Below are positions 1-64,000 of a DNA stretch of 64,000 nucleotides, one piece after another. The stretch is from the NCBI GenBank assembly GCA_016841205.1, contig JAENZP010000002.1, positions 248,001 to 312,000 of the forward strand. Reading direction: 5' to 3'. Below the pieces are notes generated by a model. It was given only the letters and a program-made list of their open reading frames with translations, made no database searches and had not been told where the DNA came from. The stretch is from Desulfoscipio geothermicus. Its GTDB lineage: Bacteria > Bacillota > Desulfotomaculia > Desulfotomaculales > Desulfallaceae. Position 1 is the first letter of the stretch. Every line of letters starts with the position of its first letter. Position numbers and translations under genes: made by a program.

Positions 1-1171
1 CTCTTTGTTTTTTCATTTTGTCGGCGGTCTGCCAGGTTCTGATAATAACCTCGCCAACTCTGCCCATAGCCTGAGAATCGGAACTAATCATGCTGAATAC
101 GCCTAGATCATGCAAAATATCTTCGGCAGCGATAGTTTCCGGCCGTATTCTCGAGTCGGCAAAGGCAACATCTTCGGCCACCTTGCTGTCCAGGTGGTGA
201 CAAACCATCAGCATATCCAAATGTTCGTCAATCGTGTTAACGGTAAAAGGCATGGTCGGGTTTGTGGAAGAAGGCAGCACATTCGGTTGCGCGGCAATCT
301 TGATGATGTCGGGCGCATGCCCGCCGCCGGCGCCTTCCGTATGATAAGTATGAATTACCCTGCCGTTAATGGCTCGAATGGTATCTTCAACAAAACCTGC
401 TTCGTTTAATGTATCGGTATGGATGGCAACTTGCACATCATACATGTCCGCTACCTGTAAGCATGTATCTATGGCTTGCGGTGTTGTTCCCCAGTCTTCA
501 TGCAATTTAAGCCCTATCGCTCCCGCTTCAACCTGCTCAGCCAGCGGCCCCGCAAAGGATGCATTGCCCTTGCCTAAAAAGCCAAGATTCATGGGTAAAC
601 TCTCCGCAGCTTCCAGCATTCTATGAATATTAAAACTGCCGGGTGTGCATGTGGTGGCGTTGGTGCCGTCAGCCGGTCCCGTTCCTCCGCCAAGCATGGT
701 CGTAATTCCGCTGTATAACGCTGTTTCAACCTGCTGCGGGCAAATGAAATGAATATGCGTGTCAATACCGCCCGGCGTGGCTATGAGCCCTTCGCCGGCT
801 ATTACTTCCGTCGAGGCGCCGATAACTAAATCCGGCGCTACACCGTCCATTACATCCTGATTTCCCGACTTGCCGATACGGACAATTTTGCCGTCCCGAA
901 TACCGATATCGCCTTTCACTATCCCCCATGAATCAATTACGACGACATTGGTGATAACCAAATCTAAAGCACCATCTTGCCTAGCCGCCGACGAAGATTG
1001 ACCCATGCCGTCCCGGATTGACTTGCCGCCTCCGAACTTGCATTCATCTCCGTAAACCGTAAAATCATCTTCAATCTCTATGGTTAAATCGGTATCGGCA
1101 AGTCTTATCCGATCTCCCTTTGTCGGACCGTACATGCCTGCATAATCCCGACCCGGCATTTGATAGCTCAT
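1..1171 (-). CDS. ureC: Urease subunit alpha (partial, C-terminus off the left edge)
   Basis: Catalytic subunit of urease, which hydrolyses urea to ammonia and carbamate in the cytoplasm. About 390 residues are present out of the usual ~570. The nickel-site motifs are all visible: DTHIHF (two His), GLKLHEDWG (the Lys that is carbamylated), [26 protein letters not shown], the flap MVCHHLD with its Cys-His, and [12 protein letters not shown] (Asp ligand). The ATG overlaps the ureB stop by one base (TAATG), so the two are translationally coupled. The accessory genes ureEFGD are not in the window and presumably lie beyond the left edge. Identification is secure. Confidence 0.97.
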
Positions 1172-1545
1172 TAATCTTCAACTCCTTTAAAACCCAAACT
1201 GCCGGCTTTCAATAAACTATTATGCAAGACCTCCGTGTCCTTAACGCTGCCGCCGGTTAGAGAATTCAAACCATGGATGACGGCGTTGCCGCCAATAGAA
1301 ACCAGCTCAACTTTTTTCTCTTCGCCAGGTTCAAACCTTACCGCCGTTCCGGATGGAATGTTCAGCCTCATGCCGAATGCTTGACCCCTTGGAAAATCCA
1401 AACATTTATTGACTTCAAAAAAGTGATAATGCGAGCCTACTTGAACAGGTCTATCGCCGGTATTGGCAACTTTCAAGACAGATTTCTTCCGCCCGCGGTT
1501 TAAAGTCACGTATTCATTTTTTATAAAATATTCTCCAGGTATCAT
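1171..1545 (-). CDS. ureB: Urease subunit beta
   Basis: Structural beta subunit of urease, 124 aa, a normal length for the family. It starts MIPGEYF and carries the family motifs [15 protein letters not shown] and [19 protein letters not shown]. It lies between ureA (20-nt gap) and ureC (TAATG overlap) in the urt-ure transcript. Separate UreA and UreB chains are the usual bacterial layout, as opposed to the fused Helicobacter form. Confidence 0.96.
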
Positions 1546-1565
1546 TTAGTCTGCGCCCCTTTACA

Positions 1566-1868
1566 TTAACGAATTGGGTTATGCACGGTAACCAGTTTGG
1601 TGCCGTCGGGAAAGGTCGCTTCAATTTGGACTTCAGGAATCATAGCGTCCACTCCATCCATGACATCATCTTTAGTCAGGATTGTGGCGCCAAACCGCAT
1701 CAACTCGGTAACAGTTTTACCGTCCCTGGCGGCCTCGAGCAACTCTGCACTAATCAAGGCAACCGCTTCCGGATAATTTAGTTTAAGTCCCCTTGCCCTT
1801 CTTTTTTTAGCCAGTTCGCCTGCCAAATGAAGCATTAGTTTTTCTTTTTCAATTGGTGTCAGGTGCAT
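1566..1868 (-). CDS. ureA: Urease subunit gamma
   Basis: Structural gamma subunit of urease, 100 aa, exactly the family length. It begins [11 protein letters not shown] and carries [10 protein letters not shown], the conserved DGKTVTELM stretch and an ending on VHNPI. The start at 1868 is chosen because AGGTGA sits six bases upstream; an in-frame TTG two codons earlier is less likely. It follows urtE by 13 nt, so urea uptake and urease genes form one operon. Confidence 0.96.
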
Positions 1869-1881
1869 CAACAATCACCTC

Positions 1882-2580
1882 TCAAATAGCTATTTTCGCC
1901 TGAATTTGTTGGGGCTCATTATCTTTTGTAGCGCCCTCCATGACAATGCAGCCTTTATCCAGCACATAAAAGTAATCAGCAACTCCTAAAACAAACTCAA
2001 GATATTGCTCAACAATAAGCATCGTGATATTGCCCTTGTTTTTAAGCTTCTTGATAACCCTGGCAATTTCTTGTATGACAGACGGTTGAATACCCTCCGT
2101 CGGCTCATCCAGCAAAAGCAGTTTCGGATTTGATACCAAAGCGCGGGCAATCGCCAATTGCTGCTGCTGCCCGCCGCTTAAATCACCCCCTTTTCTTTTC
2201 AGCATCGTTTTTAAAACAGGAAATAGTTCGTAAATGCTTTCGTTCAAAGCACTTTTATTTTTAGTTCTTTCCAGCCCCAACAGCAGATTCTCATAAACAC
2301 TTAATTGGGGGAAAATATCCCTCCCCTGGGGGACATAGCTGATTCCCTGTAATGCTCTGCTGTATGTCGGCATTTTAGCGATTTCCGTGCCGTCAAACAT
2401 AATGCTGCTATTCGGCGTTTTGACTAAACCCATAATGCTTTTCAGAAATGTTGTTTTACCAACACCGTTTCTGCCCAGCAGACAAACAACTTGACCTTGT
2501 TTAATGCTTAAGTTGATATTTTTCAGGATAATACTGTCGCCATAATAAGCATTTAAACCAATTACATCCAGCACATTCAT
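1882..2580 (-). CDS. urtE: Urea ABC transporter ATP-binding protein UrtE
   Basis: One of two ATPases of the urea importer, 232 aa, related to LivF of branched-chain amino acid transporters. Walker A is GRNGVGKTT (~residues 36-44), the signature LSGGQQQQLAIARAL follows, and Walker B is LLLLDEPTEG. The start overlaps the urtD stop by four bases (ATGA), so translation is coupled. It probably works as a heterodimer with UrtD on the UrtB/UrtC membrane core. Confidence 0.95.
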   Translation of the reverse strand: MNVLDVIGLNAYYGDSIILKNINLSIKQGQVVCLLGRNGVGKTTFLKSIMGLVKTPNSSIMFDGTEIAKMPTYSRALQGISYVPQGRDIFPQLSVYENLLLGLERTKNKSALNESIYELFPVLKTMLKRKGGDLSGGQQQQLAIARALVSNPKLLLLDEPTEGIQPSVIQEIARVIKKLKNKGNITMLIVEQYLEFVLGVADYFYVLDKGCIVMEGATKDNEPQQIQAKIAI

Positions 2581-3323
2581 TCACCGCCCCGGCCCAAGTA
2601 AACCTCAATTACCCGGGGATCTCTCTGCACTTTTTCCATGTCGCCTTCAACCAAAAGCGCTCCCTCATGCATAACTGTAACGGTACTGGCAAAGTCCCTC
2701 ACAAATTCCATATCATGTTCAACAACCACTACGGAACAGTCTTTAGCTATTTCTTTAAGCAGCTCGCCGGTCTTTTCCGTTTCCTTCCTGCCCAGGCCGG
2801 CTACGGGTTCATCTAAAAGCATAATTTCCGGCTGCTGGACAAAAAGCATGCCTATTTCCAACCATTGCTTTTCACCGTGCGACAAAACTGCCGGCTTCTC
2901 GAATCTCTTTTCATATAAGCCAATTATATTAAGCACATATTCAATTCTTTCTGTTTGCTCCTGAGTAAGTTTTGAAAATAGTGTGGAAAAAACAGTTCTT
3001 TTCTTTTCTGCCGCCAGTTCCATATTTTCATAAACTGTAATACTGTTAAACACGGAAGGGACCTGGAATTTCCTGCCGATGCCACGTTCAACAATTTCAT
3101 GTTCAGCCAACTTGGTCACATCGCCACAATCCTTGAAAAATATCGAACCGGCGGCAGGCTTGACGCGCCCGCAGATGGCATCAAGCAAAGTAGTTTTACC
3201 GGCGCCGTTCGGTCCGATAAAAAAATGAATATCCCCTTTTCTTACGGAAGTGCTTACATCATTGACTGCTATAAATCCATCAAAACTAACTGTCAAATCT
3301 CTAATATCCAAAACAGTATCCAT
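2577..3323 (-). CDS. urtD: Urea ABC transporter ATP-binding protein UrtD
   Basis: Second ATPase of the urea importer, 248 aa, LivG-like. Walker A is GPNGAGKTT, Walker B MLLDEPVAG. The signature reads LSHGEKQWLEIGM instead of LSGGQ, which is characteristic of the UrtD family. AGGTGAGATAG precedes the ATG. It lies 43 nt after urtC and overlaps urtE. Confidence 0.95.
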   Translation of the reverse strand: MDTVLDIRDLTVSFDGFIAVNDVSTSVRKGDIHFFIGPNGAGKTTLLDAICGRVKPAAGSIFFKDCGDVTKLAEHEIVERGIGRKFQVPSVFNSITVYENMELAAEKKRTVFSTLFSKLTQEQTERIEYVLNIIGLYEKRFEKPAVLSHGEKQWLEIGMLFVQQPEIMLLDEPVAGLGRKETEKTGELLKEIAKDCSVVVVEHDMEFVRDFASTVTVMHEGALLVEGDMEKVQRDPRVIEVYLGRGGE

Positions 3324-3366
3324 CTATCTCACCTCGTTCAGATGATTTGTTAATTTTAAAAAAACA

Positions 3367-4455
3367 TCAATGCTTTACAGCTGCTTCCCTTTGCTTTAAC
3401 AGCAATGAGCTGCGCCAAACTTCTTTTATCTGCCGATAAACTCCAACCAGCCCCGAAGGCATGCAAATAACAATTACTATAAAGGTAATGCCGATAAAAT
3501 AAGACCATATATCAGGAAAACTTTCGCTGACCACGCTTTTTAATGAATTAACCAGTACAGCGCCGATAATGGCGCCGGTTAATGTGCCACGCCCACCTAT
3601 GGCAACCCAACTGACTATTTCAATGGAAGGTACAACGCCCATTTCCGCGGGCGATATTATCCCCACTTGAGGCACATAGACAGCGCCGGCCAAACCAGCC
3701 AGGCCGGCGGAAATGGCGTAAACAAATACTTTATAAGCGGTCGGGTTGTAGCCTGAAAAGCGAATCCTGTTTTCACCGTCCCGAATGGCCACCAATACCC
3801 GGCCAATACGTCTGTCAATAATCATTTTGCAAAACACATATGCCGCAAGCAATAATACAACAGCAGTATAATAAAGAACCAGTTTGGTTGCCGGATCGGA
3901 AAGAGAGAAGCCAAAAATAGTTTTAAAGTTGGTTATCCCGTTTGTGCCGCCCGTGTAAGCTTGTTGACCGATAAATAAAACGACAAAGATAATCGACAGA
4001 GCTTGGGTTAAAATGGTGAAATACACGCCGCGGATACGATTTCTAAAGGTTAAGCAGCCAACAATCATAGCCAACAGCACAGGAATGAGGATGGCCATTG
4101 TTATAGCAAACGGTGCGGAAGCGAACGGTTTCCAAAACCACGGCATTGTTTCCAATCCGCTCCAGGACATGAAGTCCGGCATCTTACCCGCGCTTGATTC
4201 AAGTTTGAGGTACATCGCCATGCAATAGGCGCCTAGGCCAAAGAACACTCCATGTCCAAGGCTCAGAATCCCCGTATAGCCCCAAATAAGGTCAATACCC
4301 AGAGCAAGGATGGCAAAGGCCACAAATTTGCCAAGCAAGTTGATTCTAAAGTCTGATAAAAATAAAGGCGCCAGGCACAATAAAACAAATATTATGGAGA
4401 TGACCATATTTCGTTTTAGAAAGTATTCCTTAATTTTTGCCGATATCTCAAGCAC
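3367..4455 (-). CDS. urtC: Urea ABC transporter permease UrtC
   Basis: Integral membrane permease of the urea importer, 362 aa, LivM-like, with about ten hydrophobic segments. It includes family stretches such as GYTGILSLGHGVFFGLGAY and VSWVAIGGRGTLTGAIIGA. It starts at a GTG placed nine bases after GGAGG; an ATG a few bases earlier is out of frame. It follows urtB by 16 nt. UrtB and UrtC form the channel heterodimer. Confidence 0.95.
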   Translation of the reverse strand: MLEISAKIKEYFLKRNMVISIIFVLLCLAPLFLSDFRINLLGKFVAFAILALGIDLIWGYTGILSLGHGVFFGLGAYCMAMYLKLESSAGKMPDFMSWSGLETMPWFWKPFASAPFAITMAILIPVLLAMIVGCLTFRNRIRGVYFTILTQALSIIFVVLFIGQQAYTGGTNGITNFKTIFGFSLSDPATKLVLYYTAVVLLLAAYVFCKMIIDRRIGRVLVAIRDGENRIRFSGYNPTAYKVFVYAISAGLAGLAGAVYVPQVGIISPAEMGVVPSIEIVSWVAIGGRGTLTGAIIGAVLVNSLKSVVSESFPDIWSYFIGITFIVIVICMPSGLVGVYRQIKEVWRSSLLLKQREAAVKH

Positions 4456-4471
4456 ATCAGTACACCTCCAA

Positions 4472-5380
4472 TTACTCGTCCAGGGAGCGACTTTTAATTG
4501 TAAAAAAGCCCTGTGGCCTCCATTGCAGGAATAAGATTACCACTGTGAACACAAGTACCTTGCCGAGGGACGCATCGGTAAAAAATTCAAAAATGGTATT
4601 ACCCAAACCAATTATCCCGGCGCCTACAACAGTACCGATAATTGTACCCACACCGCCAAGAACCACAACCATGAATGTATCAATAATGTAATTCGTACCC
4701 AGGGTTGGCCCGATGGAACCAAGCAACGTAAGGGCACAGCCCGCAATACCGGCCAGGCCGGAGCCGATTGCAAAAGTCATGGCGTCAACCTTCCGGGTGT
4801 TGATACCGAGGCTTTGCGCCATAGTACGGTTTTGCATCACTGCCCGGATCCTGCGTCCACCGGTTGTTTTGTAAAGAAAATAATAAACTCCGCCTATGCA
4901 AAGTACCACAAGCAACATGATAAACAGTCTCTTATATGGCAATTGCAAATTGGAAAAAATAATCATACCCCCATTGAGCCATTGGGGACTTCTAACATCA
5001 ACATTTGGCGCCCCAAAAATACTTCTGGCCAGCTGCTGCAATACAAGGCTTACTCCCCAGGTAGCCAACAGGCTATCCAGCGGCCGGCCGTAAAGATGCC
5101 TGACAATGGTAATTTCCAGCAAATAACCGATAAAAGCCGTAACAATAAAGGCAGCAGGCAAAGCCAAAAGAAAATAAATATCAAAAAGATTTTTGTCTAC
5201 ATAGGACAGAAAGATATTTTGTGTTACAAATGTTACATAAGCGCCAATCATGATCAGCTCACCATGGGCCATATTAATAATCTTCATTAACCCAAATATA
5301 ATAGCCAGCCCAAGAGCGGCAAGCATCAAAATCGAACTTACGCTGATCCCGTTGAATATTTGCAGAACATACGTTTCCAT
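4472..5380 (-). CDS. urtB: Urea ABC transporter permease UrtB
   Basis: Second membrane permease of the urea importer, LivH-like, about 302 aa from the chosen start. Recognisable stretches include GLAIIFGLMKIINMAHGE and VVVLGGVGTIIGTVVG. The ATG at 5380 (METYVLQIFNG) is preferred. The further in-frame GTG at 5407 would place the start inside a perfect 20-bp hairpin. Separation from urtA by 148 nt that include this hairpin suggests the binding protein is made in excess over the permease. Confidence 0.93.
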   Translation of the reverse strand: METYVLQIFNGISVSSILMLAALGLAIIFGLMKIINMAHGELIMIGAYVTFVTQNIFLSYVDKNLFDIYFLLALPAAFIVTAFIGYLLEITIVRHLYGRPLDSLLATWGVSLVLQQLARSIFGAPNVDVRSPQWLNGGMIIFSNLQLPYKRLFIMLLVVLCIGGVYYFLYKTTGGRRIRAVMQNRTMAQSLGINTRKVDAMTFAIGSGLAGIAGCALTLLGSIGPTLGTNYIIDTFMVVVLGGVGTIIGTVVGAGIIGLGNTIFEFFTDASLGKVLVFTVVILFLQWRPQGFFTIKSRSLDE

Positions 5381-5400
5381 ATTCCCAATCACGCTCCAAT

Positions 5401-5445
5401 TTTCCACCTGTGCAGGATAATTGTTTTATCCTGCACAGGTGGAAA
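5401..5445 (-). promoter_or_regulatory. Perfect 20-bp hairpin between urtA and urtB
   Basis: Arms 5401-5420 and 5426-5445 are exact reverse complements around a 5-nt loop. No T-run follows on the minus strand, so it does not look like a full terminator. In binding-protein transporter operons such hairpins commonly protect the 3' end of the binding-protein message or partly stop transcription; that role is inferred here. Confidence 0.7.
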
Positions 5446-5528
5446 CAGCTTCAATTAACTAATTCAGCAGCATTCCGTTTTAATTAAATATAAAATCATC
5501 ATTTAACCTGAAAGTGTTTTCAGAGGCA

Positions 5529-6788
5529 CTAGTTACTTAAACCTTTAGCCCAATCGTAAGATTTTAAGTACGGATCCGGTTTTACAGCTTCTTTGGTACT
5601 CCAGATTTCCTTGATCAAGCCGTCTTCCTGCACTTCACCGATTCGGACAGGTTTCCACAGGTGCTGGTTCTCTCCCTCAATCTTGACCAATCCTTCAGGT
5701 GCTTTAAACTCAAGCCCTTTAGCGGCTTCTTTAACTTTGTCCACATCGGTGGAACCCGCTTTTTCCACTGCCTCAGCCCATAGATAAACTTGGATGTAGG
5801 CGGCTTCAATGGGGTCGTCGGTTACCCGGTCCGCGCCGTATTTTTCCTTATATTTTTCAACAAATTCCTTGTTTTCGGGAGTATCCGTAGTCTGATAATA
5901 ATTCCAGGAAACCAGATGTCCCTTCATGTTCTCAGCGCCAATACCCCGAATTTCTTCTTCCGCGACACTTACCGATAGAGTAGTCAGGTCTTGCGCACTT
6001 ATCCCGGCATCTTTCAGCTGCTTGAAGAAGGCCACATTGCTGTCACCGTTCAAGGTGTTGAATACAACATCAGGTTTAGTGGACTTGATTTTATTAATGA
6101 CGGTGCTATAGTCCGTATGCCCGAGAGGCGTATATTCTTCCGCAATCAGTTCGCCGCCCATAGCCGCAAGCTGCGCTTTGATGATTTTATTAGCTGTTCT
6201 TGGAAATACATAATCAGAACCCAGAAGGAAAAACTTCTTGCTTTTATTCTCCAGCAGCCATTCTACAGCCGGTACTATTTGCTGGTTTGGCGCGGCGCCG
6301 GTGTAGAAAATGTTTGGCGAAGCTTCCATTCCCTCATATTGCACCGGATACCACAGAAGTCCGTTATTCTCTTCAAATACAGGAAGCACCGCCTTGCGGC
6401 TTGCGGATGTCCAACAACCAAAAACAGTGGCGACCTGGTCATTTTGCAAAAGCTTTTTGGCCTTTTCCGCAAACTTTGGCCAATCGGATGCGCCATCTTC
6501 AACGATAGGTTCAATCTTTTTGCCAAGAACACCGCCGGAAGCATTGATTTCCTCGATAGCCATCATTTCGGCATCTTTTACGGATACTTCGCTGATTGCC
6601 ATGGTACCGCTTAAAGAATGCAAAATACCAACCTTGATCGTATCACCGGTATTCGTTGCCGATGGTGTTTCTCCATTTGTTCCTCCGGTTTTCTCCGCGC
6701 CGCAACCTACTAAAAACAGCGACATAGTAAGCGCAATAGCAACTATACCAGCGATACCCTTAAATTTTTTCGCATATTTTATTATCAT
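5529..6788 (-). CDS. urtA: Urea ABC transporter substrate-binding lipoprotein UrtA
   Basis: Extracellular urea-binding protein, 419 aa, anchored by a lipid. It has a basic N-terminus, a hydrophobic stretch, and a lipobox ending LFLVGC (Cys ~29), then a Thr/Ser/Gly-rich linker. The body matches the periplasmic-binding family of short-chain amide and urea transporters: [34 protein letters not shown] and [22 protein letters not shown]. It is the first gene of the urt-ure operon and is preceded by GAAGGG nine bases before the ATG. Confidence 0.96.
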
Positions 6789-6896
6789 CGATTATCGCCC
6801 TTCTTTCATTGATGTAAATTCAAGTTCCCCAACACACTTCATGGCCATGAGTGTAATGTGGTTATGATGGCTATTTGTAGAACAACAACATAAAAA

Positions 6897-6945
6897 AGCG
6901 CTACGAAAACAACATTCAACCATTGAATGCATTTTCATAGCGCCT
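6897..6945 (-). promoter_or_regulatory. Leader hairpin with T-run upstream of urtA (possible attenuator)
   Basis: Read on the minus strand, an outer stem of GCGCTA pairing with TAGCGC and an inner stem of CATTCAA pairing with TTGAATG are followed by GCTTTTTTATG. The shape is that of an intrinsic terminator, but it lies about 108 nt inside the leader of urtA with no gene ending just upstream, so attenuation is the likely use. No known riboswitch class (guanidine-I, Ni/Co) was recognised. Confidence 0.55.
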
Positions 6946-6994
6946 TAGCTATGCTATTATTAGCTCAGTTTATCCACAGCCATCATTTCTTGGT

Positions 6995-7000
6995 ATTATA
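6995..7000 (-). promoter_or_regulatory. Possible -10 box of the urt-ure operon
   Basis: TATAAT on the minus strand, about 200 nt upstream of urtA and upstream of the leader hairpin. The -35 region is weak (TTAATT at about 17 bp), so activator dependence is possible. The match is by motif only. Confidence 0.4.
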
Positions 7001-7552
7001 CAATGAAGATTGATAAAAATTAACACCCTAAAACAGCAATTTTACCCCAAAAAACTGCAATTGCTTTTTTCAAGTACAGCATCACATTCACTCCGGTGTT
7101 TGACAATGTGCAATTGATTTAATTTCAAAGAGATATTCGGGCCAAGAACTGCTGAAACGCTTTAGGGAACAGAGTAAAAAATAGATTCTTCCATAAAGAA
7201 GCTTGTTACAAAAGCGGATGACCTGGCAAAAAGCGGTGAGGGACAGGTTATGGTATAAAACCAGATAAAATAAAGACTATATTGGACATGCATTATGAAA
7301 TAAACAAAAAGTAAACCCGCGCCGAAAGGCGGCGGGGTACTTCCATGAGCATATTTTGCGAAAACGAAACCACCCAAGTAGGTGGTTTCAAAAGATTTTA
7401 TATTGGGTTAATAAAATGATTAACTATTATTTGCAGTATATGTAATCTATAACTTTCAACACACCATGTATAAATACTATTGTACTGTGCCGTGGGCAGA
7501 GTAGCTTTCCCCTTGCTTGGTGTGTCACTAAATGTAAATGTTGCGTAATAGT
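7001..7552. other. Intergenic region with two hairpins, no supported gene
   Basis: No convincing gene is seen between the urt operon leader and the next membrane protein. A GC-rich hairpin with a GAAA loop lies near 7316-7338. A perfect nine-bp stem (gaaaccacc/ggtggtttc) spans 7366-7389 and is followed by GTTTTC on the minus strand, so it may terminate the gene ending at 7553. An open frame at 7162-7377 has no ribosome-binding site and is composed of these hairpins. Confidence 0.5.
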
Positions 7553-8437
7553 TTATTTAAGGTTATGCTCATATGCGCGTATATCAGGTTTTACAAAGTA
7601 TTTGCTAATTACAATGCAGGACAAAAAGAATATCGCCACATCTATACCGCTTCGCAAAAGCATCTGTGACATGACACCACTAAGAATCAACCCAATAAAG
7701 CTATTAAACATTATCCAGTTTACTCCTATAGTTAGTATAACAAGTTTGATGGACAGTAATAATTTGTTCTGTTCTTTGGCTAATACTGGATATAAAACCA
7801 CATAACAACATCCCAGCACAATGCCAAATAATATTGTCCATATGTAACACGGAATAGGATATGTATTGCAATTGCTCGTTATTATACCTGTTTCATAGCC
7901 AATTACCCGCTCAGTCAAAAAGGCAACCGTAATTAAGGCAACCACTTTGATTTTTTCTGTTCTGCTTAAGGTTTGCACAGGTAAACAGATGCTCGCATTG
8001 TCTAATGTAAAATAAGCGACTGTCACACATAGTAGTAGTACGGGTATTGCATCGCCCACGCCCATGAAGAATTGATAGCTAACGAATGCAAACCCCCATT
8101 CTCTAAAAGGAGAGACCTCAACAACTACTTCCTGCATTCCAAAGAAATAAAGGATTGCAAAGGCTAACCCAAAACGAATTCCAATTTGCAGTTTGGGAAC
8201 ATTTGACTGCCTTCCAATATATCCCATTACAACGACACAGTGTGTAAATAGCACAACAAAATAGGAAGCTGCAACTACAGGAAATCCTAAAAGCTTGACA
8301 AATACGCTATCAAAATTCTCTGCATTTACACCAGCGGGCACAACGGCATGAACTATTATCGCAGTGGATGCTGCAAGTATAATAGCTATTGTGTTTACTA
8401 TAATTGCCTTATTTACGCTGGCAACCTTTTCTATCAT
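7553..8437 (-). CDS. Polytopic membrane protein, unknown function
   Basis: A 294-aa protein with about eight hydrophobic segments spread evenly along its length and short polar loops; no signal peptide cleavage site and no recognisable catalytic motif. A CNTYPIPCYIW loop with two cysteines lies near residue 200. I do not recognise the family. It is isolated between the urea operon and the accessory island, on the same strand as both. A transport or sensing role cannot be told from sequence alone. Confidence 0.7.
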   Translation of the reverse strand: MIEKVASVNKAIIVNTIAIILAASTAIIVHAVVPAGVNAENFDSVFVKLLGFPVVAASYFVVLFTHCVVVMGYIGRQSNVPKLQIGIRFGLAFAILYFFGMQEVVVEVSPFREWGFAFVSYQFFMGVGDAIPVLLLCVTVAYFTLDNASICLPVQTLSRTEKIKVVALITVAFLTERVIGYETGIITSNCNTYPIPCYIWTILFGIVLGCCYVVLYPVLAKEQNKLLLSIKLVILTIGVNWIMFNSFIGLILSGVMSQMLLRSGIDVAIFFLSCIVISKYFVKPDIRAYEHNLK

Positions 8438-9019
8438 TACACATCACAATCCCTCATTAAATATATACGATCCAGTATAGCTGCTGTGATAGCTGTGTCA
8501 CCCAAGATTTCCCCCCATTCTTCCGGGCCCTTGTTGGAAGCATAATGAGAGAAGTCTGTCCGTAAAACTTGTTAATCAACTGGAAAAACAGGAACCACAA
8601 AACCGTAATAATATTGCACTTGATATTTATTTGTTTTAGGTTGTGGTCAGTGTGGATAACGCGTTGAGCGTTATCAAGGCCCTGTGGTAACCTTGGAGTT
8701 GTCCATAGGGCGGCAGCGCTGACCATCAGCTCTGTTAGCAGGGAACATCAAACTCCATTTATGGAATATCTTTTGTGTTAATTATTATTTATCGAAATTT
8801 GTTCATTTTTACTTGTACAGTGACCGCGCACATGGAGGTATCTTTTCCACTGGTCGAGCAGTACTTAGGATATCTTACCGTAATAAAAGGCACTACTTCT
8901 TAAAACTGGGGGTAACCAGTAAACACTGGCTTTATATCCTCTTTCACCCTAGCAACACTAAGGTAACCGTTTAAAAGTTCAACCAGCCGAACGCTTTGTG
9001 TCGTTTCCCATAACAACTG
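8438..9019. other. Degraded intergenic region
   Basis: No intact gene is supported. It contains a palindrome GATAACGC-GTTGA-GCGTTATC near 8658 and a short recombinase-gene remnant at 8853-8893. The mix looks like debris of past insertions. Confidence 0.5.
8853..8893 (+). pseudogene. Remnant of a tyrosine recombinase 5' end
   Basis: About 40 bases, beginning tcgagcagtacttagg, match the start of the intact recombinase gene near 15459-15498 with only a few differences. The reading frame here breaks within about ten codons after the matched stretch. It is therefore a leftover of a second related recombinase gene. Confidence 0.6.
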
Positions 9020-9544
9020 TCAGTGGGTCTCACAATTAAATTCTTTTACATTTAGCTTTATTGTAATGTTTCCTTTCTCTCCATTAATTGTTAAATAATC
9101 CAGGGAAAAGTAGAGGTTGTCGTTGATGATATTTATATCATCTGGACTAAACAGTTTCTCTGAATTTATTTCCCCTATACTCTTATTTAACAAAAATACA
9201 TCAGAAAACGCTGTTCCATTACTATCACCTGCAATTGATACAACATTAGATAGAACTATTTCTTTATTCCCTTGTTTATTTAAATAAATAGTCTTCGAAT
9301 AGGACTGTATATGTTCTTGTTTATCCCCTACATACCATATCTTTCCTCCATTAACTATTTGCTTATTAGGCGATATAATAACAAGCCCATCATTTATCTT
9401 TATATCTGTGTTTTCTGCTTCAAACGAGTAAACCTTAAACACTTGTTTGTCAATTTTAGTTTTATAAAATACAGTTGTACTAATAAATATCATGTTTGTA
9501 ATAAATAAAAAAACAAAAGCTCCAAGCACAATTGTTTTCTTCAT
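9020..9544 (-). CDS. Membrane-anchored extracellular protein, unknown
   Basis: A 174-aa protein with one N-terminal hydrophobic segment (residues ~5-27, MKKTIVLGAFVFLFITN) and a predicted outside domain rich in beta-type sequence (Asn, Ile, Lys, Asp). No Cys lipobox is present. No family is recognised. Its strongly AT-rich codon use matches the surrounding island genes. It lies just downstream of the broken AbiH gene on the same strand but with a gap of about 125 nt, so co-transcription is uncertain. Confidence 0.6.
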   Translation of the reverse strand: MKKTIVLGAFVFLFITNMIFISTTVFYKTKIDKQVFKVYSFEAENTDIKINDGLVIISPNKQIVNGGKIWYVGDKQEHIQSYSKTIYLNKQGNKEIVLSNVVSIAGDSNGTAFSDVFLLNKSIGEINSEKLFSPDDINIINDNLYFSLDYLTINGEKGNITIKLNVKEFNCETH

Positions 9545-9670
9545 ATTTAATCCTCATTTACTTTACGCTCTTCTCTAATAATCAATATAATATATTGATT
9601 ATAGCAAGTTTATTCCGTGGCATAGCTTATAAGACATTGAGCATGTGGAAAGTATTTATCTTTACACAAG

Positions 9671-10584
9671 TTATAGGTTATAAAACTCTGCCGCTGGTCT
9701 CATATCAAGACGCTCAAAATCTATTCCACAATTAATCAACCTGTTAAATATGCGCCCTTTTTCCTCTTCTCTATAAAAGTATATCCTCCACTTCGACTTT
9801 CCCCCTGTAAATGCATCAATATATTTGAAATGTGGAACATCAACTCCTACAATAGAATGTCCTATTACAATGATTTCCTCTATATCTTTACCCCTAAACA
9901 ATATAATTTATATATATCCCTACTTATGTCTTTAAAAGTACGACTATAATAATCTTCCACGACTTTGCAAATGATAATTTGCTTTTTATCAAATTCACAC
10001 TCTGCATCCCGTCGCTTTTCTTGAATTTTATCAATTCTATCTTTATTGCCATGACCAAGAACGGGGGTATCATCTCGTCAACACAAAGAACCGTGGATAT
10101 GCATTATTTCCCCTTCGTCCACTCCATACACTGCCTCTAATACAGCTGTATAAGTTTAATGTTATGCATAGTGAATCATTAGCTTTATTTATGAAATCAG
10201 TTTTAGGCTGAACATCTTTGATTCAATAGTCCCAACCCATTGCTTTAGATATTTTGCTAATAAATCGATATACTTATAATCGTCTGTAAAATAGTCATAT
10301 AAAGTATCTTCTATACCAACATCCCCACTTTCCAAACACAACTCTATGCTAACCACATCTTCAATTATTACATCTTCATCAATATTAGCGAGATTTGACT
10401 CCAGTTCATTCCAGAGAAGCTTTTTCTTTGCCTTATCATCCATTCTTGGATAAATATAATAATGTTGCTCAAAGGAATACAGAAATTCAGGATATAGGTT
10501 TTCTAAATAAGTTCTAAAATCCCAATAGCCAGTTTTTAATTCATGTCCCTTATCAAATCCATTCCCTATTATGAATAGTTTCAT
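9671..10584 (-). pseudogene. AbiH-family phage abortive infection gene, broken
   Basis: The first 130 codons (start 10584) read MKLFIIGNGFDKGHELKTGY, the AbiH N-terminal signature. In the middle, pieces in other frames give TAVLEAVYGVDEGEIMHIHG and VLGHGNKDRI, the conserved Y-T-x-LE, IHG and GHG motifs. The last piece (9671-9901) gives EEIIVIGHSIVGVDVPHF. A frame change near 10160-10190, an in-frame TGA at 10078-10080 and another frame change near 9900 separate them. AbiH proteins abort phage infection; this copy is unlikely to work. Confidence 0.8.
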
Positions 10585-10717
10585 TTCCGCTTCACCTTGC
10601 ATTGATTGTAAGATTATCTATAGACACTGCTTAATGACTACATTACCTATATGAAGAATGGCTATTCTTCTGTATCTTCCCATTATTGCTAAAACATTTA
10701 GTTACATAAACTGCCGT

Positions 10718-10738
10718 TTATTAGCCCAACTGGTATAA
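10718..10738. repeat. Interspersed motif, copy 1
   Basis: Contains TTAGCCCAACTGGTATA, shared with copies near 12177, 12686 and, partly, 17745 and 44615. It lies 22 nt downstream of the VOC gene stop, between that gene and AbiH. Confidence 0.6.
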
Positions 10739-10760
10739 TGTATTTCTTTCGTTTTTCGGA

Positions 10761-11150
10761 TTACGGATTAAATGAGCCGATTTCAATTAAATTGCCTTCC
10801 GGATCAGCAATATAACAAGTACGCTGTCCCCATGGTTCGGTTGTTGGTTCTAAAACTGGCGTTGCACCTTTTGCAATTACTGTTTGAAATGCCAAGTCAA
10901 CTTTTGTATAATTTTCTACGGTCAAGGCTATCTCATAGTGGCCATTTACTCCGTTTGCATATTCCAACGGCCGATTTATCATCTTTTCAAAATCCGTCCG
11001 GCGATACAGTAAAAATAAAGTTCCGTCTTTTTCTAAAAATACATTGGATGCATTTTCATCCTCTTTAATTTCAAAACCTAATACATCTCTATAGAATCGA
11101 ACCATAATCTCCATATCTTTTACGAATATACCAAATCCGTCTAATCTCAT
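10761..11150 (-). CDS. VOC-family (glyoxalase/dioxygenase fold) protein
   Basis: About 129 aa with a single-chain vicinal-oxygen-chelate layout: RLDGFGIFVKDMEIMVRFY at the start of the first half, and GQRTCYIADPEGNLIEIG closing the second half, with the family Glu in IEIG. Such proteins bind a metal and act as glyoxalases, dioxygenases or antibiotic-binding proteins; the substrate cannot be told here. The start at 11150 is chosen because GGAGG lies seven bases upstream; a longer frame to 11198 exists. Confidence 0.82.
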   Translation of the reverse strand: MRLDGFGIFVKDMEIMVRFYRDVLGFEIKEDENASNVFLEKDGTLFLLYRRTDFEKMINRPLEYANGVNGHYEIALTVENYTKVDLAFQTVIAKGATPVLEPTTEPWGQRTCYIADPEGNLIEIGSFNP

Positions 11151-11255
11151 TTGGGTGCCTCCTCGTAACCACTCCGGTTTCATAAATAATGTGTCCAAGT
11201 TAAGTCAATTATCTGGCAGTATTTCCTGGTATGCTCATAATCTACCTCCATACTA

Positions 11256-12113
11256 TCAAAACTCGTTTTCATGTTTTTTGAAAAAGTCATAATATATACG
11301 TACATTGTCCAATTGTGTCCACCGTTTCACATCAACCGGGCTTTCATCAAGATCATATATTTTAGTTCCACGCATGGCAAGCAGAAACGGCGAATGCGTG
11401 GAGATAATAAACTGACAGCCAAAAAACCGTGCAGAGTCCTCAATAAACTTCATTAACTCCATTTGACGTATTGGAGAAAGACTGTTTTCAGGCTCATCCA
11501 ATATATAAAGACCATTTTCACCTATTTTTTCAGTGAAATATAGAAATGCACTTTCCCCATTAGAATATTCCCGCACATTATCAATCAATTCATTTCTTAC
11601 AAAACGGGACTGCGTTTTAAATCTGGCATTATTTACTTTTTTAAGTTGCTCGTAATCTGCTATAGATTTCATCTGAAAACGAGAATATTTTGCATCCAAA
11701 TATTCTTCAAAAAGCATTTCCCGTTTTTGATCAATTCCTTCATTTAAGTTACGGATATTCAACATATAGTCAAATACATCATCACTGGTAATAATTCTGC
11801 TATTTTCAGGGATACTGGCTTTAAGGTGCATCTCACACATATTAATATAGTCAGGGAAAAAATTAGATTTATTATAGATAGAGTCACGACTGATTCCTGT
11901 TTTTTCTGCTATAATATTTAATACAGTTGATTTTCCTGAACCATTTCCGCCATATAAAATCGTTACTGGCTCAAAATCAATTCTTTCAAGACCATGTTCT
12001 GATAATATCTTAAATGGATAAAACGAGTCATAGCACGTTCTTTTTACCTTTTCTATTAAAAAGTCAAATTCCATATCCCCATTGGGAAATGTAAAAAAAT
12101 TTAAATAAACCAT
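11256..12113 (-). CDS. Stand-alone AAA (ABC-type) ATPase
   Basis: A 285-aa protein with Walker A GGNGSGKST (~residues 55-63), a helical middle, then LYILDEPENSLSP as signature plus Walker B and FIISTHSPFLLAM as the switch region. This is the compact AAA_21 type found alone or in defence and resistance modules; there is no TOPRIM or nuclease domain and no partner gene next to it. It sits in the accessory island between the VOC gene and a DUF1232 protein, with short repeats nearby. Function unknown. Confidence 0.82.
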   Translation of the reverse strand: MVYLNFFTFPNGDMEFDFLIEKVKRTCYDSFYPFKILSEHGLERIDFEPVTILYGGNGSGKSTVLNIIAEKTGISRDSIYNKSNFFPDYINMCEMHLKASIPENSRIITSDDVFDYMLNIRNLNEGIDQKREMLFEEYLDAKYSRFQMKSIADYEQLKKVNNARFKTQSRFVRNELIDNVREYSNGESAFLYFTEKIGENGLYILDEPENSLSPIRQMELMKFIEDSARFFGCQFIISTHSPFLLAMRGTKIYDLDESPVDVKRWTQLDNVRIYYDFFKKHENEF

Positions 12114-12176
12114 TCTTTTCTCCTAAAGTATAGCATTATATAAACAATAAGAAATTCACTTGTGTTTGTTCAGATT

Positions 12177-12211
12177 CCCATTATTAGCCCAACTGGTATA
12201 TGGGTAATAGG
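12177..12211. repeat. Interspersed motif, copy 2
   Basis: Reads cccattattagcccaac then tggtatatgggtaatagg; the ends CCCATTA and TAATAGG are near-inverted, so it can fold as a small hairpin. It lies between the ATPase and DUF1232 genes. Confidence 0.65.
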
Positions 12212-12253
12212 ATATTAAATTATTGCTTTCTAAATAGCCTAGTATGCTCATTA

Positions 12254-12622
12254 TCAGAACCATATTGTCTTTATAATAAGATAAATCACAAGCAACCATA
12301 TTGCTACAATTGGCAAGGCAAAATACCATTTCTTGGGTTTGCCATCCGCCCAGAATCCTTCAGCATGAATACGACATTCCGCAAACATATCAGGCGGAAT
12401 CAATCGTACTGTCAGAGCAATAAGACTTGGCAATATAATTATGTCATCTAAATAACCTAACACGGGTATAAAATCTGGAATAAGGTCAATTGGAGATAAA
12501 GCGTATATAATTGTTATTCCTGCAAGAATTTTCGCTATCGTTGGTGTCTCTTTTCCCCTTAATGCTATGAAAACAGCAGGAATATCAATTTTTAATTGTT
12601 TAGCTCTTTCTTTAAGATTCAC
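12254..12622 (-). CDS. YkvA/DUF1232 family small membrane protein
   Basis: About 122 aa with the DUF1232 signature YALSPIDLIPDFIPVLGYLDD and flanking hydrophobic helices, plus a C-terminal hydrophobic helix. The family is widespread and of unknown function; the conserved SPIDLIPDFIP turn is diagnostic. A GTG start at 12622 is preferred because AGGAGAGAG lies just upstream; the ATG at 12643 has no ribosome-binding site. Repeats flank the gene on both sides. Confidence 0.85.
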   Translation of the reverse strand: MNLKERAKQLKIDIPAVFIALRGKETPTIAKILAGITIIYALSPIDLIPDFIPVLGYLDDIIILPSLIALTVRLIPPDMFAECRIHAEGFWADGKPKKWYFALPIVAIWLLVIYLIIKTIWF

Positions 12623-12685
12623 AAATATATCTCTCTCCTGCATTATATAAATACTAAGGACTTAAATAAATTCTGATTACTTTCG

Positions 12686-12719
12686 CATTTTTAGCCTAAC
12701 TGGTATATGGATAATGGGA
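12686..12719. repeat. Interspersed motif, copy 3
   Basis: Contains TTAGCCTAACTGGTATATGG followed by ATAATGGG. It lies between DUF1232 and the radical-SAM gene and is the closest match to copy 2. Confidence 0.65.
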
Positions 12720-12751
12720 ATTAAATTAGGTTATGTATCTTACACCTGACG

Positions 12752-14131
12752 TTAAGTACTGGCCAGTTCTTCAAATTGCTTCTTGTAGCCCTCTTTCCAT
12801 AGCTCACAAACAACCGGGTCTCTGGCCATAAGATTTCCTGTGCGATTCAGCGCTAGGGCTCTGCAGCCACAGCCGCAGTGTTTGAACTGACTGCAACCGG
12901 CACACTCAGGATTCCTGGCGAGAAGGTCTTTTTTCTTGATATCGGCTATCTCTCGCAGAAGTGACTTTGTCCACACGCTGGAGAGATCCTCACAAAATAG
13001 ATTAGGCATCTGGTCCTGCAGTATGCTGTCCACGTACCCGGGGCATGGGACAAGGGTTCCGTCAGGTAGCAGATTAGGCTGTTCACGGCAAGAGCCGCAA
13101 TCATAGTTCTCCGGCGTATAATTGAACTGCTGCCGGAGTCGGTCACGGCCGGAGATTTCTCCTTTGGGTGTCAGGCCGCCCCTATAAAAACCTCCCAGTT
13201 GGATGTAAAATGGCCTGCCATCCTTAAGCCAGCGATTTAGTATAGGCTTATACGCCTCCGATTCTTCATGCAGTGTCAGAGCGGTGGCAGCTTTAGTCCA
13301 GTTTCCCGACTCCTGTGGGCGGGCTATACGCCAGGCCTGTACATGCAAATCCTTCATTAGCTCGTAAGTATCGGCCAACCGGCCAATATTCATCCGGTCA
13401 ACGGAGGTGGCCACAGTAACCTGAAAGCCTGCGGAGAGTACACTGCGGATACCTTCCAGCACACCCGGCTCGGTTCCTCTGACTCCTCGCATGTGGTCAT
13501 GGGAACCCGGCCCATCGAAGCTAATCTGAAAGCCTGGCGAAAAGCCGAGGCTTTTAATAACCTGTAAATGTTCTTGGGTGATCAGCAGGCCGTTTGAGAA
13601 AATTTGCCCGACCCAGATCTTTTTTCTGGCCAGCAATGCGATGATGTCCAGAATATCTTCCCGGATGAACGGCTCTCCTCCGGTCAGCGAGACCTGAAGG
13701 ACATTGGCCTGCTCAAACTGCTCAATGAGGCGTTCCATGTCTGCAAAGGGGAGTTCGCCATAGCGCCCGGAGGGTGATTCCATGTAACAGTGTAGGCACC
13801 TGAGGTTGCACAGGCCGGTAACACACCAGTGGATTCCGGCCAGGCAGGGATTGTTCGCCTTTCGGTAGCGCTGGGCGGGACCGATAGAATCTCCTTTCCG
13901 GCACTCCTCAGCTATTCCCTCACTGATTAGCACATCAAGTATGGCCAGGTGCTCGGGGAGGAAGGCTAGCGAATTGAAGTCCGTTTCCCCATCACAGGCC
14001 CCGGCAGCGTAAAAGCCCTTTTTATTTAGCTGCCGTATGTCACCTGTGGCCCAATTGCAAACCGTCATGGGTGTTCCAGTCCAGCCCCGTAAGAGCCAGT
14101 CTTTTTTTAGCTTAACATACCTTCTCGTCAT
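12752..14131 (-). CDS. Radical SAM/SPASM peptide maturase (Nif11-peptide type)
   Basis: A 459-aa radical SAM enzyme. The N-terminal ~110 residues may bind the leader peptide. The 4Fe-4S/SAM motif is CNLRCLHC (~residue 118), followed by SLTGGEPFIREDI. The C-terminal SPASM region has CGSC, VPCPGY, CAGCSQFKHCGCGC and a final VVC, enough cysteines for two auxiliary clusters. The small gene 98 nt upstream encodes a Nif11-type leader peptide, so the enzyme most likely modifies that peptide's C-terminal part. SPASM enzymes make thioether or C-C crosslinks; the exact chemistry is unknown. No exporter or protease gene adjoins it. Confidence 0.88.
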   Translation of the reverse strand: MTRRYVKLKKDWLLRGWTGTPMTVCNWATGDIRQLNKKGFYAAGACDGETDFNSLAFLPEHLAILDVLISEGIAEECRKGDSIGPAQRYRKANNPCLAGIHWCVTGLCNLRCLHCYMESPSGRYGELPFADMERLIEQFEQANVLQVSLTGGEPFIREDILDIIALLARKKIWVGQIFSNGLLITQEHLQVIKSLGFSPGFQISFDGPGSHDHMRGVRGTEPGVLEGIRSVLSAGFQVTVATSVDRMNIGRLADTYELMKDLHVQAWRIARPQESGNWTKAATALTLHEESEAYKPILNRWLKDGRPFYIQLGGFYRGGLTPKGEISGRDRLRQQFNYTPENYDCGSCREQPNLLPDGTLVPCPGYVDSILQDQMPNLFCEDLSSVWTKSLLREIADIKKKDLLARNPECAGCSQFKHCGCGCRALALNRTGNLMARDPVVCELWKEGYKKQFEELAST

Positions 14132-14229
14132 GGCAACCTCACATCATCATTTTGAAACTTCTATTACGGTCTATGTCTTTGGTGCACGTTAAGTGTGGAG
14201 CTAACGTAGCCGGTGCCAACTGCTGATAG

Positions 14230-14613
14230 TTATCTGAAAATATGTCCAACACAGTCCAACTTAAATGTATACTCACAGCCTGGAGGTGAGGGTGGGTTTG
14301 GATGGTCAGGAGGGGGAACTGGAACAGTAACATATAACCCCATCCCAGGCATACAGCCGACCCCGGTGAACACCTCGCAATCAGACCTTGCCCATGGCTC
14401 AATATGCTCAAAAGTCTCAGGCTTTTGGCTTCTGGCTTCGACCAAATCCTGCGATGTAAAAACAAACCCTTCAGCCCGGGCGATCTCAACCAACTCATTT
14501 ATTGCAGTATCGAGAGCCTTTACTGCCTTTTTGTCCAAAGCCTTAAGCTTCTCCTGCAACGAACCGTCCTCCTCCACCTTCTCAAAGAAGGCCTTTACAT
14601 TTTTTACTGACAT
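14230..14613 (-). CDS. Nif11-type RiPP precursor peptide
   Basis: A 127-aa protein. Residues 1-~75 match the Nif11-like leader: MSVKNVKAFFEKVEEDGSL at the start and EIARAEGFVFTSQDLVEA near the end of the leader. The C-terminal ~48 residues form a likely core with four cysteines (SDCEVF, VGCMPGMG, PPGCEYTF, LDCVGH) around a Pro-rich stretch. No GG cleavage site is obvious. The start at 14613 is chosen for AAAGGA eight bases upstream. It precedes the radical-SAM gene on the same strand, a classic precursor-maturase pair. The product is unknown. Confidence 0.85.
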   Translation of the reverse strand: MSVKNVKAFFEKVEEDGSLQEKLKALDKKAVKALDTAINELVEIARAEGFVFTSQDLVEARSQKPETFEHIEPWARSDCEVFTGVGCMPGMGLYVTVPVPPPDHPNPPSPPGCEYTFKLDCVGHIFR

Positions 14614-14686
14614 GACAAACATCCTTTCATTATCATCTACATCATTTTCATATACCGATTTAATTTTTGCCACATAGTGTCCTGCT

Positions 14687-14803
14687 TCACACCAAATACT
14701 CCACCTTGGCCCCCGGGAAGCGTTTATCCAGCTCCCGCCGGAACAGTTCATCCATCTCCTCGAGCGTCGACTTTGGATAAACGTACTTGCCGTGCGAACC
14801 ACC
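14687..14803 (-). pseudogene. C-terminal gene fragment (possibly spore photoproduct lyase-like)
   Basis: One minus-strand frame reads GKYVYPKSTLEEMDELF, then FPGAKVEYLV and a stop, looking like the end of a real protein with no start. The YVYPK and FPxAxxxY spacing recalls spore photoproduct lyase C-termini as I remember them; this is a weak assignment. It lies just upstream of the RiPP precursor. Confidence 0.4.
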
Positions 14804-14881
14804 CTAAAGATTAAAACTCTACAAGCTCTTGTCATTAAAGGCTTGGCGGGGGGGTTAGTTTTTTAAGTTCGCACGGCAAGT
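14785..14881. repeat. 15-bp perfect inverted repeat flanking a 67-bp spacer
   Basis: Arms 14785-14799 (acttgccgtgcgaac) and 14867-14881 are exact reverse complements. One arm lies in the gene fragment, the other in the last codons of the acetyltransferase gene. It marks a rearrangement junction or a small mobile-element end. Confidence 0.6.
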
Positions 14882-15319
14882 GGCGCATTTTGCGCATTTT
14901 TTCCATACCATGGAATATTCTTTTTCTTTAGTAGCATCATTTATTTTCTCTTTTTGAATTTTAAATCCATTCTTTTTATAGAAATTGACTGCTATTTCGT
15001 TTTTAACATAAACATCTAATTCCAGAAATAAATAAAGCTGCATGCATTGTTCTATTAAAGCACTACCTACTCCTCTCGATTGGAATTGATCGGTAACAAA
15101 CAGTCCGGCAATATAAGATTTATTTGTAATGCCGACAAAGCCTTGTATACCAGAATTACCTTGATAAACGAATATATCAGCCTGTGGTAAAAGGTTCTTT
15201 ACAAGTGCAAAGTTATCGAGCCAATACTGTTCAGGAATAAAATCATGAGCTTTAATATTTATATCCAACCAAATTTTCATTACTTCTTCAAGTTCAGATA
15301 TGTTAAAATCTTGTATCAT
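14855..15319 (-). CDS. GNAT-family N-acetyltransferase
   Basis: About 154 aa with the GNAT acetyl-CoA site: AGLFVTDQFQSRGVGSALIE (beta4 plus the R/Q-x-x-G-x-G/A loop) and YKKNGFKIQKEK near the end. It resembles YjaB/YafP-like proteins; the substrate is unknown. The start at 15319 has GGAG six bases upstream. The normal-looking end is at EYSMVWKK; about thirteen further residues run into the 15-bp inverted repeat, suggesting the original stop was displaced by rearrangement. Confidence 0.82.
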   Translation of the reverse strand: MIQDFNISELEEVMKIWLDINIKAHDFIPEQYWLDNFALVKNLLPQADIFVYQGNSGIQGFVGITNKSYIAGLFVTDQFQSRGVGSALIEQCMQLYLFLELDVYVKNEIAVNFYKKNGFKIQKEKINDATKEKEYSMVWKKCAKCATCRANLKN

Positions 15320-15431
15320 GCTGTTCTCCATAACATAAATAATGGTTTTTTTGCACTGGATTAGCTTCGCATTTTAGACAATCATTATCTCCAGCAAATT
15401 ATGTCAAAACTATTTGCAAGGAGATGATTTC

Positions 15432-16367
15432 ATGCAATCTAATAGGACCTGTCCAATAGTCGAGCAGTACTTAGGGTATCTTACCGTAATAAAGGGTCGT
15501 TCTGAAAACACAATTAAAGAATATCGAACAGATTTGCTTATGTTTTTCGATTTTGTGATGCATTCCCGCAAAAAACCTCTACACAACAAAGATTTTTCTG
15601 GGATAGATTTCGAATTTATACGTACTATTTCGCTTAACGATATGTATTCTTTCATTGCCTATTGCCAAACTGAACTAAATGCTTCTGCAGGTACAAGAGC
15701 AAGAAAAATCGTATCCGTCCGCCAATTTTGGAAATACCTCAAAACCAAGGCTCATCTAATAAACAACAATATTGCAGAAGAATTGGAAACACCAAAACTT
15801 CCAAAAAGGATACCTAAATACCTTAGCCTTGAGGAGTCCGTCAAGTTGTTAATTGCTTGTAATAATTCCCCTCGGGATCATTGTATTATCACGATTTTCC
15901 TCAATTGTGCTTTGCGGTTATCTGAACTGGCTAGCTTAAACATAGACCAAGTAGATAATGAGGTAATCAGTATCGTTGGCAAAGGGAATAAGGAGCGTAA
16001 GGTCTTTTTGACCCCTGCCGCCAAAAGGTCAATTAACAATTGGCTCCTAATTAGAAATTCTCTTGATGTCCCGTCAAAGGCGTTGTTTATTTCAAGGAAT
16101 AATAGACGTATGACGACCAGAGCCATCCAAAACGTTGTTAAGAAATATGTGATGGCTTCGGGACTTGATCCTAAATATATATCTACGCATAAACTTCGTC
16201 ATACGGCTGCTACGCTTATGTACAAGTATGGCAGAGATGACATTCGGTCACTTCAGCAAATACTGGGGCATGAGAGTGTTGCCACAACTGAAATTTATAC
16301 ACATATTGATGAACATCAATTGCAATCAGCCGTTAATTCAAATCCGCTTGCAATAATGTTTAATTAA
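15432..16367 (+). CDS. Tyrosine recombinase (XerC/D-like)
   Basis: A 311-aa site-specific recombinase. The N-terminal SAM-like domain (VEQYLGYLTVIKGRSENTIK) is followed by a catalytic domain with NCALRLSELASL (Arg I), VGKGNKERKV (Lys), HKLRHTAATLM (His-x-x-Arg), LGHESVATTEIYTH (His and the nucleophile Tyr). ATG at 15432 has AAGGAG eight bases upstream; an in-frame TTG at 15414 is less likely. It is the only plus-strand gene in the 7-19 kb island and likely drove its assembly. A short copy of its 5' end lies at 8853-8893. Confidence 0.92.
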   Translation: MQSNRTCPIVEQYLGYLTVIKGRSENTIKEYRTDLLMFFDFVMHSRKKPLHNKDFSGIDFEFIRTISLNDMYSFIAYCQTELNASAGTRARKIVSVRQFWKYLKTKAHLINNNIAEELETPKLPKRIPKYLSLEESVKLLIACNNSPRDHCIITIFLNCALRLSELASLNIDQVDNEVISIVGKGNKERKVFLTPAAKRSINNWLLIRNSLDVPSKALFISRNNRRMTTRAIQNVVKKYVMASGLDPKYISTHKLRHTAATLMYKYGRDDIRSLQQILGHESVATTEIYTHIDEHQLQSAVNSNPLAIMFN

Positions 16368-16397
16368 TTTCCAACTCTTATTTGATAATCCTATAAA

Positions 16398-16592
16398 TCA
16401 TGGCCGCCCACCTTGACAATTGGGGCACTTTCGTTGCCAAATATCTGTTCCATTTGCCTTGTACTTAAAATTACAATTCCTACATTCCATTAAGTAAAAC
16501 AATTGCATATAGTCTGATCCTGGCTCATCTGTTCGACCGATGTTCATTTGATTGTTTTTATTTATATATCCTGGTTGAGTAGTTTTTTCCAA
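16398..16592 (-). CDS. Small zinc-ribbon protein
   Basis: 64 aa ending CRNCNFKYKANGTDIWQRKC and then PNCQGGRP: two CxxC pairs that should hold one zinc. The opening TTQPGYINKNNQMNIGRT is a conserved run that I recall from small hypothetical proteins of many bacteria, where function is unknown. It faces the recombinase gene end to end with 30 nt between. Confidence 0.75.
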   Translation of the reverse strand: MEKTTQPGYINKNNQMNIGRTDEPGSDYMQLFYLMECRNCNFKYKANGTDIWQRKCPNCQGGRP

Positions 16593-16630
16593 ATTATTTG
16601 CCCCCCTACCTCAACCCTATGTTCTTCTGA

Positions 16631-16649
16631 GTTAATATGGATAATGGGC
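16631..16649. repeat. Interspersed motif, partial copy
   Basis: Only the outer half, ttaatatggataatgggca, matches the repeat at 12686-12719. It lies between the zinc-ribbon gene and a lipoprotein gene. Confidence 0.4.
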
Positions 16650-16726
16650 AATTCACTGTCCTAGAATAATTGGCACATTCTAAACATAATTAGCAGCTCG
16701 CCAGTCTAGTTAAATATCCCTTATGC

Positions 16727-17575
16727 TCATAATCCATTTCTTAACTGCGAAATGTTTTCTTCCGTCAAATCCATATACTGAATTTGAATTTCCGAAGCCT
16801 TTCCAATGTAAGTGTTGACCCACGCATTGTATTCGGACGCGTCTACCGGGTGGGTCGTATCATATTTCCCATCTTCCATAATATAGTAGACAAATCCCGT
16901 CTCGCTTTTGTCTATATCTCTTGGAAACGGATTATTTTGATCGTCTGTTCCCGGGTAGTTTTTGTCCCATGCGTCCACCATGCCAACTAATACATAACTG
17001 TCCGTTTCGGGCGTGTATTGGTATAAACTGTAGGGCCAAAAGTATTCACCGGCCCGTCCTTGATTATGGGACCATCCTGCTTTGATGATGCCGTTATCAT
17101 AAAACGTCAGGAAAGGGAATTCATTAAGTTCTGTTTGCAGTTTTTTTGTCTCTGCGTCGTAAGCAAACACGTATCCTACCTGGCCGGCCATATATGTATT
17201 GGTGTACATAAGGAGAAGTTCTTCTTTCCCGTCGTTATCCACGTCATATAAAGCAAATTTGTTTTGAGCCATATCACCTAATAGCTCCGCGGCGTCGGCG
17301 CCGTCGGGAAGTATATGGTTTTGGATCAGGTTTTCAAGTGCGTCAGAATAAGAATTATAAATATCATCAAACTTGTCGACGGGTTTATCAGCTCCTGCCG
17401 GGGTATCGGTCGTTGTGTCTGCCGGTTTGTTTGTCGGTGTTCCTGAAACCGTTGCCGAGGCAGATGGAAACGAATTTTCACTATCATCATCTGTATTCAC
17501 TGCCCGATTACTGCTGCAAGCGGCAATCGTCATACATAAAGCCATAGAAAAAATTAGGATCAAAATTTTTTTCAC
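16727..17575 (-). CDS. Secreted lipoprotein, unknown
   Basis: 282 aa with a signal peptide and lipobox (CMTIAACSSN, Cys ~20), a Ser/Thr/Pro/Asp-rich linker to ~residue 65, and a globular domain. The domain has FALYDVDNDGKEELLLMYTN, an aspartate-rich calcium-loop-like turn of the kind seen in VCBS/FG-GAP-like surface proteins. Function unknown. Flanked on both sides by the interspersed motif. Confidence 0.75.
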   Translation of the reverse strand: MKKILILIFSMALCMTIAACSSNRAVNTDDDSENSFPSASATVSGTPTNKPADTTTDTPAGADKPVDKFDDIYNSYSDALENLIQNHILPDGADAAELLGDMAQNKFALYDVDNDGKEELLLMYTNTYMAGQVGYVFAYDAETKKLQTELNEFPFLTFYDNGIIKAGWSHNQGRAGEYFWPYSLYQYTPETDSYVLVGMVDAWDKNYPGTDDQNNPFPRDIDKSETGFVYYIMEDGKYDTTHPVDASEYNAWVNTYIGKASEIQIQYMDLTEENISQLRNGL

Positions 17576-17744
17576 TTTGCGGATTCTCCTTTTTATTGCC
17601 TACAAAAATAAATCCCGTATTTGTTCCGCTGCCTGCGCTACTTTAGCACGTAATAAACATTAAGCAAAGTTCAGGAAGTGCTTACAAATATGGATATTCT
17701 TTAACTTCCCATTTTTGTTATAACAGTTGGCATCTTGAACTGCT

Positions 17745-17775
17745 GATTATTAGCCTAATGAGTATATTATAATGG
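17745..17775. repeat. Interspersed motif, diverged copy
   Basis: Reads gattattagcctaatgag then tatattataatgg, a diverged form of the repeat found at 12177-12211. Confidence 0.5.
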
Positions 17776-17799
17776 AAAGTTCTTTAATATTTGAGATTT

Positions 17800-18099
17800 T
17801 CATTCGTCCTTAGTTTTAATCATATCTCTGTTAGATTTCATCTTAACCAATAGTGCATTAGCAGAATTGATTACAAAATAAACTATCAATATATTTATAG
17901 TAAGAGTGAGCGGATTTATATTATTTAACATTAACAACGAGGGCGCAGAGGAATTTATTGATGTCTTATAAACAGTTAAAAATGGAAGTGGATATCCAAA
18001 ATCAGTTGAAAGCCTATCCGTTGATTGATATGGAAGTACATAAGTTATCAATAAAGTTATCCATGCTGACCAATTGAAGAATTTTTTATTAATAACCAT
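17800..18099 (-). CDS. Small two-helix membrane protein, unknown
   Basis: 99 aa with hydrophobic segments at about residues 9-26 and 62-82 and a basic C-terminal tail. No family is recognised. Codon use is AT-rich like its neighbours. It could be a real small membrane protein of the island or a fragment of a longer one. Confidence 0.5.
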   Translation of the reverse strand: MVINKKFFNWSAWITLLITYVLPYQSTDRLSTDFGYPLPFLTVYKTSINSSAPSLLMLNNINPLTLTINILIVYFVINSANALLVKMKSNRDMIKTKDE

Positions 18100-18226
18100 A
18101 AATACAACTCCTGACTTATCTATTTATATATATCTTTATTTAAAGTTATTCGGTAATATAAGCTTCTAGTTATAGAAATACTATTAATAGTAGTTAGTTT
18201 ATCACTTAACTAAGCGAGCATTCTTA

Positions 18227-18964
18227 CTACCATTGGCTCTTACTTTTATTAGAATTAATCTCTCCGTAATCAAAAAGACTTTTGCTAGAGAGGAGTTGTT
18301 CCTTTGAAAAGTTTAACTCATCCCCTTCAACGTTTAAACTGTAACCTTCACTTTTTATTCCCCACCGGTAATCAAAACCAAAGCAGTCAGCTTTAAAGCC
18401 ATAACTATTCGCTAAAATAGTATCTCGAACGGTTATACATTTTTCCACAAATTCTTCTTTCGAAATCTTGTCGCCCTTAAAATATATGTTTAAGTTGAAT
18501 GGTTCCTCTATGTCCTTTGAATAAATAGTATTGGATGGGTACTTATCTTTCTTAATATAAATCTCTGCCTTTACTTTAGATGTTTCCATGACCTTATCCT
18601 TGGCTATTGGGAATACTATTTTGACGATTTGTTCTGAAAAGTGCTGGCTCAACTCCTGGTCCTTGGCATATTTATCAAGATATTCATCATAAATGTAACC
18701 ATTTCCCCTCGGGGATACCAAGAATTGAACATTCATATTTTGGGGGGAGTAGGCTTTTGCCAAATAGTGTCCAAGCTTAAAGTTATAATAGACCTTTTTG
18801 ATTTTAAACTCTTCCTCCGGATAATTCATGGCCAAGTAGCTTTCTACTTTTTTAGTAGCTATATATCTGTTTATCGGATTTCCATTGAAACTGTTATATA
18901 TAAAACCAGTAAAAAATACTAAAACAATGGATAGAAAAAGCAAAATTATTTTTAATTTTTTCAT
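18227..18964 (-). CDS. Membrane-anchored extracellular protein, unknown (YfjL-like?)
   Basis: 245 aa with an N-terminal hydrophobic anchor (residues ~4-24) followed by a polar domain. It contains IATKKVESYLAMNYPEEEF and GHYLAKAYSPQNMNVQFLV, which recall Bacillus YfjL-like proteins of unknown function; this match is from memory and tentative. It has no lipobox. Alone on the minus strand; the next gene downstream is the small membrane protein at 17800. Confidence 0.65.
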   Translation of the reverse strand: MKKLKIILLFLSIVLVFFTGFIYNSFNGNPINRYIATKKVESYLAMNYPEEEFKIKKVYYNFKLGHYLAKAYSPQNMNVQFLVSPRGNGYIYDEYLDKYAKDQELSQHFSEQIVKIVFPIAKDKVMETSKVKAEIYIKKDKYPSNTIYSKDIEEPFNLNIYFKGDKISKEEFVEKCITVRDTILANSYGFKADCFGFDYRWGIKSEGYSLNVEGDELNFSKEQLLSSKSLFDYGEINSNKSKSQW

Positions 18965-19003
18965 AAGAGCTTGTTCCTTTAAATAAGTGTAATTTCATCA
19001 TGT

Positions 19004-19198
19004 TTAAGATTTAGTACACATTATAGACATTTTCGGTTCTTCCTGTCCTTGTTTTTGCAGGATTCCTTGTACCAATCCCTTGTCATACATACTCATCTGT
19101 CCGGCCATCCCTGTGAATGCTTCAATCGCAAAAATAGCCAGCATCTCCGAGGATGCCGGCACAAGTTGATAATTAACATATTCGCCAAAATATTGCAT
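19004..19198 (-). CDS. Doubtful small protein
   Basis: A 64-aa open frame with one weakly hydrophobic stretch (EMLAIFAIEAFTGMAG). The ribosome-binding site is poor (AGGATA directly before ATG). It may be a fragment of a lost gene. Nothing else is seen between 18965 and 19310. Confidence 0.25.
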   Translation of the reverse strand: MQYFGEYVNYQLVPASSEMLAIFAIEAFTGMAGQMSMYDKGLVQGILQKQGQEEPKMSIMCTKS

Positions 19199-19310
19199 TA
19201 TCCTGTATATGTTTACAAAAAAATATACCTATCAATATCCTGCCAAACCTTTGAAAAAGCTAGCAAAGATATATTTTGCGAAGTATATAAAAGAAATAAA
19301 GCCTATGCTG

Positions 19311-20426
19311 CTATATTTTCCTTACAAGGTTCTGCCGGGAAGGATTATGGTACATTTTTTTAAATTCAGTGGGAGTGTATCCGGTATATTTCTTAAACAA
19401 GTGACTGAAATAATCCGGCTTACTATAGCCTAATTTTTCACTTACTTCATAGTTTTTAAGTTCACCGGTTTGTATGAGATATTTGGCATGTTCCATTTTG
19501 ACTCTGGTTACAAAATCATTGAAGTTGCAGCCTGTCTTTTGCTTGAAAAGTTTACCGATATAATCCTTGCTCATGTGCACTTCGTTGGTAACCATTTCAA
19601 GTTTAACATCCTGTTCAACATGCTCTATAACGTAAGCGCAGGTTTTTCTGATGGCACTGTCGGCATGATGTAATTCATATTTTTTGATTATTTCCATGCA
19701 GTTGTTAATATACATAAAGCATTTTTGCCTCAGTTCGGCAATTGATTGAACCTCCGTCATATCACAGGTAAAATTTTTGCCTTCAAGTTTTTGCAACCAG
19801 GGAAGGGCAGCGTAAATTTCTTCATTTAAATTCACAAGCAGCATATTTAAGACAATGCTCATTTTGTATAGATCACTGTCAAATAATTTGTTAATTTCGG
19901 CAAAGATGTTTTCCATCTCTTGAGTGAGCAGAGAACTGCCGGACAATAGACAATCGGCAAGTCTCTTTTCATACTGTTTGAGATAATAAAGTTGGACGAT
20001 TTCCGCCAGTTGTCTTTTCTTGACTTCCATCAGCGTTCTTTTTTGATACTCTTTTTTTAAGTAGGTTTTTACTCTTGCTAAAGCTTCGCCAAGCATATTA
20101 TCGTTGAAAGGCTTGGTCATATAGTCAAAAACGCCTAATCGTATACCCTGCTTGGCATATTCAAAATCACTGTGTGTACTAAGGAATATGACACAAGCCT
20201 GCAAATTCATGTTTTTAATCTCCTGCATAAACTCAATGCCATCCATCCCCGGCATTCTAATATCCGTAATAATCAGGTCAAAATGAGCGTATTTAAGTTT
20301 TTGCAGGGCTTCTTTGCCGTCACAAGCTTCGTCTGCAATGGCAAAACCAAGGGATTCCCATCTCTTAAACCGCTTGAGCATATATATTGTTGATTTGTCA
20401 TCATCAATAATCAACACTTTATACAT
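19311..20426 (-). CDS. AraC-type two-component response regulator
   Basis: 371 aa. The receiver domain (1-~120) has the acidic pair IIDDD, the phospho-acceptor Asp in LIITDIRMPGMDG, and the Lys in YMTKPF. The C-terminal ~100 residues carry two helix-turn-helix motifs of the AraC family: MVTNEVHMSKDYIGKLFKQ and YEVSEKLGYSKPDYFSHLF. This is the YesN-like layout. It lies 11 nt after the hybrid kinase gene on the same strand and is the obvious output partner. Its targets are unknown. Confidence 0.93.
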   Translation of the reverse strand: MYKVLIIDDDKSTIYMLKRFKRWESLGFAIADEACDGKEALQKLKYAHFDLIITDIRMPGMDGIEFMQEIKNMNLQACVIFLSTHSDFEYAKQGIRLGVFDYMTKPFNDNMLGEALARVKTYLKKEYQKRTLMEVKKRQLAEIVQLYYLKQYEKRLADCLLSGSSLLTQEMENIFAEINKLFDSDLYKMSIVLNMLLVNLNEEIYAALPWLQKLEGKNFTCDMTEVQSIAELRQKCFMYINNCMEIIKKYELHHADSAIRKTCAYVIEHVEQDVKLEMVTNEVHMSKDYIGKLFKQKTGCNFNDFVTRVKMEHAKYLIQTGELKNYEVSEKLGYSKPDYFSHLFKKYTGYTPTEFKKMYHNPSRQNLVRKI

Positions 20427-20437
20427 TTTACATCTTC

Positions 20438-23173
20438 CTAACTTATTCCATCACAAACAGATTTCCCGCTGATTCGCGAAACAATCTCTTGCAAATCCAC
20501 TGATGCTTCGTAAAAATTATAGGACGAGATATTTTTATCCAATTGACCAAATTCTTTTGCCCCCAAATTTTGCTTAAGCTGATCCTTACAAGCCTGAAAT
20601 AAATCTTTTGCCTGAACATCTCCATCCTGAAGCAAGGCAATCAGCATTTTAAGAGCCTGGTGGACATCTCCAAGCGCAACCTTTTTTTCTTCATCCTCTT
20701 CGGTATTAATTACATCATCCAAAAAAGCTGTGGCAAAAACACAAAGGTACCGCAAATCTTCCTTGAAATGATGCATAGCTCGGTCAAGTTGATTTTGATC
20801 ATTATTTAATATTGCTTGTTCGAGCGCTAAACCGGCCTCTTTTAATCTTATTGCTCCAATATTATCGGCTATGCCTTTGACTGTATGAACTAATAATTTC
20901 GCTTCTGTAAACTCTTTTAAAGATAAAAGATTCTCGAGTTTATCAGCATCTTCGCTATGATTGCGGATAAATTGCTCTACTATCTCCCGGTATTTCTTTT
21001 TGTTGCCGCCTATTCTTCCGATGGCTTTTTCCCAATCCAGATAAGCTTGATTATCATTTGACGCTTCAATTTCTTGATCAGGCATATCCGCAGAATCTTC
21101 CTCAGCGGCCTCGATTTGAATATAACTCTTCAAAACTTCAATCAGTTTTAATGGATCTAATGGTTTGGTCAAATAACCATTCATACCTGCTGCTTTAGCT
21201 TTTTCAGCCACCCCTTCTACCGCGTCCGCCGACAAAGCGATAATGGGCAGGTTCTCCTTGTTCTGTAAAGCCCTGATCCGGCGTGTTGTTTCGTAGCCAT
21301 CCATCTCGGGCATGCGAATATCCATTATAGCAGCATCATAAAAGTTTTGTTCAACCATTTGTATAGCTGTAAAACCGTTTTCAGCCGTATCGGTGTCAAA
21401 ACCCAACTGGTTGAGGATTTCTTCAGTCATTTGCAAATTAATGAGGTTATCCTCGGTCAACAGGATTTTTTTCTTTTCAAATATCCTGGTTAATCCGGCC
21501 ATTTGACCTTCCTTCTGTTCCACAGGAGTTTTGTCCACTAATGAAAAATTAGCTGTAAAACTAAATGTCGACCCCTTCCCTGTTTCACTTACCACTTCTA
21601 TATGGCCACCCATGAGTTCAACCATTTTTTTGCAAATGGCCAACCCCAAACCTGTACCGCCATATTTTCTTGATGTTGAAGCATCTCCCTGGCTAAAAAC
21701 CTGGAAAAGCGACTTTTTCTGTTCTTCAGAGATGCCTATTCCCGTATCGGCAATGCTAAAACGCAAATTAAGCCGGTTTTGCTCTTTGCTTAGTAATTCA
21801 ACCAAAATACCTATGCTTCCCTCATGGGTAAATTTTACGCTGTTGGCCAGCAGGTTTAGAATTACCTGTTTAAGTCGCACCGAATCCCCTTTTATATACT
21901 GAGGCACATCCGGTTTGACGTTTAAATTAAGTTGAACCCCCTTGCGTTGAGCTTCAAGACCCACCATACCGCAAAGATCATCCATAATCCTGAATAGGTC
22001 GAAATCAACAATCTCAAGTGTCATTCTGCGCGCTTCAATTTTCGAGAAATCGAGAATTTCATTAATAATGCCCAATAAATTCTTAGCCGCCATATCAATT
22101 TTATCAACATACTCTTTTTGCTTTAGGTTTAAGTCGTTATTTTCCAATAAATAGGTGTACCCGGTTATTGTATTTAACGGCGTTCTAATTTCATGACTCA
22201 TATTTGCCAGAAATTCACTTTTGGCGCGGTTGGCGCGCTCAGCCTCATCTTTGGCGGCTTTCATGGTTTCCTCCGCCTGTCCTCGTTTCACCAATTCATC
22301 TTGAAATGAGCCGTATAAATTATTAAACGTATTGGCTAGCAGTCTAAGTTCATATGAACCTTCGGGAACCAACCTGAAACTTGCACTGCTAAATGAAATA
22401 TCTTTCAACAACTCGGTATAATTCTTGATTGGATAGTTTATTTGTGTAAAAAGAATTCTAATTAACAACGCAACGGCGCCAATAATTATACCGGCCAGTA
22501 TCGTCTGTAAAATTGCGGCTCTTCCGGTTCCTTGCTGGGCTACTTCCAATTCGGCTTCCAAACGCGCATTCATAACCTGTTGAAATTCTTCAATGGGGCT
22601 CATGATGCTTTTCTTGTCCGCGTCATACTGAGCGTCAAACATAATGTCGCGCGCTTTGGCAAGCTTTTCTTCTTTGCTTAGCAGACGTTCTTCAGCGCTT
22701 AAATGGAAACCGGCAACCTCAGGAACCATGTTGGCCTCCGTTTCTCCCAAACCTTCTAAGACCAACCGCATGGAGTGTCTCTCGGTTTCAACAAGATCAT
22801 CGGAATGTTTTTTTGCCTCTGCCAACAATGACTTCTCGGCAGGTGGCGAATCAAGTTCACCAAGCCGGTCAATAACATGATCTCTTGTTTTAGTTATATT
22901 AATCTCTTCCCAATATTTATTTAAATGTGTAATATCTTTAGTTACAGCATATTTTCTGGCTTCATCCGTCAAATAATCGGAGGCGTCCGCCAGGTCCATA
23001 CCGAGCTGTTTGAATTCTGTTCTTCTTTTTTCAGCAGTTTGCTCGGCTTCAATACTTTGACTCATATATAAAATACTACCTGCCAGCAATGTCGCGATGA
23101 GAAAAAATATACCCAAGATCAGCGCACTAATGGTTGACTGCTTGATAACCATTTTTGAGTTCATGTCAGTCAC
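20438..23173 (-). CDS. Hybrid sensor histidine kinase with REC and HPt domains
   Basis: 911 aa, membrane bound. Two hydrophobic helices (~15-37 and ~222-245) bracket a helical extracellular sensor domain, followed by a HAMP-like linker. HisKA has EFLANMSHEIRTPLNTITGY; the ATPase has NLLANSVKFTHEG, ADTGIGISEEQ and GGTGLGLAICKKMV. A receiver domain (KILLTEDNLINLQM, AAIMDIRMPEMDGYE) and an HPt domain (LLVHTVKGIADNIGA) follow. It could relay phosphate His-Asp-His-Asp to the regulator gene directly downstream. The signal is unknown. Confidence 0.94.
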   Translation of the reverse strand: MTDMNSKMVIKQSTISALILGIFFLIATLLAGSILYMSQSIEAEQTAEKRRTEFKQLGMDLADASDYLTDEARKYAVTKDITHLNKYWEEINITKTRDHVIDRLGELDSPPAEKSLLAEAKKHSDDLVETERHSMRLVLEGLGETEANMVPEVAGFHLSAEERLLSKEEKLAKARDIMFDAQYDADKKSIMSPIEEFQQVMNARLEAELEVAQQGTGRAAILQTILAGIIIGAVALLIRILFTQINYPIKNYTELLKDISFSSASFRLVPEGSYELRLLANTFNNLYGSFQDELVKRGQAEETMKAAKDEAERANRAKSEFLANMSHEIRTPLNTITGYTYLLENNDLNLKQKEYVDKIDMAAKNLLGIINEILDFSKIEARRMTLEIVDFDLFRIMDDLCGMVGLEAQRKGVQLNLNVKPDVPQYIKGDSVRLKQVILNLLANSVKFTHEGSIGILVELLSKEQNRLNLRFSIADTGIGISEEQKKSLFQVFSQGDASTSRKYGGTGLGLAICKKMVELMGGHIEVVSETGKGSTFSFTANFSLVDKTPVEQKEGQMAGLTRIFEKKKILLTEDNLINLQMTEEILNQLGFDTDTAENGFTAIQMVEQNFYDAAIMDIRMPEMDGYETTRRIRALQNKENLPIIALSADAVEGVAEKAKAAGMNGYLTKPLDPLKLIEVLKSYIQIEAAEEDSADMPDQEIEASNDNQAYLDWEKAIGRIGGNKKKYREIVEQFIRNHSEDADKLENLLSLKEFTEAKLLVHTVKGIADNIGAIRLKEAGLALEQAILNNDQNQLDRAMHHFKEDLRYLCVFATAFLDDVINTEEDEEKKVALGDVHQALKMLIALLQDGDVQAKDLFQACKDQLKQNLGAKEFGQLDKNISSYNFYEASVDLQEIVSRISGKSVCDGIS

Positions 23174-23196
23174 CTCCGCTTAGCAGGTAAAAAAAT

Positions 23197-23247
23197 AAGG
23201 CAAAGAAGCTGGTGTGCAAACTCTGCACGGCACAGCTTCTTTGCCTT
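23197..23247 (-). terminator. Strong hairpin with T-run in the leader of the hybrid kinase
   Basis: AAGGCAAAGAAGCT pairs exactly with AGCTTCTTTGCCTT, with an inner GTGCA/TGCAC stem. On the minus strand it is followed by ATTTTTTTACC and then, only 24 nt before the kinase start, its ribosome-binding site GGAGGTGA. No gene ends upstream on that strand, so this looks like an attenuator of the kinase operon. Confidence 0.6.
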
Positions 23248-23362
23248 ACAATTTATTGTAAACTATAATAATGGAATTTTCAATTGTTTTTATGTGTTCC
23301 TTCGTTTAATATTTAATTACCCGAAAAGAGGACGCACAAAATATATCCACGGAGATGGTACC

Positions 23363-24475
23363 TTGGAAATAATCCAAAATAACAATCAACCGGAAATATT
23401 ACTGGTAGAAGATACACCGGAACATATTGAAGCGGTTGTAGCGATACTACAAAAAAACAATTACAAAATAAGAATTGCCAACAAATGGAGTACTGCTTTA
23501 AAACTACTAAGTCAGCACCAACCGGATTTAATTTTATTGGATATTTTTATGCCTGAAATGGATGGTTTTGAACTGTGTAAAACCATTAAAAGAAACAGCG
23601 CTTTTTGTAGTATTCCCATTATTTTTTTAACTGCCCGGGATGATGAAGATAGCATCCGGAAGGGGTTCGAACTGGGAGCACAGGATTACGTGATTAAGCC
23701 CTTCAACGCCTCCGAACTGCTGGCCCGTATAAAAACACATATTAAACTAAAGCAGCAAACCGAATCACTTAAAGAAGCAAATCGCGAATTGGACAGCTTT
23801 TGCTATACTATAGCTCACGATTTAAAGGCCCCTTTGCTGTCAATTAATAAGCTTATTGAATATCTTGTTGCAGATTATGGACATGAATTAAACAGTGAAG
23901 GCCAGGAACTGGCTACTATTATTCAGGAAAAATCCCTGGAAGTCATTGCTGTGATAGATCACTTGCTTGAGCTTTCCAAGATGTGTGAAATGCCTATGCA
24001 AAATGAAGTTATAAAACTGGAGCATTTGTTCCTTGATGTGTATAATGAGCTTGTTCAGCTGCAAGATCAACGGCAAGTGGAATTAAATCTTAAACCTTTG
24101 CCTGATATAAACGGCGATCCCGTAATGATGAGGATGCTTATCTCGAATATACTTTCGAATGCATTAAAATATACGCGAACCAGACAAGTTGCCACGATTG
24201 ATGTTAGCTTTAGCGAGAACGAAAACGAATACACTTTCGCGGTGAGGGATAATGGCGTAGGGTTCGATATGCGTTATTCGGCCCGGCTTTTTGGTGTATT
24301 TCAAAGACTCCATTCGCAAAAAGAGTTTGAAGGTTCAGGCGTAGGGCTTGCAATATGCCAGAAAATACTTAAAAGGCATTACGGCCAAGCCTGGATGATT
24401 GGCGAAGTTGATAAAGGCGCAACTTTTTATTTTACTTTTCCGAAGCAAGCAGTATGTACCGCAACAACATCGTGA
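23363..24475 (+). CDS. Receiver-histidine kinase fusion (cytoplasmic)
   Basis: About 370 aa. An N-terminal receiver domain (ILLVEDTPEHIEAVV, LILLDIFMPEMDGFELC, YVIKPFNASELLARI) is joined to a HisKA domain (FCYTIAHDLKAPLLSINKL) and an ATPase domain (ISNILSNALKYTRT, VRDNGVGFD, GSGVGLAICQKILKRH). No membrane segment, so it acts in the cytoplasm, probably as a relay. The TTG at 23363 is chosen for GGAG eight bases upstream; upstream in-frame codons lack a site. It diverges from the hybrid kinase operon with which it may work. Confidence 0.9.
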   Translation: MEIIQNNNQPEILLVEDTPEHIEAVVAILQKNNYKIRIANKWSTALKLLSQHQPDLILLDIFMPEMDGFELCKTIKRNSAFCSIPIIFLTARDDEDSIRKGFELGAQDYVIKPFNASELLARIKTHIKLKQQTESLKEANRELDSFCYTIAHDLKAPLLSINKLIEYLVADYGHELNSEGQELATIIQEKSLEVIAVIDHLLELSKMCEMPMQNEVIKLEHLFLDVYNELVQLQDQRQVELNLKPLPDINGDPVMMRMLISNILSNALKYTRTRQVATIDVSFSENENEYTFAVRDNGVGFDMRYSARLFGVFQRLHSQKEFEGSGVGLAICQKILKRHYGQAWMIGEVDKGATFYFTFPKQAVCTATTS

Positions 24476-24486
24476 AGGAGTTACTG

Positions 24487-24716
24487 AATATTTAATTATA
24501 TAGTTGTTCGAAAAGGCCTTTTATGTATTGATTCTGACTCTTATTTATCTCTTTTAAGACTTCTATCCAGCCAAGCGATAACGATACTTTCTTAAGGAAA
24601 TCGTTTAAAACCGTATGCTTGAAACAGCCCACGAATCTTTACTTTGCATTGCCATTTCAATAAGTGCAACCCATATTAGCCAATATTTATCTTCCCGAAA
24701 AATATGCAATATATCG
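24487..24716. repeat. 230-bp direct repeat, copy A
   Basis: Identical to 25459-25688 at all but one position. Copy A begins 11 nt after the kinase stop. It corresponds to the last ~37 codons plus downstream sequence of the cyclase-like gene whose intact end lies in copy B, so A is a truncated duplicate. Confidence 0.9.
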
Positions 24717-24860
24717 TATCAACCAACCCAATGGGCATGCTTACCAAGTCTCACAACAACATGAGTAAAACCGGTATACCTTCCCAAACAGGGAAAACCT
24801 ATCTTTTCAGAGACTACCGCCTCACTAACGTTTTTAAGCAGGTAAACATAAATATAAAGC

Positions 24861-25214
24861 TTAGCTTATCCTGTTAACTTCCAGGGTTGGATACCCTTTC
24901 CAATTTGTCAGGTTTATCTTAATTATTTTCGCTGAGCCAAAGTACCCCTTTGGAGTGTAAGCTATAATACCGTCAGACAGAAATTCATTATAATCTTCAG
25001 GAACTTGTGGCTTACCTGTATGCACGACAGGCTCACTGACACCACAACCTCAGCCAATACCTAAAGGTTCAAATCCCATGATAATGGATCCGTCTCTGGC
25101 AAAAATATATGCCTTAGCGTCTTCCGAAATTTCAAACTTGATGGTTTTAGGCGAATCACTAGACGCCGATTTACTTACCGTCGCATTATTGATGTCAGGG
25201 TTAATTACAAACAT
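24861..25214 (-). CDS. Probable selenoprotein, CC/Se-motif (HesB-related) type, in-frame UGA
   Basis: Reading through the TGA at 25050-25052 gives one continuous protein of about 117 aa. Before it: FEISEDAKAYIFARDGSI and GFEPLGIG. After it: GCGVSEPVVHTGKP, then DGIIAYTPKGYFG and LTNWKGYPTLEVNRIS. This order (ISxxAxxYI, U/C-rich glycine motif, PxVxxGKP, DGIxxY, final LEV) matches my memory of the CC/Se motif family, where Sec replaces a Cys. A hairpin of SECIS shape follows the TGA. The start at 25214 has AGGGGAG upstream; the ATG at 25244 is the alternative. Function unknown, likely redox or Fe-S. Confidence 0.72.
25012..25046 (-). promoter_or_regulatory. Putative bacterial SECIS hairpin
   Basis: Just after the TGA on the minus strand, TGTGG can pair with CCACA and, inside it, CCTGT with ACAGG around the loop CGTGCAT. 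A U/G-containing apical loop about 20-30 nt after UGA is the known bacterial SECIS arrangement for SelB. Folding was done by eye. Confidence 0.5.
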
Positions 25215-25359
25215 TTTAACCATCTCCCCTGGTTTAATTTTCATTAGTATACCCTTTCAGCTAGAACCCTTCAATAACATTGTCACAATATTGTTCATGA
25301 CCCAAGTATAGGCCCGGAGGTTAACCCTGCGCAACAAACTTTCACAATTCAAGGGGTCA

Positions 25360-25429
25360 GGTATAGGGGTCAGACCTTGACATTTGACACTGAACTGCGT
25401 GTCAAATGTCAAGGTCTGACCCCTATACC
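25360..25429. repeat. Large perfect palindrome (REP-like)
   Basis: Arms 25360-25390 and 25399-25429 (31 bp, starting ggtataggggtcagacc) are exact reverse complements with an 8-nt loop. The ggggtcagaccttgacatt theme is typical of REP elements spread by RAYT-type (REP-associated tyrosine) transposases. No transposase gene is in the window. Confidence 0.8.
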
Positions 25430-25458
25430 CCTGCAACAACATCCAACTCTACTTGAAA

Positions 25459-25688
25459 AATATTTAATTATATAGTTGTTCGAAAAGGCCTTTTATGTAT
25501 TGATTCTGACTCTTATTTATCTCTTTTAAGACTTCTATCCAGCCAAGCGATAACGATACTTTCTTAAGGAAATCGTTTAAAACCGTATGCTTGAAACAGC
25601 CCACGAATCTTTACTTTGCATTGCCATTTCAATAAGTGCAACCCATATTAGCCAATATTTATCTTCCCGAAAAATGTGCAATATATCG
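25459..25688. repeat. 230-bp direct repeat, copy B
   Basis: Copy B of the repeat also at 24487-24716 (one mismatch). It covers the 3' end of the cyclase-like gene and 118 nt beyond its stop. Confidence 0.9.
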
Positions 25689-26416
25689 GAAAACAATTCA
25701 GAAGGTCTAGTAGCCTCAAAGAATTTTGAGTAACTTAAAAGACCAATTCTAAGAGTGCCAATGTGTTGAAGCATGTGTTCATCAGTAGCATTATTATCAA
25801 TTACTAATTTAATAGCAATATCAATTAGTTCTTCAATCTCTCGTTTTTGATCGTCATCTTCTTTTGATAGATCAGAGTACCATAATGCATCTTTGTATTG
25901 ATATCTACTCCAAAATTCAATTGAATCATCATTATATAAAATGGTTCGTATATTCTGGTTCCAGGTGAATTCAATATCCTCACCATTATCTAAATTGACA
26001 GCTACCAGGAGACGACTACCTTTAACACCACTTTCCATTTTAACTGAATGAACTAAAGCAGGACTAACAATAAATTCGTTTTTAATATTAGAAGCTACTG
26101 TTCTAGGCTCAATATTTACTACTCCGATCGAAATCCCTCCGCGTGGTAATAGAAAATATCGTTCTCTTTCCGTATACCGCGCATTCATTCGTAAGCATTC
26201 ACGATATAACTGGCAAACAGTGTCTAGCATTAAGGACTTATCATCACTATATGCAATTAATGAATCCGAAAAAAGAGTTCCTGTTATCTCCGGATTTTTA
26301 TGTATTAATTTATAAGCTATATTGTAGAAGTCATCGAGAACATCCTTTGCCCTATTATAGTCATACCTTACCATGTTACTAAACCCTAAAAGGTCCAAAA
26401 ACGCCAAGGCCTTCAC
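25577..26416 (-). CDS. Cyclase-fold-like protein, unknown function
   Basis: About 279 aa. KALAFLDLLGFSNMV, then GTLFSDSLIAYSDD and LPRGGISIG follow the beta-strand and Asp pattern of class III nucleotide cyclases: an Asp in FLD, a second acidic run in FSDS, and RGGIS. The C-terminal half is helical. Similar stand-alone cyclase-like proteins occur in genomic islands; whether this one makes a cyclic nucleotide is unknown. GTG at 26416 is chosen for GGGAGGG nine bases upstream; the ATG at 26434 lacks a site. Its 3' end is duplicated at 24487-24716. Confidence 0.7.
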   Translation of the reverse strand: MKALAFLDLLGFSNMVRYDYNRAKDVLDDFYNIAYKLIHKNPEITGTLFSDSLIAYSDDKSLMLDTVCQLYRECLRMNARYTERERYFLLPRGGISIGVVNIEPRTVASNIKNEFIVSPALVHSVKMESGVKGSRLLVAVNLDNGEDIEFTWNQNIRTILYNDDSIEFWSRYQYKDALWYSDLSKEDDDQKREIEELIDIAIKLVIDNNATDEHMLQHIGTLRIGLLSYSKFFEATRPSELFSDILHIFREDKYWLIWVALIEMAMQSKDSWAVSSIRF

Positions 26417-26636
26417 AATTAATGTCCCTCCCATATAACCTGCTTTTTAATCTATTAGAGCAACCGTCTTTGGCAATAACATCTGGCCATTACCGTATAA
26501 AGGCACATCCGCTTTCTCAAAATGCTGGGGGTAACGTCGTCAACTCATTTATATTACCAATCGGCGCCAGAACTGTCTTAGAGCCATTATCCATTAAAAG
26601 TGTAACTTTAATATTAATTCAAAACACCCCGTTATC

Positions 26637-27143
26637 TTACTGGCTGTCAGATAATTTGCCGACGGCATAGGAAAGACCTATTCTAGCAGTCCAAGTCAAG
26701 GCCTCGTTTAACTCATCATAAAGATCAAGGAACTCTCCCTGGAACAAATCCTGGTTAGTTTTTAGCCACTCCTGAAAAGCACTAAACATATCAGCGCACA
26801 TCGGCATGGCCGCATTAACGAAATCGGCAGCATTTGGCGATATCGATGCCCCAACGTCACCGTTTAAAAGGTCAGCTTCGGAAAAGGACAAGGTTACATT
26901 CCCATCATTAGCAGCCTGCCAAAGGGAAAACGTTTCAATGCCTTTGGCAAAAACATAATTAAAAGCCTTTTGGATGATTTGGATGGATAACCCGTTTGCA
27001 TCGGGGTTTTCAAATATCGTTTCTGTTGCCGCATCGGCCAGGCTTTTTAGTACCCCTAAAGTTTCAGGGATAATATGTGGATTTTCGTCTTCTAATAAGC
27101 CACATTCGATAGCGGAACTTTTTATGGGTTCCTTGCTGAACAT
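26637..27143 (-). CDS. Hypothetical soluble protein
   Basis: 168 aa, acidic, mostly helical, no signal peptide, membrane segment or known motif. It contains IQKAFNYVFAKGIETFSLW and MFSAFQEWLKTNQDLFQGEF. No family recognised. It lies about 200 nt upstream of the cyclase-like gene on the same strand; the 26435-26636 gap holds no feature I can name. Confidence 0.55.
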   Translation of the reverse strand: MFSKEPIKSSAIECGLLEDENPHIIPETLGVLKSLADAATETIFENPDANGLSIQIIQKAFNYVFAKGIETFSLWQAANDGNVTLSFSEADLLNGDVGASISPNAADFVNAAMPMCADMFSAFQEWLKTNQDLFQGEFLDLYDELNEALTWTARIGLSYAVGKLSDSQ

Positions 27144-27176
27144 AGATGCATCACTCTTTCTAAGGTTTTAAGAAAA

Positions 27177-27400
27177 TTACATTCTTATCTTTTTCAACAG
27201 GCAACAAAGTTTCCTAGTTTCCTCTTCCTTTGACATGTCTATATTATATAGCATCACCAGAATGTAATCATCCTCAATATAATCCGACAAAGTAATTTTA
27301 TACGGGTAAGAATACCACTATTTTTGCAGCAAAGCACAAGTGTGTTCACATCAGTCATACCTGTGAAGACCCCTTCGACAGCATCGCCAGTTAAAAATAC
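27177..27400 (-). pseudogene. Broken small hypothetical gene
   Basis: Two adjacent frames on the minus strand give a coherent protein when joined: YVFLTGDAVEGVFTGMTDVN, then after a frame change near 27320, YKITLSDYIEDDYILVMLYN and a stop at 27177. Family unknown. No good ribosome-binding site. Confidence 0.35.
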
Positions 27401-27485
27401 ATACCTGATTTTCAACTGGTGGCGCTGCTTTCTTCCGGCTCGGTATAGCTAAAAGAACGAAACATTTGTCTAAACAATAAAAAAA

Positions 27486-27520
27486 GACCAGAGTACGCTA
27501 TTTCTAGCTATACTCCGGCC
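27486..27520 (-). terminator. Terminator downstream of the HAD-YbaK gene
   Basis: On the minus strand GGCCGGAGTATAGCTA pairs, with three mismatches, with TAGCGTACTCTGGTC and is followed by TTTTTTTATTG. Confidence 0.65.
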
Positions 27521-27647
27521 TGTGGTGGCTCGTGTTTGGCCCCTAAATGGCTCAGTCAGTATTCCCCGCGTTCGACAGTAAATAGGCACATATCACAGAT
27601 TTAAATATAAAAACCCAATAACTATGCGGGTTTGCAATCCAAAAGTT

Positions 27648-27705
27648 AAAGTGCTACCTTTTATTTTACTTTTCAGAAGCAAGCAGTATGTGCCGCAACA
27701 ACATT
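27648..27705 (+). pseudogene. Remnant of a kinase-gene 3' end
   Basis: About 55 bases (ending gtgccgcaacaacat) match the last codons of the kinase at 24415-24470 with about eight differences. It is a relic of a second copy of that gene, placed end-to-end with the HAD-YbaK gene. Confidence 0.6.
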
Positions 27706-27716
27706 CAGAAGATAGA

Positions 27717-28916
27717 TTAACATTCCACCACTGTACCCCCGGTGATATCTTTTAGTTTTTCAAAAGTAATGGGCAGTGCGGAATGGGCGCTGCCTGCAGC
27801 CGGGTAAATCATATCGAACCTCTGCATGGATGCATCCAGATAAACCGGCACGTCTGTAGCCAGGGCAAAGGGGCATACCCCGCCTACCCGGTAACCCGTT
27901 ATTTGTTCAACTTCCTCCGGGGTTGCCATCCTGGGCTTACTGCCCAACAGTTCCTTGACTTTTTTAGTGTTTACACGCATATCTCCAGCCATGACAAAAA
28001 GGCCATATCGATCACCAGCCCGGAATAACAGTGTCTTGGCAATCATGCCTGGTTCTACACCCAACGCACGGGCAGCCTCCTCCACCGTGCTTGTGATTTC
28101 ATTAAATACAAGCGGCTTCAAGCCGGCATCAATTTCCTTAACATACCGGCGCACCCGGGCCACCGCCAAGCCATCATAATATTCTTGCTCCCAATCGATA
28201 TCAGTAAACCAGCGGTATAACTCGTCCAAAGTGCCGTACCAGTCGACCAATTCCCGGTAATCCCCCTGTCCGGAATTAATCAGGTAATCCGTAACCAGGT
28301 TGGTATGCATACCGACGGCAGCTGCCGCCATGTCCCTGGGCACATCGTTGCCTACCATTAGACAATCCTCTGGCGGCAAGTCCAACCGCTCGGTAATTTC
28401 CAGAAAGTATTCGGGATACGGCTTGCAAAAGTGCATCTCTTCATAGCCGGTTACCAGTTCCCAGGGCAAATCAGCTACCCCGGCCCAGGCCATGCGGTCG
28501 CAAATAGCCGCACGAGGAAACACAGGGTTAGTGGCTAATACAATGCGCAACCCCCGATCCAAAGCAGCCTGCACTACCTGCCGGGCCAGTGGAGAGGATT
28601 CGGTTAACCGGGCCAACTCTTTATATTCATTAGCATAAAAATTATTTAGCAAGGGTTCCAAGGCTTCATGGCAGTCGGCCAAACGTGAGCGAAAATCGTT
28701 CCAAAACACCTCAGCGTTGGTCAATGCCGCATCACGATTGGCCAACATAGCACTGGTGCTGTCCATAAGAGCCCGGGTAAACCGGCCCGGGTCAACCACC
28801 GGCTTCACTGCACGGGCTATCCCTTTAAAATATTCCTTAATAAAATCATCACTATCCTCCTGCAGGAGAGTTCCATCCAGATCAAAAAGTACCGCCTGCA
28901 ACAAGTTTATACACAC
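27717..28916 (-). CDS. HAD hydrolase fused to YbaK-type aminoacyl-tRNA deacylase
   Basis: 399 aa. Residues 1-~240 form a HAD phosphatase: VLFDLDGTLLQE (nucleophile Asp), LATNPVFP (Thr), CKPYPEYF (Lys), MVGNDVPRDM (Asp). Residues ~250-399 form a YbaK/ProX-like domain that edits mischarged tRNA: VEEAARALGV, IAKTLLFR, RVNTKKVKELLG and GGVCPFAL. Both normally occur as separate proteins; the fusion is uncommon as far as I know. The GTG at 28916 has AAAGGGT just upstream; a TTG four codons later is possible. It lies 52 nt downstream of deoC. Confidence 0.88.
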   Translation of the reverse strand: MCINLLQAVLFDLDGTLLQEDSDDFIKEYFKGIARAVKPVVDPGRFTRALMDSTSAMLANRDAALTNAEVFWNDFRSRLADCHEALEPLLNNFYANEYKELARLTESSPLARQVVQAALDRGLRIVLATNPVFPRAAICDRMAWAGVADLPWELVTGYEEMHFCKPYPEYFLEITERLDLPPEDCLMVGNDVPRDMAAAAVGMHTNLVTDYLINSGQGDYRELVDWYGTLDELYRWFTDIDWEQEYYDGLAVARVRRYVKEIDAGLKPLVFNEITSTVEEAARALGVEPGMIAKTLLFRAGDRYGLFVMAGDMRVNTKKVKELLGSKPRMATPEEVEQITGYRVGGVCPFALATDVPVYLDASMQRFDMIYPAAGSAHSALPITFEKLKDITGGTVVEC

Positions 28917-28968
28917 CCTTTATGACATTTTTTCCAAAATCATTTCGATAAATAGCAAGCGAATTCCT

Positions 28969-29646
28969 TCATTGTTTCATTTCCTTAATGATATTCACCC
29001 CGGCGCTGGCCCCTATTCGGCTTGCCCCTGCTTTAATCATAGCAAGGGCCTGCCCGGCTGTTCGTATACCCCCGGAAGCCTTAACGCCCATTTCCGGCCC
29101 CACGGTAGCTCGCATCAGCGCCACATCCTCCACCACAGCGCCTTCCGGACCAAAACCGGTGCTGGTTTTTACAAACCGTGCCCCGGCCCGGGCAGCCAGA
29201 CGGCAAGCCAATACCTTTTGCTCCCGGTTCAAATAGCAGGTCTCTATAATTACCTTGGTGATGGCACCAGGGTTCTGCGCCCGAGACGCTTCCACCACAG
29301 CACGAATTTCGTTAAGCACAATCTCTGTAGAGCATTCTTTAAGAGCACCAATATTAATAACCATATCAACTTCCAGGGCACCGTTTTGAACAGCCTGTAA
29401 GGCCTCGCCAACCTTGGCGGCGGTGGAGGTGGCACCTAGGGGAAACCCAATCACGGAGCACACCGACACACCCGAGCCCACCAGTTGTTCAGCGGCCAGG
29501 GGCACCCAATAGGGGTTGACGCACACAGCGGCAAAATTATATTCCCTGGCCTCGGTACATAATGTAATAATATCCTTGCTTGTAGCCGTAGGCTTAAGCA
29601 AGGTGTGGTCAATCATACCGGCCAGTTTAATTTTAGTTATCTCCAT
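28969..29646 (-). CDS. deoC: Deoxyribose-phosphate aldolase
   Basis: 225 aa, standard length. Converts deoxyribose-5-phosphate to glyceraldehyde-3-phosphate and acetaldehyde in deoxynucleoside breakdown. Key residues are present: Asp in EVDMVINIG, the Schiff-base Lys in [13 protein letters not shown] and the second Lys in [12 protein letters not shown]. Cytoplasmic class I aldolase. It is followed by the HAD-YbaK gene; no other deo genes are nearby. Confidence 0.96.
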
Positions 29647-29811
29647 AATGCATTGCTCCTTTTACCATGCAAGCTATTAACTGGCTAATCTAATATATTA
29701 TTGTACTATCGCCACCCAGGTAATGCCCGGTATAAAAAAAGTATTACTTTAAAGTTGCCTGGGGACCCAAAAAAGACTGATGAATGTGCTTAAATATAAC
29801 CTCTTGTACGT

Positions 29812-30246
29812 TTACAATGTCAGATACTCGCGTACTTTTTTCACCAACATATCCACCAAGTGCGGCAGTGGTTCATTCATACTGCCTATCATCTCCACAC
29901 CGGCCCGATTCAAATGTAAAACATATTTGGGAGCCGGAGCAAGAGCCACCGCTTCAGCAGCGGCTGTGGTCATTTCGCCGCCAAAGCCGAAGGGTATTAG
30001 CATACCCACCGTACCGGCAAACAAATCAATTTGCCGCGCGTTGAAAACAATTGCGTTTTCGCCACTGGCCGCTTCGTTGGCCCCACTTTTAAGCATGCGG
30101 CTTGCCGCAAGAGCGTTAGTGCCCAAAGCAATAATCTCCACCTTACCGGCAGGAAGCGCCATTGCTAATTTCTCCACAATTTGCGCACCAATGCCGCCTC
30201 CCTGGCCATCAATAACACCAATGCGAAACAATTTATTTTTAAGCAT
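29812..30246 (-). CDS. DUF3842 family protein
   Basis: 144 aa with a nucleotide-binding-like N-terminus, FRIGVIDGQGGGIGAQIVEK, followed by IIALGTNALAASRMLKSGAN. This is a Clostridia family of unknown function. The start at 30246 is chosen for GAGG eight bases upstream, leaving out nine residues of the longer frame. It lies on the deoC strand with a 165-nt gap. Confidence 0.85.
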   Translation of the reverse strand: MLKNKLFRIGVIDGQGGGIGAQIVEKLAMALPAGKVEIIALGTNALAASRMLKSGANEAASGENAIVFNARQIDLFAGTVGMLIPFGFGGEMTTAAAEAVALAPAPKYVLHLNRAGVEMIGSMNEPLPHLVDMLVKKVREYLTL

Positions 30247-30469
30247 TTTACATACCTCACGGTCCAATAACATATATAATATTCATCCCTAAGAGAATTC
30301 ATCCAAACATAGGATAAAATGCTGTACAGACTATGGTAAAAAGCAAAAAACCATGAGACAATGCCTTCACTCCCTGTGATGCATAACCTCCATGGTTATT
30401 TTTCTAAAATATCACATTATTAGTTAAATGTAAAACTTTTTTTAACTACTTTGATGTCTCTCAATATAA

Positions 30470-30500
30470 AAACGAGCGACCACAAGGTTCGCCCGTTTAT
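30470..30500 (-). terminator. Terminator after the Tyr-rich secreted protein gene
   Basis: AAACGGGCGA pairs with TCGCTCGTTT on the minus strand and is followed by TTTATATTG. Confidence 0.7.
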
Positions 30501-30538
30501 TAAACAGTTTAGTTCTTACTAATTAAAAACTTAGTCTA

Positions 30539-30973
30539 CTACCTAACATCATAATAGTATTGTATATTACCGTTTTTATCATAATAACGATGCCATTCAC
30601 CATCGCGATCGGGATCTAAGTATACATAATGTTTCCGGCCATTATCATCTTTGTAGTAGTACCAATCCCCGTCATTATCCCAATCATAGTAATAATGCGT
30701 CTTACCATTGGCATCTGTATAACGGTACAAATTACCGCCGCGGGAGTAACTATAACCCCAGTCGCGGGTATTAAAGTAACCATCATCATAGATACCTTTA
30801 ACCATCACCGGGCCGTCAAAGCCGGACCAGTAATGACCATGCTGACCGTTGCTCACCCAGCCGCTGCCGCCATTATTAAAATATGTCACATATCCGCTGC
30901 CGGCAAAAGCTGCAGAAACCGTCGTCATTGAAAGCAATATTGCCAAAACTATTAACATAACTGATTTACGCAA
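30539..30973 (-). CDS. Secreted Tyr/Asp/Gly-rich repeat protein
   Basis: 144 aa with a signal peptide (cleavage near VSAAFA-GS). The mature part is built from short aromatic-acidic repeats: YRYTDANGKTHYYYDWDNDG, WYYYKDDNGRKHYVYLDPDR and YYDKNGNIQYYYD, each with a DxxGx(x)HYYY core. Surface-exposed calcium or sugar binding is a guess from the Asp-Gly turns. No partner gene nearby. Confidence 0.75.
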   Translation of the reverse strand: MRKSVMLIVLAILLSMTTVSAAFAGSGYVTYFNNGGSGWVSNGQHGHYWSGFDGPVMVKGIYDDGYFNTRDWGYSYSRGGNLYRYTDANGKTHYYYDWDNDGDWYYYKDDNGRKHYVYLDPDRDGEWHRYYDKNGNIQYYYDVR

Positions 30974-31213
30974 TTAATAATCACTCCTTTTGTCACTACC
31001 ATGATGTCTTTATATATTGTAATGCAGCGATATGTTTAAGACAAGCAAATTGCCATTGAACTGGTAATGTATATTTTTGAATAACAGTCTAACTCTGTTA
31101 ACCTGTGCTCAAATCAAAATAAACACATGCTTTACAATGCCCATAGTTAACTATAAAGTAGTAGTAAGCCAATTGTTTTAACAGGGGTCGTCATTAAACG
31201 GAGGTGTTGAAGT

Positions 31214-32638
31214 TTGAACCAGGATGTGCAATTTAAAAGGCATACTCTGATTACTATTACTATGGCCTCGTTTTTAACACCATTCATGGGTAGTTCCATA
31301 AATCTAGCCATACCCTCTATCGGTGAGCAGTTTAACGCTAGCGCCATGCACTTAAGCTGGGTGGTTACCAGTTACATACTGGCTTCTGCAGCTTTCCTGG
31401 TTCCTTTCGGCAGATATGCGGACATTGTGGGCAGAAAAAAAGTTTTTGTTACCGGTGTTGCTTTTTTTTCCTTGTTTTCTCTATTATGCGGCCTGGCTAA
31501 ATCTGTAGAAATGCTTATTCTCTTCAGGGTATTGCAGGGTATCGGCAGCGCTATGGTTTTCGGCACCGCAATGGCTATACTTACCTCGGTTTTTCCTCCT
31601 CAGGAAAGGGGCAAAATACTAGGCATCAATGTGGCCACAGTTTATATCGGACTATCTCTTGGACCCGTGCTGGGTGGTGCATTGAACCATAATCTTGGCT
31701 GGCAGTCTATTTTTTATTTTTGTGTGCTGATTAGTCTGGCTGTTATAATAATGAGTCTTACCAAATTAAAAGGAGAGTGGGCAGGAGCCAGGGGGGAAAA
31801 CTATGACCTGACCGGAGCGGTCCTCTACTCCGTTGGTCTGGTGACATTTATGTACGGTATATCCAGCATCACCACTTCAACCTTGTCCGGGTACATTCTT
31901 ATCGCCGGCCTTATCATACTGGCCATATTCATCCGACATGAAATGAAAACCGAATCCCCTGTGCTCAATTTAAAACTTTTCAGCGGGAATATAACCTTCG
32001 CCTTTTCCAACCTTGCGGCATTGATTAATTACAGCGCTACCTTTGCGGTAAGTTTTCTACTTTCCCTGTATCTCCAGGTAGTTATGGGCTACAACTCCCA
32101 GCAAGCCGGATTAATTTTATTGGCCCAGCCGGTACTCATGGCGTTATTATCACCATTTGCCGGTAAGCTTTCCGACCGGGTACAGCCCCGGCTGGTGGCC
32201 TCCTGGGGTATGGCCTTGTCAACTTTAGGATTGTTTATTTTTGTTTTTTTGACCGAGCAAACCCCCATATGGTTTGTGTTAATTAACCTGGCACTTTTGG
32301 GAATAGGCTTTGCCCTGTTCTCCTCTCCCAACAGCAACGCTGTCATGGGCTCGGTAGAAAAAAACTATTATGGTATCGCCTCATCAACGCTGGGCACTAT
32401 GCGCCTCATCGGACAGGCCATAAGCATGACCATAGCCACCTTAATCATAGCTATGTTTGTTGGAAACGTGGAATTTAATCAAGCCAATGTAAGCCAGTTT
32501 ACTCAAAGTATTAAAATATCCTTTATTGTTTTTGCCATTACCTGTTTAGCGGGCATATTCGCATCGCTGGCCCGGGGCGAAATCAATTCCGGCAGCCGTC
32601 CTGGTAACAATCCCGGCAGCATGCCCAAAATAAACTAA
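31214..32638 (+). CDS. MFS drug-exporter, DHA2 (14-helix) type
   Basis: 474 aa with 14 predicted helices. The family motifs are GRYADIVGRKKVF (motif A), LFRVLQGIGSAMVFGTAMAI, and GPVLGGALNHNLGWQSIFYF (motif C). It likely exports a drug or toxic metabolite using the proton gradient. TTG at 31214 with GGAGGTG nine bases upstream decides the start. No TetR or MarR regulator gene is adjacent. Confidence 0.9.
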   Translation: MNQDVQFKRHTLITITMASFLTPFMGSSINLAIPSIGEQFNASAMHLSWVVTSYILASAAFLVPFGRYADIVGRKKVFVTGVAFFSLFSLLCGLAKSVEMLILFRVLQGIGSAMVFGTAMAILTSVFPPQERGKILGINVATVYIGLSLGPVLGGALNHNLGWQSIFYFCVLISLAVIIMSLTKLKGEWAGARGENYDLTGAVLYSVGLVTFMYGISSITTSTLSGYILIAGLIILAIFIRHEMKTESPVLNLKLFSGNITFAFSNLAALINYSATFAVSFLLSLYLQVVMGYNSQQAGLILLAQPVLMALLSPFAGKLSDRVQPRLVASWGMALSTLGLFIFVFLTEQTPIWFVLINLALLGIGFALFSSPNSNAVMGSVEKNYYGIASSTLGTMRLIGQAISMTIATLIIAMFVGNVEFNQANVSQFTQSIKISFIVFAITCLAGIFASLARGEINSGSRPGNNPGSMPKIN

Positions 32639-32728
32639 TAAAGGCACACTGCTAACGAGGGCTATTTTAATCGTTATATAAAAAGCAAGGGCAACTTAAA
32701 ACTTTTCCAGCCGAAGCCAATGAAAAAT

Positions 32729-32761
32729 AAACCCCGTGGGACTCCGCCACACGGGGTTTTT
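32729..32761. terminator. Bidirectional terminator between MFS and cold-shock genes
   Basis: ACCCCGTG pairs with CACGGGGT; T-rich on the plus side and A/T-rich on the minus side, serving both converging genes. Confidence 0.85.
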
Positions 32762-32774
32762 GGGACTTTTTTAA

Positions 32775-32972
32775 CTAGAGCACTTCCACATTGGATGCCT
32801 GCTGCCCCCGGGGACCATCAGTAACTTCAAATGCCACCCTTTGACCTTCGCTTAAGGATTTAAAACCGTTGGTTTGAATGGCCGAATAATGGACAAAAAC
32901 ATCTCTGCCGTTTTCACCTTCAATAAATCCATAGCCTTTGCTGTCATTAAACCATTTTACTGTTCCTTGCAA
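32775..32972 (-). CDS. Cold-shock protein (CspA family)
   Basis: 65 aa RNA/DNA-binding chaperone with both RNP motifs: KGYGFIEG and VFVHYSAI. It starts [10 protein letters not shown] and ends ASNVEVL, the full CSD fold. The sequence upstream (32973-33060) is AT-rich, as usual for cold-shock leaders. Single-gene unit. Confidence 0.96.
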
Positions 32973-33164
32973 TATACTTTCCTCCTGTTTGTTAATCTAT
33001 ATATATTATGGCCAGTTTTGCGGCATAAATTACATACATTTTTGCGCGCTCAACTACTATTTTGTTTATTCCACGCCACTACCTGCTATAATATAATTAA
33101 TAATAGATTAACAATTTTCTAGCATCTGACCGGGACGCAAACGTTGATAAGGAGATTTAACGAC

Positions 33165-33368
33165 TTGGAAAACAACGTTGATTCACTTAAAAAGAAATTA
33201 GCCGAATTAAAAGAGGAATTGGCTGATTTGGAAGAGGAAAAAGCATTTATGCTGGGTAAAACCACTATTCATGTGCCTGGCTCCACCGTAGGCAAATATA
33301 ATAAAGAGATTGAAAAAATTAAGGAAAAGATACAAAAAGTAGAAGCCAAGTTACAAATTAGAAGCTAA
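33165..33368 (+). CDS. Small coiled-coil protein
   Basis: About 67 aa of two heptad-repeat stretches (SLKKKLAELKEELADLEEEK and KIKEKIQKVEAKLQ) split by a loop with HVPGSTVGKY. The TTG at 33165 has AAGGAG upstream and gives a better start than the frame at 33144. A short helical hairpin of unknown role. Confidence 0.7.
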   Translation: MENNVDSLKKKLAELKEELADLEEEKAFMLGKTTIHVPGSTVGKYNKEIEKIKEKIQKVEAKLQIRS

Positions 33369-33462
33369 CACGCCCTGTCAAATGCCAAGGACAAACTTAT
33401 TTTAAATTCATCGCAGCCTATCATGTATTCACTGCTCCAGCGAAGATACACTAACAGGTAAA

Positions 33463-33512
33463 AAAGGCGTTGTAGAAATCCAATGTGCATCAGGATTTCT
33501 ACAACGCCTTTT
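33463..33512. terminator. Bidirectional terminator
   Basis: AAAAGGCGTTGTAGAAATCC pairs exactly with its reverse complement around a 10-nt loop, T-runs on both sides. It separates the coiled-coil gene (plus) from the NamZ-like gene (minus). Confidence 0.9.
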
Positions 33513-33538
33513 GGCACGGGAACATACTATAAAAACAG

Positions 33539-35101
33539 TTAATCTACTGTAACAATATGAGTTACAGGATCCCAGTTGACCTGTGCGCCAAAATATTCAC
33601 CCACATAGCGCACCGGGACCATAGTACGACCGTTTGTTATAACAGGCCTAGTGTCCATACTCTTAAGTTCTTCGCCTACCAGCACCATGTTGCTGTTAAG
33701 CATAAATACGTTTTTCTGGCCCTTTTTAACAATAGTAATTTCCTTTGTTTCCTCGTCATAGTCTACGGTTGCGCCCAAAGCCTCAACAATGGCACGTAGC
33801 GGAACCATCAAGCGGTTATTTGCATCCACAAAAGGATCCGCATCAAAATCAATAGCACGCCCTTCAACTATAACACTGATCGGCTGCTCCTCAGTCGGAC
33901 CGGCATCCTGACCTGCTTCGTCGTCATAAATTAAATATTGCTTCCGCTGCTCTTTAAACCGGTTCAGCGCCCCGGCATATTGCGCTTCTATTTGCTGGGG
34001 TGTTAGGCCCTGCTCCAGGTACTGGCCTATTTTATTGGTACCCATAATTTTATCGAACATTACCACGGCTGAACCGCTTTTGGGCACAGTAAAGTTAGTT
34101 AACGAGTGGGCATAGGTTAAAGCGTAAATACCTGTTTTAGCGGGGTTAAAAGTATAATAGTCTGTAATGTTCAGCCTGACGCCGCCCTTTTCTCCTACTG
34201 GTTTAACCTCAAACTCGACCCCGGGTAGCCCCGCACTGTTAAGCAGATCCGCGAACTTATTTGAATCCAGACCTTTGCCGCCAATCCACTTGAATTTATC
34301 AGTTTGGCCGATACCCGTTCCTTCCCCTAATCCGGTAGCCATATAGCCGAAAACAGAATCCAAATCAGGTATATTGGGCGAAGTTTGTACCCAGGACAAA
34401 CCGGTATCCTGGTAGATCATTGAACGGGTATAACCCTCCATAGGCACCACTTTAAGATTAGCACCGATTTTACGGTTATAGAACCGGGCCAGTTCCCCGG
34501 CCGTCATTCCATGGGCCATAGGTAAATTATCAACACCTACAAAGGTGATATAATCGTCTTCCATCATCGGCCCATCTGCTATATTGCCGCCTAACGGGTT
34601 GGGACGGTCCAGCACCACGACGGTTTTGTTATTTTTTTGCGCCGCTACCATGCAATAATTAAGCGTTGACATATAAGTATAAGTCCTGGCTCCAATATCC
34701 TGCACATCGAATACCAGCACGTCCACGTTTTTTAGCATCTCCGCGCTGGGCTCTCTGGTAGCTCCGTACAGACTGTAGACAGGTATACCCAGTACCGAAT
34801 GCGTATAGGACTCAACATAGGCACCCGCTTGAGCCTTGCCATCAATACCGTGCTCCGGTCCGAACAAGGCTGTTAACTGTATGGAAGGATCATCCGCCAA
34901 CACATCAATGGTACTTACACCCTGGCTATTGACTCCACTTTGGTTTGTGACCAAACCAACTCTTTTACCATCAATTAAATAGTGGTACTTGGTCATTAAT
35001 AACTCATCGCCGAGTTTAAAATCAGTTGTTTGGGCAAAAGCCGCATGAGATGACAGCAGCAATGCCACCACCGTTACCAATATGGCAAATATTTTTCGCA
35101 T
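33539..35101 (-). CDS. Secreted NamZ-like (DUF1343) exo-muramidase with copper-amine-oxidase-like C-terminal domain
   Basis: About 520 aa. A signal peptide (LLLSSHAAFAQ) leads to a DUF1343 domain of ~365 residues: VGLVTNQSGVNSQG, FGPEHGIDGKAQAG, VFDVQDIGARTYTY and RPNPLGG. NamZ enzymes of this family release N-acetylmuramic acid from cell-wall ends. Residues ~410-520 contain two copper-amine-oxidase-N-like repeats (RLMVPLRAIVEALGA, RTMVPVRYVGEYFGA), the Firmicutes wall-attached or cell-surface module. Its expected location is outside the cell. Start at 35101 with AAAGGAG upstream. Confidence 0.88.
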   Translation of the reverse strand: MRKIFAILVTVVALLLSSHAAFAQTTDFKLGDELLMTKYHYLIDGKRVGLVTNQSGVNSQGVSTIDVLADDPSIQLTALFGPEHGIDGKAQAGAYVESYTHSVLGIPVYSLYGATREPSAEMLKNVDVLVFDVQDIGARTYTYMSTLNYCMVAAQKNNKTVVVLDRPNPLGGNIADGPMMEDDYITFVGVDNLPMAHGMTAGELARFYNRKIGANLKVVPMEGYTRSMIYQDTGLSWVQTSPNIPDLDSVFGYMATGLGEGTGIGQTDKFKWIGGKGLDSNKFADLLNSAGLPGVEFEVKPVGEKGGVRLNITDYYTFNPAKTGIYALTYAHSLTNFTVPKSGSAVVMFDKIMGTNKIGQYLEQGLTPQQIEAQYAGALNRFKEQRKQYLIYDDEAGQDAGPTEEQPISVIVEGRAIDFDADPFVDANNRLMVPLRAIVEALGATVDYDEETKEITIVKKGQKNVFMLNSNMVLVGEELKSMDTRPVITNGRTMVPVRYVGEYFGAQVNWDPVTHIVTVD

Positions 35102-35443
35102 ATTATTACCGCTCCTTTCTCCATACAACGGATAGGCTAGTTAATTAACAGGACGCACGCACAATGTGTTTAGTTCCATAATCAATTAAAATAAAAAAGC
35201 TTCTTGGGCACAAAACCAATAAGATGAGTTTCTGCTCACAACTGATTGAACACTAAAGCACGCACATCCGTGCATGCATTCACCTTTAAAATTTTAAACA
35301 TATTTGGAAGACTTTACGCAGAGTAGCTGCTGTATGCGTTTCGCACTGCAGTTAAAAAAACAACTCTGTCCAAGCTTTGACAAATAAACGTATAGAGCTG
35401 CAGTTTTAGACAAAAGATATAACAAAAATCCGGAGGCACAAGC
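35102..35443. other. Divergent intergenic region
   Basis: About 340 bases between the NamZ-like gene (minus) and a lipoprotein gene (plus). It presumably holds both promoters. No gene, clear promoter box or strong hairpin was found by eye. Confidence 0.4.
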
Positions 35444-36127
35444 ATGAAGAAACTAACCGTTTTTGTTATTTTACTCTCAACGCTGGTTATCTTTGGCTGC
35501 AACCAAGCCCAGAAAAAACCCACCCCTACGAAACAAACGTTGATACCCAAGGAATCGACCATCGGGTTCAGCCAGATAGATACTGATGAGCTGCCCGCAT
35601 CCATCCAAAAAGTAGCTTCCACCATGGAAGACAGGCTTATGGTAACCTGGGCGTATGACAGTAATAACAGCTACATACTGTTAAATACCGCTCAAGATGC
35701 GGAAAATTTAAAAGTAAATAAGGTAGTTCAAAGGGTCCCCGTACAGGATTTCCTCTGGCTTGATGTAAAGCTCGATTATACAGATAGTGATAAGGCCGGG
35801 GATAATAACAATAGCAAATTAATAGTTGTAAAACTGGATAAAACAGACAAGTCCATTAATGGAGTCGGCTTTGAGCTAAAAAAAGCTTCTGAAGAAAACA
35901 AAGCGGAAGCGAACGAAAAACCACAAGCCACTCCAGCACCGACACCTGCACCGATAACCAGGGAATCAGCTAACCAGACCAAGACGACTCAGGAAAACAT
36001 ACAGCTCGTCCCGACTGAGGAATCCAGCCCGAAAGAAGAACCAACAAATAAACAATCACAGTCAAGTGGAGAAACGCAAGCAAAGGATAAAGAAAAATCA
36101 ACACCCGCAGTACCAAACGGCGATTGA
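35444..36127 (+). CDS. Lipoprotein with Pro/Thr/Glu-rich tail
   Basis: 227 aa. Signal peptide and lipobox (TLVIFGCNQA, Cys ~19), a folded middle (~40-150), and a long low-complexity tail rich in Thr, Pro, Glu, Lys and Ser from ~155 on. The tail suggests a spacer into the cell wall. The ATG is preceded by CCGGAGG. No family recognised. Confidence 0.75.
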   Translation: MKKLTVFVILLSTLVIFGCNQAQKKPTPTKQTLIPKESTIGFSQIDTDELPASIQKVASTMEDRLMVTWAYDSNNSYILLNTAQDAENLKVNKVVQRVPVQDFLWLDVKLDYTDSDKAGDNNNSKLIVVKLDKTDKSINGVGFELKKASEENKAEANEKPQATPAPTPAPITRESANQTKTTQENIQLVPTEESSPKEEPTNKQSQSSGETQAKDKEKSTPAVPNGD

Positions 36128-36285
36128 CCGAAAAATCAGCATTTTATTTAACGGCATAGTATTTCAAGAACTATTTTGCAGTTTTTTTCACCATGTAACC
36201 CGCGATAGCGGCCTTCCGCTGGACGAGCATTGTTGGCATCTGGGATTGCACCCGGCCCACATTGAGCGTCTACCGTTAAAGCACG

Positions 36286-36317
36286 GAGAGCAACCGGTTT
36301 GTTTCCGATTGCTCTCT
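36286..36317 (+). terminator. Terminator after the lipoprotein gene
   Basis: GAGAGCAA pairs with TTGCTCTC and is followed by TCTTATTTG on the plus strand. Confidence 0.65.
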
Positions 36318-36338
36318 CTTATTTGCTATTAGATTTTG

Positions 36339-36476
36339 TCAAAACTCGCTTCTTGAATATCTGATGGTTACAATAATAGCCAGCTCGTTTTCCTCGTCTA
36401 CGCGGTAGACAACGTTTAAGTTCTTCACAAAGAGCTCCGATAGCCTCATCGCCACTTTTAAAGCTGACAATCCATG
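36339..36476 (-). pseudogene. Possible remnant of a RelE/ParE-like gene
   Basis: One minus-strand frame gives LNVVYRVDEENELAIIVTIR and YSRSEF before a stop, resembling the last beta strands of a RelE-fold toxin. No start or N-terminal half is found. It lies just downstream of the toxin pseudogene. Tentative. Confidence 0.3.
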
Positions 36477-36489
36477 CGTTTTACGGTAT

Positions 36490-36814
36490 TTAGTTTTCGT
36501 CTGCCTGCGGTTCACCAAACAGTATTTTCATGTAGTCACGCCTTCCGTAGAGCACGCGGACGACATAGATATGCTCGCCCTCGTGTCGGTAGAAAATGAG
36601 ATAGCTGCCGCTGATCAGAAAGCGATAATCTGTCTGAACCTCAATAACAGAAGACAACGACGCACCGCTGTCCGGAAAATCCAAAAGTCCACGAATTGCC
36701 TTGGTTATTCTTGAAACTGTATGAAGAGCGGCGGTGGGATTTTCAAGTTCCCTGGTAATATACTCCTTGATGTCCCCTAAGTTGCGTTGCGCTTCCGGGG
36801 ATATGAAGCCGCAT
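36490..36814 (-). pseudogene. RelE/ParE-family toxin with a frameshift near the start
   Basis: The body frame reads ISPEAQRNLGDIKEYITREL, YRFLISGSYLIFYRHEG and VLYGRRDYMKILFGE, a full RelE/ParE toxin. That frame has no start codon at its N-terminus. The expected ATG at 36814, one base after the antitoxin stop, reads MRLHI in another frame and meets the toxin frame only if one base is added around ATATCCCC. A one-base deletion (or sequencing error) has therefore split it. A late in-frame TTG could start only the last 64 residues. Confidence 0.75.
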
Positions 36815-36815
36815 A

Positions 36816-37061
36816 CTACACCCCCAGATTTTTTTCTACTTCCTCAATAGACAGCCAACCCTTTTCGCGCCCGGCTTTTTCACCTTCGGCAAGCTGTGAC
36901 ATAAGCTTGATGGTGGCCTGCATTTTTTCGTAATCCGCAATATCAACAAGCGCGTAGCGCCCTCTGCCGTTTTTGGTCAGAAAAACCGGCTCGCCAACGG
37001 CGACATCCCGTAAAACCTCGTTGTAATTCCGTAAATCTGAAACCGGTTTGATGTTTGGCAT
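36816..37061 (-). CDS. Phd/YefM-family antitoxin
   Basis: 81 aa. IKPVSDLRNYNEVLRDVAVG followed by EPVFLTKNGRGRYALVDI is the Phd/YefM DNA-binding domain; the C-terminal part (KGWLSIEEVEKNLGV) would wrap the toxin. The start at 37061 has GGGGGG upstream. It sits directly upstream of the toxin with TAGTATG spacing, so it would repress its own operon. The antitoxin is intact while the toxin is not. Confidence 0.88.
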   Translation of the reverse strand: MPNIKPVSDLRNYNEVLRDVAVGEPVFLTKNGRGRYALVDIADYEKMQATIKLMSQLAEGEKAGREKGWLSIEEVEKNLGV

Positions 37062-37365
37062 ACGATCCCCCCTCATTACCTGCTGATATTATTATATGTA
37101 GACTTTACGTAAAATACAACAGCAGAATATCAGCATTCAATGAGCGTTAAACACTCTTGGCAAGGCTTTCCTTCTTAAAGAGCGTGAAGCACAATAGCAT
37201 CGTAAACCCATACACATCCAGATAGCGACGATGTTGTCTGTGCTTGTGGAAATGCTCTTGACCAGCACGGACCCAAACTTTTCGAACAGATTCTTAAAAC
37301 ATAAAGGTATAAACAAAATTAATAATGAATAAATCATGTTAGGGAATTTTAAGGGGGATGAAACC

Positions 37366-38463
37366 ATGAAGAAGATAACTGTAGGAATCTTATTCGGTGG
37401 TAAATCGACTGAACATGAAGTTTCATTGCAATCTGCTAAAAACATTATAGATGCACTTGACAAAGATAAATATAATATCATTTTAATCGGTATAGATAAA
37501 ACAGGTCGATGGTTTTTTGTTAATGATAGCTCTCATTTTCTGTTGAATAGTAATAATCCAAAATATATTGCACTTAACAAAACCAATAAAAAAATAGCAT
37601 TTATACCAGGCGCAGAGGATAACCAACTGCTCTGTGTCTCCGATATAAGTTTATGCAAAATTGATGTAGTATTCCCTATTCTACATGGTACATATGGTGA
37701 AGATGGTACTATTCAGGGACTATTAAAATTAGCAAACCTTCCTTTTGTAGGAGCAGGGGTACTGGGATCTGCTATAAGTATGGATAAAGATGTAACCAAA
37801 CGACTTCTAAGAGATGCGGGTATCCTGATAGCCAGGTTTGCTGTAGTTCATAGGTGGGAGCGAAAATATTTTAACTTTAAAAGTGTCTTACAAGATTTAG
37901 GGCTGCCGGTATTTGTTAAACCGGCAAATGCCGGATCTTCTGTTGGAGTTAGTAAGGTACAAAACGAATCTGATTTAGTTATCGCTCTCAATAAGGCATT
38001 TGAATTTGATAATAAGGTATTAATAGAAGAGTTCATCCAAGGCCGTGAATTAGAGTGTTCCGTGTTGGGTAATGAAGCTCCGGTTGCATCAGGTGTTGGC
38101 GAGATTATTTCTCAAAAAGATTTTTATTCTTACGAAGCAAAATATATAGATGAGAATGGCGCTTATTTGGAGATTCCAGCTAATATTCCTGAAAAAATAG
38201 TTCAATCAATTCAGGAACTTGCTATAAAAACATATAAGGTACTGTCTTGTGAAGGAATGGCCAGAGTAGATTTCTTCTTATCGAAAGACAATACTATTAT
38301 AGTTAATGAAGTTAATACGATACCTGGCTTTACAAATATTAGTATGTATCCAAAGTTATGGGAGATTAGTGGATTACCTTATAGTTCATTAATCGATAGA
38401 CTTATACAGTTAGCTTTAGATAGAAAGGTTAGAGATATGCATTTAAAAACTTCATATGAATGA
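37366..38463 (+). CDS. ddl: D-alanine--D-alanine ligase
   Basis: 365 aa ATP-grasp enzyme that joins two D-Ala for peptidoglycan. Motifs: GILFGGKSTEHEVSLQSA, LHGTYGEDGTIQGLL, KPANAGSSVGVSKV, EEFIQGRELECSVLG, ARVDFFLSKD and NEVNTIPGFTNISMYPKLW. The active-site loop has SYEAKYID, the Tyr-Lys form of D-Ala:D-Ala enzymes rather than the form of VanA-type D-Ala:D-Lac ligases. The ATG at 37366 has AAGGGGG nine bases upstream. It is a single gene away from any mur cluster, so it may be a second copy. Confidence 0.9.
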   Translation: MKKITVGILFGGKSTEHEVSLQSAKNIIDALDKDKYNIILIGIDKTGRWFFVNDSSHFLLNSNNPKYIALNKTNKKIAFIPGAEDNQLLCVSDISLCKIDVVFPILHGTYGEDGTIQGLLKLANLPFVGAGVLGSAISMDKDVTKRLLRDAGILIARFAVVHRWERKYFNFKSVLQDLGLPVFVKPANAGSSVGVSKVQNESDLVIALNKAFEFDNKVLIEEFIQGRELECSVLGNEAPVASGVGEIISQKDFYSYEAKYIDENGAYLEIPANIPEKIVQSIQELAIKTYKVLSCEGMARVDFFLSKDNTIIVNEVNTIPGFTNISMYPKLWEISGLPYSSLIDRLIQLALDRKVRDMHLKTSYE

Positions 38464-38660
38464 GTTTATTATGGATTGATAGGTGATTTGGCCACGCGAT
38501 TAATTACGTGATGTTATAATGACAGTATGACACATTCAATAATAAACCGCGCAAAAACGCAGACCCAAAGGATAAATTTCTTTATTTGTAAAAATTAAAA
38601 TAAATGAAGTGATTCATTATCAAAATAATCGCCGACCGGGATATCAAATATGTAAAATTT

Positions 38661-39275
38661 ATGGCCTGTTTTTTTGTGATGCTTGCAGTTTTTGGACTGT
38701 TGCTCAAAGCTATGCAGGTAAATAAAGAAACTTTTGAACTGGTCATCGGCCAGACAGGGCTTGCGGGAGTATTTATATTAATTAGCCTGGGCCGGTTGAA
38801 TGAACTGCTGGGGGATTTCAAAAAAATTAATAAAACCGCGCCTGTTTTTATTATGGCTGGTTTTTTGCTAAGTTGGGCTTTGCAATGGTACAGAGAAAAA
38901 GCCCATCAATATGGTATTGCAGTTGCCCCGGGGGCCGGTCAGGTTAATGTGCCGGATCTGGGAGTAATCACTGTGGATATTGTTATTATCATAGCATCAA
39001 TTATATTACTTGGACCTTTGCTGGAAGAAATGCTGTTTCGTTTTATCGGTCTGGGACTGGTGCGCCAATTGGCCAGGCCGGGGCAAGTAGTTTTTTCAAT
39101 CGGGGTCTGGATTATAATTACTTCTACAATGTTTGCCTTATTACATCACCCCGAACCCGCTGCATTTGCAATTTATTTCATTTCCAGTGTGGTTTACAGC
39201 CTAGTCTATCTAAGATACGGTGTATTTGCCTCATTATTAATGCACGCCGCCGGCAATGCTTACGTGTTAATTTAA
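38661..39275 (+). CDS. CPBP-family intramembrane protease
   Basis: 204 aa, about six helices. The conserved motifs are GPLLEEMLFRF (Glu-Glu and Arg), FALLHHP (His) and HAAGN (His-x-x-x-Asn). The family includes Rce1-like enzymes and bacteriocin-immunity proteins. No good ribosome-binding site precedes the ATG at 38661; coding-like sequence extends 48 nt further up to a stop. Its end overlaps the converging zinc-ribbon gene by nine bases. Confidence 0.85.
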   Translation: MACFFVMLAVFGLLLKAMQVNKETFELVIGQTGLAGVFILISLGRLNELLGDFKKINKTAPVFIMAGFLLSWALQWYREKAHQYGIAVAPGAGQVNVPDLGVITVDIVIIIASIILLGPLLEEMLFRFIGLGLVRQLARPGQVVFSIGVWIIITSTMFALLHHPEPAAFAIYFISSVVYSLVYLRYGVFASLLMHAAGNAYVLI

Positions 39276-39464
39276 AAGCAAGGGGATAACTTCAATACGA
39301 GTCCCACATTCCGGACAGATGACCCGACGATTTTCCGGCAATTTATCAAAAGTAACTTCTTTACTACACAGGGTACATTTTACCGCTGGCTTCCCGGAAT
39401 TATTTCTATACTCCTTGGCTTTATCCTCAATACTGCATGAAGAACAATCTCCACATCCTGACAT
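39267..39464 (-). CDS. Small zinc-ribbon protein
   Basis: 65 aa. MSGCGDCSSCSIEDKAKEY is followed by VKCTLCSKEV and RVICPECGTRIEV, giving a CxxC...CxxC zinc ribbon plus a Cys-rich head. Start at 39464 with GGGGGGAG upstream. It lies 22 nt downstream of the BaiN-like gene and may be co-transcribed with it. Confidence 0.75.
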   Translation of the reverse strand: MSGCGDCSSCSIEDKAKEYRNNSGKPAVKCTLCSKEVTFDKLPENRRVICPECGTRIEVIPLLLN

Positions 39465-39486
39465 GCCTATCTCTCCCCCCAGTATA

Positions 39487-40737
39487 TTATAGTGTGGCCG
39501 CGCCAACCCCGGCCATGTAACCCGAAGACCAGGCCCATTGCAGGTTGTAGCCTCCGCAGTCACCGTCGATATCCAATACCTCCCCGGCTAAAAACAGTCC
39601 GGGCACCAGCTTTGAGGCCATGTTTTTTTGATTAACGTCCCAAACATTAACCCCCCCTGCGGTGACCTGGGCCTGCTGCCAAGTATTGGCACCGGTTACT
39701 TCAAAGCGCCAATCCTGTAATATGTCTATTATAGCATTTCTCTCTGTCGTAGTAACCTGCCCTGCTGGTTTATGGATATCCTCGATGCCGGCCTGTTTTA
39801 ACAGCACCGTTACCAATCTTTTATTAATAAAGCCTACAAAGCTAAAAGCCAGCGTTTTATGAGACTGCTGCTGCAAACGTTTGATAATAAAAGACTCCAG
39901 TTCCTCCCTGGACAAGTAATTTATCAAGTTAAGCCTTAGTGTAACCGGTTTTCCCCCTCGCAGATGTTCAACGGCGGTACGACTAAGGGATAGTATAGGA
40001 GGGCCGGAAATACCGTAATCAGTGAACAGTATTTCCCCTTCGGCACGGGCCAGAGGTTTTGCATCCACCTGTATTTCCGCCATATAGATAAATTTAATAC
40101 CCGATATTTGCTTTAAAAAATCAGCTGCCAGCTTCAGCTGTACCAGTGCGGGAAAAGGATCCACAATACTGTGGCCCAGTTGCTGAGCTAATTGATAACC
40201 ACTGCCGTTGGAACCCAAATTGGGGGCCGCCTTGCCCCCGGTGGTTATTATTACCCGGTCGGCCTTGAACCGGTCGCCATCGCCCAAATGCAAAATAAAA
40301 CCACCGTTTTTAGGCTCTATTTCCCTCACCTCGGCAGCACACCGGGTTTCCACTCCCAGCTTTTCTAGTTCGTAACGCATCACGTCTAGAACACTGGATG
40401 CTTGATTGGAGACAGGAAACACCTTGCCCCCATCCTCCACCTTCCAGGCCACTCCAAGCTTTTCAAAGAATTCCATGGTTTTGTGAAAATCAAAGCGGCT
40501 CAAAGCCCCAAAGGCAAATTTGGGGTTCAATCCATGATAATGGGCAATATCTAAATTAGTATTACTCAAATTGCAGCGGCCATTACCCGTGGCCAGTATT
40601 TTTTTACCCACCCGATCCAACCGCTCCAGCACAGTAACTTCGGCACCGTTATACCGTGCCGCTATAGCGGCGGTAAGCCCGGCGGCCCCGCCCCCAACTA
40701 CGGCCACTTTAATTTTTCTTCTACCATTATCTTTCAT
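39487..40737 (-). CDS. BaiN/HI0933-like FAD-dependent oxidoreductase
   Basis: About 416 aa. FAD dinucleotide motif VAVVGGGAAGLTAAIAA near the N-terminus, then GKKILATGNGRCNLSN and FPVSNQASSVLDVM, and the C-terminal GLFLAGEVLDIDGDCGGYNLQ. The family includes BaiN (bile acid reduction in Clostridia), but most members have no known substrate. The start is placed at 40737 (GGGA six bases upstream); codons up to 40758 are open. Confidence 0.9.
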   Translation of the reverse strand: MKDNGRRKIKVAVVGGGAAGLTAAIAARYNGAEVTVLERLDRVGKKILATGNGRCNLSNTNLDIAHYHGLNPKFAFGALSRFDFHKTMEFFEKLGVAWKVEDGGKVFPVSNQASSVLDVMRYELEKLGVETRCAAEVREIEPKNGGFILHLGDGDRFKADRVIITTGGKAAPNLGSNGSGYQLAQQLGHSIVDPFPALVQLKLAADFLKQISGIKFIYMAEIQVDAKPLARAEGEILFTDYGISGPPILSLSRTAVEHLRGGKPVTLRLNLINYLSREELESFIIKRLQQQSHKTLAFSFVGFINKRLVTVLLKQAGIEDIHKPAGQVTTTERNAIIDILQDWRFEVTGANTWQQAQVTAGGVNVWDVNQKNMASKLVPGLFLAGEVLDIDGDCGGYNLQWAWSSGYMAGVGAATL

Positions 40738-40765
40738 ATAGTTTCCCATGCCCTCCAATGCATAG

Positions 40766-41827
40766 CTAATGGGTAGGATGTTTTGCTATAAACTTAATAA
40801 ACGCAGGAGCTAATTCAGGATCAAACTGAGTGCCTATACCTTTCTCAATTTCTTTTAACGCCTGGTCTTGACTTAAAGCCTCACTATAAGGGCTAGCGTG
40901 GGTCATTATGTCATAGGCATCCACTATGGCAAACAAGCGGGCCAACCGAGGGATTTGTTCACCCTGCAGACTGTATGGGTAACCCTGCCGTCCCAACGCT
41001 CTTGGTGCGCTAAAATGAGCTCTCCTACTGCTGTCTCCCCGATAGACTGCGCCATGCGAAAGCCAATTTCACTGTGGCTACGTATTATTTCCCATTCGCC
41101 GGGCGTCAAAGGACCGGGTTTGTTTAAAATATTACTGGGTATTGCCACCTTGCCAATATCATGAAAGTCAGCCAGTAAACTTAAATGCGCATTTCAACGG
41201 ATTCCAATGCATACCCAAGACTTTTAGCAAACGCCAATGATAATCTCTTTAACCTTTCTATATGGTCACCGGTTTCATGGCTTCTAGTATATAGTATTTC
41301 CTGTAGACCAAGAATAATTTTATGCCGTATCTGTTTGCTTTCCATCAACTTATTTTTATACATTCGGTTTTTCGCAATGCTAAATAAATCATTCAACTGC
41401 CCTGCAATCTATCCCAGGTGGCCATGCCCAGCGCTACGCTTAGTTCAATGGGTAACCCCTTCTCCTGCGCACAAGCGGCCTTAATCCGCTCGCAAACCCG
41501 AGTGCAAACATCCTGGTCGGTGCCAGGTAGTATTATAATATATTCGTCCCCACCCCAGCGGGCGACAATATCCGTTTTCCGGCAGCAATGCACTAATACC
41601 TGTGCAAACCGTACCAGCAAGTTATCACCCTGCTCATGGCCAAATACGTCATTGGTTAGTTTGAGACCGTCAATATCTGCCATAATAACACTGAGAGGAA
41701 AGTCTTTTGGGTGTAAAAAACTAGATAGCCACTCTTCCACGTAGGCACGGTTGTATAAAGAAGTTAACTTATCATGTAACACATTGGCAAATAATTGATT
41801 TTGCTCTTCGTCATTACCATTTAGCAA
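40766..41827 (-). pseudogene. GGDEF + HD-GYP cyclic-di-GMP gene broken by three frameshifts
   Basis: Pieces in alternating frames: a GGDEF domain with LTSLYNRAYVEEWLSSFLHP and ARWGGDEYIIILPG (41393-41827); NRMYKNKLMESKQIRHKIIL (41181-41396); ADFHDIGKVAIPSNILNKPG (to ~40990); and QGYPYSLQGEQIPRLARLF with VDAYDIMT (40766-40996). Joined, they give a GGDEF/HD-GYP protein that would make and break cyclic-di-GMP. Breaks are near 41395, 41180 and 40990. Either a true decayed gene or a low-quality stretch. Confidence 0.85.
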
Positions 41828-41838
41828 TGCTAAAATAT

Positions 41839-42015
41839 TTAATCTACAAATCTTTTGGCCAAAAATGCGTGTACATTCGCGCTATACTCCCAGTTGACCA
41901 GCAGATCCTTACAAAAGGTAAGAAACCCCTGCCCGGCGTAGGTCTGTCTTCGATTTGCATATGTAGTTTTATAGCGTCTCCCAACTCTTCAATAATGCCC
42001 TGAGAAAATGACCGG
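41839..42015 (-). pseudogene. Small gene remnant upstream of the GGDEF pseudogene
   Basis: Two minus-strand frames join as SQGIIEELGDAIKLHMQIED, then AGQGFLTFCKDLLVNWEY and a stop at 41839. Family not recognised. Possibly the lost N-terminal part of the GGDEF/HD-GYP gene or its former neighbour. Confidence 0.35.
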
Positions 42016-42347
42016 AAAAGCTAATTAAAACCCCGCCGCCCCTCAGATGGCTTTACAGATCCATCAAAATTTTTTCAAACAATATTTTTACTTCCTACTA
42101 AGTTTTTGAGATGTAAAAAAAGCTTTTTATTTAATTAAATTTTTAATCAAAAATTGTTGGTCTATAATAGTACCGCTGATATTTTTGTATTTTCGACAAG
42201 ATAGCAATTATTCCCTGCAAGGAACCTTTGTAATCTGAACAGGTCCTTACCGATAAGGAAACCGTCCCCTGTCAAGTTTTCTTGCATGAGACGGCTTCTC
42301 AACACATTTACTATAGCTATGCCACCATAACTTATTGTTATAAATCA
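42016..42347. other. Intergenic, no gene seen
   Basis: About 330 bases of AT-rich sequence. It contains a phrase aaccgtcccctgtca similar to REP-like sequence elsewhere in the window. No open frame or strong terminator was supported. Confidence 0.35.
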
Positions 42348-43958
42348 TTAATGCTCAAGGTAATGTAATGAAGGTTTAAATATAGAAGCAATTGCTTCGG
42401 CTACTCTAATGCCGTCCACCGCCGAGGAAACAATGCCCCCCGCATAACCAGGGCCTTCTCCGGCGGGATAGACACCGGCTATATTGGACTGATAATGTTC
42501 ATCCCGGTATATTCTCACCGGTGAAGAGCTCCTTGTCTCCACGCCGGTCAGCACCGCATCCGGCAGAGCAAAACCTTTAAGTTTACGGTCAAAATCCATT
42601 ATGGCTTCCTTTAAAGTAGCTGTAACGTAACCAGGCAGGCAATCCTTTAAATCAGTATATTTTACCCCCCTGAGGTAAGAAGGCTCCACGCCGCCCGGGC
42701 CGTTAGACGGCCTACCGGCCAGAAAATCACCCACCAACTGCACCGGAGCAATGTAGCTACCCCCGCCCAACGCGAATGCCTGCCCTTCCCATTTTCGCTG
42801 GAACTCCACACCGGCCAAAGGATGGTCACTGCCAAAATCAGCGATACGCACGCTTACCAACAACGCACTGTTCGCGTTCTGTTTATCCCGGGCGTGTTCG
42901 CTCATTCCATTGGTGACTACTCCCCCCCCCTCCGAGGCCGCTGCCACAACCATCCCCCCCGGGCACATGCAGAAAGTATACGCAGAGCGACCGGCAGGCG
43001 AATGGTAAGCCAGCTTGTATTCTGCCGGCCCCAATTTGGGGTGCCCGGCAAAATTTTTATGCTGAGCCTGGTTAATCAATGACTGGGGATGCTCCACCCG
43101 AACACCAATTGAGAAGGGCTTGGGGGACATCAGCAGCCCACGGCTGTGCAGCATAGCGAAGGTATCCCTGGCGCTGTGCCCGATGGCCAAAATCACCACC
43201 TCAGCGTCCAAAGTATGCTCTCCATTGATTTCCAAACCGGTTAGTCTGCTGCCTTCCGTAAAAATATTCGTTACTTTACTGTTAAACCGTACCTCGCCGC
43301 CCAAATCAATTATTCTATGACGAACATTTTTAACCACAGTCTTTAAAATATCAGTACCAATATGCGGTTTATAAGAATAGATAATCTCACCGGGAGCCCC
43401 GGCCAACACCATTTCCTCCAAAACCTTGCGACACCGCTTATCCTTAATTAAAGTGGTTAATTTACCATCTGAAAAAGCACCTGCTCCGCCCTCGCCGAAC
43501 TGGACATTGCAGTCTTTGTCCAAAAGGCCGGTCTGCCAGAAAGAACGCACGGTTTGTGTGCGGGTGTCCACATCGGCACCCCTTTCCAAGATAATCGGCC
43601 TGTAACCCATCCGGGCCAGTAACAGCCCGGCAAAAAGCCCTGCCGGTCCTAAACCCACCACCACCGGGCGGTGGGGCAATTCATTGTGACCCGGCTGAAC
43701 AAAACGGTAATCCGTTGGTGGGGTGACCGTAACATCAGCGTCCTTAAGCCTTTTGAGCACGACCCGCTCATTGGTCAGCTCCACGTCAACAGTATAAACG
43801 AAATAAATTTGATAGCTTTTTCTTGCATCAATGGATTCACGAAAGATGGTATAGTACAGTATATCGTTTTCCTTAACCTTCAGTTTTTTAGCTATTTTGT
43901 TTCTAATGTAAGATTTATCTTCATCAAGGGATATTTTTATTCCGGTGACCCTGAGCAT
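42348..43958 (-). CDS. FAD-dependent dehydrogenase, COG2509 family
   Basis: 536 aa. An N-terminal ~85-residue domain (RVTGIKISLDEDKSYIRNKI) precedes an FAD fold with VVVGLGPAGLFAGLLLARMG, then FGEGGAGAFSDGKLTTLIKD, a MCPGGMVVAAASEGGGVVTN stretch, and a C-terminal YPAGEGPGYAGGIVSSAVDG. This matches uncharacterised FAD-dependent dehydrogenases common in Firmicutes. Substrate unknown. Single gene. Confidence 0.9.
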   Translation of the reverse strand: MLRVTGIKISLDEDKSYIRNKIAKKLKVKENDILYYTIFRESIDARKSYQIYFVYTVDVELTNERVVLKRLKDADVTVTPPTDYRFVQPGHNELPHRPVVVGLGPAGLFAGLLLARMGYRPIILERGADVDTRTQTVRSFWQTGLLDKDCNVQFGEGGAGAFSDGKLTTLIKDKRCRKVLEEMVLAGAPGEIIYSYKPHIGTDILKTVVKNVRHRIIDLGGEVRFNSKVTNIFTEGSRLTGLEINGEHTLDAEVVILAIGHSARDTFAMLHSRGLLMSPKPFSIGVRVEHPQSLINQAQHKNFAGHPKLGPAEYKLAYHSPAGRSAYTFCMCPGGMVVAAASEGGGVVTNGMSEHARDKQNANSALLVSVRIADFGSDHPLAGVEFQRKWEGQAFALGGGSYIAPVQLVGDFLAGRPSNGPGGVEPSYLRGVKYTDLKDCLPGYVTATLKEAIMDFDRKLKGFALPDAVLTGVETRSSSPVRIYRDEHYQSNIAGVYPAGEGPGYAGGIVSSAVDGIRVAEAIASIFKPSLHYLEH

Positions 43959-44235
43959 GTCTATAGCTCCTTTGTCTTGCGATTATGAATAATTATTAAA
44001 CTTTACCCGGGTAAATCCTTTATATTCATAGATTACCCCAAAGAATATTTTAAGATATACAAAGATTGCTCACCTCACCAAAAGTATAAATCTCTTCTTG
44101 ACTAGAATAACGTTATACAGGAAATACTATGAAGAGAAATAAGCAATCTAACAATAATGGTTACCCAAGCAAATTTATGCGGGATACACATAGTGTCGCT
44201 ATGTAAAAAGCAAACCAAAGGGAGGAGTTGGAATT

Positions 44236-44508
44236 ATGGACCCTGATAAAGCCTATATTAACAAAATGGAAGGCGAAATAAACGAGCGCAAGGCGGAAAT
44301 TAATGAATTAAAAGCTAATGTCCAGCAAGCGCAAGCCGAAACACAATTACAGTATGACGATGGAATTGAAAAAGCCGAAGAGAATGTTTCCGAATTTAAA
44401 GAAGCATCTAGAAGTGCATGGAGCGACATTAAAAGCGGTGTCATGGACGCTTGGAGTGAATTATCTAATGCCGCCGGCAAAGCAGCAGCCAAGTTTAAAC
44501 GGGATTAA
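44236..44508 (+). CDS. Small helical coiled-coil protein
   Basis: 90 aa, almost wholly helical: KMEGEINERKAEINELKANV with heptads, then WSDIKSGVMDAWSELSNAAG, an amphipathic stretch. Similar short sequences are found in stress-induced small proteins. GGGAGGAG lies upstream of the ATG. It is followed by a terminator, so it is a single-gene unit. Confidence 0.75.
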   Translation: MDPDKAYINKMEGEINERKAEINELKANVQQAQAETQLQYDDGIEKAEENVSEFKEASRSAWSDIKSGVMDAWSELSNAAGKAAAKFKRD

Positions 44509-44550
44509 TTAAAGCATTATCTGGTCTATGTAAAAGCATCGTTATCCATT

Positions 44551-44587
44551 AATGGCAAGGCCTCCGGAATGGGGGACCTTGCCATTT
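44551..44587 (+). terminator. Terminator after the coiled-coil gene
   Basis: AATGGCAAGG pairs with CCTTGCCATT, then TTTCC. Confidence 0.85.
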
Positions 44588-44614
44588 TTCCGCTTCCGCA
44601 CCCGCTGCTATGGT

Positions 44615-44638
44615 GTAAGCCCAACTGGTTAATAGGAT
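44615..44638. repeat. Interspersed motif, isolated copy
   Basis: gtaagcccaactggttaatagg matches the core of the motif found in the 10-18 kb island, here far from it. The remainder of 44588-44826 holds no gene I can support apart from a weak GTG-started 26-codon frame ending at 44834. Confidence 0.45.
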
Positions 44639-44826
44639 ATATAGGACTACCTTACCACATAACACCAAATACAAAGGCGGCGAATTATCCCAAAACCTCT
44701 TTTTTATTGTCCTGGGGGTAGGTTATAATAACGTTAACTGACTAATAAGCGGAGTGAAGGATATAGTAATAATAAACGGTGTTGACGGAACTTATTGGAA
44801 TTTGAAAATTAACGGAGTGATAAATT

Positions 44827-45819
44827 ATAGATAATGCAAGAAATGCACAATTAGATTTATTGAAGGCGTTTGCCATAATTTCAGTAGTTGTAAGCCATTC
44901 GTATCCACTTCATGGTTATGCCTTACCAGTGGTAATTTTTATTATATTAATTGGTTATGGCAATACCCGATCTTATATGAAGAGCGGGATAAATTCTCTG
45001 CTTGAGTGTTATAACTGGCAACTATTAAAAAGACGTCTTGACAGAATTATGTGGGTATATTTATTTACGGTTGCCTTTGAGATGCTGGCCAGCTTCATAT
45101 TGACAAACTACCTTCAAATTGGCAACTTTCAACTTAACTATTGGTTAAAAGAATTTTTTAATGGAGGCTCAGGGCCGGGAAGTTACTTTGTTCCGCTTTT
45201 GATTCAGGTTTTATTATTCCTTCCCGTCCTATATGTCATTGCCAATAAAAATATTAATTATATGTTAATTGGTTCATTCGCTGTTAATATGCTTTTTGAG
45301 CTTTATTGCTATTATTTTAATGTGCCTCAAAGTACTTACCGTTTTATATTTATAAGATATCTGTTTGCAATATCTTTAGGAGTATGGCTTGCTAAAACCA
45401 AACAGATTAATTGGTATTTTGTTACTGTTGGGGCTATTGTAAGTTTGCTTTATATAACAAGTTATAATTTCTATGACTTTAAGCTTCCAGTACAACCTGA
45501 TTGGTCACCACAAAATGCCCCTGCTTTTTTATGGCCGCTAATGGTTGTATTGCTGGGACTTAAAGTACTTCCAGAGCAAGCAAAAGGAATTGTTAAACCA
45601 ATAGCTGAATTAGGCAAAGCTTCTTATCACATTTTTCTTGTCCAAATGGTTTACTATTATTATATGGACTACCTTTTTAAAAACTTGCACATAGGTATTT
45701 ATATATTAATTAATTTATCAATTTGTTTAAGCGCCGGGTATATATTTTTCTTGCTTGAGAACAAAATACGTTCTTTTATAAAACTAAAAAAAGAATCGGT
45801 ATACATGGTATCACAATAA
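44827..45819 (+). CDS. Acyltransferase-3 family membrane protein, non-standard start
   Basis: About 330 aa, ten or so helices. The N-terminal family motif NARNAQLDLLKAFAIISVVV with the catalytic-type His in VVSHSYPLHG is present, and the C-terminus ends in a basic tail. These enzymes add acyl groups to sugars or wall polymers. The family normally starts with Met just before DNARNAQ; here that codon is ATA (44827), nine bases after GGAG. Either ATA is used or the ATG was mutated; the next usable start, TTG at 44860, cuts the first eleven residues. Confidence 0.8.
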   Translation: MDNARNAQLDLLKAFAIISVVVSHSYPLHGYALPVVIFIILIGYGNTRSYMKSGINSLLECYNWQLLKRRLDRIMWVYLFTVAFEMLASFILTNYLQIGNFQLNYWLKEFFNGGSGPGSYFVPLLIQVLLFLPVLYVIANKNINYMLIGSFAVNMLFELYCYYFNVPQSTYRFIFIRYLFAISLGVWLAKTKQINWYFVTVGAIVSLLYITSYNFYDFKLPVQPDWSPQNAPAFLWPLMVVLLGLKVLPEQAKGIVKPIAELGKASYHIFLVQMVYYYYMDYLFKNLHIGIYILINLSICLSAGYIFFLLENKIRSFIKLKKESVYMVSQ

Positions 45820-45848
45820 GACTAAAAATATTGGGGTGTGCTTTGTTG

Positions 45849-46655
45849 TTATTTCCTATCACCCATACTTACGCCTACGTTCCATATCTTGGGCTGCATT
45901 GACGGATTTAACCGCGGCCCTTTTGGGGTTTGCTTGGGAGCGGCCTGGTCGGCCTTTTGCCCTCGCTGCCTATCGCCGTTAGCAGAACAAAGATATAGGA
46001 GCAAGGATACCATAGGGATATAATCGTCCTGTTGCTGATCTACGGCCGGTGCGATATCTTTCACACCTAAAATATCAGCCTGCCAGGCTGCTTCATGTGC
46101 TGTTTTGGCCAAGGCGTCAGCCAGCAACCCAGGCCCCAATTGAATAGGCACAGTATACAAGGAAGGGATGGGGACGTCATAGTCTAGCACCAGCCATAAT
46201 TCGCTATGGTTATCGTTCGCCTCATATCCCAAGTATGCAAAAAACCCGGTCAACTCATGCCCATTTATGTTAAGCCCCGGGGTTTCAATATACACGCACC
46301 ATTCCGGTAAGTTATATAAAATATCGTAAGGCAGTCCCCCGGTTATGGGTGTGTTTATGACTACCCGGTAGATGTCGGGATCAAACCGGTAAATCCCTTG
46401 GGTTACTCTCCAGGCAGCGAGGGCGCCAATAATACTCACATCATTCAGGAGCGGGTAACCTGCACAGCCAAAAACATCAATACCCTGAGCCTCAGCCTCA
46501 GCGTTTACAATGGCAAAAGCACCGCTCAGGGGCATAAAGCACCAATCCGGCCAAGGAGGCAGTTCTTGGCCCCGGGCTGTTCTTATTTGATCCACCTGTT
46601 GCCAGGCGGCAGGGTACAACTTTGAGTAATATTCAAGCTGCAGCTTGGGTTTCAT
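45849..46655 (-). CDS. AcrVA2-like protein
   Basis: 268 aa. PPWPDWCFMPLSGAFAIVNA near the N-terminus, ALAAWRVTQGIYRFDPDI, YNLPEWCVYIETPGL and YIPMVSLLLYLCSA follow the order of motifs in the Moraxella AcrVA2 anti-Cas12a protein (AWRNTLGIY, NLPDWCVY, LLPYLLWLC) as I recall it. The C-terminus ends PKIWNVGVSMGDRK, where longer members continue, so it may be truncated. Start at 46655 with AAAGGG ten bases upstream. No cas genes are in the window. Whether it blocks Cas12a is untested; family members are common outside phages. Confidence 0.75.
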   Translation of the reverse strand: MKPKLQLEYYSKLYPAAWQQVDQIRTARGQELPPWPDWCFMPLSGAFAIVNAEAEAQGIDVFGCAGYPLLNDVSIIGALAAWRVTQGIYRFDPDIYRVVINTPITGGLPYDILYNLPEWCVYIETPGLNINGHELTGFFAYLGYEANDNHSELWLVLDYDVPIPSLYTVPIQLGPGLLADALAKTAHEAAWQADILGVKDIAPAVDQQQDDYIPMVSLLLYLCSANGDRQRGQKADQAAPKQTPKGPRLNPSMQPKIWNVGVSMGDRK

Positions 46656-46850
46656 GTTAACCATTCCCTTTGTGGTTTTGTTCTTAACGTTCTTCACGGT
46701 AATCGAAAACCCTGCCACCCATACAAGGATCATGCTCACATATAATATCAACCCAACCGATATCGGGTTGTTTTATTTTAAGCTTATTTAGGGTTATGTG
46801 ACTTATAAAAATTATCTTTTAAATTACCATTAAATACTTTACACTTCCAG

Positions 46851-47777
46851 TTATTTAACCTGTGACAATTCATTTAACCTTTTCTCCATTGTTTCAACAA
46901 ACATTTCAGCTTCACGTCTCACATGGTCTGCCAATAATACCGGGATAATACTGAGGAGTTCGCACTCGGCAATCAGTTCTGTAGCGGCAGCTTTAAAATC
47001 CCTAATTTGCGTAGCTGCTTTTAAACTGTCCCTGGTAAACCTCCGCAAAATAGGGTATACCGCAAAATTGGGCTCTAACATTGATTTTAAATCAAGTGCC
47101 TGTAGCCTCTTGCTGTCAAATAACACACTGAAGGAGTTGGCTTGCTCGACAAACTCTCGCTCCGAGGGATCTAATAAATGTGCGATAAATTTGGCATGGT
47201 CCGCCATAATCCTATGCCAGAAGGTTTGGTCTCTAACGATAGTTAAAGCCAGCGGTTCCACTCTGCCTGTTTGCAGGGCGTTTAGCCGGCTGATAAAAGC
47301 CACCGCTTCCCTTCTAATATGGTCGATCAACAAAGGATAATTGTAGCCACCTATTTTGGTCGGGCCGCAGGTGATAATCCGGTCTAAAACCATCGTTTTA
47401 AAACAGGCAAAAGCTTGGGTTAGCTCGATACTGGCCTGGTTTAAGGCCCGGACACTTTGTTCTGTAGGGGCGTTGGCCACCGCCTTGGCTTGGTTGAGCT
47501 GCTGGGCATAAGCCTGCTCATATTGTTGGGCTTCGTTAATTAAATCCATATTGACACAAGCGAATGCTAAACGCATAAAAAGAGCATGCTCCATCATTAT
47601 CCGCAGCCAGAATAAGTTATTTTCTAGAGAATCGGCAATAAAATTGCCTCTGCTCAGTGGTATTACGCCTGGTGGCGGACAGGTAAAGTTTGTTGGACAA
47701 TCCTGCTGAACACAATCCGGTTGACAAAAACCCGGTTTAAAATATTGATTTATCGCGCTATGTGTTTCTGTTGTCAT
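46851..47777 (-). CDS. DUF2935 family protein
   Basis: 308 aa with two related helical halves (~45-165 and ~180-300). Each holds a FWLRIMMEHALFMRL / FWHRIMADHAKFIAHL type motif with conserved Glu/His/Asp and later IDHIRREA / ADHVRREA, suggesting a four-helix metal-binding bundle. A Cys-rich N-terminal stretch (PDCVQQDCPTNFTCPPPG) is added. The family is typical of spore-formers; function unknown. Confidence 0.88.
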   Translation of the reverse strand: MTTETHSAINQYFKPGFCQPDCVQQDCPTNFTCPPPGVIPLSRGNFIADSLENNLFWLRIMMEHALFMRLAFACVNMDLINEAQQYEQAYAQQLNQAKAVANAPTEQSVRALNQASIELTQAFACFKTMVLDRIITCGPTKIGGYNYPLLIDHIRREAVAFISRLNALQTGRVEPLALTIVRDQTFWHRIMADHAKFIAHLLDPSEREFVEQANSFSVLFDSKRLQALDLKSMLEPNFAVYPILRRFTRDSLKAATQIRDFKAAATELIAECELLSIIPVLLADHVRREAEMFVETMEKRLNELSQVK

Positions 47778-48043
47778 TAGGGTACACCTCCTTGCTACAT
47801 CATATGAAATAATTTTCTATTGGTGTTATTTTTTGGTTTATTGGGTGCTCAGGTCAATTTAAAATGATTTGCGCTCTGGTTTCAAGCACTGCTAAGAGGG
47901 CGCCCTTGACTTGTCTGTCCACTTCCACTATATTAAAAATGGCTTTACCACCCATTAATTAATAAAAGATTCTAATGCCAACCAAGAAGTTTTCACAGAA
48001 TAATTTGTATTACAAATAAAAATTATAAGGAGCGTATTAGTTT

Positions 48044-48454
48044 ATGATTAATAGAAAAATGAAAAAACCATCGCCATCAATCGATGAATGGCTCAAAGAA
48101 GTAAAAACTGATCCAGCGGCTTTACAGGATGGGATGTTTTTAGTCCATAATGGTGTTGTGCGCCAAACACCCAAAGCCAAGGTACGCCAGGGGCTTGATG
48201 ACGGTTCGTTGGTAAAGGGAATGGAATTTGGATACGATGCAGCAAAGGTTGATGCGGCGATTGCTGAAACCTATAAAATGGACGGTATCTTCCATGTCAG
48301 GGTTTGGCTTAATGAAGGCCAGCTCGAGCTCGGTGATGACATAATGTATGTGCTGATAGGCGGCGACATTAGGCCACATGTTATCGATGCCTTGCAATTC
48401 CTGGTTGGAAAGATCAAAAGTGAATGTGTTACCGAAATCGAACAAAAATTGTAA
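48044..48454 (+). CDS. MoaE-like molybdopterin synthase catalytic subunit
   Basis: 136 aa. The C-terminal half has HVRVWLNEGQLELGDDIMYV, GGDIRPHVIDALQFLVGKIK and SECVTE, the MoaE pattern (R-x-G-x-L-x-x-GD, a central R and a K before the acidic end). The N-terminal half (SIDEWLKEVKTDP, FLVHNGVVRQTPKA) is also family-like. It would transfer sulphur to the molybdopterin precursor with MoaD; no other moa gene is near. The match is by pattern only. Confidence 0.7.
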   Translation: MINRKMKKPSPSIDEWLKEVKTDPAALQDGMFLVHNGVVRQTPKAKVRQGLDDGSLVKGMEFGYDAAKVDAAIAETYKMDGIFHVRVWLNEGQLELGDDIMYVLIGGDIRPHVIDALQFLVGKIKSECVTEIEQKL

Positions 48455-48470
48455 TTATGTGCAAAACACA

Positions 48471-48507
48471 AAGGACCCGTCACCAATAATCTAGTGACGG
48501 GTCCTTT
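48471..48507. terminator. Bidirectional terminator between MoaE-like and asnS
   Basis: AAAGGACCCGTCAC pairs with GTGACGGGTCCTTT, with T- and A-rich flanks, serving both converging genes. Confidence 0.9.
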
Positions 48508-48508
48508 C

Positions 48509-49900
48509 CTAAAACTCTGCGTTCTTGGGTGTTCTGGGGAAGGATATTACGTCGCGAATATTACTCATCCCAGTTAGGTACATAATCAGCCTTTCAAAGC
48601 CAAGACCATAGCCTGCATGTTTAGTACCGCCGTATTTTCTTAAATCCAGGTACCACCAGTAATCTTCCCGGTTAAGTCCCAGCTCCGCCATCCTTTGCTC
48701 CAGGTAATCCAGCCTTTCCTCTCTCTGGCTGCCGCCAATGATTTCACCCACCCCGGGGACCAACAAGTCCACCGCTGCCACTGTCTCTTGGTCGTCATTC
48801 ATGCGCATGTAAAAGGCCTTGATTTGTTTGGGATAATCCGTGACGAAAACCGGCTTTTGAAAATGCTTTTCCGCTAGATAACGCTCATGCTCGGTTTGCA
48901 GGTCACACCCCCACTCCACGGGATATTCGAACTTTTCCGAAGAGTTTTTGAGAATATCTACAGCTTCCGTGTAGGTAACATGACCAAAATCAGACTTTAG
49001 CACGTTTTCCAAACGAGCCAGCAGTGACTTATCAACAAATTTATTAAAGAAGTCCATTTCCTCCGAAGCGTTTTCTAGTACATAACCGATCACATACTTC
49101 ATCATTGCCTCGGCCAGGTTCATGTCATCCTGTAAATCAGCAAAGGCTATCTCCGGTTCAATCATCCAAAATTCAGCGGCATGCCTGGGCGTATTGGAGT
49201 TTTCCGCCCTGAAGGTGGGTCCAAAAGTATACACCCTGCCAAAGGCCAGGCAATAAGTCTCGGCCTCCAGCTGCCCGCTCACCGTTAAGTTGGTCTCCCG
49301 ACTAAAAAAGTCTCTGGTGAAATCCACCTGGCCGACTTCATTACGGGGGGTTTTATCAAAGCCCAGGGTAGTAACTCTGAACATTTCCCCGGCCCCTTCG
49401 GCATCACTGCCCGTAATCACAGGGGTATGTACATAAACAAAATCTCGCTCCTGAAAGAATTTGTGAATAGCGTAGGCGGCCAGCGACCTGACTCTGAAAA
49501 CAGCGGCAAAAGTGTTGGTCCTGGGCCTTAGATGGGCTATAGTGCGCAAAAATTCAAAGGTATGCCTCTTCTTCTGCAGCGGATAATCCGGCGAACAGGT
49601 ACCCACTATTTCAATGTTACCCGCCTTTAATTCAAAGGGCTGCTTGGCGCCGGGTGATTCCACAAGCTCGCCTTCCACAGTTATGGCGGAACCGGTGACC
49701 AGTTTGGCTACTTCTGTGAAATTGCCCAGGCTTTCTTCAAAGACCACCTGCAAATTGGCAAAAAAAGTGCCGTCATTAAGTTCAATAAAGCCAAAGGTTT
49801 TGGACACTCGCACGGTCCTTACCCAGCCGTCAACTCTTATTCTCCCGCCCAAATACTTATCGGCTTGTTTGTAAAGTTCTTTTATTACTGCTGTTTGCAT
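48509..49900 (-). CDS. asnS: Asparaginyl-tRNA synthetase
   Basis: 463 aa class IIb synthetase. The N-terminal OB-fold anticodon domain ([20 protein letters not shown]) is followed by catalytic motifs: [29 protein letters not shown] (motif 2) and [15 protein letters not shown] (motif 3). The Asn rather than Asp form is indicated by [14 protein letters not shown] and the RHAEF-type flipping-loop context. Single gene after a terminator; no T-box leader is seen upstream. Confidence 0.95.
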
Positions 49901-50011
49901 CTTACCTACCCCTCCGGCATGGTTACTCTGTAAGCTACGTTTATATTATTATTTTAGCATTCCCCCGTTACCATATTACTACAATCTTTATAGTTTGGAA
50001 CTGTTAAAAAT

Positions 50012-50049
50012 AAAAACCGTTAATGTAAAATAGAACATTAACGGTTTTT
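50012..50049 (-). terminator. Terminator after the small paralogous pair
   Basis: AAAACCGTTAATGT pairs with ACATTAACGGTTTT, then TTATTTTTAAC on the minus strand. Confidence 0.8.
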
Positions 50050-50072
50050 CAGACATCCATATACATTTAGTA

Positions 50073-50237
50073 CTACTTATCAAGCTTTTTAGCTTTAATA
50101 TTTTTCTTCATATCGTTTAGCTCGCCAAACTCATAAAGGTGCATAAAGCCGGGTTCTGTACTTTCCCCTTTTTGTGTTGGTACGTTCGCTTGCCTGTTCA
50201 CGTTGTTCAGGTTGTTGTTGTTTTTATTATTTTTCAA
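50073..50237 (-). CDS. Small protein with YEF motif, paralogue 1
   Basis: 54 aa from a TTG start with a strong GGAGGTGA upstream. KNNKNNNNLNNVNRQANVPT is followed by PGFMHLYEFGELNDMKKNIK. It shares the pattern N-VP-Q-x(4-6)-GF-x-x-(F/L)YEF-x-E with the gene 46 nt upstream. Family not known to me; Asn-rich N-termini of this kind are seen in small spore-former proteins. Confidence 0.6.
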   Translation of the reverse strand: MKNNKNNNNLNNVNRQANVPTQKGESTEPGFMHLYEFGELNDMKKNIKAKKLDK

Positions 50238-50283
50238 TTGGCTCACCTCCTGTATTAGTAGTGATGCCAAAAATTCAGCCGGT

Positions 50284-50460
50284 CTAACCCCGGTAAGTGT
50301 TGGTATGGGACTTATCACGCTTATCTGCTTTTTGTTTATTACTCATTTCGGCTAGTCCTTCCGCAAACTCGTAAAAAGGAATAAAACCGTGTTCTACATT
50401 ATCCCTTTGTATTGGTACAGTATTATTGTTTAAGCCTATGTCTTTGTTTTCTATTTTTTT
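50284..50460 (-). CDS. Small protein with YEF motif, paralogue 2
   Basis: 58 aa from a TTG start with GAGGTG nine bases upstream. KKIENKDIGLNNNTVPIQRD is followed by HGFIPFYEFAEGLAEMSNKQ. Paralogue of the next gene downstream. Both lie 40-260 nt downstream of the NCS2 permease gene and end at a shared terminator, so the three may be one transcript. Confidence 0.6.
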   Translation of the reverse strand, partial: KKIENKDIGLNNNTVPIQRDNVEHGFIPFYEFAEGLAEMSNKQKADKRDKSHTNTYRG

Positions 50461-50499
50461 CAAGGGAAGCACCACCTCTCTAATGAAATATAATGAAAA

Positions 50500-51801
50500 T
50501 TACTTGCCCCGGTAAACTACGTGCTCTAAAAACATCACCGCTATAACTCCCACCGCAAAACCGTTACCGATAATTGGCCTGAGCGATACGGGCATTGTAT
50601 TTAGCACCTCTGCCGGTATAATAGAAATAATAATTCCCAGCATGATAGGCAAACTAATAACCAGCCCGTCATCAAAATTAAACTTATTAGAACAGAAGGC
50701 CATTAATAACCCGGCTGCCACTTGCGAACACATCAAATAAACAAGCATTGCGCCAATGATTACAGAGGGTATACTGTCCATAAATGCAATTGCCACGGGT
50801 AAAAATGATAGCACTAATAAACCCAAAGCGGTAGGGATTAAGGTAAACCGGGAAGCACATCTCGTAGAAACTATTATGCCCGGACTTAGTGAAAAATTAA
50901 CCGGCCCAATAACCCCCAGAATACCTGACAGCACATTGGCCAAGCCGGTAAAGGCAACCCCCCTGGTTATACGTTTGGGCATATCATCTAGTTTTAATAA
51001 TTCGCCCACGGATTGTATAGAACTCAGGTCATTAATGGATAAAGCCAAAAAACAAATAAGAAATGAGATTAATATACCGGGTTCTATGGACAGTTCAAGA
51101 GTTATATCTTTAAAAAAGGATGCCAGCAATTTATAGCTGCCTGTGTCCATAACAACGAAGGCCGGTGTCATCATTGAGTAAGCCAATGCCCCGATAAGCA
51201 TGGCCCAAACTATTAAGGTTGATTTCCAAATGCCGGTTAAAAATTTATTAGCCACAAACATTAAAAAAACCAGGCTAAAGGCAAATATTATATTAAATAA
51301 AGCAGATACTCTACTTCCGGAGGAAGGCAGTATCATATTCATTATAGTAGGCGTAAGAGTAAAAGCAATCAACAAAAGAATAGTTGCTATCACCCGAGTG
51401 GTGAAAAACTTTTTTAGCTGAGCAAAAAGACCGGTAACACTTATTAAAGTAAGTATAATACCCCCGATAAAAATAGAAGAATAAATAGTGTGCATACTGC
51501 TTCCCTGACCGGCTAACACACCAATAAGCAGTACTGCGGCAGGCCCCATAACCAGCGGCAGGCGGTGCCCCAACAGCAACTGGATCAGCATAACCAGCCC
51601 CGCAATAAAAAACAATTTTTGCACATATATTACTTGTTCCCCGGGGTTGTCAAAGTGCAGCACCGCCACCACTTGACCGATAATAATAATCGTAGGAATG
51701 GTAATAGCCAACCACTGCAGGCTGAAGAGGAGCAATTCCGGCAAGGGAGGGGCTTCGTCCAAACTGTATTTTAACCTTATTTTATTCAAATAATCACCCA
51801 T
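50500..51801 (-). CDS. NCS2-family uracil/xanthine permease
   Basis: 433 aa, about 12-14 helices. VMGPAAVLLIGVLAGQGSS and the C-terminal LSPGIIVSTRCASRF, PVAIAFMDSIPSVIIGAMLV fit the nucleobase:cation symporter-2 (UraA/UapA) family. The usual Q/E-N-x-G signature is replaced here by GPVNFSLSPG, so the substrate is uncertain. It lies upstream of two tiny paralogous genes on the same strand. Confidence 0.82.
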   Translation of the reverse strand: MGDYLNKIRLKYSLDEAPPLPELLLFSLQWLAITIPTIIIIGQVVAVLHFDNPGEQVIYVQKLFFIAGLVMLIQLLLGHRLPLVMGPAAVLLIGVLAGQGSSMHTIYSSIFIGGIILTLISVTGLFAQLKKFFTTRVIATILLLIAFTLTPTIMNMILPSSGSRVSALFNIIFAFSLVFLMFVANKFLTGIWKSTLIVWAMLIGALAYSMMTPAFVVMDTGSYKLLASFFKDITLELSIEPGILISFLICFLALSINDLSSIQSVGELLKLDDMPKRITRGVAFTGLANVLSGILGVIGPVNFSLSPGIIVSTRCASRFTLIPTALGLLVLSFLPVAIAFMDSIPSVIIGAMLVYLMCSQVAAGLLMAFCSNKFNFDDGLVISLPIMLGIIISIIPAEVLNTMPVSLRPIIGNGFAVGVIAVMFLEHVVYRGK

Positions 51802-51878
51802 CTCTCTCCATTACAATAAACAGTATGGTTTTATATTACAGTTTATGGCTTGAAATGCAAAGTAGTACGCATAAACAA

Positions 51879-51909
51879 AGCCCGTCTCCTCTAGCAAGGA
51901 AGACGGGCT
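51879..51909. terminator. Terminator-like hairpin
   Basis: AGCCCGTCTCCT pairs with AGGAAGACGGGCT; on the minus strand it is followed by TTTGTTTATG. It overlaps the stop of the micro-ORF. Confidence 0.7.
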
Positions 51910-51988
51910 AGATAAACCCATTATTTACTGTGGGCAAAAATATGGTAATTATAGCTAGGATTATAATCAGAAAATAAAAACCTCTCAT
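51908..51988 (-). CDS. Micro-ORF encoding a single-helix membrane peptide
   Basis: 26 codons: MRGFYFLIIILAIITIFLP then TVNNGFI and a stop. AGGTG lies five bases upstream and the stop falls in a terminator, the layout of a genuine short transcript. One hydrophobic helix with a basic N-terminus. Function unknown. Confidence 0.45.
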   Translation of the reverse strand: MRGFYFLIIILAIITIFLPTVNNGFI

Positions 51989-52203
51989 GTAAACACCTAC
52001 CATTCCCGTTAAATTTAAAGCATGCTATACTAATCATCTACTTTTCACCTAACATAATAAACTGTATTTATTAAATTAATATTAATGAAAAATTAATAAT
52101 TTTTTATATTTGAGTGAGCATTTTGATATAATGCAAACATACACCATACTTAATAATCGTTTGGGAAATGGAAAGACTTATTGCAATGGGAAGGAACGGC
52201 CTT

Positions 52204-52452
52204 ATGGATCAGAATATATTAAGAAAAGTAGGCTTTACATGTGTGGCATTGTCATTTATTTTTTATGGTGCCATACTACTGGTGCCTTTTTTACCCTATC
52301 CCGCCAGCACCAAAATAGCCATTTCCACAGCCCTTGCAGTTATAGGTGAGGCTTCTTTTTGGATCGGCGGCTTTATTCTCGGAAAAGAATTTATCGCCAA
52401 ATATAGGCGGTATTTCAACCCCTTGCAATGGTTAAAAAGTAAAAAAGAATGA
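52204..52452 (+). CDS. Small two-helix membrane protein (transporter-suffix-like)
   Basis: 82 aa from ATG at 52204 (AAGGA eight bases upstream). Two helices (~8-30 and ~36-60: ALSFIFYGAILLVPFLPY, TALAVIGEASFWIGGFILG), then a basic tail KYRRYFNPLQWLKSKKE. The pattern matches the transporter suffix domain family. Function unknown. Confidence 0.7.
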   Translation: MDQNILRKVGFTCVALSFIFYGAILLVPFLPYPASTKIAISTALAVIGEASFWIGGFILGKEFIAKYRRYFNPLQWLKSKKE

Positions 52453-52486
52453 TCTACCATCAGGTTATTTCTTTGTTTCAGATTGC

Positions 52487-53725
52487 CTAAAAAGGAATAC
52501 CATGCTTTAGATACCGCCATAGCAGCACCGTAACCATAGTAGCGGCCCACCTGGCCATGTATTCCCGCTCGCCGCTCCATAATACCTTTTTTAACATTAG
52601 ATTACCGTTAAAATCCGCAGCTATATATAAATTGTATTCTGCGACTGTGACCCGGGCAACCTCGGCCGGCTCCACAGCTACGGCAATCCCTACATCAGTA
52701 CTAAACTGCTTTCTTACCATCGTAGCCATATGCTCGGCCCTTTCCATGGCTCTCTGCGGTATATCGCTTAACTGCAAGTAGGCCTTTTCCTGTAATTGCC
52801 GGTAGTTCCCGGCTATCAGACCAGCTACAAAAGTATGTTCCGCGCCACTGGCGGATGATAATTTATACGACAATTGCCCACCGGTAAAATTCTCTGCTAC
52901 TGCAATTGTTTTGCCCTGCTCACGTAAAACCTGGGTAACCGCCCCGGGCAAAGTATCATTATCAACACCAAATATATAAGAGCCCAAGCGTTCTGTAATC
53001 CTGATTTCCATCGAAGCAATCATTTTCTCCGCCAGGCTTGCTTGCCGCGCCTTAGCGGTAATGCGCAGGTGTACTTCGGAAAACTTGGCTGTAGGAGCTA
53101 TAGTTGGATTGGTACTCCTTAATAAATCACCTAGTTTCTCGTCCAACAGCGACTCGCCAATGCCACAGAATTTTAGCACTCTGGATTTGATCACTCCCAC
53201 CTGGCCCGCAAGCTTGCTTTCCAGGAAGGGTATAATCTGCTCCTTAACCATCATATTAAATTCCAAAGGAGGACCTGGCAAAAGTATGTATGTCTTACCG
53301 GCCCGCTCCACAATGATGCCCGGAGCAGTGCCAATAGGGTTGTCAATGGCCCGGCCCCCTTCGGGCACCAGTGCCTGCTTAAGATTATTTGTCGTATAGG
53401 GTATGCCTCGCCGGTCAAAGAAGCGCTTGACCACCTCCAAGGCCTTTTTATCCTGCAAAAGTTCTAACTGCAATGCTTCAGCCAGCGCTTCACGGCTAAT
53501 ATCATCTTCAGTCGGCCCCAGTCCTCCGCTAACGATAATTAAATCAGCACGCCCGGCTGCTTGCTTAATAGCCGCCGCGCAGCGCTGCAGGTTATCGCCC
53601 ACAGTAATCTGATAATACACGTCTATACCCAGCACGGACAACTCCCGCTCGATTACCTGCGCGTTAGTATTGAGTATTTGACCTAGCAGCAATTCTGTAC
53701 CGGTAAAAATAAGTTCACATATCAC
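52487..53725 (-). CDS. cinA: CinA family protein
   Basis: 412 aa. The N-terminal MoCF-type domain (ICELIFTGTELLLGQILNTN, VSGGLGPTEDD) handles ADP-ribose pyrophosphate; the C-terminal PncC-type domain would deamidate NMN. The usual PncC signature AESCTGG is AENFTGG here, so the deamidase may be inactive. Single gene, normal length. Confidence 0.9.
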   Translation of the reverse strand: MICELIFTGTELLLGQILNTNAQVIERELSVLGIDVYYQITVGDNLQRCAAAIKQAAGRADLIIVSGGLGPTEDDISREALAEALQLELLQDKKALEVVKRFFDRRGIPYTTNNLKQALVPEGGRAIDNPIGTAPGIIVERAGKTYILLPGPPLEFNMMVKEQIIPFLESKLAGQVGVIKSRVLKFCGIGESLLDEKLGDLLRSTNPTIAPTAKFSEVHLRITAKARQASLAEKMIASMEIRITERLGSYIFGVDNDTLPGAVTQVLREQGKTIAVAENFTGGQLSYKLSSASGAEHTFVAGLIAGNYRQLQEKAYLQLSDIPQRAMERAEHMATMVRKQFSTDVGIAVAVEPAEVARVTVAEYNLYIAADFNGNLMLKKVLWSGEREYMARWAATMVTVLLWRYLKHGIPF

Positions 53726-53788
53726 ATTTACCTGCCCCCTGTGAAAACTATGTTATTACAATTAATTATATTACAACAAGAAGCTCCC

Positions 53789-53830
53789 AAACAACAAGCA
53801 CCGGGTTTTGTTACCCTATGCTTGTTGTTT
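53789..53830 (-). terminator. Likely terminator of the E1 alpha/beta operon
   Basis: AAACAACAAGCA pairs with TGCTTGTTGTTT; it lies about 100 nt downstream of the E1 beta stop. The T-run after it is weak. Confidence 0.5.
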
Positions 53831-53926
53831 GCCATAAATATAATATTGAAAAAATGTTTTAATAATTTCGGGCAAAGCACTAAATGCATCAAGCAAGGAA
53901 TAAAATAAATGTTATACAAAAAAGGA

Positions 53927-54904
53927 CTAAAGAAGCTCTCTAATAGAATCCATTAAACTGATTTCATTGGGTATATAAAAATCTTCCAAAGGCTTACTAA
54001 AAGGTACCGGTATATCCGGGGCGGTTATGCGTTTTATCGGAGCCTTTAGAGCGTCAAATGCTTTTTCAGCCACCAGAGCGGCAATTTCACCACCAAAGCC
54101 ACCAGTTCTTGTAGCCTCGTGCAGCACCACCAACCGGCCGGTTCTTCTGACCGATTCTAAAATAGTGGTCTCATCAAGAGGTACCAAAGTCCTTAAATCC
54201 ACTATTTCCACACTAATGCCTTCCTGCTCCAACTGCCCGGCAGCTTTAAAGGCCGCACCAAGCATTTTGGACCAGGTGATCACCGTCACATCTCTGCCGG
54301 GCTTTTTAATATCAGCCACTCCAATAGGGATTGTGTAATCACCCTCTGGAACTGGACCGGGAACAAAGTGTAAAATCATATCTTCAATAAAAATCACCGG
54401 ATTTTCATCACGTATGGCTGATTTCAACAAGCCTTTGGCATCGGCAGGTGTAGAAGGCATAACGACCTTAAGGCCCGGCGAGTGAGCAACCCAGGCCTCC
54501 AAGTTATGTGAATGCTGACAGCCGGCTCCGATGCCCGCCCCGGTTTTAACCCGCACAACCAGGGGAAACTTACTTTTCCCTCCGGATAAATAGCGAAGCT
54601 TGGCCGCGTGATTGACTATCTGATCCGCAGCAATGGTAAAGAAAGGATTAAACATAATTTCCACCACGGGCAAAAGTCCCATTACAGACGCGCCCACCGC
54701 CAGACCGGCAATACCTGCCTCGGAAACCGGGGTGTCCTTGACCCTGCGGGGGCCAAATTCCTCCAACAACCCGTTGGTGGCACCGTAGGGACCACTATGG
54801 ATACTTACCCCAACACCTTCACCGGCTATAAAAACCCGCTCGTCGCGGCTCATTTCTTCGCGCAGGGCTTGATTTACGGCCTGCCCCAGGGTTAGTTCCT
54901 GCAT
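53927..54904 (-). CDS. TPP-dependent 2-oxoacid/acetoin dehydrogenase E1 beta
   Basis: 325 aa. Typical transketolase-C fold: LGQAVNQALREEMSRDERVF, GEGVGVSIHSGPYGATNGLL, GIAGLAVGASVMGLLPVVEI, RVKTGAGIGAGCQHSHNLEA and LHEATRTGGFGGEIAALVAE. It pairs with the E1 alpha gene 22 nt upstream. Start at 54904 with GGAGG eight bases upstream. The family includes acetoin, pyruvate and branched-chain enzymes; which one is not decidable here. Confidence 0.9.
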   Translation of the reverse strand: MQELTLGQAVNQALREEMSRDERVFIAGEGVGVSIHSGPYGATNGLLEEFGPRRVKDTPVSEAGIAGLAVGASVMGLLPVVEIMFNPFFTIAADQIVNHAAKLRYLSGGKSKFPLVVRVKTGAGIGAGCQHSHNLEAWVAHSPGLKVVMPSTPADAKGLLKSAIRDENPVIFIEDMILHFVPGPVPEGDYTIPIGVADIKKPGRDVTVITWSKMLGAAFKAAGQLEQEGISVEIVDLRTLVPLDETTILESVRRTGRLVVLHEATRTGGFGGEIAALVAEKAFDALKAPIKRITAPDIPVPFSKPLEDFYIPNEISLMDSIRELL

Positions 54905-54926
54905 TTTACCTACCTCCCCCAAAGTA

Positions 54927-55883
54927 TTAAGCATAAACATCTTCCAGAGCTTCCGCCGGATCCGGCCACGGGCTGGCCTCGGCAAATTGCACGGACTGCT
55001 CCACTATTTTCCCTGTATCGCTTTCCAACTGCTGGTATTCCTGTTCGGTAAGCGCCCCTGCCTGCATCAGGGAAGCTTTTAATCCTTTAATGGGGCACTT
55101 CTCTTTCCAGCGGGCAATTTCATCTTTGGGCTGGTAAAGCTGCTGGTCAGCAGTACCGTGGCCACCCCAGCGATAGGTCTTGCACTCAATTAAAACCGGC
55201 CCAGCCCCGGACAGGCAGTCTTGCCGGGCCTTTTGCACAGCCTCATATACCGCCAAAGCATCATTACCATCTACTATCTCCCCGCGCATAGCATAGGCAG
55301 CAGCCCTATCCGCGATATCTTTAACTTTAGTATGCTCCTCCATACGCTGGGCACCGGAATAAACGTTATTTTCACAAATAAAGATAACCGGCAGGTTCCA
55401 TAATGAGGCCATATTTAATGCTTCATGAAAGCTGCCTTCGTCCGAGGCACCATTGCCGAAAAAGCAAACTGTGACATAATCTTTTTGCGTGTACTGTGCG
55501 GCAAAGGCTGTCCCCACAGCAATGGGTATTCCCCCGCCCACTACAGTAGTAGTGCATAAAGCATTTACTTCCGGCACGGCAATGTGCAGAGTACCGCTTT
55601 TACCCTTGTTGTACCCGGTACGCCGCCCGAATATTTCCGCCATAATTAAATCCGGCTCTGCGCCCTTGGCCAGCAAATGACCGTGACTGCGGTGATTAGT
55701 GATAATCACATCCTCAGGCAAAAGAACGGCCCCGACCCCTGCAGCCACCGCCTCCTGTCCCATGCAAACAATCATCATACCGCCAAGCTTTTGGGGATCC
55801 TGACTTAAATCAACCAGTTTTTCTTCAAAACGCCTGATTAAAAGCATCATCCGCAGGAGTTTCTTTTGTTCATTGTTATCCAT
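54927..55883 (-). CDS. TPP-dependent 2-oxoacid/acetoin dehydrogenase E1 alpha
   Basis: 318 aa. TPP-binding region VCFFGNGASDEGSFHEALNM (G-N-G ... N) and ICENNVYSGAQRM, preceded by VIITNHRSHGHLLAKGAEPD and GKSGTLHIA. It forms the alpha2beta2 E1 with the next gene. E2 and E3 genes are not adjacent in this window. AcoA-like sequence suggests acetoin cleavage, but the AcoA/PdhA split was not tested. Start at 55883 with GGGAGG upstream. Confidence 0.9.
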   Translation of the reverse strand: MDNNEQKKLLRMMLLIRRFEEKLVDLSQDPQKLGGMMIVCMGQEAVAAGVGAVLLPEDVIITNHRSHGHLLAKGAEPDLIMAEIFGRRTGYNKGKSGTLHIAVPEVNALCTTTVVGGGIPIAVGTAFAAQYTQKDYVTVCFFGNGASDEGSFHEALNMASLWNLPVIFICENNVYSGAQRMEEHTKVKDIADRAAAYAMRGEIVDGNDALAVYEAVQKARQDCLSGAGPVLIECKTYRWGGHGTADQQLYQPKDEIARWKEKCPIKGLKASLMQAGALTEQEYQQLESDTGKIVEQSVQFAEASPWPDPAEALEDVYA

Positions 55884-56009
55884 AGCGAACCCTCCCTTAT
55901 CTTTGAATACCCACACACGCTACATTTTGTCCAGCTATATTCTAGTATTAATTTTATACTATTTGGATTGTTTTGAAAATAAATCTTTGAGACTAAAGCT
56001 AAGATACGT

Positions 56010-57726
56010 CTAATCTATTAGCTGTGGTTCACTGCCTACAATCTTGTATTTATAACCCTGGACGACTGTTCCATCTTCCCTGGTCTTCTTAAAAATAATC
56101 ACGTCGTAACCATCACTTGTTTTACTTTGAGTGGTTTCATAAATATATCTGACGCCATTTTCAATTTGTTCTTTAGTACCAATCCAGTATGGGCAGTTGC
56201 TAAGAAAAGAATCATACTTAGTAAATTCCGCGAATAACTTATTCGAAGCCTCAACATTAATATTAACTAATTTCTTTTCCACATTACCTGCACTTACCTT
56301 TGCTGATTTGCCAATGCCCGTTAAATACGCTACCGCCTGCTCTTCCTGCTGCCTAATTAGATCTACATAATTTGGGTTAGTAAGCACCTGATCATGCAGT
56401 TTTGTAGAAAAATCTTTTTTATAGAATCCGTGTAACCGGCTCCGTCCATGAGCTCTTTATATTCGAGCAAAGAGTAAGTACCATTTTCATTTCTAAAAAA
56501 TGTCATAACAGTTGGAATCGCCCCACTGCCGCTTATTTTGGTAAATACCCCGTTTTCAAATCCAAACCATCCCACACTGGCGATAGTGTATGCCTTAACC
56601 GTTCCATCCCGTTCCTCTGTATCCAAAATGACATGCCCTTCAGTTATACACTCACCGTTAAGATAAACTTTCCCCTGATCCTTGATGGCGGCACTGACTG
56701 CCTGCTCAATATTTCTTGATTCCAAAGCCTGTGTTTGTACTCCGATTACAATACCCAGCGTGGGCTGAACTATGTATATTGAACCATCGTACACGATGGT
56801 AACACGTTTTTCATCTATCTTATTTCCCCTGGAGTCAAGAATTGTTACAGTTACCCTATTGCTCTTGCCATTATTAATTTGCCCATTCTCACTAATTGGT
56901 GACCAATATATCGAATTACCATAAGGTAAATCAGCTGTTTTAGTATCTTTGGACAATTGACCGGTGGAAGCTTCCCATATAAGTAGCATCCCATTATCCG
57001 CTGCGTAACGAACCCTTCACACAGGGTTCGAGTATTCCGCCGCAAAGCGAATGCCCGGGGCACTGGACATTGTAGGTGTATATTGTTCAGGAAAGACCCA
57101 CAGCTTAAAGGTTAGATTTTTTAAAAAATCACTAAACACATTGATATCCTTAGAGTATTCCCACAGATTTTGATGATAAATCTGCTGAACCTTGGTCCTT
57201 GAGTATTCATGTATCAACTGATTATTTATTCCTTCGGTGTTGCTTATAATATTAAAAGAAATATGCTCAACATTTTTAATCAGTGTAAAAACTATTAATG
57301 CATTATTTCGAGAAGCTGCATCTATTTGATTTGCGTTTATATCAGCGTTCCGAAAATCATAATTAACAGTTAGGCCATATGGCTCATTTTCTGTGGCGAG
57401 TGATATTCCTTTCTTATAATCACCAAGGGGCAGTTTATTTAAGAGGTTACCAATATTACCGGCATCTCTATATACTGTGACTTACATACAAATAAATCCC
57501 CCGGATTATATTCACAAAACAAATTAGTATTTATATCATGGCGGTTCTTATCCTTATTAGCAGCACCGATACTATTTGTTAAGAAAGCTCCACTGAGGAT
57601 TATTATACAGAACACCCCGATAATGACGATAATGTTTTTCTTGCTTTCAAGAAATCCTGACATCTTGGTCATCTTACCCCCCCCTATACTCAGACGTATT
57701 TCATTATTTAAAGTTTCTTCAACCAA
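56010..57726 (-). pseudogene. Membrane-anchored DUF4825-type protein, broken
   Basis: Joining frames from 57726 downward: an N-terminal anchor (IIVIIGVFCIIILSGAFLTN), then after a frame change near 57480 TVYRDAGNIGNLLNKLPLGD and ATENEPYGLTVNYDF (DUF4825), an in-frame TGA at 57017-57019, YGNSIYWSPISENGQI, a domain with SVGWFGFENGVFTKISGSGA and YSLLEYKELMDGAGY, and after a second frame change near 56410 VLTNPNYVDLIRQQEEQAVA. Similar C-terminal parts follow M56/BlaR1-type sensors in Clostridia; no protease domain is present here. Confidence 0.7.
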
Positions 57727-57878
57727 GTGGTATTTTCATTTCTTTCACAGTATTGTTAAACAAATTTTTTAAATTAAACGATCAAATCAGCTAAAAGCAA
57801 CCACTATAAGCCCGGTCCCTCCTTCCAAAGCCCGGACTTTAAAGTGTTTGCTACTTAACTGTCTATAATAACAATAAA

Positions 57879-57912
57879 CCGGTGCCCTGACAGTATATTG
57901 TCAGAGCACCGG
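57879..57912 (-). terminator. Terminator after paaK
   Basis: CCGGTGC..TGACA pairs with TGTCA..GCACCGG (one mismatch), followed by TTTATTGTT on the minus strand. Confidence 0.75.
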
Positions 57913-57992
57913 AAAATATTTAAAATGGACTCCCATTAATTGCTATTATTTTACCCGGGAGGATCTAACCTTGTGCCACTCCCTTTGATACT

Positions 57993-59291
57993 TTAAATCT
58001 CCCGCTTATCCACAATCCGTTTGGCTTTACCTTCGCTGCGCGGAATGCTCTGCGGTTCCACTAGCTTGATAGGCACTGAAATACCCAGTACGCTATGAAT
58101 CCGCGAGAATATCCTGCGTTCCAAATCTTCCAGCTTACGCACCTTATCGTTAAACATCTCAGAAGACAGCTCGACCCAAATTTCCATGTCATCCAAGTTG
58201 CCTTTCCGGTCAACCACCAGCAAATAATGGGGCTCGGTTTCTCCAAATTCCAGTAGCACACTCTCAATCTGTGTTGGAAATACATTGACTCCCCTAATAA
58301 TTAACATGTCATCAGTGCGGCCGGTTATCCGCTGCATGCGCAGATGTGTACGCCCGCATGAACAGGGTTCCGGATTAAGAATAGTTATATCTCTGGTTCT
58401 GTAACGTATTACAGGAAAGGCTTCCTTAGTTATAGCTGTGATCACCAGTTCGCCCATTTGACCATAGGGGAGCGGTTCTTCCGTCTCAGGATCAATAACT
58501 TCCGCAATGAAGTGATCTTCAAAAATGTGCAGACCTTGTTTGGCTTGACATTCCATAGCTACCCCAGGTCCTATTACTTCAGTTAGACCATAAATATCAA
58601 AAGCTTTTATATCCAGCTTTTGCTCCAACTGCTCTCTCATACGCTGAGACCATGGCTCAGCCCCGAAGACCCCTGCTTTTAGAGGCAGCTTGGTAAAGTC
58701 TATCCCCCGTTTCGCGCCTTCTTCGCCAAGGTATAAAGCATAAGATGGCGTACAGGCTAACATAGTGGTACCGAAGTCCTGCATTAACATAAGCTGCCTG
58801 TCGGTGTTTCCGCCTGAAGCCGGTACTACCGTGGCTCCCAGTCGCTCGGCACCGTAATGAGCACCCAAACCTCCGGTAAAAAGACCGTATCCATAGCCAA
58901 CCTGAACTATATCCTTATTCGTTCCCCCGGCCATAACCAGCGCCCTGGCTATCAGGTTCGCCCAGAGATCGATATCATTTTGGGTGTAACCCGCTACGAT
59001 TGGTTTACCTGTTGTACCGGACGACGCTTGCAATCTTACCACTTTATCAAGGGATACGGCAAAAAGACCAAATGGGTAATTATCCCTTAAATCATTTTTT
59101 ATGGTAAAAGGTAGCTTGCGTAAGTCATCCAGTGTTTGCACATCCTCAGGAGTAACGCCTTTTTTTTCGAAGGATTGGCGATAAAACGGCACATTATTGT
59201 AGTTTTTTTCCACGGTAGCCTTAAGTCTTTTTAACTGCAAGTCGGCCAATTCATCACGGGACATAGTCTCGTTTTCGCGATCCCAGTACAT
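57993..59291 (-). CDS. paaK: Phenylacetate-CoA ligase
   Basis: 432 aa adenylate-forming enzyme that makes phenylacetyl-CoA (or another aryl-acetyl-CoA) from the acid, ATP and CoA. Motifs: [20 protein letters not shown] (A3 phosphate loop), [28 protein letters not shown] and [22 protein letters not shown] at 59291 (GGAG nine bases upstream). A tandem T-box with a UUC (Phe) specifier lies in its leader. In anaerobes this ligase can work with indolepyruvate:ferredoxin oxidoreductase to make Phe from phenylacetate; no ior genes are in the window. Confidence 0.93.
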
Positions 59292-59430
59292 GATCATCTT
59301 CTCCTTTATATTATTCTGTTGAGCACCTTACCTCAAACGCAAGGGCAGCATAAAAAACCATGCTCTTGCTTTTTCTCATAGCAGCCAAGGCAATTCTACC
59401 ACAGCTTTGAGTTGTAGATTTATCATAAAA

Positions 59431-59825
59431 GCCACATCTTTCGAAGGGACGAAAGATGTGGCTTCCGCGGTACCACCCCTACTGGTTATTTAAATAACCC
59501 ACTCAAAGATTATAAGAAAATCCCCCCTGCTAACAGGTGTACCAAAATAAAAAAACTTTTCATCCTTTAAGGGACGAAAAGCAACTCGCGGTACCACCCT
59601 TGTTGGCCTAAAAAGACCCACTTAACAGCAGGGTTAAGGAAATATTCCTTATACCCCCTTCCTTTTAACGGCGGAAGCTCCCGTCCGAGCCTACTTACAA
59701 TTTGTTTCAACCCGAAAGTTCAGGGGTGAACTTCAACGAATCATACTTTAGAAGCGCTCGCATTCCATGGCGCTTCCTCCCTGTAAAGCTGTGTTACGCC
59801 TACTTTTCCCCTTCATTACTTTTGT
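59431..59825 (-). promoter_or_regulatory. Tandem T-box leader of paaK (Phe specifier)
   Basis: Two T-box antiterminator motifs (AGGGTGGTACCGCG): one at ~59585-59602 followed by terminator 1 (CTTTTCGTCCCTTAAAGGATGAAAAG then TTTTTTT), the second at ~59465-59480 followed by terminator 2 (GCCACATCTTTCG pairing with CGAAAGATGTGGC, then TTTTA). Only one stem I is present (from ~59825; AAAAGTA bulge). The bases at the specifier position before ACCCC are TTC (59728-59730), Phe. A leader with one tRNA sensor and two decision points. Confidence 0.85.
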
Positions 59826-59887
59826 CAGCATTAATTTTATAATATTTTATCATATTCTTACCAAAGGTCAACTGTTTTTTTAGCCAC

Positions 59888-59925
59888 GGGAGAGAGCAAA
59901 GCAGGAGAACCGTCCCTTTGCTCCC
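59888..59925. repeat. Short palindrome with gaaccgtccctttgctcc (REP-like)
   Basis: GAGCAAAG and CTTTGCTC form an imperfect inverted pair around aaccgtcc, directly after the helicase stop. The same phrase family occurs near 42270. Likely a REP-type element rather than a terminator. Confidence 0.5.
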
Positions 59926-61899
59926 CTACAGTTGGAGGTCCGTTAACTCTTCCACCACTTGGGCACCTTCCGGCAAAGCACCCATCACAGACCGCTCCCA
60001 GGGCATGCCCAGCACCGGTTCCAATATGGCTATCGCGCCCCGGTCCTCACGTGTGCGAATCAGCCTGCCGCACCCCTGTTTCAATTTTAGGCCCATTTCC
60101 GGATAATCTACCATAGTCACCGGATCAAGACCTTGTTCTATCAACTCACGCCTGCGGGCTTCGATTAGTGGATCCCGCGGCGGGAAAGGCAGCTGCCAGA
60201 TCACTAGTAGCGACAGCGCCTCACCGGGCACGTCAATCCCCTCCCAAAATCCGGAGCCAACTAGTACCGACGATATTTCTTCCCGAAATTTTTTTATAAG
60301 GTATCCACGCTCCGCGCTATCCTCCCAAAGAAATTCAAAGGGAAACCGATACTCTTGAAGCCCTGTTCTAATTCTTCGCACTTCGGACGGAGCATTGGTA
60401 AGCACCAACGCCCGGCCTTTCCAAAGCCGCAGCAAAGTTACCAAACGCCCCAAGGCCAAAGGAAACCAGTTCTTTTGATTATGAACGGGAAATTGCCGGG
60501 GCAAGTATATCAGGACCTGTTTATCATATTCAAAGGAACTGCCCACGGATGAGCTGGACGGCCCGGACACTCCAATATTACGGGCAAAGTAACTAAAATC
60601 CCCTGCAACGCTCAGAGTCGCTGAAGAAAATACTACGGGCAGCCCCTTATCCAAGAGGTGTTTTTTCAATAGCCAACTAAGGTCCCGGGGCACGACCCAA
60701 AGGCTCCTGTCCGCCCGGTCAACCCAGACAATGGCATCTTTGCCGCCATTCCGGCCAAATCTACTTAGAGCCGCAACTGCCCTCTCCACCATGGCTTCAT
60801 AGGTCTGCAGCCGGGTATCCGAAATTGATTGGATGTACAGCTCTTGCTCGTTCTGCAGCTCAAGGTGCAAGGTTTCAAAGGCACGCCGCATGGTGTCCGC
60901 TGCCTTAAGCAGTTCTTCACTTATCCGGACGGTGAGCCGGTCAATTCGTTCATCCTGGATGGTTGAGCGATGCAAAATTTCAAAGAAAAGAGAGGTGGCC
61001 AAATCTAAGGCAACGACAGTTGATAACAAGGATGTCCTGGCCCCCTGGATCTGTTCGAGGGATAAGAGCATGCTGTTAATGTCTCCTTCGACAACCTGCC
61101 GGCCGGCTCTCATCGCTGCGGGAAGCATCACTTTATGGCCCTCATCAAAGATAACCGCTGAATAATCAGGCAAAAGGGGCAGCTTGCCATCGGCAATTCT
61201 TTCTTCCCGGGTCCATAAGTCGTCAAAGAAAATCCCGTGATCACATACAATCAAATCCCGGGCCGCCCGGTAATGTTCCCTAACCTTAACAAGTTTGCAA
61301 AACCCCCGCGTCGAACATGTATCACAGGACATGGTTTCATCCCAGGCCACTTGCGCCCAAACACGGTCAGATACATGCGGTATCTCGGAGCGTTCACCAC
61401 GACCGGTCTCCCCGGCCCAGTTAATTAAATTGCCAAGCGCTTTACCCGGCTGTTCATAAAGCGGATTATTAAGCCGGTTAACTTTTACATCGCAGACATA
61501 CTGCCGTGGATCCTTGGCCATCCGAGCGTCAATATCCAGACCGAGTAAATCCGACAGCCTTTCAATATCTCCATTTAGGCTGGCGAGCTGTTCTTGAAGG
61601 ACTGTCGAAGCGCAAGCAATCACGACAGGCTTTCCTTTATACCTGGCATAGGGAACTGCTGTAAGCAGGTAGGCAAAAGTCTTCCCGGTGCCCAGCCCCG
61701 CCTCCGCAAAATGCACCTTTCCTTTGCACACGGCATCAGCCAACTGAAAAGCTGTAAAGATTTGCTCCTCACGTATCTCATACCCGTGCAACGGCAGCAC
61801 ATCATAAAACACTTGGCCAATCCACTGGACAAGTTTGGACGAAAATTCGTCTTTGCCCCGATACGCGAAGGGTACTCGATGTCCTAATGGAGGAGACAT
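59926..61899 (-). CDS. DinG/XPD-like Fe-S DNA helicase
   Basis: About 657 aa, superfamily 2. Walker A in FAEAGLGTGKTFAYLLTAV, DEGH-box in AVIFDEGHKV, four Fe-S-type cysteines in CDVKVNRLNN, SCDTCSTRGFCKLVK, and C-terminal motifs GSGFWEGIDVPGEALSLLVI and QGCGRLIRTREDRGAIAILE. DinG-type helicases unwind R-loops and damaged DNA. There is no N-terminal exonuclease domain. Start 61899 is chosen for GGTGAT upstream, but 61920 (GTG/TTG area) is possible. Confidence 0.88.
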   Translation of the reverse strand: MSPPLGHRVPFAYRGKDEFSSKLVQWIGQVFYDVLPLHGYEIREEQIFTAFQLADAVCKGKVHFAEAGLGTGKTFAYLLTAVPYARYKGKPVVIACASTVLQEQLASLNGDIERLSDLLGLDIDARMAKDPRQYVCDVKVNRLNNPLYEQPGKALGNLINWAGETGRGERSEIPHVSDRVWAQVAWDETMSCDTCSTRGFCKLVKVREHYRAARDLIVCDHGIFFDDLWTREERIADGKLPLLPDYSAVIFDEGHKVMLPAAMRAGRQVVEGDINSMLLSLEQIQGARTSLLSTVVALDLATSLFFEILHRSTIQDERIDRLTVRISEELLKAADTMRRAFETLHLELQNEQELYIQSISDTRLQTYEAMVERAVAALSRFGRNGGKDAIVWVDRADRSLWVVPRDLSWLLKKHLLDKGLPVVFSSATLSVAGDFSYFARNIGVSGPSSSSVGSSFEYDKQVLIYLPRQFPVHNQKNWFPLALGRLVTLLRLWKGRALVLTNAPSEVRRIRTGLQEYRFPFEFLWEDSAERGYLIKKFREEISSVLVGSGFWEGIDVPGEALSLLVIWQLPFPPRDPLIEARRRELIEQGLDPVTMVDYPEMGLKLKQGCGRLIRTREDRGAIAILEPVLGMPWERSVMGALPEGAQVVEELTDLQL

Positions 61900-62072
61900 A
61901 CTGATCACCGCTCTCGACAACTTTCTTTAAAGTGACGGATTCAATCAAGAATTTGTTTATTATTTTAATCATTATTATAAGAAATATAACCTAACTTTAC
62001 CAATAAATATATAAGCTTAAGATGTCTGACAAAAGTTTTAGTCGAAACTCAAAGCTGCGTCGTGTCAAGAGA

Positions 62073-62109
62073 GTAGGGTTGTTGCATTAACATTATCAAC
62101 AACCCTACC
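62073..62109 (-). terminator. Hairpin after leuA, possible terminator
   Basis: GTAGGGTTGTTG pairs exactly with CAACAACCCTAC. No clear T-run follows on the minus strand, so its termination is uncertain. Nothing else is seen in 61921-62138. Confidence 0.45.
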
Positions 62110-62138
62110 CCTTGACATAACATATTTATATTTTACCA

Positions 62139-63707
62139 CTATTGCCTGGTTAACACCGTCACCTCATCTGTAATAATGGCACAAGCCGGTCCGTTGATTT
62201 GGTCAGCCATTTTTTTAACCTTAACCAGAGCATTAACGTAGGCTCTAGCGCTAGCTTCGATTACGTCGGTGCTGACACCCCTGCCGACAACCAGCCCTCC
62301 ATCTGCACAGCGCACTTTTACCGTAGCCTCGCCCAGAGCCTCCTTGCCCCGGCTGACTGACTGCAAAGTATAATCTTCCAAGGTCACCGGTTCACCCACC
62401 AGACGGTCAATGGCTCTGATAACAGCGTCAACCGGTCCGTTACCAAAGGCGGCATCTGTCATCGTATTACCTTCCAACTCCAAGGTAACTGTAGCAGTCG
62501 CCCTGGAAGCCCCGGACGTAGTTACTGTAATATTGTTAATATTCATATTGTTGTCTTCCGAAATGCTGCCCCCCACAAGAGCATGTAGATCCTGGTCAAA
62601 AATCTCCCCTTTTTGATCGGCCAACTGAAGAAAACTTTGATACAGGATTTCCAGGCGTTCCTCCTCCATATGATAGCCCAATTCCAATAACCTGTGCCTG
62701 AAGGCATGCCTGCCTGACCTGGCGCTTAGAACGATCCTGTTTTTCGGCACACCGACTACTTCCGGATTAATTATTTCATAAGTAGTTCTTTCTTTTAATA
62801 CACCGTCCTGGTGAATACCGGAAGCATGCATAAAAGCATTGGACCCAACTATGGCCTTATGGGCAGGCACCGGCACGCCGGTAATCCTGGACACCAGCCT
62901 GCTGGTAGCGGAAATTTCGCTTGTATTCACTCCTGTGTCGATCCCGTAGTGACCGCGCCGGGTATAAATGGCCATGATTACTTCTTCCAAGGAGGTGTTG
63001 CCGGCCCGCTCCCCGATGCCGTTGATTGTGCCCTCCACCTGGCCCGCACCGGCCATAATCCCAGCCAAAGAGTTTGCAGTAGCCATCCCCAGGTCATTAT
63101 GACAATGTATGCTGAGTACGGCATTTCCTATATTACCAACATGATTCAATACATAAGTAACCATTTCAGCGTATTCCCAGGGTGTGGCATAACCGACTGT
63201 ATCCGGTATGTTGACCACCGTCGCCCCGGCTTCGATAACTTGTTCCAAAACCCGAGCCAGGAAGGGAAGCTCACTGCGAAAAGCATCCTCCGCATAGAAT
63301 TCAACGTCACCGACGTATTTTTTTGCATGTTTTACTGCAGCCACCGAAGCTTCCAGCACCTGGTCTGGGGATAGCTTGAGCTTTTGCGCCATATGCACCG
63401 GGGATACCGCTATACCGGTGTGAATCCTTGGGTATTCGGCCTCCCGCAGCGACTCGGCACAGCTGTCTATATCACGCTCCACCGCCCGGGAAAGACCGCA
63501 TACAATCACACCCTTCAGTTCGCGGGCCAGTGTGCGCACCGATTCCAGATCTCCGGGCGAAGAAGCTGGAAAACCAGCCTCGATGACGTCCACACCTAGT
63601 TTTACCAACTGCTTAGCTACCTCAATTTTTTCATGAACATTCAGTGTTATACCTAGTGACTGTTCTCCATCCCTGAGGGTGGTATCGAATACATAGAGCC
63701 TGCGCAT
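62139..63707 (-). CDS. leuA: 2-isopropylmalate synthase
   Basis: 522 aa; first step of leucine synthesis from 2-oxoisovalerate and acetyl-CoA. Catalytic TIM barrel with FDTTLRDGEQSLGITLNV, IHCHNDLGMATANSLAGIMA (metal His), TINGIGERAGNTSLEEVIMA, and a C-terminal LeuA regulatory domain (~390-522) that binds leucine. Citramalate synthase was considered, but the length and GIHQDGVLKERTTYEIINPE favour LeuA. A T-box leader with a CUC-like specifier lies upstream. Start at 63707. Confidence 0.93.
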   Translation of the reverse strand: MRRLYVFDTTLRDGEQSLGITLNVHEKIEVAKQLVKLGVDVIEAGFPASSPGDLESVRTLARELKGVIVCGLSRAVERDIDSCAESLREAEYPRIHTGIAVSPVHMAQKLKLSPDQVLEASVAAVKHAKKYVGDVEFYAEDAFRSELPFLARVLEQVIEAGATVVNIPDTVGYATPWEYAEMVTYVLNHVGNIGNAVLSIHCHNDLGMATANSLAGIMAGAGQVEGTINGIGERAGNTSLEEVIMAIYTRRGHYGIDTGVNTSEISATSRLVSRITGVPVPAHKAIVGSNAFMHASGIHQDGVLKERTTYEIINPEVVGVPKNRIVLSARSGRHAFRHRLLELGYHMEEERLEILYQSFLQLADQKGEIFDQDLHALVGGSISEDNNMNINNITVTTSGASRATATVTLELEGNTMTDAAFGNGPVDAVIRAIDRLVGEPVTLEDYTLQSVSRGKEALGEATVKVRCADGGLVVGRGVSTDVIEASARAYVNALVKVKKMADQINGPACAIITDEVTVLTRQ

Positions 63708-63808
63708 TTAAGATCTCCTCCTTGATTTAATTGGTATTTTCCACTAAAGTTTGTAAGGTCACCAAGGTCAGGTTCCATTACACCACCACCCCCCGAAATA
63801 AAATTTAA

Positions 63809-64000
63809 AAACCCCTCGCCTCAACATATGAGACGAAGGGTTTGCCTCCGTGGTACCACTCAAATTAACGGCACTAGGCCGCTCTCTTAAAGAATACGGG
63901 ATCTATCTAAAAAATCCGATATCCCCTTCCTTTTAACGGCGGAAGACCCCGTCCGGACCTACTATCCCAAGGAATTCGACCGGCTACTCAAGGGAGAGTT
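63809..64000 (-). promoter_or_regulatory. T-box leader of leuA (partial; stem I off the right edge)
   Basis: The antiterminator motif GAGTGGTACCACGGAGG lies at about 63845-63861, followed by a terminator (AACCC..TCGCCTCA against TGAGACGAAGGGTT, then TTTAAATTTTATTT). Near the right edge AACTCTCCCTTGAG resembles the region after the specifier; the bases at 63998-63996 read CTC (Leu), consistent with the gene. Confidence 0.85.

What the first reader, a model, noticed from the sequence alone, without database searches (positions are those of the whole stretch)
24861..25244. In-frame UGA gene that looks like a CC/Se-motif selenoprotein, with a SECIS-like hairpin
Seen: reading through TGA at 25050-25052 joins two frames into one coherent small protein whose C-terminal half (GKP, DGI, LEV pattern) continues smoothly for 62 codons. 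A two-stem hairpin (TGTGG/CCACA, CCTGT/ACAGG, loop CGTGCAT) begins right after the TGA. Known: the CC/Se family has Sec or Cys at this site, and Sec decoding in bacteria uses a hairpin 3' of UGA. Inference: this is a Sec codon and automated callers would truncate the gene.
Basis: partly seen in the sequence, partly recalled or inferred. Interest (0 to 1): 0.85.

Follow-up and report, generated by a model that had tools for sequence, protein, structure and literature searches.

The report
Small selenoprotein with IscA-like fold
A small gene in an anaerobic bacterium uses a TGA 'stop' codon to encode selenocysteine; it belongs to a selenoprotein family already catalogued but functionally unknown, and its predicted shape resembles iron-sulfur carrier proteins, which gives the family a testable role.

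Summary
The finding is real. The gene is on the minus strand (25244 to 24861). It reads through TGA 25052-25050 (codon 65) and gives a 127-residue protein. That protein scores above the curated cut-off of NCBIfam NF041239, 'CC/Se motif family (seleno)protein' (52.7 vs 40 bits).

Three congeneric genomes keep TGA at the same codon. Distant homologues have Sec or Cys there. The 62 codons after TGA are under purifying selection (dN/dS 0.10-0.25). The apical hairpin 25032-25014 meets all published bSECIS criteria, is paired in 97% of cells over 28 distinct Sec genes with compensatory changes, and decays in non-Sec homologues. The genome has selA, selB, tRNA-Sec(UCA) and selD.

So this is a new member of a known family. 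The addition here is a fold: AlphaFold models of two members match IscA/SufA/DsrR-type proteins and nothing else at Z 5 or more. Sec lies in the loop where IscA carries its first ligand cysteine; the C-terminal CxC of A-type carriers is absent. Most likely it is a small redox or metal-thiolate protein using Sec65 and Cys67. Function and Sec insertion are not shown experimentally.

The parts
24861..25244 (-). Selenoprotein gene, NF041239 family: 127 codons plus TAA (24863-24861), read through TGA at codon 65
25050..25052 (-). In-frame TGA, inferred selenocysteine codon (Sec65)
   Evidence: TGA at the same codon in three congeners, Cys codon in homologues
25044..25046 (-). Codon of Cys67, the only cysteine of the protein besides Sec65 (U-G-C motif)
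25014..25032 (-). Upper stem-loop of the bacterial SECIS: 6 bp, 7-nt loop CGUGCAU (25026-25020), G in loop position 2 followed by U, 23 nt between TGA and loop
   Evidence: criteria in PMC13188914
25005..25047 (-). Lower stem of the window's own fold (25047-25041 with 25011-25005); not conserved in the family
25245..25281 (-). Conserved upstream stretch with Shine-Dalgarno-like GAAAGGG (25258-25252); end of the homology block shared by congeners

Best explanation
This is a selenoprotein gene. Ribosomes decode UGA 25052-25050 as selenocysteine with SelB, tRNA-Sec(UCA) and the stem-loop at 25032-25014, giving a 127-residue protein of the CC/Se motif family (NF041239). The confidence below is for this part. 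Inferred from models: the protein has an IscA/HesB-type fold, with Sec65 in the loop between the second and third strands, where IscA has its first ligand cysteine. Inferred, less certain: Sec65 and Cys67 act as a redox pair (reversible selenenylsulfide) or bind a thiophilic metal or Fe-S cluster in an anaerobic cytoplasm. I put the redox role at about 0.45 and the metal or cluster role at about 0.35.
For: Family hit above cut-off across the TGA. Sec/Cys exchange at one column, at least 90% C/U in 38 members. At least 4 Sec/non-Sec changes on the tree. Purifying selection after TGA. bSECIS pairs 97% kept with C-G/U-A and G-C/A-U swaps, decayed in non-Sec homologues, where one pair is kept in only 32%. 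Complete sel machinery. Fold: top matches IscA Z 9.7 and SufA Z 9.4 for the window protein, IscA Z 9.4 for a distant member, with only IscA/HesB-type chains at Z 5 or more.
Against: No experiment shows Sec insertion. Sequence profiles do not link the family to Fe-S_biosyn (no Pfam hit), and hhalign to HesB-like proteins is weak (probability 5.6%). Foldseek E-values are modest (4e-4) and TM-scores are about 0.5. No conserved gene neighbour points to a function. The partner cysteine moves within the family (+2, +3, -3 or absent).
Confidence: 0.95

Rival explanations
1. The gene is a pseudogene: TGA is an ordinary nonsense mutation and only the 64-residue N-terminal piece, or nothing, is made.
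For: The table-11 ORF ends at TGA. Broken-looking paralogues do exist in this genome (L041 has TAA in the N-terminal part).
Against: TGA is kept at the same codon in four genomes with dN/dS 0.10-0.25 after it. There is a covarying SECIS. Sec/Cys exchange occurs across the family.
Confidence: 0.02
2. UGA is read through as another residue (for example Trp), or bypassed, rather than decoded as Sec.
For: One homologue (L054) has TGG with the hairpin intact.
Against: The aligned residue is otherwise nearly always Cys. The genome has dedicated Sec machinery including tRNA-Sec(UCA). The hairpin fits bSECIS rules.
Confidence: 0.02
3. On function, within the Sec reading: the protein is a true A-type Fe-S carrier (IscA/SufA/ErpA-like) in which Sec65 is a cluster ligand.
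For: Fold matches and Sec in the loop of the IscA first ligand. The HesB-like family is a known Sec-containing parallel (PMC1794560; PMC13188914).
Against: No C-terminal CxC; Cys67 is the only other cysteine. No Pfam or NCBIfam Fe-S assembly hit.
Confidence: 0.3

Closest known systems
NCBIfam NF041239, CC/Se motif family (seleno)protein (listed in PMC13188914 as a hypothetical protein predicted in Moorella thermoacetica)
   Same: Profile hit over cut-off spanning the TGA; Sec or Cys at the same column; same SECIS position in the members compared
   Different: The review lists the motif CxxU; this protein has U-x-C (Gly at -3), and an N-terminal extension of about 33 residues
HesB-like selenoprotein (TIGR01911, motif UxGP)
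   Same: Same predicted fold class; Sec in the corresponding loop (the weak hhalign alignment pairs the two sites)
   Different: Not hit by TIGR01911 or PF01521; different residues around Sec; no clear sequence relationship
IscA / SufA / DsrR (solved structures 1r94, 1s98, 2d2a, 2k4z)
   Same: Fold, Z 8.4-9.7 by predicted models
   Different: About 10% identity; lacks the C-terminal CxC cluster ligands of IscA

Membership tests
NF041239 CC/Se motif family | Score over the curated cut-off of 40 bits | tested here: met
   52.7 bits, E 3.5e-14, residues 35-121
NF041239 CC/Se motif family | Sec or Cys at the conserved site | tested here: met
   Column of C65 is C/U in at least 90% of 38 members
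NF041239 CC/Se motif family | CxxU motif as printed in the 2026 review | tested here: not met
   Window has G-I-G-U-G-C, i.e. UxC; many members above the cut-off also lack CxxU, so I do not take it as defining
Bacterial selenoprotein gene | In-frame UGA aligned with Cys in homologues | tested here: met
Bacterial selenoprotein gene | bSECIS: loop 3-9 nt, stem 4-16 bp, G in first two loop positions, 16-37 nt from UGA, MFE -7.5 kcal/mol or lower | tested here: met
   7-nt loop CGUGCAU, 6 bp, G at 2, 23 nt, -17.9 kcal/mol
Bacterial selenoprotein gene | selA, selB, selC, selD in the genome | tested here: met
Bacterial selenoprotein gene | Selenium incorporation shown | not testable with these tools
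   needs 75Se labelling or mass spectrometry
A-type Fe-S carrier (IscA/SufA/HesB, PF01521) | Fold | tested here: met
   Predicted models only: Z 9.7 and 9.4 to IscA
A-type Fe-S carrier (IscA/SufA/HesB, PF01521) | Profile hit to PF01521, TIGR00049 or TIGR01911 | tested here: not met
   No such hit; TIGR01911 finds nothing in this genome
A-type Fe-S carrier (IscA/SufA/HesB, PF01521) | Three ligand cysteines (loop Cys plus C-terminal CxC) | tested here: not met
   Only Sec65 and Cys67 in the protein
A-type Fe-S carrier (IscA/SufA/HesB, PF01521) | Fe-S cluster binding and transfer | not testable with these tools
   biochemistry needed

The most novel reading that the evidence does not exclude
The CC/Se motif family is an unrecognised IscA/HesB-fold branch in which selenocysteine replaces the first cluster-ligand cysteine and the C-terminal ligands are lost. 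That would be a second, sequence-distinct set of selenium-dependent A-type-like carriers or sensors, used by the Desulfotomaculum group and relatives.
Probability: 0.3. Interest if true: 0.55.

Novelty: new member of a known kind. Interest (0 to 1): 0.32.

Why it matters
It confirms a selenoprotein that a standard-code ORF caller would cut in half. It gives a functionally blank selenoprotein family a fold hypothesis that biochemistry can test. The Sec and Cys copies in the same genus (one genome, Sporotomaculum syntrophicum, has both) are natural pairs for asking why selenium is used.

Tried and rejected
Several homologues were listed with TAA or TAG 'inside', which could have meant recoded stops at the Sec site. 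Codon-level checks of those fetched show that none of them lies at the site; those located are upstream of it. Rfam gave only chance matches. A sequence search of solved structures found no relative. The selA distribution was tested as a correlate of the TGA form but is nearly universal in the class (107 of 113), so it is consistent but uninformative. No plasmid record matches. Gene neighbourhood gave no function. The lower SECIS stem was tested and dropped as a general feature.

Full report
What is there. The gene lies on the minus strand, 25244 to 24861. Read by table 11 it ends after 64 codons at TGA 25052-25050. Read through, it gives MKIKPGEMVKMFVINPDINNATVSKSASSDSPKTIKFEISEDAKAYIFARDGSIIMGFEPLGIG-U-GCGVSEPVVHTGKPQVPEDYNEFLSDGIIAYTPKGYFGSAKIIKINLTNWKGYPTLEVNRIS, with TAA at 24863-24861. 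The start is ATG 25244, conserved in all orthologues and preceded by GAAAGGG. ATG 25214 is an alternative but is ATT in one orthologue.

Family. The protein hits NCBIfam NF041239 'CC/Se motif family (seleno)protein' at 52.7 bits against a cut-off of 40. It has no Pfam family. The same family is found in 45 of 113 genomes of the class. The nearest orthologues are in three genomes of the same genus: two MAGs named Desulfoscipio geothermicus and Sporotomaculum syntrophicum FB. All have TGA at codon 65, at 79-87% identity. S. syntrophicum also carries a Cys copy (L043, TGT at the site) that branches with the Sec orthologues with full support. Across 64 distinct members, 36 are Sec and 28 not, with six changes of state by parsimony and at least four forced by well-supported branches.

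Evidence that the part after TGA is translated. Pairwise dN/dS between the four orthologues is 0.10-0.25 for codons 66-127, lower than for codons 1-64 in every pair.

SECIS. The window RNA folds at -17.9 kcal/mol, z -1.93, which alone is modest. Comparison is decisive. In 28 distinct Sec sequences the six-pair upper stem (window 25032-25014) is formed in 97% of cells, with pair 26-34 as C-G in 19 and U-A in 8, and pair 25-35 as G-C in 25 and A-U in 2. For the two stems together, partners slid by one to three columns pair in at most 39% of cells, against 71% in register. In non-Sec homologues the same upper stem decays, with one pair kept in only 32%. A few non-Sec copies, and one with TGG at the site (L054), still carry a near-intact or intact hairpin, as expected of recent loss of Sec. 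The stem also leaves a mark on the protein: Val-Val-x-Thr (GTC..ACA) alternates with Ala-Val-x-Ala (GCC..GCA) in most members, so that the pair is kept. The published bSECIS limits (PMC13188914) are all met.

Machinery. The genome (3.38 Mb, 99.9% complete) has selA followed by selB, tRNA-Sec with anticodon UCA and selD, which itself has an in-frame TGA in a TPG-U-AAK motif. The class genomes for which a TGA form was listed have selA, but selA is nearly universal there.

Fold and mechanism. An AlphaFold model of the window protein (mean pLDDT 75.7; the N-terminal 32 residues are poorly modelled, most of the rest is high) matches SufA and IscA in Foldseek (best E 4e-4). With VIA-align it matches IscA at Z 9.7 over 87 residues, then SufA, DsrR and other HesB-type chains; unrelated chains fall to Z 3.9 and below. 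A second model, of a distant 94-residue member, gives the same list (IscA Z 9.4). Both models were built on overlapping sets of family members, so they are not fully independent. Sec65 lies in the loop between strands 53-61 and 69-76. From what I know of IscA, that is the loop of its first ligand cysteine, Cys35; no residue-level superposition was available here. The weak profile alignment to HesB-like selenoproteins also pairs the two sites. The protein has no C-terminal CxC, so it is not filed as an A-type carrier. The nearby cysteine is at +2 here, and at +3, -3 or absent in others. The mechanism is inferred: a selenol at a loop of an IscA-like fold, used for redox chemistry with Cys67 or for binding a thiophilic metal or cluster.

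Context. The homology shared with congeners is about 440 bp (24843-25281), and none of the flanking sequence is shared in the stretches compared, so the gene travels or is retained as a lone unit. In the window it sits between two identical 230-bp direct repeats, 24487-24716 and 25459-25688, found nowhere else in the genome.

Verdict. Observation confirmed, interpretation supported, new member of a known family. The fold hypothesis is the only part that adds to what I found in the literature: the one paper held that names NF041239 lists it as a hypothetical protein.

Noticed in passing
24487-24716 and 25459-25688: Perfect 230-bp direct repeat flanking the selenoprotein gene; the second copy overlaps the 3' end of ORF 25577-26434. 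Found only at these two places in the genome.
   Followed up: partly
25360-25429: Perfect 31-bp inverted repeat with an 8-nt spacer (GGTATAGGGGTCAGACCTTGACATTTGACAC), possibly a mobile-element end or terminator-like element.
   Followed up: no
24414-24477 and 27648-27711: The 3' end of the response regulator/kinase gene is repeated 3.2 kb away at 86% identity, a sign of rearrangement in this region.
   Followed up: no
L040 (G000:C13:266846-267208): Second Sec-type paralogue in the same genome with U-A-S-W in place of the U-A-S/G-C of its relatives: the partner cysteine is lost but TGA and hairpin are kept.
   Followed up: partly
L041 and L042 (G000:C13, about 28-32 kb): Two Cys-type paralogues in the same genome that look broken: TAA in the N-terminal part of L041, frame disruptions in L042.
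   Followed up: partly
L054 (G107:C28): Homologue with TGG (Trp) at the Sec site and an intact SECIS hairpin, apparently a recent loss of Sec.
   Followed up: partly
L101-L113: HesB-related TIGR01911 hits (all with TGA) occur in 12 other genomes of the order, none of which is among the genomes with an NF041239 hit.
   Followed up: no
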